The notes beneath the pieces were generated by a model. It made no database searches, had not been told where the DNA came from, and worked only from the letters and a program-made list of their open reading frames with translations. Below are positions 1-38,139 of a stretch of DNA of 38,139 nt, piece by piece (position 1 is the stretch's first letter; each line of letters opens with the position of its first letter). A program made the translations under genes and the position numbers. Source of the stretch: Gemmatimonadaceae bacterium (GTDB lineage Bacteria > Gemmatimonadota > Gemmatimonadetes > Gemmatimonadales > Gemmatimonadaceae); contig JANYFO010000030.1 in the NCBI GenBank assembly GCA_025362635.1, positions 1 through 38,139 of the forward strand, read 5' to 3'.

Positions 1-133
1 GCGTGCCCGCGAGATCGCGATGGTAGGCGGGCCACTCGCCGTCAGCGGTCGTGGTTTGCGCGCGCGCGGCCGATAGTGCCGTGATGAAGAGCACAGCGCC
101 AAACGATGTAGTGCGAAACAATACAGACGTCAT
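1..133 (-). CDS. PQQ-dependent dehydrogenase, N-terminal fragment (cut by window edge)
   Basis: This gene is too short for the ORF track because it runs off the left edge. Reading the minus strand from the ATG at 133 gives a basic start, a hydrophobic stretch (GAVLFITALSAARAQ) typical of a cleaved signal peptide, then GEWPAYHRDLAGT. That last segment matches the usual mature N-terminus of quinoprotein (PQQ) beta-propeller dehydrogenases, which oxidise sugars or alcohols in the periplasm. The ATG overlaps the TGA stop of the DUF1697 gene (ATGA), so translational coupling is likely. Only about 44 codons are visible. The substrate cannot be told, and other members of the PQQ/PQQ-like propeller family are possible. 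Confidence 0.6.
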   Translation of the reverse strand, partial: MTSVLFRTTSFGAVLFITALSAARAQTTTADGEWPAYHRDLAGT

Positions 134-699
134 GCAGTCTCCGAGCAGAGCAGGGCGAGTTTTCGCACGGTGGTTACGTTGCGCATCGTTGTGGAGACCC
201 CTAACGCCTTCTCCAGCCGAGCGCCGGTAATCGTGCTGTCGCTTATGCGCGAGTGAGTCCACCAGTAGAAGTCGCGATCGCGAAAGGCAAATTCGTTCGT
301 GGTGCCAGCGAGCGCCAGCACCCGTTGTTGCGCTGCCTCTACCAAGGGCAATTTCAAAAAGCCCACCGTTAGTGCGGATGCGCCAGCCACTGGATCCGCA
401 CCGCCAAACACTCGAAACGCGGCGGTCGTGATCACGTCGGCACTCGTGCGGATGAATACATCGACGGTATAGCCAAGGTGTTTGACGAGATGTGCTTCAA
501 TCTTTATTTCGAGTGCGGTGGCATCTTCGACGCTACTTGAGAATCGCACATTACCGCTGGCAATAAATGTCTCGACGTTGGTGAAACCGAGGGTGGTAAA
601 CTGTTCGCGCAGCTCGGCCATTTTCACGTTATGCCCGCCCACATTAATTGCGCGAAGAAACGCGACGTAGTGTGTCGCATCAGGACGTCGGCGCGGCAT
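130..699 (-). CDS. DUF1697 family protein
   Basis: The protein shows the DUF1697 N-terminal signature directly: HYVAFLRAINVGGHNVKM followed by FTNVETFIASGNVRF. With the ATG at 699 it is 189 aa, close to the usual length of this family. The track's start at 795 would run into the upstream gene, and an ATG at 714 is the only other reasonable choice. No clear Shine-Dalgarno sequence precedes either. The C-terminal part carries the family's DFYWW-type segment. The biochemical role of DUF1697 is not established. It lies at the downstream end of a compact minus-strand run and its stop overlaps the start of the PQQ dehydrogenase. Confidence 0.85.
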   Translation of the reverse strand: MPRRRPDATHYVAFLRAINVGGHNVKMAELREQFTTLGFTNVETFIASGNVRFSSSVEDATALEIKIEAHLVKHLGYTVDVFIRTSADVITTAAFRVFGGADPVAGASALTVGFLKLPLVEAAQQRVLALAGTTNEFAFRDRDFYWWTHSRISDSTITGARLEKALGVSTTMRNVTTVRKLALLCSETA

Positions 700-739
700 C
701 ACGATTCGAGGCATCAGCGAAGAAGCACTGGGCGCAACG

Positions 740-1309
740 TCAATGCCAACGCACGCCTTGCATCGCACGACGAACGGCACCGCCGAGCGCACCACGCAGT
801 TGTGCCGCGATCAGAAAGACAACGGCGCTTAGGACCAGCGCGAACTTGATGGTTGCAACGATGCCGACAAGTCGCGTCATGCCGCTACTTGCGCCACTGT
901 CGAGCATGCGAAGCAGCGCCACATTCTCGATTGCATCTAACGGAATGCAGGCAAAGACCGCATTCGACAGTTGTCGGCCGACGCGATCAAACCAACTGGC
1001 GTTGCGGCGCGTCAGTATGCGACAGCCGAGTCCTAAGCTGACGGGATACGCCAATAAGAACGCAAAGTCGAGTCGCAAACTTTCGCGCGCCGATGCGAGT
1101 ACACCGTTCGCCGTCCAAGCGTGCAGCATGAACGCCGCACGCTCTCGCGTGAAAGCAAGCTCGAAGCCGACAATACCAGCGGGAGTAATGGGCGATTTCA
1201 AAAACCCATCGATATGCTGGAGCTTCACCATCAGAATCAATGATGCGATCGATGCAACGAGCCACAACAGTACGAGCGGTGGTCGTACGGGCGCGCTCGA
1301 GCCGCTCAA
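740..1309 (-). CDS. Small integral membrane protein, unknown function
   Basis: A 189-aa protein with about four hydrophobic segments: near residues 10-28, 78-96, 115-135 and 148-170. A short hydrophilic motif region (ACIPLDAIENVALLRML) resembles one seen in uncharacterised bacterial four-helix membrane proteins. I do not recognise a named family. The start is a TTG whose last two bases overlap the TGA of transketolase (TTGA), so it is probably co-translated with tkt. The next internal ATG would delete the first membrane segment, which supports the TTG. Nothing in the sequence suggests a substrate. Confidence 0.6.
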   Translation of the reverse strand: MSGSSAPVRPPLVLLWLVASIASLILMVKLQHIDGFLKSPITPAGIVGFELAFTRERAAFMLHAWTANGVLASARESLRLDFAFLLAYPVSLGLGCRILTRRNASWFDRVGRQLSNAVFACIPLDAIENVALLRMLDSGASSGMTRLVGIVATIKFALVLSAVVFLIAAQLRGALGGAVRRAMQGVRWH

Positions 1310-3354
1310 CCGCCGAGCAAACTTACCGCCGTTTCGACGACATGCTCCGCCGTAATGCCGTACTCCTTATATAACGTTTGATACGGCGCACTTGCGCCAA
1401 ACTTCTCAATGCCGACAACGGCACCACGATCACCGACCCAGCGATACCACGACATCGGATGTGCCGCTTCAACGGCAACCTTCGCGACACCCGCAGGCAA
1501 CAAGAAGTCGCGATACTCGGCACTTTGCGCAGCGAAGAGTTCGAGCGACGGACAGCTGACGACACGTGCCGAGATACCGCGCACCGCGAGATGGCCGCGA
1601 GCCGCGAGTGCGATCTCCACTTCAGAGCCCGACGCCATCAACACCACATCCGGCGCGCCGCTGGTACCATCCGCAAGCATATATGCGCCGCGTGCGACGC
1701 CAACTTTCACGCGTGCCGTCTCATTAAAATACGACAGCTTTTGACGCGTCAGTACGAGCGCAACCGGACCGGTCGTGTGATGCAGCGCGACCCGCCACGC
1801 CTCCGCTACTTCATCGGCATCGGCCGGCCGCAACACGATGAGATTGGGAATGCATCGCAACGCCGTAAGCTGTTCCACCGGTTGATGCGTTGGCCCGTCT
1901 TCACCCAACCCGATCGAATCGTGTGTGAACACATAAATGACATGCGCTCCCATCAATGCAGCGAGACGAATTGCCGGTCGCATATAATCCGCGAACACGA
2001 GGAATGTGCCACCGTACGGCACAATCCCACCGTGCAGCGCCATGCCGTTCATAATGGCGCCCATGCCGTGCTCACGAATACCAAAACGGAAATCACGACC
2101 ACCGGGTGACACTGCCGTGAACATCTCGGCGCCCTTCACGTTGGTCAAATTAGACGGTGTAAGGTCTGCCGAGCCGCCAACTAATTCGGGCATAAACGGT
2201 GCGATGGCATTGAGCACGACTCCCGAGGCTGCGCGCGTGGCAACGTTGCCACTCTTCGCATCAAACGACGGAAACGCTGTACTCACGCCGTCACGTAATT
2301 CACCGCGCAAACGACGTTGCATTTCTGCGGCGAGGTCAGGATGCGCAGCTGTGTACGCGACCCATCGGGCATTCCAATCGACATGCGCTGTTGCACGCTC
2401 CGCCACACCCTCGCGCCAATGCGCGAGCGCTTCGGGTGGAACATGAAACGTATCCGGATAATCCCAGCCATATACCGCTTTGGTGAGCGCGACTTCCTCG
2501 ACGCCGAGTGGCTCGCCGTGTGCCTTGGAGGTGTCTTGCTTGTGCGGTGAACCAAATCCAATGTGCGTGCGCGTGACGATCAGCGTGGGACGCGTCGCGT
2601 CAGCCTTTGCTGCGGCGATCGCGACATCAATCGCGTCGAGATCATTCACATCGGCGATGTGTAACACCTGCCAACCGTATGCACCAAAGCGCGCAGCCGC
2701 ATCATCGCTACAACTGAGGTTCGTGCTGCCGTCAATCGTGATGTGATTGTCGTCGAAAAAGCCAATCAACTTGCCTAACTTGTGATGTCCAGCATAGCTC
2801 GCGGCTTCGTGCGAGATGCCTTCCATCAAATCGCCGTCGCCCGCGATGAAATACGTATAGTGATCAACGATGTGATGTTCGTCGCGATTGAATTCGGCGG
2901 ACAGATGTGCTTCGGCGACCGCAAAACCGACCGCGTTAGCAACGCCCTGTCCCAACGGACCCGTCGTGGTTTCGACACCTGGGGTGTGATGCACCTCGGG
3001 ATGCCCGGGCGTCATGCTTTTCCATTGACGAAAAAGCTTGAGCTGCTCGAGCGGCAATGCATACCCCGACATGAACAATGATCCGTACAACACCATTGAC
3101 GCATGTCCCACGGACAGCACAAAACGATCACGATCTGCCCACTGCGGATTGGCGGGATCGTGGCGCAAATGCCGCGTGTAGAGCGAGTACGCGAGCGGCG
3201 CGAGCGCCATCGGCGTGCCTGGATGCCCGGACTCGGCTTTTTGTACCGCGTCCATAGCGAGCGTGCGCACTGTGTTGATGGCAAGCTGCGCGAGATCAGG
3301 TGTTGTCGAAACAGAAGGTGCAGCGGACACGAAAGCTCCGGGGACGTCGGTCAT
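1306..3354 (-). CDS. tkt: Transketolase
   Basis: Thiamine-diphosphate enzyme of the non-oxidative pentose phosphate pathway, moving two-carbon ketol units between sugar phosphates in the cytoplasm. The predicted protein is 682 aa, close to the usual 660-690. Visible hallmarks are AESGHPGTPM near residues 41-50 with an active-site His, the ThDP-binding GDGDLMEG motif followed by FFDDNHITIDG, the central GGSADLTPSN, FGIREHGMGAI with the catalytic Glu, and THDSIGLGEDGPTHQP. The ORF track begins 42 codons too early. The ATG at 3354 starts the protein about 17 residues before the conserved LAINTVRTLAMDAVQ. It lies between the DinB-like gene (47-bp gap) and the small membrane protein (overlapping stop and start). 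Confidence 0.97.
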   Translation of the reverse strand: MTDVPGAFVSAAPSVSTTPDLAQLAINTVRTLAMDAVQKAESGHPGTPMALAPLAYSLYTRHLRHDPANPQWADRDRFVLSVGHASMVLYGSLFMSGYALPLEQLKLFRQWKSMTPGHPEVHHTPGVETTTGPLGQGVANAVGFAVAEAHLSAEFNRDEHHIVDHYTYFIAGDGDLMEGISHEAASYAGHHKLGKLIGFFDDNHITIDGSTNLSCSDDAAARFGAYGWQVLHIADVNDLDAIDVAIAAAKADATRPTLIVTRTHIGFGSPHKQDTSKAHGEPLGVEEVALTKAVYGWDYPDTFHVPPEALAHWREGVAERATAHVDWNARWVAYTAAHPDLAAEMQRRLRGELRDGVSTAFPSFDAKSGNVATRAASGVVLNAIAPFMPELVGGSADLTPSNLTNVKGAEMFTAVSPGGRDFRFGIREHGMGAIMNGMALHGGIVPYGGTFLVFADYMRPAIRLAALMGAHVIYVFTHDSIGLGEDGPTHQPVEQLTALRCIPNLIVLRPADADEVAEAWRVALHHTTGPVALVLTRQKLSYFNETARVKVGVARGAYMLADGTSGAPDVVLMASGSEVEIALAARGHLAVRGISARVVSCPSLELFAAQSAEYRDFLLPAGVAKVAVEAAHPMSWYRWVGDRGAVVGIEKFGASAPYQTLYKEYGITAEHVVETAVSLLGG

Positions 3355-3401
3355 GAGGGCAGGCGCGCCCGAACCGACGGGGTGCCAAAGCCGAGGGAAA
3401 G

Positions 3402-3944
3402 TTAGCCTGCGTTCGCCGCGTTGAGGTACAACGTTTTGGTGAGCACAAGGTGATGCGCGAAATGCCCAGCAATAATCCACGTCAGCGCCAGCGCAGACAA
3501 CGGATTGTTGTTCGACGTGCCGATTTGTGCCAGACCGGCTTCATCGAGTGAGCGGACAAGCGCAATGGTCGACGCGCGCACGGCCTCGAGTTCGCCAACG
3601 ATATCCCACAACGCACGCCGATCAGCACGACTTTCCGGTACCCAATCGTTTTGCTCAAAACCTGGCAGCGGTGTTTTGTCAGCTCGCGCGAAACGTAAAA
3701 GACGATAAGAAAACACACGCTCCGTATCCGCCACATGCAGCAGCGACTCTGCCAACGTCCACTTCCCGGGCGCATAAGCAAATGTCGCGAGGTTCATGTC
3801 AACACCGGATAAAAGTTCTCGTAACTGGTTCGGCTGTTCCTCAAGTACCGCGAGCAAATTGCCATCGCCGCGCGTCGCCAATAATTGTTCGGTGATGTTG
3901 ATGTATGGCGAATGCTCTGAGGCATCGGGTTTCGCGAAGTGCAT
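3402..3944 (-). CDS. DinB-like (DinB_2) family protein
   Basis: A 180-aa protein with the layout of the DinB/YfiT-like four-helix metal-binding family. A conserved PGKWTLAESLLHVADTE block supplies His70, and a C-terminal GHFAHHL segment supplies His161 and His165. These three His are the expected divalent-metal ligands. Many family members are thiol transferases or damage-inducible proteins of unknown substrate, and nothing here identifies one. It sits 26 bp downstream of the AlaX gene and 47 bp upstream of tkt in the same direction, suggesting a shared transcript. The ATG at 3944 is the only good start. Confidence 0.85.
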   Translation of the reverse strand: MHFAKPDASEHSPYINITEQLLATRGDGNLLAVLEEQPNQLRELLSGVDMNLATFAYAPGKWTLAESLLHVADTERVFSYRLLRFARADKTPLPGFEQNDWVPESRADRRALWDIVGELEAVRASTIALVRSLDEAGLAQIGTSNNNPLSALALTWIIAGHFAHHLVLTKTLYLNAANAG

Positions 3945-3970
3945 TGCGGGATACGGGAAAGGTGTGAGAA

Positions 3971-5155
3971 CTAAGAAGGTGCGACAACGCTCAATTGTGT
4001 AACGACACTCGCGAGTGCGGCTACGTCTGGCACGCTGCCTTGGGCGAAGCGTGCCGAACCACCGCCACGACCACCAACTGCCGACAACACAGTGCGCAGT
4101 GTTTTACCAGCATCGATGCCAACGCGCTCGGCCGCCGCAAACATCACGCCGAGCGGTGATGTACTGGTGACGAGCACCACGCATGGGCCGAGAATGGTGA
4201 GGGCTTGTGCCAACGGTTCTTGCTCACGGACAGCGCCGTCGGTAAGTGCCAGATGAAAGCGCCGCATGCCATCGGTATCGGGCGTTGTGCTGTCCCATCG
4301 TGCGCGTGCATCGAGCAGCGCGAGATCGGTAACGAGACGCTTACGCTCGCGCTCTAGCTCTACCACACGCGCGTGCAATTGCTCGGCCAACATGGGTACG
4401 TCGCCGACTGCTGCAGTAAACAAGCGCGCTGTGTTGCTGAGCAATGTCGCATCGTGTCGCGCGCGCGAAACGGCACGATTACCGCAAAGAAATTCGATGC
4501 GGGTGTGTTGTTTTACCCGTTCTGCCGCACGCAATTGAATACTGCCAATCTCACCAGTGCGGCGAACGTGCGTACCTCCGCATGCACTGCGATCGAGCTC
4601 GGCGATCGAGACCACGCGTAACATGCCACTGCGGTCACTCGCCTTGCGCAGCCCCGTCGCTAGCGCGGCGTCTTCAAACGCAACGGTGATTTCGTGATTT
4701 GCGGTGACCAGTGCGTTAGCACGCCATTCTGCGTCGCGCAACGTGTCCGCTGACACACTAGAAGCGGCAATGTCGAGCGTTGATGTCTCATCACCGAAAT
4801 GCACGCTGACCGTCGGCCATCCGTACACATCGGCGAACATGGCGGACAACAGATGTTGTCCGGTGTGTTGTTGCATAAAATCGAAACGTCGGGTCCATTG
4901 CACGAGTCCGGTCAGCGATTGCCCCACTACAAGTGCACTTGGCTCGGCCAGTACGTGCGCAATCCGCTCCTCTTCGTCGAGTACATCGACGATGATGGCA
5001 TCGCCGAGTGTGCCGAGGTCGTGCGGCTGCCCGCCGGAGGTGGGATAGAACGCGGTGCGGTCGAGGTAGACGCGGCGTGCATCATCGGAGACGGCCAGAA
5101 CAGTTGCCGTGAAGTCGCGAAGGTAAGCGTCGGTGTAGTAGAGTCGGTCGGTCAT
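3971..5155 (-). CDS. AlaX-type alanyl-tRNA editing hydrolase with DHHA1 domain
   Basis: Homologue of the editing half of alanyl-tRNA synthetase, a trans-editing factor expected to deacylate mischarged Ser- or Gly-tRNA(Ala). The N-terminal beta-barrel (AFYPTSGGQPHDLG) is followed by the zinc site: His97 and His101 in HTGQHLLSA, then Cys192 and His196 in SACGGTHVRRTGEIG. After a coiled segment (ELERERKRL) comes a DHHA1-type tail with GGRGGGSARFAQG. At 394 aa it corresponds to the long AlaX form (synthetase-like C-terminus) and lacks any aminoacylation domain. The ATG at 5155 follows a 348-bp gap, so this is probably the first gene of the minus-strand run. Confidence 0.92.
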   Translation of the reverse strand: MTDRLYYTDAYLRDFTATVLAVSDDARRVYLDRTAFYPTSGGQPHDLGTLGDAIIVDVLDEEERIAHVLAEPSALVVGQSLTGLVQWTRRFDFMQQHTGQHLLSAMFADVYGWPTVSVHFGDETSTLDIAASSVSADTLRDAEWRANALVTANHEITVAFEDAALATGLRKASDRSGMLRVVSIAELDRSACGGTHVRRTGEIGSIQLRAAERVKQHTRIEFLCGNRAVSRARHDATLLSNTARLFTAAVGDVPMLAEQLHARVVELERERKRLVTDLALLDARARWDSTTPDTDGMRRFHLALTDGAVREQEPLAQALTILGPCVVLVTSTSPLGVMFAAAERVGIDAGKTLRTVLSAVGGRGGGSARFAQGSVPDVAALASVVTQLSVVAPS

Positions 5156-5503
5156 TGTGCGCGTCTCAAGTCTGTCCCGTTAAACCATTTCAGCTGTTTT
5201 TGGTCTTCCAGCCAACAGTTTCGCTGGAGTGAGCTGCGTCAAGTCCACCATGACGCTTCCGCTCGGAGTGTAGGATCAGAGCGAATGATGGCTTGCGGGG
5301 TGGTTCGGATTCCGATATTTAATCGTCCACAGCGATCTCCGTGCGACTGCCGGAGATGCTTCTGACTGAAATAAGACGCCTCGCAAACGAGCGTGATGTA
5401 CCGTATCAGCGTTTGCCGAAACTTTATCTTGACGATCGCTTCACAGCGGCGCTTTCACGACGCCACGCGCGAACGGACGCATAACGGACCTCGTAACATT
5501 GTC
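5156..5503. other. Divergent intergenic region (348 bp)
   Basis: No gene is supported here. It separates the minus-strand AlaX gene from the plus-strand lipoprotein gene, so it should hold promoters for both directions. A perfect 7-bp inverted repeat (ATCTCCG / CGGAGAT, 9-nt loop) lies at 5335-5357. It has no T-run, so it looks more like an operator or RNA hairpin than a terminator. A TTGACG hexamer near 5434 could be a -35 box for the lipoprotein gene, but no convincing -10 follows at the right distance. Confidence 0.4.
5335..5357. repeat. Short inverted repeat, 7-bp arms
   Basis: ATCTCCG, a 9-nt loop, then CGGAGAT, with perfect arms. It lies in the divergent region between alaX and the S41-like lipoprotein gene. 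There is no following T-run. A regulator-binding site or small hairpin is possible, and chance is not excluded at this arm length. Confidence 0.3.
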
Positions 5504-8062
5504 ATGAAACCCAACACGCTACGCACGATTGCCGTTGCCGCGCTTTTGGCACTAACTGTGGGGTGCAGCAGCTTTTTTAAAATGTCGCCAGAGGGCGCGA
5601 CTGTGCTACCGCCGCCGAAGGTCGTGCCGCCAACGATTGAGAAAGAGTCGAAGAAGGTGCCCGCTCCAGCTCCGTCCATGCCGAAGGTGACGGTGCCGAA
5701 GGTGACGACGCCGAAAGCGAACGTGAAGAAGTTGGAGGCGAAACGAGTTGACGAACCGAAGCCTGTGCTCGCAGCGCCGTCGACGGCGCCAATCGTTGTC
5801 AGTCTCCCGGAGCCCGAACCTGCGCCGGTAGCGTCCGATTCAAGCGGCGTGGCTCGGCTGGCAACGCTTGCCGCGGTGTGGCAGGCTGTTGCGCTATTTC
5901 ATCCCGCCGTGATCTACCGCAGTGCGGCGTGGGACTCGGCGCTTGTGCGCGCGATTCCGATCATTCGTTCGGCACGTGATGTGGATCGATTGGAAATAGC
6001 GTACATATCGCTGTTGTCCGTGCTTGGCGATTCAGCAACACGAGTTGAGCGCGACACTCTTTCGCGCACACTCCGCGCTGGTTCGGTGCGTGCAACGCGC
6101 ACCGTCGACAGCGTGCTGGTGTTGCAACTGCCGGCGGATGCGACGTTCGATGCGGATGATGCCGCAACAATTTCCGCCGCGCTCGCACAACTACCGACGC
6201 GTGTCGTCGTTGACCTGCGCATGACGGAGCGCGCACGTGATAGCGATGCTGATCGCGTAAATGCGTTTGTCGAACAAACCGGGTTGGCGCGCGCGTTAAC
6301 GCCGGTGTCGTTGCCTGCACCAGCGGAACGTGTGCGACGCGTTGGCGGCGTGCTGCAAGATTCGGTTGATGACACACGTGTACGATTTGGTGGCGCGTGG
6401 ATACGACGCGACGTGCCGTTGGTGCGCGCTGCCGCAACAGCTCCGCATCGGGTGCTGGTCTTGGCCAATCGTGAATCGGTCATACCGCGTGGCCTCGCGG
6501 CATTGCTGTCTGCGGGTCGCGCAACGCTCGTTGGCGACGGCGCGCTCGATGACGAATCACTCGTATCGAGTGTACGCATTACGGTGGCGCCAGGGCTCTC
6601 CGTGCGTGTGCGCACGGGCGAACTTGTGCATCCGGACGGTACGTTTGGTTTGCTTGTAGACACGGTAATGCCGCGCAGCAAAATGTTGAGTGACAGTACA
6701 GCGCTGCGAGCGGCGCTGACGATTGTGCGCGCCGTACGGATGCCCCGCGCGTTGCATCTACCAGGTGTCGCGTTCACACCGGCGCTGCTCCCCGCGGCCT
6801 TTGATACCGCGAGTTATCCATTGATGGGTGCGCGCGTGCTCGCAGGATTTCGATTATGGAGTGCGATGCGTAGCCGACACGCGCATCGCGATCAGTACGA
6901 TGACGATGCTGACGCCGTGTTTGTCCGCATATTACCTCGACTCGAAGCTGCGCGTGATGCTCTCCAGTACGTTGCCGCCATCAGTGATCTTGCGGCCACG
7001 TTTGACGATGCGCAGAGCACGGTCTCAGGGCCATGGCGCGAGACGCTGTTAGGCACAAGTAGTGCACCGTTTCGCGCACGCGTTGCCGAAGGACGCGCAA
7101 TTCTTACGGATGTGGTGCGCGATTCATCGACGCTCGCGCTTGGACTGACGGTAGGCACGGAGATTGTGGCAGCCGATGGATTTCCGTTCGCGGCGTGGTT
7201 GAGCGAGCACCGTCGCGTTGCGTCCGCGTCAAACGATTGGACACGGACGCGCGATCTCATGCGCGTGCTGCCACGTGGTCCAGAAGGAAGCGCCTTGTTC
7301 AAGGTACGGGATGTCGCCGGCAAGGAGCGCACGGTCTACATACCGCGACGGGCAACCTACGCCGCCCTAGTGCCGCGCGAAGAGCGCGCAGATGCAATCG
7401 CGGCGCGACGTCTTACGACAAGCATCTTGTACCTCGACTTAGAGCGACTGAACGCACGCGCAATCGATTCGGCATTCGCCGCCGCCGCCGGATCACGAGC
7501 CGTCGTGCTCGACCTGCGCGGAACACTACGTGCTGATGCGGCGACCATCTTACGGCACGTCGCACAACAACCACGTTTCATCGCATACCGCGCACTGAGT
7601 CGCGTAGCATCCGCGCCCTGTCTCGCACCAACGCTGCGTGAGGCCGCGACACTCTGTAGCGAAGAACGCACGGAGCGCATGGTGTGGTTTGCGGTAGACA
7701 CGAGTGGACGTTTTCGCGGTCGCGTGTATGCGCTCATCGATGAGCGGACGCAAGGCGCGGCCGAGCGCGCGGCGCTCGCGCTTGAGAGCGGCGCCAATGC
7801 GGTGTTTATCGGAAGCCCGAGTGCTGGCGCTGCGGCGATCGCCGTGTCGCTAGAGCTACCGGGCTGGCTCACGGTCGGTGTTCCCGCCGTCGAAATACGC
7901 CGGGCCGACGGCGGACTTGTGCATCGCGTCGGCATCACGCCGACCGTTGACGTGCGGCTCACCGTACGCGGCATACGTGGCGGACAAGATGACGTGCTTG
8001 AGCGCGCGCAGCAATTCGTCGTTCAGCAACTTGAGCCGACGCCCGTACGTCGTCGTCGATAG
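5504..8062 (+). CDS. Lipoprotein S41 (tail-specific) peptidase homologue, catalytic Ser replaced by Gly
   Basis: The ATG at 5504 gives a 852-aa lipoprotein: MKPNTLRTIAVAALLAL, then lipobox TVGC with Cys as the modified residue. A Pro/Lys-rich stalk (residues about 30-85, including a duplicated 15-bp unit at 5681-5710) leads to a region resembling the N-terminal S41 helical domain (ATLAAVWQAVALFHPAV). A PDZ-like section and the S41 core near the C-terminus follow (YALIDERTQGAAERAA, then FIGSPSAGA, then RVGITPTVDVRLTVRGI). In active relatives the position after ERTx is the nucleophilic Ser. Here it is Gly751, so hydrolysis is doubtful. The ORF track start 37 codons upstream would bury the signal peptide. 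It ends 9 bp before hrpB. Confidence 0.8.
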   Translation: MKPNTLRTIAVAALLALTVGCSSFFKMSPEGATVLPPPKVVPPTIEKESKKVPAPAPSMPKVTVPKVTTPKANVKKLEAKRVDEPKPVLAAPSTAPIVVSLPEPEPAPVASDSSGVARLATLAAVWQAVALFHPAVIYRSAAWDSALVRAIPIIRSARDVDRLEIAYISLLSVLGDSATRVERDTLSRTLRAGSVRATRTVDSVLVLQLPADATFDADDAATISAALAQLPTRVVVDLRMTERARDSDADRVNAFVEQTGLARALTPVSLPAPAERVRRVGGVLQDSVDDTRVRFGGAWIRRDVPLVRAAATAPHRVLVLANRESVIPRGLAALLSAGRATLVGDGALDDESLVSSVRITVAPGLSVRVRTGELVHPDGTFGLLVDTVMPRSKMLSDSTALRAALTIVRAVRMPRALHLPGVAFTPALLPAAFDTASYPLMGARVLAGFRLWSAMRSRHAHRDQYDDDADAVFVRILPRLEAARDALQYVAAISDLAATFDDAQSTVSGPWRETLLGTSSAPFRARVAEGRAILTDVVRDSSTLALGLTVGTEIVAADGFPFAAWLSEHRRVASASNDWTRTRDLMRVLPRGPEGSALFKVRDVAGKERTVYIPRRATYAALVPREERADAIAARRLTTSILYLDLERLNARAIDSAFAAAAGSRAVVLDLRGTLRADAATILRHVAQQPRFIAYRALSRVASAPCLAPTLREAATLCSEERTERMVWFAVDTSGRFRGRVYALIDERTQGAAERAALALESGANAVFIGSPSAGAAAIAVSLELPGWLTVGVPAVEIRRADGGLVHRVGITPTVDVRLTVRGIRGGQDDVLERAQQFVVQQLEPTPVRRRR
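5681..5710 (+). repeat. In-frame 15-bp tandem duplication in lipoprotein stalk
   Basis: CCGAAGGTGACG occurs twice in tandem, each followed by a three-base spacer, and a degenerate third copy (CCGAAAGCG) follows. It encodes the Pro-Lys-Val-Thr pattern of the stalk after the lipobox. Such linkers tolerate length change, so copy number may vary among relatives. Confidence 0.6.
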
Positions 8063-8071
8063 AGTCGAGGC

Positions 8072-10666
8072 GTGCGTTTTACAACGGCACTGCCAATCGA
8101 CGACGTTCTCGGCGCGCTCACGCGCGCCTTGGCATCACACACGGCGGTGGTACTTGAAGCACCACCAGGTGCCGGGAAGACCACACGCGTTCCGTTAGCC
8201 TTACTCGACCAACCGTGGTTGCAGCAGCGGCGCATCCTAATGCTCGAACCCCGTCGCTTGGCAGCGCGTTCGGCCGCGCAGTTTATGGCGGCGACAATGA
8301 AGGACGCGGTTGGCGACACCGTCGGCTATCGCGTGCGCGGTGAAACACGTGTGTCGTCGCGCACCCGCATTGAGGTAGTCACGGAAGGCGTGCTCACGCG
8401 CATGCTTTCGACCGACCAGGCGCTAAACGACTATGGCGCGGTGCTCTTCGACGAATTTCACGAACGTTCGCTGCAAGCGGACCTGGGGCTCGCGCTGGTA
8501 CTCGAAACGCAACAGCATTTGCGCGAGGATTTGCGCATTCTTGTTATGTCGGCGACCCTCGATGGCATTGCAGTCGCACAGCTATTGGGTTCGCCCGCCA
8601 CGCCTGCCGTCGTCATTCGCAGCGAAGGCATCGCACATCCAGTCGTGACATTGTACAGGCCACCGCGCAGCGGTGATCGGATCGAGGCCACGGTAGCGCG
8701 TGTCGTGCGTGAAGCCATCGTCGCCTGCGAGGGCGATGTATTGGTGTTTCTGCCGGGCGCTGGTGAACAGCGTCGCGTGGCTGCACGACTTGCTGGTGAT
8801 ATGCTGCTCCACGATGCGTGCGCCACCGTGCATCAATTGCATGGCGCCATGCCACTCACCGCGCAGGACGCGGCAATCGCACCCGCGCCCGTCGGCACAC
8901 GAAAAATTGTGTTGACCACCAGCGTTGCCGAAACGAGTCTCACCGTTGCTGGTATTCGTGCGGTGATCGATGCCGGACTCTCGCGACTACCGCGATTTGA
9001 TGCGCGTGCAGGATTGACGCGACTGGAAACCGTGCGTGTTAGTCGCGCGTCAGCCGATCAACGTCGCGGACGCGCCGGACGTGTGGCTCCGGGGACATGC
9101 TATCGTTTATGGGATCAGCATGAAGACGCGACTCTGGTGCCACGGACGCGGCCAGAAATGCTCGATGCGGATTTATCGTCGCTCGCGCTGGAGCTGGCCG
9201 ATGCGGGCTACTACGATCCGACCGCGTTGCGGTGGATAGACGTTCCGAATGCTGGCGCGTATGCGCGTGCGTTTGAATTGCTCGCGCAGCTCGGAGCCAT
9301 CGACGCAGTCGGTCGCATCACACCGCATGGAATGCGCATGGCGATGCTCCCGCTGCAACCTCGTCTCGCGCACTTGCTGCTTGTGGCACAACAGCGCGGA
9401 CTGACACCACTTGGTGGCGACATTGCGGCACTGCTCGAAGAGCGCGATATCTTGAGCGTCTACAGTGGCGCGTTGGCCAATGGTGTAGCGCCGAGTGACT
9501 TGCGCGTACGTGTGGATGCGTTGCAGCGCGTGCATACGTCGCACGAAGTGGACGATACGTTTGCGTTCACGCTCGGCGGCGCACAAGTGAATCGTGATGC
9601 CGCGCGACGCGTGCGTCAATTGGCGAGTGAACTAACGCAACGGGTGCGCGCAACGAAGCGGACAGATGCGGTGAAAGAGGAAACGCGCACCGCGGTTGAA
9701 CATACTGGGGAATTGCTTGCGCTGGCGTTTCCTGATCGCATCGCGCACCGACGAATTGGTCGTGAACCGCGCTACTTGTTACGGAGTGGCGTTGGCGCCG
9801 CGCTTCCGCCGCACGACGCGATGCAGGACGTCGAATGGTTGGCGGTGGCGGAGCTCGACGGTGCGCCGCCCGAATACCGTATTGCGCGAGCTGCGCCAAT
9901 CACCCTCGCAGAAATTCTGGAAAACTTCGGCGAGCAGGTGGTCGGCGAACACGTGGTGGAGTGGCATGCACCGTCGCGTAGTGTTCGTGCGCGACGAAAG
10001 CGCATGTTGGGGGCGTTGGTGCTTGAGGACATCGTTGCGACTGACGCAGATGCTGCGCACGTGCAGCGCGTACTGCTCGAGGCAATTGTACGCGAGGGTG
10101 TTGCAACCCTTCCGTGGAGTGCGTTCGCTATCCAACTGCGCGCGCGCATGCTGTTTGTGCAGAGGCACGGTGATCGGTGGCCGGATGTCTCCGATGCAAC
10201 GCTTGCGGAGACGATCGCCCAGTGGCTCGGACCGCATGTACACGGGATGCGGAAGTGGTCTGAGCTTTCGGGCGTAGATTGGACGGAGGCGCTCTTGTCA
10301 CAACTTCCATGGGAGAGGCGCGCGATTTTAGACCGACTCGCACCGACGCACATAGAGGTGCCGAGCGGTTCTCGGATCGCCATTGATTACGCGAACGTCA
10401 CCGCGCCGGTACTTGCGGTCAAGCTGCAAGAAGTCTTTGGATGGACGAACACCCCGTTATTGCTTGATGGACGCGTGCCGCTCACGCTGCATTTGTTGTC
10501 GCCGGCGCAACGACCAGTCCAGGTGACGCAGGACCTCGCGGGCTTTTGGCGTACGTCCTATTTTGACGTGCGGAAAGAATTGCGCGGACGCTATCCGCGA
10601 CATCCATGGCCCGATGATCCGCTCAATGCGACCCCAACACGGCGCGCCAAGCCGCGAGGAAGTTAG
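8072..10666 (+). CDS. hrpB: ATP-dependent RNA helicase HrpB
   Basis: DEAH-box superfamily 2 helicase, 864 aa, close to the usual HrpB length of about 820-850. Walker A is APPGAGKTT with Lys36. The Walker B box is DEFH at 127-130 (HrpB proteins usually show DEFHER, as here). Motif III is MSATLDG, and motif VI is DQRRGRAGRVAPGTCYRLW. The C-terminal HrpB-specific region ends with the typical RPVQVTQDLAGFW...YFDVRKELRGRYPRHPWPDDP block. The start is GTG at 8072, 9 bp after the lipoprotein stop, so the two genes are probably cotranscribed. The cellular RNA target of HrpB is not firmly known. Confidence 0.96.
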   Translation: MRFTTALPIDDVLGALTRALASHTAVVLEAPPGAGKTTRVPLALLDQPWLQQRRILMLEPRRLAARSAAQFMAATMKDAVGDTVGYRVRGETRVSSRTRIEVVTEGVLTRMLSTDQALNDYGAVLFDEFHERSLQADLGLALVLETQQHLREDLRILVMSATLDGIAVAQLLGSPATPAVVIRSEGIAHPVVTLYRPPRSGDRIEATVARVVREAIVACEGDVLVFLPGAGEQRRVAARLAGDMLLHDACATVHQLHGAMPLTAQDAAIAPAPVGTRKIVLTTSVAETSLTVAGIRAVIDAGLSRLPRFDARAGLTRLETVRVSRASADQRRGRAGRVAPGTCYRLWDQHEDATLVPRTRPEMLDADLSSLALELADAGYYDPTALRWIDVPNAGAYARAFELLAQLGAIDAVGRITPHGMRMAMLPLQPRLAHLLLVAQQRGLTPLGGDIAALLEERDILSVYSGALANGVAPSDLRVRVDALQRVHTSHEVDDTFAFTLGGAQVNRDAARRVRQLASELTQRVRATKRTDAVKEETRTAVEHTGELLALAFPDRIAHRRIGREPRYLLRSGVGAALPPHDAMQDVEWLAVAELDGAPPEYRIARAAPITLAEILENFGEQVVGEHVVEWHAPSRSVRARRKRMLGALVLEDIVATDADAAHVQRVLLEAIVREGVATLPWSAFAIQLRARMLFVQRHGDRWPDVSDATLAETIAQWLGPHVHGMRKWSELSGVDWTEALLSQLPWERRAILDRLAPTHIEVPSGSRIAIDYANVTAPVLAVKLQEVFGWTNTPLLLDGRVPLTLHLLSPAQRPVQVTQDLAGFWRTSYFDVRKELRGRYPRHPWPDDPLNATPTRRAKPRGS

Positions 10667-10722
10667 TTTTCCAATCCCCTTGGTTTGCCCGCGTTTCTGC
10701 TCTTTGGCATGCATCATTCTCG

Positions 10723-11757
10723 ATGAATCGTTCTCGCTGGCTCATTACCGGTCTGTCATTTGCGCTGATGTTTGGCGCGTCGGTGTGGGTGGTCGCAACC
10801 AACTGGCCGACTGGTGGAATGCCAACGCTGGCGTGGAGCGCGCACGGCGCGGCGTTGCTTGCGGCCATGCTCGAAGTGATGACGCGCTCGCTCAAAATAC
10901 AAGCCTCCGCCTACGCGGTCGGATTGCCGCTGCGATTCGGAACGGCGCTGCGCGTCTGTCTTGGTGGTGATTTTGCGGCGTCAATCACGCCCGCGCGATC
11001 CGGCGCCGAGCCCGCACGATTTCTTGTGCTTGCCGAAAGCGGCATGGGCGCGGCGGGTCGCGTGTTAGTGCTGTTTCTTGAGTTGTTTCTAGAAATGTGC
11101 TCGCTGGCAATTGTGTGTCTGCTGCTTGCGTGGGCGTTCCACGGACGCGGCGCGTCGATTGGCGGACTGCTTGGACTCGTAGGTGGGTACAGTACGGCGG
11201 TGCTTGGAGCGGGCGCGATTGGATTACTGTTAGCGCGGCGCAACGCCAACGGACCACCGCCAGCGTGGGCGTCGCGTATTGGTCTTGGTGCAGCGCGCTG
11301 GCGTGGCATTCAGCGTACACTGCGCCAATTGCGCAGCTCGGTCGAGGCATTGCGCACCGCTAACCCACGGTTGATGAGCATCGCTGCGGTAGGATCAATC
11401 CTGCACGTGCTCTTCAAGGTGTCCACCTTACCGCTACTCGTGTACCTCGGCGATCGCTCTTTTCCGTTGACGATGGACTCACTCGCACCGCTCGTATTAT
11501 GGCCGCTCGCATTGTTTTACGGCGGCGTTGTTGTGCCAGCACCTGGCGGCGGCGGCTTCATTGAAGGTGCATTTGCGGCAACATTAAAAGATGCGATTCC
11601 ACCAGGCATTTTTGCGGCGACGTTGATCTGGTGGCGTTTTTATACATTCTATTTGTACATCGTTGTGGGCGGTATTGCGGCAGGTAACGCCGCGTTGCGA
11701 GCCATTCGTCGCAAAGACGACGGTGAGCAGTTATCGCAGAACGGGTCTCGCTCGTGA
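10723..11757 (+). CDS. LPG-synthase-TM / flippase-like integral membrane protein
   Basis: A 344-aa polytopic protein with about eight hydrophobic segments. GGDFAASITPARSGAEPARF, near residues 76-95, matches the conserved motif of the UPF0104/YbhN family (the transmembrane part of lysylphosphatidylglycerol synthase, also annotated as flippase-like). A second family motif, VVPAPGGGGFIEGAF, appears near residue 270. Members are thought to move or modify lipids or glycan carriers, but no substrate can be read from the sequence. The ATG at 10723 lies 56 bp after hrpB. The stop overlaps the GTG of the EamA gene (GTGA), so the two membrane proteins are translated together. Confidence 0.85.
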   Translation: MNRSRWLITGLSFALMFGASVWVVATNWPTGGMPTLAWSAHGAALLAAMLEVMTRSLKIQASAYAVGLPLRFGTALRVCLGGDFAASITPARSGAEPARFLVLAESGMGAAGRVLVLFLELFLEMCSLAIVCLLLAWAFHGRGASIGGLLGLVGGYSTAVLGAGAIGLLLARRNANGPPPAWASRIGLGAARWRGIQRTLRQLRSSVEALRTANPRLMSIAAVGSILHVLFKVSTLPLLVYLGDRSFPLTMDSLAPLVLWPLALFYGGVVVPAPGGGGFIEGAFAATLKDAIPPGIFAATLIWWRFYTFYLYIVVGGIAAGNAALRAIRRKDDGEQLSQNGSRS

Positions 11758-12701
11758 CGGACGTCGAACGTATCTCGTCAGTCGCGGTCGCACCTCGCAA
11801 GGCTACCCGCGTGCAACTTGTATTGGGCTTTGCGTGCATCTATGTGGTGTGGGGGTCGACCTACCTCGCCATTCGTTTTGGTATTGCCACCATTCCGCCG
11901 TTCATCATGGGCGCGGTGCGGTTTCTCATTGCCGGAACAGCGCTGTATGCATGGAGTCGTGCGCGCGGTGCGCCCAAACCGTCACGTGTGGAATGGCGCA
12001 ACTCCGCCATCATAGGCGCGCTCTTGCTCTTTGTCGGCAATGGCGCGGTCTCGTGGGCCGAGCAACGAGTGAGTTCTGGAATGACCTCATTGTTGGTGTC
12101 GACGGTGCCGTTGTGGGTGGTGCTCTGCGAACTGTGGGAAGGTACGAAGCCTCGTCTGCTGCAACTATTTGGCGTTGGTATTGGGCTGATGGGTGTCGCG
12201 TTGTTGGTGTTGCCGACTGACGGAAAGTTGTCCAGTGCTGCTGTTGATCCATTGGGTGCGTTGGTGTTGGCTATCGGTTCGCTCTCGTGGACCATCGGTT
12301 CGTTGTATTCACGACGTGCGGTGCTGGCCAAACCGGCGACGATCGCCATTGCGATGCAGATGTTGTTCGGTGGTGTCTTGTTGTTGGGCTTGGCCGCTCT
12401 GACCGGTGAATTTCACAATCTCAATGTGGCGAACATATCGATGCGTTCGATGTGGGCGCTGCTCTATCTGATCGTTTTTGGGTCGCTGGTCGGGTTTAGC
12501 ACGTACATGTGGTTGCTCAGCGTGGCGAGTCCAGCGGCAGTAGGTACGTACGCGTATGTGAATCCGGTTGTGGCGGTGTTGCTCGGCGTGGCATTCGCCG
12601 GCGAGCACCTTCCGCCGCAGGCGATTGTCGCAATGCTGATCATCGTGGGTGGCGTCGCCATGGTGTCGCTGGCGCCTCGATTTGCACGACTATTGACCTA
12701 A
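11754..12701 (+). CDS. EamA-family (DMT) transporter
   Basis: A 315-aa inner-membrane transporter of the drug/metabolite superfamily with two EamA repeats and about ten hydrophobic helices. YVVWGSTYLAIRFGIATIPPF near the start and SPAAVGTYAYVNPVVAVLLG in the second repeat are strong family marks, closest in feel to the YedA/RhaT-like exporters of amino acids or metabolites. It begins at a GTG within the stop of the preceding gene. No substrate can be assigned. Confidence 0.9.
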   Translation: MTDVERISSVAVAPRKATRVQLVLGFACIYVVWGSTYLAIRFGIATIPPFIMGAVRFLIAGTALYAWSRARGAPKPSRVEWRNSAIIGALLLFVGNGAVSWAEQRVSSGMTSLLVSTVPLWVVLCELWEGTKPRLLQLFGVGIGLMGVALLVLPTDGKLSSAAVDPLGALVLAIGSLSWTIGSLYSRRAVLAKPATIAIAMQMLFGGVLLLGLAALTGEFHNLNVANISMRSMWALLYLIVFGSLVGFSTYMWLLSVASPAAVGTYAYVNPVVAVLLGVAFAGEHLPPQAIVAMLIIVGGVAMVSLAPRFARLLT

Positions 12702-12778
12702 ACGAATCCCGGGGCGGAGTTGTGCGTATGGCAACATGGTGACGGGTTGCACTTCATTTATTACGCGGGGACAGCATC

Positions 12779-13141
12779 ATGCGCACGCATATCAAGATTG
12801 TCGCCATCGTGAATATTTTTTACAGCGCGATGGGTATCCTTGCGGCTGTGGCGGCGTTATTCGGCGGGATGTTTGGCGGATTGATGTCGCACGGTCTGAT
12901 AGGGTTAATGGTTGGCACGGTGAGCGGTGTTGTGGTTGCGCTGCTGATCGGCGCGCTTAGCGTGTTCGGGTTTATTGCGGGCGTCGGCTTGCTGAATTTT
13001 CGGCCGTGGGCGCGTAACGTGGTCATTTTCGTGTCGGTGCTGCGACTTTTTCGTTGGCCGATGGGTACACTCTTTGGCGGTTACTCATTGTGGGTACTGC
13101 TCAACGATGAGACGCGTCAGATGTTTAGCAATCGCGTGTAG
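12779..13141 (+). CDS. Small membrane protein, unknown function
   Basis: A 120-aa protein with about three or four hydrophobic segments (IVAIVNIFYSAMGILAAVAALF, a Gly-rich middle, FIAGVGLLNFRPWARNVVIFVSV and a C-terminal amphipathic end). The LLNFRPWAR segment is shared by many uncharacterised short bacterial membrane proteins. The ATG at 12779 is preceded by GGGGA at a suitable distance. It lies 77 bp after the EamA gene and just before a strong terminator, so it is the last gene of this transcript. Confidence 0.7.
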   Translation: MRTHIKIVAIVNIFYSAMGILAAVAALFGGMFGGLMSHGLIGLMVGTVSGVVVALLIGALSVFGFIAGVGLLNFRPWARNVVIFVSVLRLFRWPMGTLFGGYSLWVLLNDETRQMFSNRV

Positions 13142-13173
13142 GATGGCGTAGTGTGTCAGACCATGCGGTAAGT

Positions 13174-13209
13174 AACGGGGAGCATCGCAACGGCGGTGCC
13201 CCCCGTTTT
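13174..13209 (+). terminator. Rho-independent terminator
   Basis: AACGGGGAGCA pairs with TGCCCCCCGTT (11-bp arms, one A/C mismatch) across a 12-nt loop, and the second arm runs into TTTT. It sits 32 bp after the stop of the small membrane protein gene, ending the 5504-13141 transcript before the GMC oxidoreductase gene. Confidence 0.75.
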
Positions 13210-13350
13210 GTTGCTGCTGTTCGCAACCGCGTCCTGCCGTTGTTGGTTACGCCGTGCTGTTCATCCACGAATCCAATGCACAATGCAGTCATACTTCCCC
13301 GCGAGCGGCGTCGACGCTAGCCTATCTGTTGTGATGATTGTCCTGCCACC

Positions 13351-15459
13351 ATGACTGATTCGACGCCCGGCTCACCGCATCTCACGGTTGTACAACATCG
13401 CGTGATGCATGCGCTTGCGCGATGTATTCTGATCGGCGCACCGGCATCGTCAGAAACGCTCGCCGAACTTATTGCGCGATGTGACTCGCGGCTCGGCGCG
13501 CTGCCACCACATCGACGCGCGGCGTTTAGTACGGCGGTCAATGTGCTGGGTAGTCGCGTTGGCGTATTGCTGGCGATTCATCGCGCGATTCCGTTCGCTG
13601 CTTTATCGCTTTTCGAACAAACGCGTTGCTTCACGGCGTGGGGTGAATCACGCATCCCGCAATTGCGTTCTGCCTATCAAGCGGTACGTCGTCTTGTGCT
13701 GGCCGTGCACTATGCGCGCCCCGAAGTGGCTGCGGCGATTGGCTACGCTGGGCCACTGCACCTACGCGCACCACAGGTTGCGTGGAAAGGTCCACTCGCG
13801 GGCATCACAATCGACGGCGAACCTGTCGCGCGCGGCGCGCGTGCGCTCCCCGGCGTGATTGCCCCATCGCCCTTGCCGCGCGGTGTTGTGACCGCGCATT
13901 CGATGCGTAACGACATTCATCGACGCGCCGATGCCGTGGTGATCGGCAGTGGCGCCGGTGGTGCTGTCACCGCGGCACGTCTCGCCGAAGCGGGTTACGA
14001 CGTGGTCATCGTGGAAGAAGGTGGCTACTACACGAGCGCTGATTTCAACGAAGAGGAAGCGGCGTTAACTGAGCGATTGTATGCCGACGGTGCGATGCGC
14101 ACGACCGACGATCTGTCGATTGCGCTTGTCCAAGGCAATACGGTGGGTGGGTCGACGACGGTCAATTGGATGATGATGCTGCGCACACCGCCATATGTCC
14201 TTGAGCAATGGGCGCGTGAATATGGCGTATACGGGATGCAGCCAGCAGACATGGCCCCGGTGTTTGCGCGCATCGAAGCTGCAGTACATTCGCGTGTCGT
14301 CCCGAACGATGCGCACTCACCGAACAATCGTATTGTGCTCGATGGTGCGGCGGCCCTTGGTTGGCGTGCGTCGGCGGCAGCGATCAACGCGAATGGGTGT
14401 CTGCGCTGTGGATTCTGCGGCGTCGGATGTCGCCACAATGCCAAACAGTCAACGTTGGTCACGTACGTACCACGCGCGCTTGCGGCCGGAGCCACAGTAC
14501 ACGCCAATGCGCACGTCACACGCGTGGAGATTCGTGAACGTGATCGTGGCACGGGCACGGGGACGGGGACGCCACCGCTGAAGCGCATTCATGCGGTTGT
14601 GCGCGACGCACAATGGAATACGACACCACGCACGCTCACGATCGCCGCACCGTTGGTTGTGGTCGCCGGTGGAGCTATTGGAACGCCGCTCCTGTTGCAA
14701 CGCTCCGGATTCGGCGGCGGTGGCGTTGGCCACTGGCTGCGGTTGCATCCCACCACCGCGATCGTGGGTGCCTATAATCGCGAAATTGTCACGAGCACCG
14801 GCATTCCACTCACGACCATGTGCGACGAATTTATTCGCTGGAACAACAGCGACTATGGATTCTGGATTGAGTGCCCACCGATGCATCCGTCGTTCACCGC
14901 TGCTGCAAGTCCCGGGTTTGGTCAGGCGCACGCACAACAAATGCGCAGCGCGAATCAATCCGGCGTACTGATCGCGCTCACGCGGGACGGTGCAACTACG
15001 GCTCACTCGAGTGGGTCTGTCACCACGGATCGCGCGGGACGTTCGCACATTCGGTACGCACTCAGCGTGACTGATCAGGTGCGCGTGCGGGCCTCGATTC
15101 GCGCGTCGGCACGCATGCATTTGGCTGCCGGAGCGACCGAGGTCCGCACGTTTCACACAACCGCCGTGCGTATCCGTCGCGAGGCAGATCTTGCCCAGCT
15201 CGAAACAGCCTCGTTGGCACCAAATCGCGTCGGGCTCTTCTCCGCGCACGTAAATGGCACGTGCCGGATGGGCGTAAACCCACGGACGAGCGGCGCCACA
15301 CCGGAGGGCGAGCGTCACGGGGTGCGTGGTCTGTACATTGCAGACGGTTCACTGCTGCCGACCGCGTTGGGCGTCAACCCGCAGGAAACCATCATGGCCG
15401 TGACCAGCGTACTCGCCGACCGCATGGCGATTCGACATCTCGGTATTACGCGCGCGTAG
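13351..15459 (+). CDS. GMC-family oxidoreductase, long-chain fatty alcohol oxidase-like
   Basis: A 702-aa FAD-dependent alcohol oxidase/dehydrogenase. An N-terminal helical domain (residues about 1-175) ends in AAIGYAGPLH, as in fatty-alcohol oxidases. The FAD dinucleotide-binding GSGAGGAVTAARLAEAG and EEGG follow. GNTVGGSTTVNWMM is the GMC substrate-side motif. The Cys-rich CLRCGFCGVGCRHNAKQST is shared with FAO-type enzymes. The C-terminus has HVNGTCRMG and the FAD-closing GLYIADGSLLPTALGVNPQETIMA, with His/Asn as the catalytic pair. A GTGTGTGT run encoded by hexamer repeats sits in a loop. The marR gene follows after 14 bp, so the oxidase could be part of the same transcript. The true substrate is unknown. 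Confidence 0.85.
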   Translation: MTDSTPGSPHLTVVQHRVMHALARCILIGAPASSETLAELIARCDSRLGALPPHRRAAFSTAVNVLGSRVGVLLAIHRAIPFAALSLFEQTRCFTAWGESRIPQLRSAYQAVRRLVLAVHYARPEVAAAIGYAGPLHLRAPQVAWKGPLAGITIDGEPVARGARALPGVIAPSPLPRGVVTAHSMRNDIHRRADAVVIGSGAGGAVTAARLAEAGYDVVIVEEGGYYTSADFNEEEAALTERLYADGAMRTTDDLSIALVQGNTVGGSTTVNWMMMLRTPPYVLEQWAREYGVYGMQPADMAPVFARIEAAVHSRVVPNDAHSPNNRIVLDGAAALGWRASAAAINANGCLRCGFCGVGCRHNAKQSTLVTYVPRALAAGATVHANAHVTRVEIRERDRGTGTGTGTPPLKRIHAVVRDAQWNTTPRTLTIAAPLVVVAGGAIGTPLLLQRSGFGGGGVGHWLRLHPTTAIVGAYNREIVTSTGIPLTTMCDEFIRWNNSDYGFWIECPPMHPSFTAAASPGFGQAHAQQMRSANQSGVLIALTRDGATTAHSSGSVTTDRAGRSHIRYALSVTDQVRVRASIRASARMHLAAGATEVRTFHTTAVRIRREADLAQLETASLAPNRVGLFSAHVNGTCRMGVNPRTSGATPEGERHGVRGLYIADGSLLPTALGVNPQETIMAVTSVLADRMAIRHLGITRA
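14548..14571 (+). repeat. Hexamer microsatellite (GGSACG)x4 inside GMC gene
   Basis: GGCACG twice followed by GGGACG twice, in frame, encodes GTGTGTGT between the strand with VTRVEIRERD and the following strand of the FAD domain. It is in a predicted surface loop, and copy changes would stay in frame. Confidence 0.85.
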
Positions 15460-15463
15460 GTTT

Positions 15464-15469
15464 GGAGAG
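15464..15469 (+). promoter_or_regulatory. Ribosome binding site of marR
   Basis: GGAGAG ends 4 nt before the ATG at 15474. It decides the start of the regulator, rejecting the longer ORF that overlaps the oxidoreductase gene. Confidence 0.7.
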
Positions 15470-15473
15470 ACGG

Positions 15474-16043
15474 ATGAGCGGTAAGGGTGAAAAAAAGCGA
15501 CGCCGCGCACTTGATGCGTACAGTCGACTACAACGTGCCGCTGCCCTGTCTGCTGCGCGCGTTGAACACGCCGTACATCCCTTTGGTCTCTCCGCGTCGC
15601 AGTTTGGCGTGCTTGACACATTGGCCGCGCGCGGCTCCGTGCATCAGCAAGAACTGGCCGAAGCGCTTGGCCGAAGCAAAGCGCAAATGACGGCGATAAT
15701 TGATGCGCTTGAAGCACGGGCGTTAGTGCGTCGTGAACGGCACGCCACGGATCGTCGATTCATCACCATCCATCTCACGTCGGCCGGTCGCGATCTTCTC
15801 ACGGACGCGACGCCCGTTCGATCGGCCGCGATTGTCACGCTCATGTCGGAACTGAGCGGCGAGCAGCGCGCCCGTCTCGCGCGTTTGTGTCGACGATTGC
15901 TGCGAGTTCTCGATCCGAAAAATGACGAACAAGACACCGATGATGCAGACGACCCTGGAACAAGTGCCGGGACTGCAGTAGCAATCGTACCAACAACGAT
16001 CATCACGCCCTCCACCGAACTTCCTTCACCTTCGACAAATTGA
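15474..16043 (+). CDS. MarR-family transcriptional regulator
   Basis: A winged-helix regulator of 189 aa. The HTH and wing are visible as HQQELAEALGRSKAQMTAIIDALEARALVRRERHATDRRFITIHLT, a textbook MarR pattern. A C-terminal dimerisation helix (LSGEQRARLARLCRRLLRVL) follows, then an unusual acidic and Thr/Pro-rich tail of about 40 residues with no recognised domain. The ATG at 15474 has GGAGAG upstream. The ORF-track start at 15261 lies inside the GMC gene and is wrong. Its stop overlaps a possible TTG start of the aminotransferase gene, so it probably controls its own operon. The ligand is unknown. Confidence 0.9.
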   Translation: MSGKGEKKRRRALDAYSRLQRAAALSAARVEHAVHPFGLSASQFGVLDTLAARGSVHQQELAEALGRSKAQMTAIIDALEARALVRRERHATDRRFITIHLTSAGRDLLTDATPVRSAAIVTLMSELSGEQRARLARLCRRLLRVLDPKNDEQDTDDADDPGTSAGTAVAIVPTTIITPSTELPSPSTN

Positions 16044-16045
16044 TC

Positions 16046-17209
16046 ATGGCCGGACGGCACTTCCTGCAGATTCCGGGGCCAACCCCCGTACCTGATCGCC
16101 TGCTGCGCGCAATGAACCGCCAGCAAGAAGACCATCGCTCCTCCGCCTTTCCAGCACTCACGCGATCGATTCTCTCGCGATTGCCGCAGATTATCAATCA
16201 AACAAACGGCCAGTGTTTCGTTTTCCCCGCCTCGGGCTCGGCGATGTGGGAAGCATCACTAGTGAATACGCTCGATTCTGGCGCGCGACTGTTGGCCGTA
16301 CGGTTTGGGCAGTTCTCGCACCTGTACATCCAGACGGCGCGTGCACTTGGGTTTTCGGTTGACGTGATTGAAGTGCCGTGGGGTGAAGCGGCGCCCACGG
16401 ACAAAATTGAAGCAGCACTCCGTGCGGACACCGCACATGCGTATCAAGGATTGCTGCTCGTACATAACGAAACGGCGACCGGCGTGACGAATGATGTTGG
16501 TGCAGTGCGCGCGGCGATGGACCGCGCAAAACATCCCGCACTGCTGTACGTGGACGGGGTGAGCTCGATCGCGAGTCTTGAATTTCAGTTCGATCAATGG
16601 GGCGTTGACCTCGCGATCACCGGTTCGCAAAAGGGATTTATGCTCCCGGGTGGACTTGGCATTCTGGCTGTGAGTGCGAAGGCACTGACGCGCGTCGCGA
16701 CTGCGACATCGTCGCGTGCATACTTTGATCTTCGTCCGATGCGCGAACAAAACGAGCGCGGCTATTTTCCATCAACGCCCGCCATTTCTCTCTTGTTTGG
16801 CCTCGACGAATCGCTCACGATGTTGCTAGAAGAAGGGATGCCGGCGGTCGCCGCGCGCCATCGACGACTCGCGACTGGCGTGCGCGCAGCCGTGACGCAG
16901 TGGGGACTCGCACAGTGTGCGCGTCGTCCGGAGATCGCGTCAAATACGCTCACCGCGGTCATGGTGCCGGACGGCATCGACTCGGCACGCATCGTCGATA
17001 TCGCCTTTCGTCGGTACGACATTTCCCTCGGCGCCGGACTCGGCGAAATTGCGGGCAAAGTCTTTCGCATCGGGCATTTGGGTGACACAAACGCGCTCAC
17101 GCTTGCGGGCGCGTTAGCGGGTGTCGAAATGGCGCTGCTCGATGCCGGCGTGCCACTGACACTGGGTGAAGGCGTTGGTGCCGCGCTCGCTCATTGGCGC
17201 GTCGCGTGA
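16046..17209 (+). CDS. Serine-glyoxylate / alanine-glyoxylate aminotransferase
   Basis: PLP-dependent class V aminotransferase (387 aa from the ATG at 16046; a TTG two codons earlier overlaps the marR stop). The N-terminal FLQIPGPTPVPDRLLRAM is the family signature. The middle has HNETATGV and YVDGVSS, whose Asp binds the pyridine nitrogen. ITGSQKGFMLPGG carries the Schiff-base Lys196. The C-terminal FRIGHLGD supplies the carboxylate-binding Arg. It should transfer the amino group of serine (or alanine) to glyoxylate, giving hydroxypyruvate (or pyruvate) and glycine. The next gene encodes an enzyme that would reduce hydroxypyruvate, which favours the serine-glyoxylate assignment. Confidence 0.9.
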   Translation: MAGRHFLQIPGPTPVPDRLLRAMNRQQEDHRSSAFPALTRSILSRLPQIINQTNGQCFVFPASGSAMWEASLVNTLDSGARLLAVRFGQFSHLYIQTARALGFSVDVIEVPWGEAAPTDKIEAALRADTAHAYQGLLLVHNETATGVTNDVGAVRAAMDRAKHPALLYVDGVSSIASLEFQFDQWGVDLAITGSQKGFMLPGGLGILAVSAKALTRVATATSSRAYFDLRPMREQNERGYFPSTPAISLLFGLDESLTMLLEEGMPAVAARHRRLATGVRAAVTQWGLAQCARRPEIASNTLTAVMVPDGIDSARIVDIAFRRYDISLGAGLGEIAGKVFRIGHLGDTNALTLAGALAGVEMALLDAGVPLTLGEGVGAALAHWRVA

Positions 17210-18204
17210 GTGCCTCGTCGGAACGTCCCATTGTGCTCGTCACGCGGAAGTTGCCCGCAAGCATCGAAACAGAAGTGGTGGCGCTCTATGATGCACGTCT
17301 CAATCGCACAGACGTGGCGCTTGCATCCGAGCAACTCACGGCAGCGCTGCGTCAAGCAGACATTATTTTTTGCACGGTCACCGATGCTATCCGCGCTGAA
17401 CAGTTGGGTGGTGGTGGCATACGTACAAAACTCATTGCGAATTTTGGCGTTGGCGTAAATCACATCGACCTCGATGCGGCAAAGCGTGCCGGCATTATGG
17501 TGACGAACACTCCCGATGTGCTGACGGAAGACACCGCAGATCTCGCCATCGGGTTGATGCTGATGATTATGCGGCGCATGGGCGAGGGCGAACGCCACGT
17601 GCGCACTGGCGCGTGGTCGGGATGGCGCCCCACGCACATGGTGGGTAGTAGTCCGCGCGGGAAGACGTTGGGTGTGATTGGCTACGGACGTATCGGACGC
17701 GCCGTGGCGCGTCACGCGGCGAGCGCGTTCGGTATGCACGTGCTCTGGTACGCGCCGCGCGATCCACGCATCGAAGATGCAGCATCCGCCGGACCGATCA
17801 ACGCGGAACGCGCAACAACGCTAGACGAGCTGCTGCAACGCTCGGACGTTGTCTCACTGCACTGCCCATCAACGGCGGACACGAAGCATTTAATCAACGC
17901 GGATCGCTTACGCATGATGAAAGGCAGCGCATATCTCATCAACACCGCGCGCGGTGACATCATCGATGAGTGGGCGTTGGCGAGCGCATTACGCGACCAA
18001 GTCATCGCGGGTGCGGGACTCGACGTATATGAGTTTGAACCGTCGGTGGTCGCTGACTTAAAAGAGATGGAAAACGTGGTGTTGCTGCCGCATTTAGGCA
18101 GCGCAACAATCGAAACACGCACGGCGATGGGCGAGCGCGCACTCAGAAACATCGCCGCGTTCGTCGCTGGTGACGTGCCACCAGATGTCGTGGTCCGACC
18201 ATAA
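17206..18204 (+). CDS. D-2-hydroxyacid dehydrogenase (hydroxypyruvate / glyoxylate reductase)
   Basis: NAD(P)-dependent D-isomer-specific 2-hydroxyacid dehydrogenase, 332 aa. It shows the substrate-loop motif NFGVGVNHIDL, the Rossmann fold glycines GVIGYGRIGRAVARHA, and the catalytic residues Arg249 in NTARGD, a Glu in DVYEFEP and His296 in LPHLGSAT. It probably reduces hydroxypyruvate to D-glycerate and glyoxylate to glycolate. The GTG start overlaps the TGA of the aminotransferase (GTGA); the TTG at 17194 in the track is less likely. The pairing with serine-glyoxylate aminotransferase is the classic two-step route from serine to glycerate. Confidence 0.9.
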   Translation: MSASSERPIVLVTRKLPASIETEVVALYDARLNRTDVALASEQLTAALRQADIIFCTVTDAIRAEQLGGGGIRTKLIANFGVGVNHIDLDAAKRAGIMVTNTPDVLTEDTADLAIGLMLMIMRRMGEGERHVRTGAWSGWRPTHMVGSSPRGKTLGVIGYGRIGRAVARHAASAFGMHVLWYAPRDPRIEDAASAGPINAERATTLDELLQRSDVVSLHCPSTADTKHLINADRLRMMKGSAYLINTARGDIIDEWALASALRDQVIAGAGLDVYEFEPSVVADLKEMENVVLLPHLGSATIETRTAMGERALRNIAAFVAGDVPPDVVVRP

Positions 18205-19036
18205 CATCGTGCACGGTACGCAACTTCCCGACGACGCCTCGAGCGCGCCGCTCGCACCGGAACTCGTCGGATCGCTCGAACACTATCGGCAAGTGCGGTC
18301 GCGCTTCTTGTCACACAACCACGACCTTGTGGTGTGCCTCCCGCCGGAATATCACACCGAGCCGCAGCGCAGTTATCCTGTGCTGTACTTACACGACGGA
18401 CAAAACGTCTTTGACGATTTGCCGATGTCACCGTTTGGCGTGCAATGGGGCGTCGATACAACCGCGCGCGCGCTAATGCACGCCGGCGTTATCGAGCCGG
18501 TCATTCTCGTGGCGATCGGTAACGCTGGACGCGACCGCATCGACGAGTACACACCAACGCGCGATTCCTCGCACGACGCTGGTGGGTTGGCCGATCAGTA
18601 CGGTCAAATGTTGGTGTACGAGATTAAGCCATTCATTGATCGGACGTATCGGACACGACGCAGCGCACACGATACCGGACTTGTCGGGAGTTCGCTGGGA
18701 GGATTGCTCACATTGTACCTCGGGCTCACCCATCCGATGGTTTTTGGCAAGCTTGCGCTGCTTTCGCCATCCGTGTGGTGGGATGATCGATGGATTGTGC
18801 GACAACTCAATGCTGACCCCGCTCGCCGCTCTGCATTAAAAATTTGGCTTGATGTGGGTACCGGAGAAAAGCGCATGCTCAAAGGCACACAACTTTTGTA
18901 TCGCATGCTCGTGCGCAGAGGCTGGCAGCCTGGTATCGACTTACAATACATGGAGGCGGATGGCGCGCTGCATGATGAGCGTGCGTGGGGTGAACGTACC
19001 GGACTGTTTCTGCGATTTCTTTTTCCATCACCATGA
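18185..19036 (+). CDS. Alpha/beta-hydrolase esterase (Esterase D / Fes-like, PF00756 type)
   Basis: A 283-aa cytoplasmic-looking serine hydrolase with no signal peptide. The strand with YPVLYLHDGQNVFDD and the nucleophile elbow GLVGSSLGGL mark the putative-esterase family. A later Asp (LDVGTGE) and His (HDERAW) complete the triad. The substrate may be an acyl or feruloyl ester, or a siderophore ester, and cannot be told. The start is uncertain: the ATG at 18185 overlaps the reductase gene by 20 bp, while a GTG at 18209 lies 4 bp past its stop. Neither has a clear ribosome site. Its stop overlaps the ATG of the next gene (ATGA), so it belongs to the same tightly packed operon. Confidence 0.85.
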   Translation: MSWSDHNIVHGTQLPDDASSAPLAPELVGSLEHYRQVRSRFLSHNHDLVVCLPPEYHTEPQRSYPVLYLHDGQNVFDDLPMSPFGVQWGVDTTARALMHAGVIEPVILVAIGNAGRDRIDEYTPTRDSSHDAGGLADQYGQMLVYEIKPFIDRTYRTRRSAHDTGLVGSSLGGLLTLYLGLTHPMVFGKLALLSPSVWWDDRWIVRQLNADPARRSALKIWLDVGTGEKRMLKGTQLLYRMLVRRGWQPGIDLQYMEADGALHDERAWGERTGLFLRFLFPSP

Positions 19037-19758
19037 GTATGGACAGTTTTCGCGGATTTTCGCCAAAGGCGATGACCTTCTTGCGTGGGTTAGCCAAGAA
19101 CAATCGCAAGGAATGGTTTGAGGAACATCGCAGCGATTACGAGCAGCAGCTCAAGCTACCGTTGCAATTGCTCATTGAAGAAGTTGATGTGCATCTTGCC
19201 CGCATTGCACCAGAAATCATTGGCTCGCCAAAGAAATCGTCGTTTCGCATTCACCGGGACGTGCGATTCTCAAACGACAAGTCACCATACAAAGCACACG
19301 TTGCCTGTTGGTTTTTTCATCGCGACGCAGGTCATGGAGTTGGCGGGGAAGCAGCGCACGGTGGCGCGGGATTTTATTTTCACATGGCGCCTACAGGTTC
19401 GTTTTGTGGCGGAGGTATTTGGATGCCACCGCGCCCAGCGCTAACTAAAATTCGCGAATCACTCGACGTTGATGCGGACGGGTTTGAAGACATTGTCCTC
19501 AGTCGCGGTTTCAAGAAGCGCTTTGGCGCATTGGACCCAGAAGCGATGCTCACGCGTACGCCGCGCGGCTTTGATGCCGACCACCCAGCCGCCGCGTGGT
19601 TGCGCTATCGATCATTTACGGCGGGATGCCCAGTGAGCAATGACGAGGTGCAGAGCGCGAAACTGCCACTGCTCTTAACGAAGCATTATGCGGCGATGTT
19701 GCCCATGATACGCTGGCTGAACACGGCCTTGGGGCTCAAGCCGTCATCAATGCGATAA
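19033..19758 (+). CDS. DUF2461 (TIGR02453) family protein
   Basis: A 241-aa cytoplasmic protein with the unmistakable DUF2461 features: FSPKAMTFLRGLAKNNRKEWF at the N-terminus and FRIHRDVRFSNDKSPYK near residue 75, followed by the GGGIWMPPRPAL segment. The family is widespread and its function is unknown. It overlaps the esterase stop by four bases and closes the marR operon. Its stop codon lies in the loop of a perfect 11-bp hairpin. Confidence 0.93.
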   Translation: MSMDSFRGFSPKAMTFLRGLAKNNRKEWFEEHRSDYEQQLKLPLQLLIEEVDVHLARIAPEIIGSPKKSSFRIHRDVRFSNDKSPYKAHVACWFFHRDAGHGVGGEAAHGGAGFYFHMAPTGSFCGGGIWMPPRPALTKIRESLDVDADGFEDIVLSRGFKKRFGALDPEAMLTRTPRGFDADHPAAAWLRYRSFTAGCPVSNDEVQSAKLPLLLTKHYAAMLPMIRWLNTALGLKPSSMR

Positions 19759-19768
19759 CGGCTTGAGC
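19734..19768. terminator. Hairpin at convergent gene ends (no T-run)
   Basis: GCTCAAGCCGT pairs perfectly with ACGGCTTGAGC across a 13-nt loop. The left arm lies in the last codons of the DUF2461 gene and its TAA is in and next to the loop. The gene on the other strand ends 11 bp beyond. Without a T-run on either side it is probably a 3'-end stabilising hairpin or weak bidirectional terminator. Confidence 0.5.
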
Positions 19769-19779
19769 GCCCAACCGCC

Positions 19780-20034
19780 TTACACGGTTTTGCGTCCCGC
19801 AAACATGCGATACAAGAACAACAGCAGCATCGCGCCGACGACACTCGCGATGAAGCCTGCCTGCGCACCGGCCTGATACCACCCAACCGTTTGTCCAATC
19901 CACGTGCCAACAAATGCGCCCGCAATGCCGAGGGCGATCGTGATAATAAATCCACCAGGATCTTTCCCCGGCATCAGAAACTTTGCCACGGCACCTGCGA
20001 TTAAACCGATGATCAGCGTGAGGAGAATACCCAT
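19780..20034 (-). CDS. GlsB/YeaQ/YmgE-family small membrane protein
   Basis: An 84-aa protein with three hydrophobic helices. The pattern GLIAGAVAKFLMPGKDPGGFIITIALGIAGAFVG is diagnostic of the transglycosylase-associated/YeaQ family, often linked to stress response. The ATG at 20034 follows AGGAG-like bases poorly. The track's GTG three codons earlier is also possible and nearly touches the upstream DUF4126 gene, so the two membrane genes form a likely bicistronic unit. Precise function is unknown. Confidence 0.92.
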   Translation of the reverse strand: MGILLTLIIGLIAGAVAKFLMPGKDPGGFIITIALGIAGAFVGTWIGQTVGWYQAGAQAGFIASVVGAMLLLFLYRMFAGRKTV

Positions 20035-20049
20035 GCGTGACACTCCGCG

Positions 20050-20646
20050 TTACGGCATCGCGCGCCCACCCGGCGCGCTGGGACTGGCGGGGCGTCCTAA
20101 GAGCAGGCGACCCGCGTGGCGAACGGCGAACCACAGTAGCAAAGTCAGTACCACAATTGCCGCAATCGGCACGAAAATGGCCAATACGGACAAGCCAATC
20201 GCAATGGCGAGTTCTGCGATACCAACCATCGGATTAGCGAGGCCACCCGTCAATAGTCCCGATTTTATTCGCGCCAACACCGTTACGCCCTGAGTCAGTC
20301 CAGAAAGACCGCCGCCGCCAATGATGACGATGCTCCATTTCAGCAGCGGCGGCATGTCCACCAGCACCGACGCGGACGAGATCATTCCCGCAATGAACGC
20401 CGCTGGAGTTGCCACGACATCGAGCGCGTGATCCAACCAGGGCACCGCGTACGCGACAACCTCCAACACCGTCGCCGTAGCAAACGCGACAAGAGCCGTC
20501 GTGCTGCTGAGCCATGTCCATCCCGGCGCTAATACTACATGTCCAGTGGCGGATGCCACACTTAACGCGAGCAGCGGCACGAAGACACGCATGCCGCTCG
20601 CTGCTGCCAAGCCGAGGCCTAAAGCGATCGCGAACACTGATTCCAT
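20050..20646 (-). CDS. DUF4126 membrane protein
   Basis: A 198-aa protein with about five hydrophobic segments. The start LGLGLAAASGMRVFVPLLALS, the middle AVPWLDHALDVVATPAAFIAG and the loop LARIKSGLLTGGLANP are typical of DUF4126 proteins. No function is established for the family. The ATG at 20646 opens directly from the 279-bp gap ahead of the S9 peptidase gene. The downstream GlsB-type gene begins 15 bp after its stop. Confidence 0.88.
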   Translation of the reverse strand: MESVFAIALGLGLAAASGMRVFVPLLALSVASATGHVVLAPGWTWLSSTTALVAFATATVLEVVAYAVPWLDHALDVVATPAAFIAGMISSASVLVDMPPLLKWSIVIIGGGGLSGLTQGVTVLARIKSGLLTGGLANPMVGIAELAIAIGLSVLAIFVPIAAIVVLTLLLWFAVRHAGRLLLGRPASPSAPGGRAMP

Positions 20647-20925
20647 GGGTAAACGCTACAGTCATATTCCACTACACGCCACCAGTAAGGCCGGACCGGC
20701 GCTCACGCGCGTTCTGTCCGCGTCCGTTGTTGTGGTCCATGCTGTGAAGCAGCAGTCGTAGCAGCAAACTGCGAATTGCGCGAATGACGCGGGGATTGAT
20801 TTGCACCTTCATTGTTATTCACGCTCCCAGATACACGCACCACGGTTGTCACCGTCCAGTTCGGCAACCATTCTATGCGTAGCCAGTCGCTAGAAACGAC
20901 GGCGCACTCAGACCGGAGCACACCC
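20647..20925. other. Divergent intergenic region (279 bp)
   Basis: It lies between DUF4126 (minus) and the S9 peptidase (plus) and should contain promoters for both. I see no strong consensus promoter, only weak TTGTCA- and TTGATT-like hexamers. The ORF track extends the peptidase into this region to 20812, but the signal peptide and ribosome site place the true start at 20926. Confidence 0.4.
20915..20918 (+). promoter_or_regulatory. Ribosome binding site of S9 peptidase
   Basis: GGAG lies 7 nt before the GTG at 20926. Together with the signal peptide beginning at that GTG, it fixes the start and rejects the ATG at 20812. Confidence 0.65.
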
Positions 20926-23900
20926 GTGCAGCATTTCGTACGCGCAGCCCGCATAACCGCCGCATTGTTCGCCGCGTTGCCATTTGCGCAGGCCGCCGCG
21001 CAGCCGTCCGCAAACGCTCACGCATCACATGCGAAATTACCAACCGCGTCGGACACGACCACTGCAGTCGCAAAAAAAATCCTCTCCGTGCGCGACTATG
21101 CGAAGTGGCGGAATATCGACAACGCACAGATTTCTGGCGACGGCAAGTGGGTGACGTACGGGTTGCGTTTCACGAACACGACCACAATCGATGCGAAGCC
21201 AGTATTGCACATTTTGAATCTGGCCACCGATCAAGATGTCGAAATCGCCAACGCGACACAGGGCGCATTTTCGCCGGACTCTCGATGGATTGTCTATCAA
21301 ATTGACACACCGGGAGCCGGTCGCGGCGGACGTGGAGGCGCGGCTACACCGGGTGGTACCGACACCGGCGCCGTCATCGCTCCACCCGTCAATCCACAAC
21401 CTTTGGTTGCGCCGAACGCGCCAGCAGTCAACACGACTGGGACAGGCGCGGGTCGGGGTGCTGCGCTCAGCCCACTCGCGTTGCGTCGCTACGAACTGCG
21501 CGAACTCGCCACTGGTCGCATTCACGTGTGGCAAGACATGCAATCGGCCACATTTGCGCCAACGTCGAAATACTTGCTGCTTCGCCGCCGCGTCGCTGGC
21601 ACCGTCGACGCCGGTGGTCGCACTGCGGCCCCTGGAGGTGCGCCCAACGCGCCGGCGGCTGCACCAAGTACAACGGCTGCACGCGGCGCCGACGTTATCC
21701 TCCATGATCTCACCACCAATCGAAGCCAATTCCTTGGCAGCGTTGGTGATGTGGCATTCAATAGAACGGGTGATCTGCTTGCATATACCGTTGACGCTGC
21801 CGTGCGTGACGGGAATGGTCTATTCGTGATTGATCTCGCTACTGCACGCACAGACATTCTCGACAATGATGCACGCTCGTACAATCGACTCACATGGAAT
21901 GAGGACGGGTCATCGATCGCGGTGCTGAAAGGTCGTGACGTAGAAAAGATGCGCGAACGTGACAACACGCTCGTAGTGTTTGACAACGTACGGGCGATTC
22001 GCAGCAACGCCGAGTTCACACCGGCGACGCTCGATCCAACGACGGCCGCTGGCTTTCCAAAAGGCTTCGTGCTCAGTGATCGCGCCGCACTCGCCTGGAG
22101 TGCTGACAACAAACGCGTGTTCGTCGGCATCATCCCGCAAACGTCAGCGGCAGATACGGGCCGTCGCCGCAGCACCGACTCCATTGCCGACGTCGACGTA
22201 TGGCGCAGCCAAGACGATCGTATTCAGTCGGTGCAAATCACGCGCATCGACGCCGATAGAAATTTTACGTTTCGCGAAGCGTTTGATATTGCGTCGTCCA
22301 GATACGTTACGCTCACCGATTCATCGATGCGCGACCTTGAACTTAGCCAAACAGGACCGTGGGCTGTTGGCCGCGATACGCGTGCGTACGTGTCTGACTA
22401 CAAGAGACCCGCTGCCGACATCTATCGTGTCAACACCGCGACGGGTGCACGCACATTGATGCTGAAAGGGCAACTAACGGGGAGTGGTATTTTCGGCATT
22501 ACGCCTGACGGTCGGAATTTTCTTTATTGGAAAGACGAAAAATATCAGGCGTATGACCTAGACGGTGGTACCTCAAAAACACTCGGCGCTGGAGCTGGGA
22601 GCTTCGTTGACGCGGAGTATGACCATCCGGGGCCTAAACCGTCGTACGGTGTCGCGGGATACTCGCCCGATGGCACCGGGGTTGTCGTGCAGAATCGTTT
22701 TGACCTGTGGCTTTTCCCGCTCGATGGATCAGGCGCCGTTCGCAACATCACCAACGGTGTCGGCGCGAAAAACGAGATTGAATTTCGTTACGTCCGCACC
22801 GCACCGATTGATTCGTCCGCCCTTCGCGCCGCGCGCGTTGCTCGAGAGATTGATCTCAGCAAACCCATCACGCTCACGGCGTACGGAGCGTACACAAAAA
22901 AGGCGGGTTTCTATCAGCTCGCGGAGGGGCAGCTGAAGGAACTCGTGTATGACGATGCGGCCTACAGTGCACCAACGAAAGCGGCAAAATCGGATAAGTA
23001 TTTGTTCACGCGTCAAACATTTGTTGAATTTCCGGATCTGCTCGTGTTCGGCGCTGGCTTCAAGGGCTCGAAGAAAATATCCAACGCGAATCCGCAGCAG
23101 GCCGAGTACGCGTGGGGACGTCGCGTGCTCTTTGAGTTCAAGAACAAGGACGGTAAACGACTGCAAGGCATGATCGCACTGCCAGACGATTACAAGGCGG
23201 GCGAAAAGCGTCCGATGCTCGTGAATTTCTACGAGAAGAATTCGCAAAATCTCAATCGCTATCCAACACCGTCGTTGCTCACGGGAATGGGATCGTCACC
23301 AATCGAAGCGGTAAGCCGCGGCTACATCGCGATGATTCCTACATCTATTTTCATACGGGTTCGTCGCATAGCGATATGCTCGATTGTGTCGAAGCCGCGA
23401 CGCGCAAAGTCATTGAGATGGGCTATGCGGACGCAAAGCATATTGGTCTGAACGGACATAGCTACGGAGGCGAAGGAGCCGCGTTTATTGGGACGCGTTC
23501 TCGTCTTTTTGCGGCCGTTGGTATGGGTGCAGGCGTCACTGATCTCTTCACCGACTTCAATCAAAGCTGGGGCTGGTCTTATCAGGTAAGCGGTGGCAGC
23601 GGCGCGAACGGCAACGACTACTATCTCTATGGGCAAGGCCGCTGGGGCATTTCACCGTGGGACAATCCTGAACTGTTTCATTTTGAATCAGCACTCACCC
23701 ACGTGCGTGAAACCACGTCACCGTTCTTGATCATGCATGGTACGGCCGACCCAACAGTATCGTTTAGCGAAGGAATGAACTTTTACAACGCGTTGCGCTA
23801 CAACGGCAAAAGCGCCGTAATGCTGGCGTATCCTGGTGAAGGACATGGCTTACGCGGGCTCGCCAACCGCCGTGATCTGACGGTACGGTACTTTCAGTTT

Positions 23901-23993
23901 TTCGATCATTATCTGAAAGGTGCGGCTGCGCCTAAATGGATGACAGACGGCGTACCGTTTATCGCGAAAGACGCGTTACGCGAACCGGGATGA
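20926..23993 (+). pseudogene. Secreted S9 prolyl-oligopeptidase-like peptidase, split by a one-base deletion
   Basis: From GTG 20926 the protein has a signal peptide (FVRAARITAALFAALPFAQAAAQ), a beta-propeller-like region with an Arg/Gly-rich insert, then an alpha/beta-hydrolase. The reading frame breaks at about 23340. The upstream frame reads GYIAMIP and then nonsense, while the downstream frame carries the hydrolase part. Adding one G after 23340 restores MIPDIYFHTGSSHSDMLDCV. The catalytic set is intact across the break: Ser in NGHSYGGEGA, Asp in HGTADPTV, His in GEGHGLRG. Repaired length is 1022 aa. As read, the product would stop near 23451 and lack the active site. A sequencing or assembly error is as likely as a true recent mutation, because both halves are otherwise clean. 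Confidence 0.85.
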
Positions 23994-24024
23994 GTGCGCG
24001 ACACAACGACTAGCACCGGCCACC

Positions 24025-25041
24025 ATGCACCAACTCAAAAAGCCCTATCTCCTCTACCTCGGCGATGCACAGGATCCGGTCGACGCGAAAACCGCGTTGG
24101 GGCTGCGTGATTGGTGTCGCAGCGATGTGCTCGGGGAGTGGAGTGTACCCACGGCGACTGTCAGCGTGGGCCTGCCGAGGATGTCGCCGAGTGCGGCGGC
24201 GGCGCAAGGGGCTAGAAGTTTGGTGATCGGCATCGCGTCCGTTGGGGGTGCGTTGCCGATGCAGTGGTTGCCTGATCTCGAGGCGGCGATTCATGCGGGT
24301 CTCGACATTGTGAGCGGCATGCACACGCGACTTACATCATTTCCTTCACTCGTGCGCGCGGCGCAGCAGTACGGTGTCCAGCTCGTGGACGTTCGGCATT
24401 CCGACATTCCATTTGCGTGTGCGACGGGTCGCAAACGGACGGGCAAGCGCGTTGCCACCGTTGGGACAGATTGCGCGGTCGGAAAGAAGTACACTGCGCT
24501 TGCACTCACCAGAGCGTTGCACGCGCACGGCGCGAACGCCACGTTTCGTGCAACCGGTCAAACGGGCATCATGATCGCCGGCGAAGGCATTGCCGTAGAT
24601 GCCGTGATTGCCGATTTCGTCGCTGGTGCTGCGGAACAGTTGACGCCAGATAACGCGCCTGATCATTGGGATGTGATTGAAGGACAAGGCGCGCTGTTTC
24701 ATCCAGCGTACGCGGGCGTCACGCTGGGATTGCTGCATGGTTCGCAGACTGACGCGTTCGTGCTGTGTCACGATCCCACCCGCAAATTTATCGACGGCTT
24801 TCCGGATTTCCCCATACCTGATTTGCAGGACGCAATTCGACAATATGTGCAGGCGGGTCGCGTCACAAATTCCGCAATTCGCTGTGTGGGATTGAGTGTG
24901 AATTCGTCGTCGATGACGGATGCAGAATGGCATTGCTACGCGCAGCGAGTATCGCGAGAATTGGCACTGTCCGTTTGCGATCCAATGCGCGGCGGCCTCG
25001 ATGAAATCGCACAAACGTTACTGGCAGCGTCGACTACGTGA
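24025..25041 (+). CDS. DUF1611 / DgcN-like P-loop protein
   Basis: A 338-aa protein with the two-part DUF1611 architecture: an N-terminal Rossmann-like domain (YLLYLGDAQDPVDAKTALGLRDW) and a C-terminal P-loop domain beginning TVGTDCAVGKKYTALALTRAL, followed by FRATGQTGIMIAGEGIAVDAV and DVIEGQGALFHPAYAGV. DgcN, a characterised member of this family, N-acetylates D-glutamate in a D-amino-acid catabolic route. Whether this copy does so is inference, and the usual partner DgcA is not in the window. The ATG at 24025 follows the S9 gene by 31 bp. Its 3' end overlaps the convergent amidase gene by 8 bp. Confidence 0.85.
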   Translation: MHQLKKPYLLYLGDAQDPVDAKTALGLRDWCRSDVLGEWSVPTATVSVGLPRMSPSAAAAQGARSLVIGIASVGGALPMQWLPDLEAAIHAGLDIVSGMHTRLTSFPSLVRAAQQYGVQLVDVRHSDIPFACATGRKRTGKRVATVGTDCAVGKKYTALALTRALHAHGANATFRATGQTGIMIAGEGIAVDAVIADFVAGAAEQLTPDNAPDHWDVIEGQGALFHPAYAGVTLGLLHGSQTDAFVLCHDPTRKFIDGFPDFPIPDLQDAIRQYVQAGRVTNSAIRCVGLSVNSSSMTDAEWHCYAQRVSRELALSVCDPMRGGLDEIAQTLLAASTT

Positions 25042-26218
25042 TTTGACGCGCGACGGCGAGCAGCATTTCGTCATTGCCGCGCGCCGCGATGAGCGAGATC
25101 CCCAATGGGCATCCGTGGACGCTCGCCAACGGTAAGCTCACTTGCGGCAATCCACCAAGCCCTGCGATGCAGAGCATGCTGATCGCGCGTTCGCGAAACG
25201 CGATCGTGTCCGCCGCCGGCGTGTTGAGCAACGGGGCGATGTCAGGCATCGTGGGCAGCACAAGAATCGCGTTGTTCGCGAGGAGCGCATCCAAGCGCGC
25301 CGCAATGTGTCCGCGCGCCGTTTCCATCCGTGACACGTCAGCGGCTTCAATTTTTGCGACCGCCTCAAACCGCGGCTGAATAGACGGACCAAAGTGTGGT
25401 TGCACCTGCGTGACCCAGTCGCGATGTGTCGCCCAAATATCGCCAAATTGCAACACGCGAAATACGTCAAACCAGGTCGCTAATCCATCCTCGCTCACCG
25501 AAATTTTCTCTGGCGCGCCAAGCACCTCGACGACGCGCGCGAGTGCGGGTGACAAGGCAATTGCCGCCTCGGGCATCGCCAGCGCGAAGGCATCGCGAGC
25601 GACTAACAAACGTCCCGGTACGGATGCCGTACCGCCGAGCAAGACGTCGCCAATACGCGCGAGCGTGTGCGGATCGCGTGCAAACCATCCGCAGGTGTCG
25701 AAGATGGGCGATAGGGGACATGCGCCCGCAAGAGAGATACGTCCATGCGTTGGTCGAATACCGTAGATGCCGCAGAAACTGGCGGGGCCGCGTACTGAGC
25801 CACCGGTATCGCTGCCAATCGCAAAATCCACGAGTCCTCCAGCCACGGCTGCAGCGGAACCGCTCGACGATCCACCCGGAACGCGACCCGCCGCCGCAAC
25901 GTTGATCGGCGTGCCGTAGTGTGCATTTTCTCCGGTCAGACTGAACGCCATTTCTTCAGTGTGCGTCTTGCCCATGAGTGTCGCGCCTGCCGCAAGCATT
26001 CGTGCGGTCACGTCAGCATGCGTTGTTGCCGCATCGTGCGTTGCCAGCCAATCCGGGCTGCCGAATCCCGTTTTGTGTCCGGCGACGTCATAAATATCTT
26101 TTAACCCGAACGTCAAACCGGCGAGCGGTCCGGTGGGCGCACCCGCCAGCGCGACGTGCGTATGTCGGCAAAACGCGCCAAGTTGATCGCGCTCAAGCAT
26201 GTTCGCAAACATGTTCAT
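25034..26218 (-). CDS. Amidase-signature family amidohydrolase
   Basis: A 394-aa enzyme of the amidase-signature family with its Ser-cisSer-Lys triad: Lys40 in LTFGLKDIYDVAG, the cis-Ser in PGGSSSGSAAAVAGG (about 114-128) and Ser141 in SDTGGSVRGPASFCG. It is not GatA, because it is too short and no gatB or gatC is nearby; a general amide hydrolase is likelier. The ATG at 26218 has a perfect AGGAGG seven bases upstream, which rejects the track start at 26284. It is convergent with DUF1611 and divergent from the EVE gene (56-bp gap). Confidence 0.93.
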   Translation of the reverse strand: MNMFANMLERDQLGAFCRHTHVALAGAPTGPLAGLTFGLKDIYDVAGHKTGFGSPDWLATHDAATTHADVTARMLAAGATLMGKTHTEEMAFSLTGENAHYGTPINVAAAGRVPGGSSSGSAAAVAGGLVDFAIGSDTGGSVRGPASFCGIYGIRPTHGRISLAGACPLSPIFDTCGWFARDPHTLARIGDVLLGGTASVPGRLLVARDAFALAMPEAAIALSPALARVVEVLGAPEKISVSEDGLATWFDVFRVLQFGDIWATHRDWVTQVQPHFGPSIQPRFEAVAKIEAADVSRMETARGHIAARLDALLANNAILVLPTMPDIAPLLNTPAADTIAFRERAISMLCIAGLGGLPQVSLPLASVHGCPLGISLIAARGNDEMLLAVARQIT

Positions 26219-26225
26219 GATGTAA

Positions 26226-26231
26226 CCTCCT
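26226..26231 (-). promoter_or_regulatory. Perfect Shine-Dalgarno of the amidase gene
   Basis: AGGAGG on the minus strand, seven bases before the ATG at 26218. It is among the strongest ribosome sites in the window and decides the start of the amidase. Confidence 0.85.
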
Positions 26232-26274
26232 GTGGCATCGACCAAGCGATGTCCAATCGTAAAACTTGAGGGCG

Positions 26275-26817
26275 ATGCCAACAAAAAAAGCTCCGCAGTC
26301 GATGCCGTATGAACAAGGCAAGTGGGCGGCGGTCTACACGCGCGCTGCTGGCGAACGACGGTACTGGTTGATCAAATCGGAGCCTGACGTCTTCTCGTTC
26401 GACGATCTCACATCGGCACCCAAGCAGACTACATGCTGGGACAGCATTCGAAACACAGGAGCGCGCAACTTTTTGCGTGACGCAATGAAAGTTGGCGATC
26501 TCGCGTTCTACTATCACTCAAACGCTGAACCGTCGGCGATTGTTGGCATCGCGGAAGTGGTGCGCGAAGGCTATCCAGATCCGACGGCCTTTGATCCAAC
26601 GCATGCGTATTTTGATCCTGCTTCAGATCCTGCAACACCCACGTGGTTTATGGTGGACGTACGCGCCGTAGCAAAGCTTGAAAAGCCGGTCCCATTACCA
26701 GACATCAAAGCACGCGTGGATCTCGCCGACATGGCACTCATCAAAGTGAGTCGACTGTCGGTGGTGCCGGTCACAGAAGGCGAATGGAATATTGTACTGG
26801 CGATGAGCCGGAGCTAG
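26275..26817 (+). CDS. EVE-domain protein
   Basis: A 180-aa protein with a single EVE domain (PUA-like fold). The signature is YWLIKSEPDVFSFDDL, then TCWDSIRNTGARNFLRDAMKVGDLAFYYHS and a later GIAEVVREGYPDPTAFD. EVE domains bind modified bases in RNA or DNA. The short free-standing form resembles thymocyte nuclear protein 1 homologues, and its bacterial partner is usually unknown. The start is the ATG at 26275, though a TTG nine bases earlier and an ATG at 26302 are also open. It is convergent with rlmN, 12 bp apart. Confidence 0.93.
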   Translation: MPTKKAPQSMPYEQGKWAAVYTRAAGERRYWLIKSEPDVFSFDDLTSAPKQTTCWDSIRNTGARNFLRDAMKVGDLAFYYHSNAEPSAIVGIAEVVREGYPDPTAFDPTHAYFDPASDPATPTWFMVDVRAVAKLEKPVPLPDIKARVDLADMALIKVSRLSVVPVTEGEWNIVLAMSRS

Positions 26818-26829
26818 CAACGCATCAGG

Positions 26830-27924
26830 TCATGGTGCGAGGCGTTCCACGACTGCTAGCTGCCCGCATCCAGCGGCAATGTCGATACCGCGACGCTGCC
26901 GTACGGTACTCGCCAATTTGAATTCGTCGGCGAGCACGTGCTGAAACGCTCTGGCGGCGGTATTCTGCGACGGGGTGCCAAGGTATCCGGCCGTCGGATT
27001 TAGTGGGATAAGATTCACCTGCGCGTTCAAGCCGCGTAGCAACGCGCCAACCGCGCGTGCATGCGCTGGTGTGTCATTCTTCCCTTCAATAAGTGTCCAT
27101 TCGTAGAAAATGCGACGCCCCGTGACCTCGCTGTAGGTGCGGCATGCCGCCATCAATTCATCAAGCGGCCATTTTTTCGCCACGGGAACTAATGCCGCGC
27201 GTTCCGCCTGCGTGGCCGCGTGTAGCGAGACCGCCAAATTGAGCGGACGCCGCTCCTGCGCGAGACGGAGAATGCCAGGCACTACGCCAACAGTACTCAG
27301 CGTGATGCGTTCGGCACCGAGTGCCAGACCAGCGTCATCGCGCAAAATGTCGATGGCATGCATGACCGCATCGTAGTTATGCAACGGCTCACCCATGCCC
27401 ATGAGTACAACGTTGCGCAAGCGTGTCGCGTGTCGCGGTGTTGGCGCGTCGGCCATCGTTGCAGCGTGCTTAAGCGCCCGTGCAACGTGCACCGCTTGTG
27501 CGACAATCTCTCCGGCCGTGAGATGGCGCGTATACCCCATCTGTCCGGTGGCACAAAACACACAACCCATTGCACATCCCACCTGCGAACTCACGCACGC
27601 CGTCACTCGCCCCGTATAGCGCATGAGCACGGTCTCGATGCGTTCGTTATCGGCGAGTCGCAATAAATATTTCCGAGTGAATCCGTCGGACGAATCGGTT
27701 TCAATGGATGTGTCAAGCACGCCGAGAAATGCTTCGTCGGAAAGTCGCGCGCGAAGTTTGGGTGGCAACTCCACCATGGCATCGAGCGATGATGCGAGTT
27801 CGATGTACAAGTAGTTCCACAACCGACCCGCGTGGATCGGGTTCAACCCCCACTGCACCAGCTGTGCGCGGAGTTGGTCGCGTGTGATCGCGTACAGATT
27901 GAGTGGGCCGAGAGTATCCGTCAA
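26830..27924 (-). CDS. rlmN: 23S rRNA (adenine(2503)-C2)-methyltransferase
   Basis: Radical-SAM dual-specificity RNA methyltransferase that methylates A2503 of 23S rRNA, and in many bacteria A37 of some tRNAs. The 4Fe-4S cluster motif is Cys117, Cys121 and Cys124 in QVGCAMGCVFCATGQMG. The conserved C-terminal Cys353 (IDIAAGCGQL) is present, as are NVVLMGMGEPLHNYD and LAVSLHA. At 364 aa it is full length. The start appears to be TTG at 27924, since no in-frame ATG lies before the conserved N-terminus (LYAITRDQLRAQLVQWG). Confidence 0.96.
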   Translation of the reverse strand: MTDTLGPLNLYAITRDQLRAQLVQWGLNPIHAGRLWNYLYIELASSLDAMVELPPKLRARLSDEAFLGVLDTSIETDSSDGFTRKYLLRLADNERIETVLMRYTGRVTACVSSQVGCAMGCVFCATGQMGYTRHLTAGEIVAQAVHVARALKHAATMADAPTPRHATRLRNVVLMGMGEPLHNYDAVMHAIDILRDDAGLALGAERITLSTVGVVPGILRLAQERRPLNLAVSLHAATQAERAALVPVAKKWPLDELMAACRTYSEVTGRRIFYEWTLIEGKNDTPAHARAVGALLRGLNAQVNLIPLNPTAGYLGTPSQNTAARAFQHVLADEFKLASTVRQRRGIDIAAGCGQLAVVERLAP

Positions 27925-28112
27925 AGCAGAGTTGGCGGGGGTCGATAGTCGAGGTGGACGAGAGAATACCGCGTGTCACGCCGCGGCACCGTGCAGTATA
28001 CGCCATCCGTCCCATCGGCGCGCATTCGCGTCACCTCAATCCTCGCAGTACACTGTGCAAGGCTCACGCTGCGCTGTGCCATCACAAGCGCTTGGTCTTC
28101 TCAAAAACATCC

Positions 28113-30341
28113 ATGAAATCATCGTCGCGTTCGCGCCGCACAACCATGCTGCCGTTGGTCGCCGCGCTGTCGTCCATCGTTACCGTTGCCGTTGGGGCAC
28201 AGACACCGCGCGTGTACACCGCGCTCGACTACGATCGCGCAGCCGCGCAACTGGCGCCCGGCTTGGCGGGATTGGTTGTTGGCGGCGCGGTGACGGCCAA
28301 TTGGCTGCCAGAAGATCGGTTTTGGTATCGGACCACAGACATTGGCGCCGCACAGGTGGTGCTGGTCGATCCAGCAAAAAAAACCCGCACAGTGTGTCAC
28401 GCGACACGAAGCAACTGTGCCGGGGTTCCAGTCAATGTGGATTCAGCCGGTGGCCGTGGTGGCCGCGGCGGTCGCGGGGCCGTCGGTGAGCGCGGAGGCG
28501 GGGTAGGCACGGCGGTGCTGTCACCGGACGGCAAGCGTGCGGCGTTCATTCGCGAATGGAATTTGTGGGTGCGCGATGTGTCGACCGGTCAAGAGACGCC
28601 GCTCACGACCGACGGCGTGAAAGATTTTGGATACGCCACCGATAACGCTGGCTGGGTCACGAGTGATCGAGCGATTTTACTCTGGTCACCAGATTCGAAA
28701 CGGATTGCAACGCAACAGCAGGACGAACGTAAAGTGGGCGACATGTTTCTCGTTGAAATGAAAGCGGGTCATCCAAATCTCAAGTCATGGAAGTATCCGC
28801 TGCCGGGCGATAGCGTGGTGCAGATGCTCACGCGGGTCATCATCGACGTTGACGCAGCAAAAGTGACGCGCTTGCAATTGCCACCAGAATTTCATCGTGG
28901 GACCATCGGTGATAACATCACGATGGCGGACTACAACTGGAGCCCTGATGGCACGCAGTTGGCGCTCGCGTCAACGTCGCGTGATCACAAGCAAGCGATT
29001 GTTCGCGTGGCGGATGCAGCAACAGGTGTCGTACGCACGGTGTTGAACGAAACGGTTTCCACGCATTTTGAATCACGCACTGGGTGGCGTGTGCTGTGGA
29101 CGACGAATGAGATCGTCTGGTATTCGCAACGTGACGATTGGGGTCAGTTGTATCTCTATGACCTCGCGACCGGAAAGCTAAAAAACAAGATTACGAACGG
29201 GGAAGGACCCGTCACGCAGATCGTGCGCATTGACGAAGCGTCGCGCACGGTCTGGTACTCAGCATTTGGACGCGAGAAGGGACAAGATCCGTATTACGCG
29301 CACTATTACAAGACGGGACTTGATGGCAAAGTGCAGCTGTCGCTGACGCCTGACGTCGGTGATCACACGATGCAATTGTCGCCGAGTGGAAAGTATTTTG
29401 TAGATACGTATTCGTCGCCGGATGTACCGCCGGTGGTCGTGGTGCGTGATGCGATGGGTAAGCTGCTGCTGCCGCTTGAGAAGGCGGATATTTCGAAGCT
29501 GATAGCCACCGGCTGGCAGCCACCGATTCCGATCAAAGTAAAAGCAGCGGATGGAACGACGGATTTGTACGGCATGATGTTCCGTCCGAGCAAATTTGAT
29601 CCGAGTAAAAAATATCCAATCATTAACAACGCGTATCCGGGTCCACAGAGTGGCAGTGTTGGGTCACGTGCGTTCGCAGCGGCCCGTGGCGATAAGCAAG
29701 CCTTGGCGGAATTGGGATTTATTGTGGTCTCGCTGGATGGACGTGGCACGCCCGGTCGGTCGAAATCTTTTCACGATGCGTACTACGGTCGGATGGGTCG
29801 CGATAACACGATTCCTGATCAGGTCGCCGGCATGAAAGATTTAGCGAGGCAGTATCCGATCATTGATATTGAGAAGGCCGCCATGTGGGGACATTCCGGT
29901 GGTGGATTTATCGCGGCGGACGCGCTGTTCCGCTTTCCTGATTTCTTTAAAGTGGGTATCGCGGAATCAGGCAATCACGACCAACGCGTGTATGAAGATG
30001 ATTGGGGCGAGCGGTATCAGGGGTTGATGGAAAAAACGTCCGATGGAACGGACAGTTACGACATCGAGGCGAATCAGACAGTCGCGAAAAATTTGAAAGG
30101 ACATTTGCTGTTAGCGCACGGCACGATGGACAACAACGTACCGCCTTACAACACGTTGCTCGTCGTTGATGCGTTGATCAAAGCCAACAAAGATTTTGAT
30201 TTGATCATGCTGCCCAATCAACCGCATGGGTATGGCGACATGTCTAACTACATGATGCGTCGGCGGTGGGATTATTTCGTAAAGTATCTGGCGGGCGGGG
30301 AAGCACCGAAAGAATATGAGATTAAAACGCCAAAGCGCTAA
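28113..30341 (+). CDS. Secreted S9 peptidase, dipeptidyl-peptidase IV-like
   Basis: A 742-aa secreted serine peptidase. The ATG at 28113 gives a basic start and a hydrophobic signal (LPLVAALSSIVTVAVGAQ). The DPP-IV-type beta-propeller follows, with an Arg/Gly-rich insert (GGRGGRGGRG, near residue 115) and WSPDSKRIATQQQDERKV. The hydrolase domain has the nucleophile in MWGHSGGGFIA, Asp in HGTMDNNVP and His in QPHGYGDM. It should cleave short peptides, often after proline, in the periplasm. The track start 70 codons earlier precedes the signal peptide and is wrong. Its 3' end overlaps the convergent isomerase-like gene by 20 bp. Confidence 0.92.
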   Translation: MKSSSRSRRTTMLPLVAALSSIVTVAVGAQTPRVYTALDYDRAAAQLAPGLAGLVVGGAVTANWLPEDRFWYRTTDIGAAQVVLVDPAKKTRTVCHATRSNCAGVPVNVDSAGGRGGRGGRGAVGERGGGVGTAVLSPDGKRAAFIREWNLWVRDVSTGQETPLTTDGVKDFGYATDNAGWVTSDRAILLWSPDSKRIATQQQDERKVGDMFLVEMKAGHPNLKSWKYPLPGDSVVQMLTRVIIDVDAAKVTRLQLPPEFHRGTIGDNITMADYNWSPDGTQLALASTSRDHKQAIVRVADAATGVVRTVLNETVSTHFESRTGWRVLWTTNEIVWYSQRDDWGQLYLYDLATGKLKNKITNGEGPVTQIVRIDEASRTVWYSAFGREKGQDPYYAHYYKTGLDGKVQLSLTPDVGDHTMQLSPSGKYFVDTYSSPDVPPVVVVRDAMGKLLLPLEKADISKLIATGWQPPIPIKVKAADGTTDLYGMMFRPSKFDPSKKYPIINNAYPGPQSGSVGSRAFAAARGDKQALAELGFIVVSLDGRGTPGRSKSFHDAYYGRMGRDNTIPDQVAGMKDLARQYPIIDIEKAAMWGHSGGGFIAADALFRFPDFFKVGIAESGNHDQRVYEDDWGERYQGLMEKTSDGTDSYDIEANQTVAKNLKGHLLLAHGTMDNNVPPYNTLLVVDALIKANKDFDLIMLPNQPHGYGDMSNYMMRRRWDYFVKYLAGGEAPKEYEIKTPKR

Positions 30342-31152
30342 GGTACGTGTAGTTGCGTTGTGCGCTCGGTAGTTCGTCAGCCGAACTTTCTTGCTCCACG
30401 TAACACGGTTTCCTGTGGATGTCAGGCACGACGTGCAATAGCGATGCGAGTTGTATCACGCCCGTGCCGAGTTCGGTGTCGCGTGAGTGATCCGCGACAA
30501 CGTCTTTTACGTGAAAGCTCCAATAACGGTCGCGGTACCGCGCGAGATATTGCGCGGGATCGCCGCCACCCATCACCATGTTGCCGATATCGAGCTGTAG
30601 TCGCACCAGCGACGGATCGAGGCGCTCGACGAATAAATCGTATGGCACTTGCCCGTTGATCGGCTTCATGTGGCTGGCCTCGTTGTGAAACGCCAGCCAA
30701 ATACCTGCGCGGCGGGCAGCTGCACCCGCCGTGTTAAATCGATCGGCCCACAGGCGCCACGCATCGAGTGAGGTTGCGGTGTCGGCCGTAAGGCTGGGTA
30801 CAATGAGATAGGTGTGGCCGAGCTGGTTCGCGGTCTCGAGACTGCGGTCCCAATCGGTGAGCATGATCTCGGGCGCCATGTGCGCGGACGGCGCTTTCAA
30901 TCCCTCATGATCGAGTGCGGCTCGCACTTGCTGCGTTGTGCGACCAAAGTTTTTGAATGACCACAGCAGTTCAACATCGGTGTAGCCAGCAGCGCGAACG
31001 GCCGCAAGCGTGCGCTCGGGATCGGCCCGCATCGCGTGGCGGACAGAGTACAGCTCGAGGCCGATGCGAGTGAGGCGGGTGCGGTTACGTGCCAACGACG
31101 TCGCCGCCGCTGCGGCCGCGAGGTGAATAAGAAATTCTCGGCGCGTTGACAT
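30322..31152 (-). CDS. Sugar phosphate isomerase/epimerase-like TIM-barrel protein, Tat-exported
   Basis: A 276-aa protein. The N-terminus STRREFLIHLAAAAAATSLA is a twin-arginine signal. The rest matches the xylose-isomerase-like TIM barrel: IGLELYSVRHAM, AAGYTDVELLWSF, FHNEASHMKPI and a metal-site region LQLDIGNMVMGGGDP, with SFHVKDVV supplying further ligands. The metal residues (Glu, Asp, His) appear intact. The substrate is unknown, and other members act on inositols or ketoses, or are annotated only as family members. It runs convergent to the DPP-IV-like gene and divergent from the VC0807-like gene across a 525-bp gap. Confidence 0.87.
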   Translation of the reverse strand: MSTRREFLIHLAAAAAATSLARNRTRLTRIGLELYSVRHAMRADPERTLAAVRAAGYTDVELLWSFKNFGRTTQQVRAALDHEGLKAPSAHMAPEIMLTDWDRSLETANQLGHTYLIVPSLTADTATSLDAWRLWADRFNTAGAAARRAGIWLAFHNEASHMKPINGQVPYDLFVERLDPSLVRLQLDIGNMVMGGGDPAQYLARYRDRYWSFHVKDVVADHSRDTELGTGVIQLASLLHVVPDIHRKPCYVEQESSADELPSAQRNYTYLSALAF

Positions 31153-31677
31153 GAGGGCAGTATTTGAAGGTGCGAAGTGGAACGCGTGGCGAAAGTGCGT
31201 TTAGCCTCGTTACAGCACACCAGTGCGCGATCGCTTCGCAATCGCCGGTGTTGCTCGTCGAATGGTGCGACAGCGATGCTCACGAAGCCGCCGAAATCTT
31301 GCATCCTGCGGATATCGCGTCACACCCACGTTGAACGTATCAGTTGCCTCGCGGTCTTAGTCGAGAAGCGCGAGCCGTCGACTTCCCCAATGCAGTGCGT
31401 CCGTGCTGGCTGAATTCACGCGCGTGGCATCAAAATGCGTTCGCTCAAGCGTACGCCCGATCTGCGAGCCGGCTTCAGCCGTGAGATCGGGTTAGCGGCG
31501 AGCACTGGCCGGACATGAATGCCGAAACAGCATGTATGCGAGTCACATCCCCAGACGGAAAGTAGGTGTCGAGTCCAGGTCATGAATACATTGAACCACG
31601 TCTGACCGGTGTCCGCAACCGCTATTGAACCCTGTGGTCCCAACACGCCCACAACTGCATCTCCCTCGTCGTCATAC
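31153..31677. other. 525-bp gap without a supported gene
   Basis: This is the longest non-coding stretch in the window, lying between divergent genes. Track ORFs here (31177-31413 plus; 31416-31838 minus) show no recognisable domain and Cys/His/Arg-rich composition typical of chance frames. The one clear structure is a perfect 8-bp inverted repeat at 31456-31491. Promoters for both flanking genes must be here but are not obvious. Confidence 0.5.
31456..31491. repeat. Inverted repeat CCCGATCT / AGATCGGG
   Basis: Perfect 8-bp arms separated by 20 nt in the middle of the 525-bp gap. No T-run follows. It may be a regulator site for the divergent genes, a hairpin, or a decayed element. Confidence 0.45.
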
Positions 31678-32496
31678 ATGAAGAAGTCGCTCAAGCTCAT
31701 TCTCGACATCCTGCTCGGCGCTGTCGCGCCGATTGTGATTCTTAAATACGGGACCGCGCCGCTCGGCACATTGCCCGCATATTTGCTCGCGGCGCTTGTA
31801 CCCGTGGCTTGGGTGCTGCTCGACCTGTTGGTCATCACGCGTCATTTTAATTTCATTTCCAGCTACAGCGGCCTCTCCGCGATCATGCGCGGTGCGCTCG
31901 CATTCTGGTACGTGAGCGGCGCACTGTTCGCGCTGAAAGACAGTGCGAGCTATGCCGTAGCCGTGTTGGTTTTCGGCGGCTCGGCATTTCTCGCGCGACC
32001 AGTCACGCGCGGCATTGCATTCCAGGGCCTCGGTCCCGATACGCCAGAACGTGAAGGCGCACTCAAACGCCTGCTCGACGAACCCTCCATCCGCGTGACG
32101 CTGCGCAATGCGGCGCTGATTGTCGGCGCGACCAATCTTCTGGCTGGCATCGCAAACTACATCATCAATCTCAAAATTGTCGTCGCACCGTTCAACACGC
32201 CGGCGTTCAACGACCAGGTCGCCAATGTGAACGCGATTACACGAATCGCGCTTGCACTGCCGGACATGCTCGCGGTGTTCTGGGCGTTCTCGCTCATGTA
32301 CAAGGCGATGTACGCGTTGCTTCCAGCGGACGATGGCACGGACGCCACTGCGGGCGATTTCTGGCAGCTGTTAGATGCTCGAGAGAAAATCATCGCTTCG
32401 GCCAACCCGATGGCGGGTATGGAAGCGACAGAGGTGTCGGAGGCGTCAGTGCAAGCGCGCGCGAATCGACAGGCGCGGGAAGAATTTGGTATTTAG
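31678..32496 (+). CDS. VC0807-like integral membrane protein
   Basis: A 272-aa polytopic protein. The opening LKLILDILLGAVAPIVILKYG and the LVPVAWVLLDLLVITRHFNFIS segment resemble VC0807-type membrane proteins. About six hydrophobic segments follow, then a hydrophilic tail with METATEVSE-like character. The start ATG at 31678 fits the first helix; the track start 23 codons earlier adds a non-conserved stretch. The TAG stop lies inside the first unit of a TTAGGGG heptamer array, so the C-terminus may have been changed by that element. Family function is unknown and the assignment is tentative. Confidence 0.6.
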   Translation: MKKSLKLILDILLGAVAPIVILKYGTAPLGTLPAYLLAALVPVAWVLLDLLVITRHFNFISSYSGLSAIMRGALAFWYVSGALFALKDSASYAVAVLVFGGSAFLARPVTRGIAFQGLGPDTPEREGALKRLLDEPSIRVTLRNAALIVGATNLLAGIANYIINLKIVVAPFNTPAFNDQVANVNAITRIALALPDMLAVFWAFSLMYKAMYALLPADDGTDATAGDFWQLLDAREKIIASANPMAGMEATEVSEASVQARANRQAREEFGI

Positions 32497-32638
32497 GGGT
32501 TAGGGGTTAGGGAGTGATTCGCGGTACTGGCGTAGCGGATGGGACGATCGCATTCTCATAAGTGGGCGGAGACAATTCGGCGCGTCAGCGAGCAATCATT
32601 TTTCCTACTCCCTAGCCCCTAATCCCTACTCCCTAAAT
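32491..32638. repeat. Element bounded by inverted TTAGGG-like heptamer arrays
   Basis: The ends are perfect 8-bp inverted repeats (ATTTAGGG at 32491, CCCTAAAT ending 32638). On the left, plus strand, are three tandem heptamers, TTAGGGG TTAGGGG TTAGGGA (32493-32513). On the right, read on the minus strand, are five: TTAGGGA GTAGGGA TTAGGGG CTAGGGA GTAGGAA (32636-32602). About 88 bp of unrelated sequence lies between. The left array contains the TAG stop of the upstream gene and the right array contains the ATG of the downstream methyltransferase, so the whole intergenic space is this element. It resembles short tandem or REP-like elements of other bacteria in structure. I know of no named family. 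Confidence 0.85.
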
Positions 32639-33731
32639 GTCTACCATCGTCCGCTCCGAAACGACCATCAGCGAGCCCGCGCCCCGCAGTTTTCCGGCGC
32701 CGACTGACCGCGCGTGGGGACGTCCGCGCGGCGTGCGAGACGCTATCGGTCACGTCGAACGCACGCCGCAATTCACGATCGACGCGCGCGACCAAGCGCC
32801 AGATATGTTTGTCGATCTCGCGGCGACGGATTGGTCGAAGCTCACTTGGAAGGGCGTCGGAAAGCCGTACAAAACGGAGAAGTGGTCGCGCGCACGTCGT
32901 GACTATGAATTGTCGCACAACGCGCCGCTCCCCGTGATTGAAGGATGGCGACTGTTCAACACGGCATTCCATCAATTTTTTCTGACCGATGTACCCGCCG
33001 CGCAGATGCAAGCGCGCGCCCAGCTCACGCATGCGTTGTCGCACTTCGATGCGCACGAGGCGCACGAAGCGATGGAAGACATCGTGCGCCTCGCGGTATG
33101 GAACAAGATCATGCGCGTTGAAGATGCGGTGTGGGACCCACGTGGCAAGCGCGCACTCTTTGCGGGCCTCGATATCAAAAAGCCACGCATTCTGTTTCTT
33201 GGCGCAGCCGATGGATATGAAGCCATGCAACTCGCCGCGATGTATCCAGGCGGTGAGATCGTCCTTGTCGACTATGATGCGTTTTGCGAGACAGATCGTT
33301 TCGGAAAATTTCCGCTCAATTACCCGTTCTTAGGTGTTGACGCATCGACGGGGCACAAGCGTGTGTGGTATCGCGATGAGATGCCGATCTCATTTGAAGT
33401 CGCCGACATTCGCGATTTACGATACGGCAAAGAGTTCGACGTGGTCGTCTCGATCGGTTTGCTCGAACATTTTCCCGACGACCACAAAGCCGAGTGTATC
33501 GAGATGCACCGCAAATTTTTGAAGCCTGGTGGATATGTGATCATGACGACGCCACGTAACCAATTCAAAACGCGCATTTACTACAACATCATGGCCGACT
33601 TCATGAATCACGGATATCGTGAGCTGATGGACGCCATGCAGATGAGCCTTTACTGCTACGAAAACGGTCTCGATATCCTGCGTGCTGGCGTTATTAAAGC
33701 CCACAATGGGCTAATAATGAAGGCGCGCTAA
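32637..33731 (+). CDS. Class I SAM-dependent methyltransferase
   Basis: A 364-aa protein whose C-terminal half is a Rossmann-fold methyltransferase: motif I ILFLGAADGYEAMQLA near 185-200, the acidic ribose-binding VLVDYDAF, FEVADIRDL as motif II, VVVSIGLLEHFPDDH as motif III, and FLKPGGYVIMTTP. The N-terminal 180 residues have no recognised domain but include a His/Glu-rich helix (FDAHEAHEAMEDIV). The substrate cannot be predicted. The ATG at 32637 lies inside the right heptamer array and has no ribosome site; no other in-frame ATG precedes the domain until residue 57. It ends overlapping the convergent ada stop. Confidence 0.85.
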   Translation: MSTIVRSETTISEPAPRSFPAPTDRAWGRPRGVRDAIGHVERTPQFTIDARDQAPDMFVDLAATDWSKLTWKGVGKPYKTEKWSRARRDYELSHNAPLPVIEGWRLFNTAFHQFFLTDVPAAQMQARAQLTHALSHFDAHEAHEAMEDIVRLAVWNKIMRVEDAVWDPRGKRALFAGLDIKKPRILFLGAADGYEAMQLAAMYPGGEIVLVDYDAFCETDRFGKFPLNYPFLGVDASTGHKRVWYRDEMPISFEVADIRDLRYGKEFDVVVSIGLLEHFPDDHKAECIEMHRKFLKPGGYVIMTTPRNQFKTRIYYNIMADFMNHGYRELMDAMQMSLYCYENGLDILRAGVIKAHNGLIMKAR

Positions 33732-34810
33732 CCGTCGCCGAGGAGCACGCCTTCGCGTTGCAAGATGTGGCTTTTTCGCTCAACGCCCCACCGATAGCCC
33801 GACAGCGCGCCCGATGCACGTATGATACGGTGGCACGGAATCGCCATCGCGATCTCATTTGCCGCACACGCGCTTGCCACGGCCCGCACCGCTGTTGGTT
33901 GTCCAATGGCGGCCGCCAATTGTGTGTACGTCATTGTACGTCCTGCCGGAATGTTTCTGAGTGCTAACCAGACGCGCTCTTGAAACGCAGTGCCTCGGAT
34001 GTCGAGCGGCAAGTCCAGGCCATTGCGCGGCGCTTCAACAAACGCCACCACCGTTGACACGACCCGCGTAAAATTCTCGTCATCACCGACTAATTCGGCA
34101 TTCGAGAAGCGACGTTCAAGTGCGTGGATGAGATCATCGGGATCATTGCCAAACTGAATGCTGCACACACCCTTGTCGGTGGCAGCAACGAGCACAGAGC
34201 CGAGGGATGTTTCGCCCACCGCAAAACGCACGGTTTCGCCAAGGCCTCCACCTTGTGCTCGGCGTACGGTCATGCCCATACGTTGCACCGCCCTCTCGTA
34301 AAAACGACTTGACGATGAATAACCGGCATTCACAATTGCTTCGGACACCGTGTCGCCAATGGCCAGCTGCTCGCGCATGCGTCGCGCGCGCACGCCGGCG
34401 CCATACGCGCGTGGAGTGACACCAACCGCTGATTTAAAGATGCGGTGCAAATGAAAGGGAGAAAATCCTGTCCGCTGTGCAAGACAATGCAGCGAAGGAA
34501 CGGGGGCATCGAACGCGATGGTCTCATCAATCCAACGACAGACTGACGTGATCACTTCGACATGCACATTGACATCAATACTTGCTGGACGGCAGCGCTT
34601 ACAGGCCCGAAACCCCGCCGTTGTCGCGTCAACAATTGCGCCAAAATAGGAGACATTTTTGCGGTTCGGGACGCGCGCACCGCATGACGGTTTGCAAAAC
34701 ACGCCGGTCGTGCGAACGCCATACCAAAATACGCCGTCGAGTGACTTATCGCGCTCGATCACGCCAAGGTATCGTGCGTCATCGTCGAACGATGTTGTAG
34801 CCATCATCAT
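33728..34810 (-). CDS. ada: Bifunctional Ada: alkylation-response regulator and O6-methylguanine-DNA methyltransferase
   Basis: Full-length Ada, 360 aa. The AdaA zinc domain has all four Cys: Cys39 and Cys43 in TTGVFCKPSCGAR, and Cys70 and Cys73 in CKRCRP. Cys39 corresponds to the residue that accepts methyl phosphotriesters and switches Ada to an activator. An AraC-type HTH follows (LAQRTGFSPFHLHRIFKSAVGVTPRAY). The AGT domain holds the suicide nucleophile Cys326 in IPCHRIIRASGALSGYRWG. It repairs alkylated DNA and activates its own regulon. Three consecutive ATG codons begin at 34810. No obvious Ada box is recognisable. It lies 96 bp downstream of the small 72-aa gene on the same strand. 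Confidence 0.96.
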   Translation of the reverse strand: MMMATTSFDDDARYLGVIERDKSLDGVFWYGVRTTGVFCKPSCGARVPNRKNVSYFGAIVDATTAGFRACKRCRPASIDVNVHVEVITSVCRWIDETIAFDAPVPSLHCLAQRTGFSPFHLHRIFKSAVGVTPRAYGAGVRARRMREQLAIGDTVSEAIVNAGYSSSSRFYERAVQRMGMTVRRAQGGGLGETVRFAVGETSLGSVLVAATDKGVCSIQFGNDPDDLIHALERRFSNAELVGDDENFTRVVSTVVAFVEAPRNGLDLPLDIRGTAFQERVWLALRNIPAGRTMTYTQLAAAIGQPTAVRAVASACAANEIAMAIPCHRIIRASGALSGYRWGVERKSHILQREGVLLGDG

Positions 34811-34906
34811 TTTCTGAGTGCGTGTGAGCCAGATGATGGAACGTTATTGAACACCGCGAAGATCGCACTCCGCACCTTGCGGTTGAATTCAACGAAACCC
34901 GACTCG

Positions 34907-35125
34907 CTACGATTTTCGTTGATAGCCATGATCGATGGCATGTTCGCGCACCGATTCCATGATGCGCGCCATGTCGGCCTCGTATCGGGAGCGCTCTTCA
35001 GCTGTCCACAAGTCGACATTCGCGGCAGCGCGAATAGAAGCGAGCATCTCGTCGACCAACTCGCGAAGTCGTGGATTGCTCCGGCGCTCGGAACCGCCGT
35101 ACGGATCGTTGGAAGTAGTAGGCAT
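34907..35125 (-). CDS. Small hypothetical protein (72 aa)
   Basis: From the ATG at 35125 the product is MPTTSNDPYGG followed by helix-rich charged sequence (LRELVDEMLASIRAAANV, then ERSRYEADMARIMESVREH). The composition is balanced and protein-like, unlike the overlapping frame at 34807-35133, which I reject. No family is recognised. It is soluble, with predicted amphipathic helices that could mediate dimerisation. It lies upstream of ada in the same direction with a 96-bp gap, so it might share its transcript. The longer start at 35236 adds a segment with no clear role. Confidence 0.6.
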   Translation of the reverse strand: MPTTSNDPYGGSERRSNPRLRELVDEMLASIRAAANVDLWTAEERSRYEADMARIMESVREHAIDHGYQRKS

Positions 35126-35393
35126 GTGCACAATGTTCAACGGGTGCGCAGCACCCACAAGAGCACCCACACGAGCTTGTCGTCCAGCAGCAGCGCCGAT
35201 GACGTCTTGCGTCTCAACTGCCGACACCCGACTCACCGACGCGACTACATATACTACCCAGAAGGGGCAACGACCGTGCCACGATTACCGTGAACCGCAC
35301 TAATCGCTCCTAACGGCTCCGAATGTCGTGGATGGGTCGTCGATAGGTCGTGATGAGCTTCTCGGATGCGATGTCACTAAATTGAAATGCATC

Positions 35394-35885
35394 ATGACTG
35401 ACTTCGTCCATTCTCAGCCTTTGCGATCGCGTCGCGACTTTCTCTGCGTAGTGGGCGTGGCGATAGGCACCATCGTCCTGCGTCCTCGCACTGCGGCGGC
35501 GTTATCCCCCAGTCCGCTGCGCGCAATTACGGTTTACAAAGATCCCGACTGCGGATGCTGCGTTGAGTGGGTCAAACACGTCCGGAAGGCGGGCTTTATC
35601 GTCACGGTTAACGACATGCGCGACATGGAAAGCGTCAAGCGCTCCATGGGCGTTCCGAAGACGCTGGAGTCCTGTCATACGGCGCGCATCGGCAGGTACA
35701 CCATCGAAGGCCACGTGCCGGCCGACGTAATCATCAAATTATTAGACGAAACACCGGACGCGCTCGGACTTGCTGTGCCGGGCATGCCGATGGGGTCACC
35801 CGGCATGGAAGGCGCCCGTCTGGATCACTACAACGTGATGCTTTTCGACAAAGCCGGCGCGAGTCGCATCTACGTGTCGCGCTGA
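35394..35885 (+). CDS. DUF411 metal-binding protein, Tat-exported
   Basis: A 163-aa protein. The twin-arginine signal is RSRRDFLCVVGVAIG, followed by a DUF411 domain: ITVYKDPDCGCCVEWVKHV (Cys53, Cys55, Cys56), ESCHTARIGRYTIEGHVPADVI (Cys94, His95, His107) and AVPGMPMGSPGME, a Met-rich loop. The Cys, His and Met pattern and known genomic links suggest a periplasmic copper-handling protein, but no copper transporter is adjacent here. The ATG at 35394 is chosen because it places the twin arginines near the N-terminus. The stop overlaps the ATG of the acetyltransferase (TGATG). Confidence 0.9.
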   Translation: MTDFVHSQPLRSRRDFLCVVGVAIGTIVLRPRTAAALSPSPLRAITVYKDPDCGCCVEWVKHVRKAGFIVTVNDMRDMESVKRSMGVPKTLESCHTARIGRYTIEGHVPADVIIKLLDETPDALGLAVPGMPMGSPGMEGARLDHYNVMLFDKAGASRIYVSR

Positions 35886-36406
35886 TGACCACCTCAATAT
35901 CCAGCGTCGGCGCGGTGGAGCACGCTGATGAAGCGCAGATCTCGGCGATCGCGGCGTTGAACAATTTGTTTGCGCCAGATGGCCTCACGCTGCATCGCTC
36001 GGAAGCATTTGTCATAAGTCATTTGCAGGACTATCAAGTGGTCCGTGATGACGACGGGATCGTATTGGGTTGCGTCGCGCTCGACGAATATTCGCCGTCG
36101 TTAGTTGAACTTGTCTCGCTTGCGGTCTTGCCGACGGCGCAGGGCCATGGCATCGGCCGTCAGCTGATTGCGGCTGCCGAAAAGCTTGCACGCGAAAGAG
36201 GCTATCCAGAGCTATTTGCGATCTCGTTGGCCGATCAATTGTTTCTCAGCATGGGATTCTGCGCGTCGAGCATCATCGACTATCCAGAAAAGATCACGCG
36301 GTATCAGCAAATTTCGCGGTCGGAATTGTCCATCGGTCGCAAGTTCTGCTTTACGCGCGTGCTGCGTGGTGGCACGAGTGACACCGGCATCGTCAGTGCA
36401 GCGTAA
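35885..36406 (+). CDS. GNAT-family N-acetyltransferase, ArgA-C-terminal-like
   Basis: A 173-aa acetyltransferase. The core resembles the acetyl-CoA-binding half of N-acetylglutamate synthase: LGCVALDEYSPSLVELVSLAVLPTAQGHGIGRQLIAAAEKLARERG, with the QGHGIG pyrophosphate loop, and LFLSMGFCASSIIDYPEKI. The amino acid kinase half of ArgA is missing, as in short stand-alone versions. It may acetylate glutamate, but that is inference from resemblance. It overlaps the DUF411 stop by one base, so the two are surely cotranslated, an odd pairing. Confidence 0.85.
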   Translation: MTTSISSVGAVEHADEAQISAIAALNNLFAPDGLTLHRSEAFVISHLQDYQVVRDDDGIVLGCVALDEYSPSLVELVSLAVLPTAQGHGIGRQLIAAAEKLARERGYPELFAISLADQLFLSMGFCASSIIDYPEKITRYQQISRSELSIGRKFCFTRVLRGGTSDTGIVSAA

Positions 36407-36438
36407 ACGGTTCTCACCTTCAACGAGCGTAACGCACC

Positions 36439-36711
36439 ATGGATTCTGATCTTGCCGCCATTCTTGTCACGGGAGTGGTCGTGGTCATCGGATTTCCAAT
36501 CGCCCGTGCTATTGCCGGACGCATTGCTGGGTCGACACCTGGGCCTTCACAGGCCAATCTGTCAAACGATTTGACGGCGCGATTAGATCGTATCGAACAG
36601 ATGATGGAAGTCACGCAACTCGAAGTTGAACGCATCTCCGAAGGGCAGCGTTTTACAACGAAGCTGTTGACGGAGCGTGCGACATCGAAAAATGAGGAGC
36701 GCGCGAGCTAG
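36439..36711 (+). CDS. Small membrane-anchored coiled-coil protein
   Basis: A 90-aa protein: one N-terminal membrane helix (AAILVTGVVVVIGFPIARAIAG), a Pro/Gly-rich linker, then a charged helix with heptad-like spacing (LTARLDRIEQMMEVTQLEVERISEGQRF). The VERISEGQRFTTKLL end is a pattern I recall from many Gemmatimonadota hypothetical proteins, which supports the taxonomic guess. The function is unknown. Its TAG stop shares the palindrome CTAG with the stop of the convergent glycosyltransferase gene. Confidence 0.75.
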   Translation: MDSDLAAILVTGVVVVIGFPIARAIAGRIAGSTPGPSQANLSNDLTARLDRIEQMMEVTQLEVERISEGQRFTTKLLTERATSKNEERAS

Positions 36712-38139
36712 CGTTTGCCGTTGTGAGCGATCTTGACCACATCGTACATCGCAAGCTGCACACCGTGCCCAATATTTATTGTATCGAGTGCTGTGATGCG
36801 GATTGAGTCCGACACTAACGCGATGGACGCTGGGTGCCACTCCCGTAGATCGGGTCGCAGCCGCTCTATAAGTACGGCACGTGTCCACACACCTTTGATC
36901 GTGTCGCGCCACGCCAGATGTCGCGAATCTGAACAAAGACACACCACGCTCGCCCGACGGACACCCAGCGCGACTCCAAGTTGACCGGCCTGCATCCAGT
37001 TCCGGGTGAGCAATACGGGCGGTGTCGCGGCAAACCGGCCTAATGCTTCGAGTCGACGCACCGCGCCATCCCACGACACGGTGTCACGGGTCGGTTCCGA
37101 GGCGCGCGCGCGGTCCGACAACAGCGCATCGACAATGCCCCAACGCATTTGCGCCAGCAACACGAGTACAACAACCGACGTGGCGAGTACACTGCTTCGC
37201 ATCCACCGCACGGGCCACGCGGCGCGGCGACTCGTCGCGTCATCTGCCCATGCGCCAAGCAACGGAAACACAAATAGCCAGCCGGGCGCCTGCCAATGCG
37301 GAAGTCCGCGAACACCGCCCAGTGTGACAAGTGTGAACAGTGCGATTGGTACGATGGCCAGACACACGCAATACCATCGCGCGATGTCTGTCGGCCCGAC
37401 ACGCAACGCGTGCCACAGGGCGATGAGTAACGGGACCGCAATCCATGGCAATAACCACAATATCTGACCACTCACATTTTCGACGAACGGAGCAAGCGCC
37501 ACACTGTGCGGCACCGCCCGTGCGCCTTGAAATGCGAAGGAGACCCACTGGTGTGTTGCGTTCCACCACACGATAGGTACTACCGCGATCGTCGCAATCG
37601 CGACTGCCCACCACGGTCCTGGCGTACGCAGCAATCGTCGTCCATTTGCTGTTGTGAGTATGAAAAGCAACACACCGCCCGCAAGAAGCACCGCGTGGTA
37701 CTTGGAAAGCAGCGCGAGGCCGAATGCAACGCCAACGGAAGGCCAACGCCACCATCGCGCGACTTCGTGCGACCCGTGCGCTTGACTCGTCGGAGTGCGC
37801 ACGACGAGCATCGGCGCCATTAACAGCGCGCCAACGCTGGTGGCGGCGACGAGCGGACCATCTGGTAGCACCCATGTACCCGTCGTGACACCAAGGACCC
37901 CACTGAGGGCCAACGCACCTGCAGCGAAGCGACCCGCGCGCTCGGTAAATAAGTACGTCGTCAGCGACGCGATCGCCCAGAGGGTTAGCGTGAACAGCAA
38001 CACGAACGGCAGGCGCACCCACAGCGGGTTCGTACCGCGCGACATCTCCGTCATGACGCCCGCCATCCAAAAATGCAGCGGCGGGTGGTCGAAATAACTG
38101 AGCGAAAACGGACGAGCGACCGTGAGCGCGTACGACTCG
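36708..38139 (-). CDS. GT39 / ArnT-like glycosyltransferase, N-terminus beyond window
   Basis: Polytopic membrane glycosyltransferase of the PMT_2 (GT39) family, which transfers sugars from polyprenyl phosphate donors outside the inner membrane. The ORF track begins at Met 38066, but the same frame stays open to the window edge and reads SYFDHPPLHFWM just before that Met. That is the conserved catalytic-loop motif, so the true start lies to the right. About ten hydrophobic helices follow, with a periplasmic C-terminal part ending in VSDSIRITALDTINIGHG. The visible part is about 477 residues, near the usual 500-550 total. The acceptor (lipid A, glycolipid or protein) is unknown. Confidence 0.88.
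   Translation of the reverse strand, partial: ESYALTVARPFSLSYFDHPPLHFWMAGVMTEMSRGTNPLWVRLPFVLLFTLTLWAIASLTTYLFTERAGRFAAGALALSGVLGVTTGTWVLPDGPLVAATSVGALLMAPMLVVRTPTSQAHGSHEVARWWRWPSVGVAFGLALLSKYHAVLLAGGVLLFILTTANGRRLLRTPGPWWAVAIATIAVVPIVWWNATHQWVSFAFQGARAVPHSVALAPFVENVSGQILWLLPWIAVPLLIALWHALRVGPTDIARWYCVCLAIVPIALFTLVTLGGVRGLPHWQAPGWLFVFPLLGAWADDATSRRAAWPVRWMRSSVLATSVVVLVLLAQMRWGIVDALLSDRARASEPTRDTVSWDGAVRRLEALGRFAATPPVLLTRNWMQAGQLGVALGVRRASVVCLCSDSRHLAWRDTIKGVWTRAVLIERLRPDLREWHPASIALVSDSIRITALDTINIGHGVQLAMYDVVKIAHNGKR

Follow-up and report, generated by a model that had tools for sequence, protein, structure and literature searches.

Layout of the element between P0002 and the methyltransferase gene

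In the window, i.e. the whole stretch of 38,139 nucleotides from a Gemmatimonadaceae bacterium (genome G000 below), two short arrays of G-rich heptamers face each other on opposite strands between a membrane-protein-like gene and a gene with a methyltransferase domain. The element reads ATTTAGGGGTTAGGGGTTAGGGAGTG ... CCTACTCCCTAGCCCCTAATCCCTACTCCCTAAATG, and direct reading of the letters bears out what a first-pass annotation had described as inverted arrays across about 88 bp. The features are:

31609..32496, plus strand: upstream gene P0002, membrane-protein-like, with the C-terminus ...RQAREEFGI* at the first TAG of the array
32494..32513, plus strand: left array, consisting of three perfect units of TAGGGRN whose G-rich strand is the plus strand (from the sequence)
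32514..32601, no strand: spacer of 88 bp, judged from the sequence and relatives to be the methyltransferase gene's native leader
32602..32635, minus strand: right array of five TAGGGRN units, four of them perfect (from the sequence)
32637..33731, plus strand: downstream gene P0001, methyltransferase domain, whose native ATG directly follows the right array

The imperfect unit of the minus array is TAGGAA. The arrays are not a product of chance, because six of the eight two-unit matches in the window (up to two mismatches allowed; 1.26 expected from shuffles) lie at this locus and 1 Mb of first-order Markov sequence contained no array. A general repeat search gave no repeat by its criteria, the units being too short and degenerate. 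An Rfam scan of 32300-32800 yielded no match above chance, and neither sigma-70 promoters nor terminators were detected by scans of 32440-32700.

P0002 has no Pfam match; the GTG at 31609 is the longest option for its start, and the gene finder picked 31678. P0001 is 94% identical in the sister genome G112, its nearest named relatives being encoded in Gemmatimonadaceae/Gemmatimonas MAGs. At its other end, P0001 overlaps an Ada-type repair gene (33728-34810, minus strand) tail to tail by 4 bp (33728-33731), and there is no array at this border.

The element had been said to supply the stop of one gene and the start of the next, of which only the former proved correct. The stop of P0002, TAG at 32494-32496, belongs to the first unit of the plus array. 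P0002 retains the conserved C-terminus EEFG[LIM] and is one residue shorter than its relatives: the C-terminus in the genus is RQAREEFGL plus one residue and then the stop, and only the last residue differs here. The array therefore occupies the place of the native stop. The right array stops one base short of the ATG at 32637, and relatives without arrays use the same ATG (MATL...); the sister genome reads CCCTAGTCCGATG. Judged by this comparison, the start codon is native and the right array merely adjoins it. The perfect 8-bp outer ends noted earlier (ATTTAGGG/CCCTAAAT) are present in the window, but the sister has ATGTAGGG / CCCTAGTCCGAT; because they are not conserved there, the match is probably a coincidence.

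A dispersed family of arrays with strict orientation

Further copies had been suspected, and a search for three perfect units in a row located 118 places in G000 and 128 in G112. The element thus belongs to a family of G-rich heptamer arrays that is lineage-specific and dispersed among gene borders. Arrays are present in 23 of the 298 genomes of the phylum, with most genomes of the same genus having none, and separate expansions were found in other genera (G242, G026, G272 and G196) as well as in another family of the class (G032). In the unit TAGGGRN (= GGGRNTA), the R position is mostly A and N is mixed; TAGGGGC is favoured in G242, TAGGGGA in G272 and TAGGGAT in G196. In the literature library searched, we came across no study of such arrays in Gemmatimonadota.

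Array statistics cover 349 kb of G000 (90% complete) and 690 kb of G112 (96% complete), consisting of DNA fetched around arrays, in which genes were called with our own simple trained gene finder. We located 145 arrays, 134 of them intergenic, and 52 of these 134 are single. The modal number of units is four in G000 and five in G112, that of GGG runs four and three, respectively. Some contigs end in or beside arrays (G112:C1 in L115, G112:C18 in L125 and G000:C294 in L153:16-107). Assemblies probably break at long or repetitive arrays, so that the longest ones are probably under-counted.

The arrays have a pronounced polarity. A gene edge is found within 20 nt of the 5' end of the G-strand in 78 of 123 arrays, compared with 10 of 125 for the 3' end (Fisher p 4e-21), at median distances of 4 and 87 nt, respectively. 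The same is seen in the genus of G242 (gene edge near the 5' end in 17/21 arrays versus 1/21 at the 3' end), and the rule holds alike for single and paired arrays. Inverted pairs elsewhere, also anticipated by the first-pass annotation, were convergent in all 40 cases of neighbouring opposite-strand arrays in G000 and G112. An exact-pattern search of 14 genomes gave the convergent order in ten and the opposite order in none. In other words, the G-strand points away from the gene edge and towards the gap, and arrays at both borders always give a convergent pair. Compact pairs with spacers of 3–26 bp form a size class apart from those with spacers of 42–93 bp.

In reversed-pattern controls (G251, G272, G196 and G112), the GGGAT register was one-sided as well (69 convergent versus 0 opposite). 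These matches overlap TAGGGAT units in part, and G251 possibly has a separate GGGATNR family.

Among genes near arrays, 51 stop codons lie inside same-strand arrays, and 50 of them are TAG. Since seven is 1 modulo 3, three successive units offer a TAG in every frame; offsets 0, 7 and 14 are used by 23, 9 and 18 genes, respectively.

DNA between the arms and turnover between sister genomes

When all spacers were compared with one another, only orthologous pairs matched, those of different loci being unrelated. The window spacer is about 92% identical to that of the sister. It contains the motifs CTGGCG and CATTCTC about 25 nt apart (32528-32560), and this combination recurs at the same spacing upstream of P0001 in the array-less relatives L055 and L075. 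The comparison with relatives lacking arrays, which the earlier annotation had suggested, thus recovered the same native ATG and the same spacer motifs. The pair is likewise listed upstream of P0001 in L066, and in other relatives CTGGCG alone is found about 62 nt ahead of the P0001 start. We consider CTGGCG-CATTCTC a candidate for a native promoter of non-sigma-70 type or a leader motif.

Spacers at other loci hold native terminators of unrelated sequence. For example, at one syntenic convergent gene pair, the gap in array-less relatives is mostly 64–133 bp (284 bp in one case), usually with a terminator-like hairpin. In the sister, the terminator lies between two arrays in an 89-bp gap, whereas the gap in G000 is longer (167 bp). 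As this comparison of terminator gaps with array-less relatives indicates, arrays replace, or squeeze into, free DNA beside genes. By the same kind of sequence evidence, the DNA between the arms is native, so that a mobile unit carrying an interior of its own is not supported for the window element.

Orthologous sites in G000 and G112 usually both carry arrays that differ in unit number, as measured on regions picked for carrying arrays and hence on a biased sample. For instance, L162 has 16 units and L174 a shorter array. Whole arrays have also been homogenised differently between orthologues (all TAGGGGA in L149, all TAGGGGT in L125). One presence/absence site was found: G112 has a pair between convergent LysR and RND genes (L116:4875-4973), whereas in G000 these genes have a 46-bp overlap, differ in their C-termini and have no pair between them. 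This one site revealed no clean target-site duplication. In array-less genomes, the nearest LysR relatives do not have the RND gene alongside, and the search brought up no relative that shares this gene order. The difference could equally reflect gain of the arrays or a deletion.

Most orthologous flanks of arrays are 83–94% identical between G000 and G112. Four pairs of regions (L140/L130, L141/L175, L154/L125 and L137/L179) are 98–100% identical, which suggests that DNA was exchanged recently or that the two MAGs were cross-binned there.

Related repeats and possible explanations

The closest parallel is found in the heptamers GGGNATC of Xanthomonas and GGGGA(C/T)T of Nostoc, which are dispersed and about 90% intergenic (Rehm et al. 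2015, PMC4692102). The xanthomonad repeats lie nearer to the ORF that flanks the G-strand on its 5' side (28 versus 160 nt on average) and form convergent pairs, 70 in Xcc and 75 in Xac. Their modal number is four units, 83% are retained with changed length between Xcc and Xac, and some arrays overlap stop codons (PMC4692102). The arrays described here share with them a tandemly repeated unit of seven bases in which GGG is invariant, the dispersed and mostly intergenic location nearer to the 5' neighbouring ORF and, as in Xanthomonas, the convergence of adjacent arrays. On the other hand, the unit TAGGGRN differs from both of theirs, so that the array itself provides TAG in three frames, and a text search of PMC4692102 found no Gemmatimonadota. 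Going beyond that work, opposite pairs are absent over 14 genomes, and the comparison with array-less relatives reveals that native terminators are bracketed. In the positional features tested, the arrays are of the same class as the Rehm heptamers; by unit sequence they are a different repeat.

Other known repeats are more distant. The TAACTGA repeats of Beggiatoaceae, Cyanobacteria and Bacteroidetes (MacGregor 2015, PMC4679880) are also intergenic heptamer arrays, located directly before start codons and patchy across phyla, but they are not G-rich and, apart from one indirect repeat reported, are direct repeats that precede starts. REPINs and RAYT-associated REPs (PMC3116915, PMC3733652) resemble our arrays as short intergenic repeats of high copy number in inverted pairs, but are palindromes rather than tandem heptamers; here the spacer is native, and no RAYT (Y1 transposase, PF01797) was found in either G000 or G112, which are 90% and 96% complete. 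TAGGGRN is not self-complementary and does not correspond to a REP, i.e. a hairpin-forming palindrome tagged by a GTAG-type motif. No RAYT having been found in these two genomes, the REPIN/RAYT reading was rejected; a MITE is likewise not supported, the copies having no interior sequence in common. The likeness to the vertebrate-type TTAGGG telomere is confined to a G-run with TTA/TA spacing: the unit here has seven bases rather than six, and the arrays are degenerate, bacterial and internal to contigs between genes, the few at contig ends looking like assembly breaks. No relation is implied.

How could such arrays arise and persist? The first-pass annotation had considered a mobile unit similar to MITEs or REPINs, i.e. 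a foldback element in which the convergent pair moves as a whole and single arrays are decayed pairs. Strict convergence, the separate size class of compact pairs and the presence/absence site in G112 would fit. However, the spacers share no homology and hold native terminators and leaders, PF01797 is without a match in G000 and G112 (5 of 14 control genomes have one), and the absence at the LysR/RND site may equally be a deletion, all of which makes a foldback element quite unlikely. It had also been proposed that the G-runs could form quadruplexes. As a general explanation, a quadruplex of four G-runs, whether in DNA or in RNA, would modulate transcription or translation, a role also suggested for the Xanthomonas and Nostoc repeats, for whose own unit Rehm et al. 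give CD evidence (PMC4692102). Four is the most frequent number of GGG runs per array in G000 (21/64), and the minus arm in the window has four. The plus arm, though, has three runs in the window, whereas that of the sister has two; the capacity to form a quadruplex is therefore not conserved at this locus. Moreover, 30/81 arrays in G112 and 14/64 in G000 have fewer than four runs, and the strand relative to transcription differs at stop and start borders, so that a single role at the RNA level cannot fit all arrays. We regard this explanation as somewhat doubtful.

A neutral repeat that originated by chance and expanded by slippage in tolerant DNA, with promoters and terminators filling the rest of the gap and so leaving it at the edge, would account for the shifts in unit number and letters and for the different homogenisation of whole arrays between orthologues; besides, the array-bearing sister gap is not longer than in most array-less relatives. 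It predicts neither the strict orientation, with 0 opposite pairs in 14 genomes, nor the finding that several genera have related TAGGG units, and can be entertained only tentatively. The polarity would be explained if a dedicated process, e.g. templated 3' extension or an unknown transposase, laid arrays outward from gene borders, with the same strict polarity across Gemmatimonadota, Xanthomonas and Nostoc and the arrays acting as frame-independent stop cassettes and transcription insulators. This is improbable in our view.

We propose instead, with a probability of roughly 0.6, that the element is one member of a family of TAGGGRN border arrays with gap-ward polarity that bracket a native promoter or terminator, are kept by slippage and serve as backstop and insulator. 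Replication slippage and local homogenisation would retain and resize the arrays, and an array at a gene end would act as a backstop for translation arriving in any frame. In read-through RNA from P0002, the arms could pair as a long hairpin and insulate the methyltransferase gene from upstream transcription, whereas a P0001 mRNA begun inside the spacer would hold the C-rich arm only. The hairpin predicted for the read-through RNA has –66.8 kcal/mol and 22 consecutive pairs (z –4.4; 0/200 shuffles), which makes an insulator role plausible. In G000, own arms paired better than permuted ones (p 0.017), whereas G112 gave no such difference (p 0.29); arm composition was unmatched in this comparison. 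Co-evolution of the arms is thus weak in G000 and absent in G112, with no pair-specific signal beyond the consensus that would speak for selection of the hairpin. Nor does hairpin formation explain the polarity, because the opposite order would fold equally well.

These findings extend a little-studied class of repeats to another phylum and add a property to it, namely that the TAG of the array serves as a stop in whichever frame the gene arrives. The strict edge-to-gap orientation can thereby be put to the test at gene pairs that carry arrays in some species but lack them in others.
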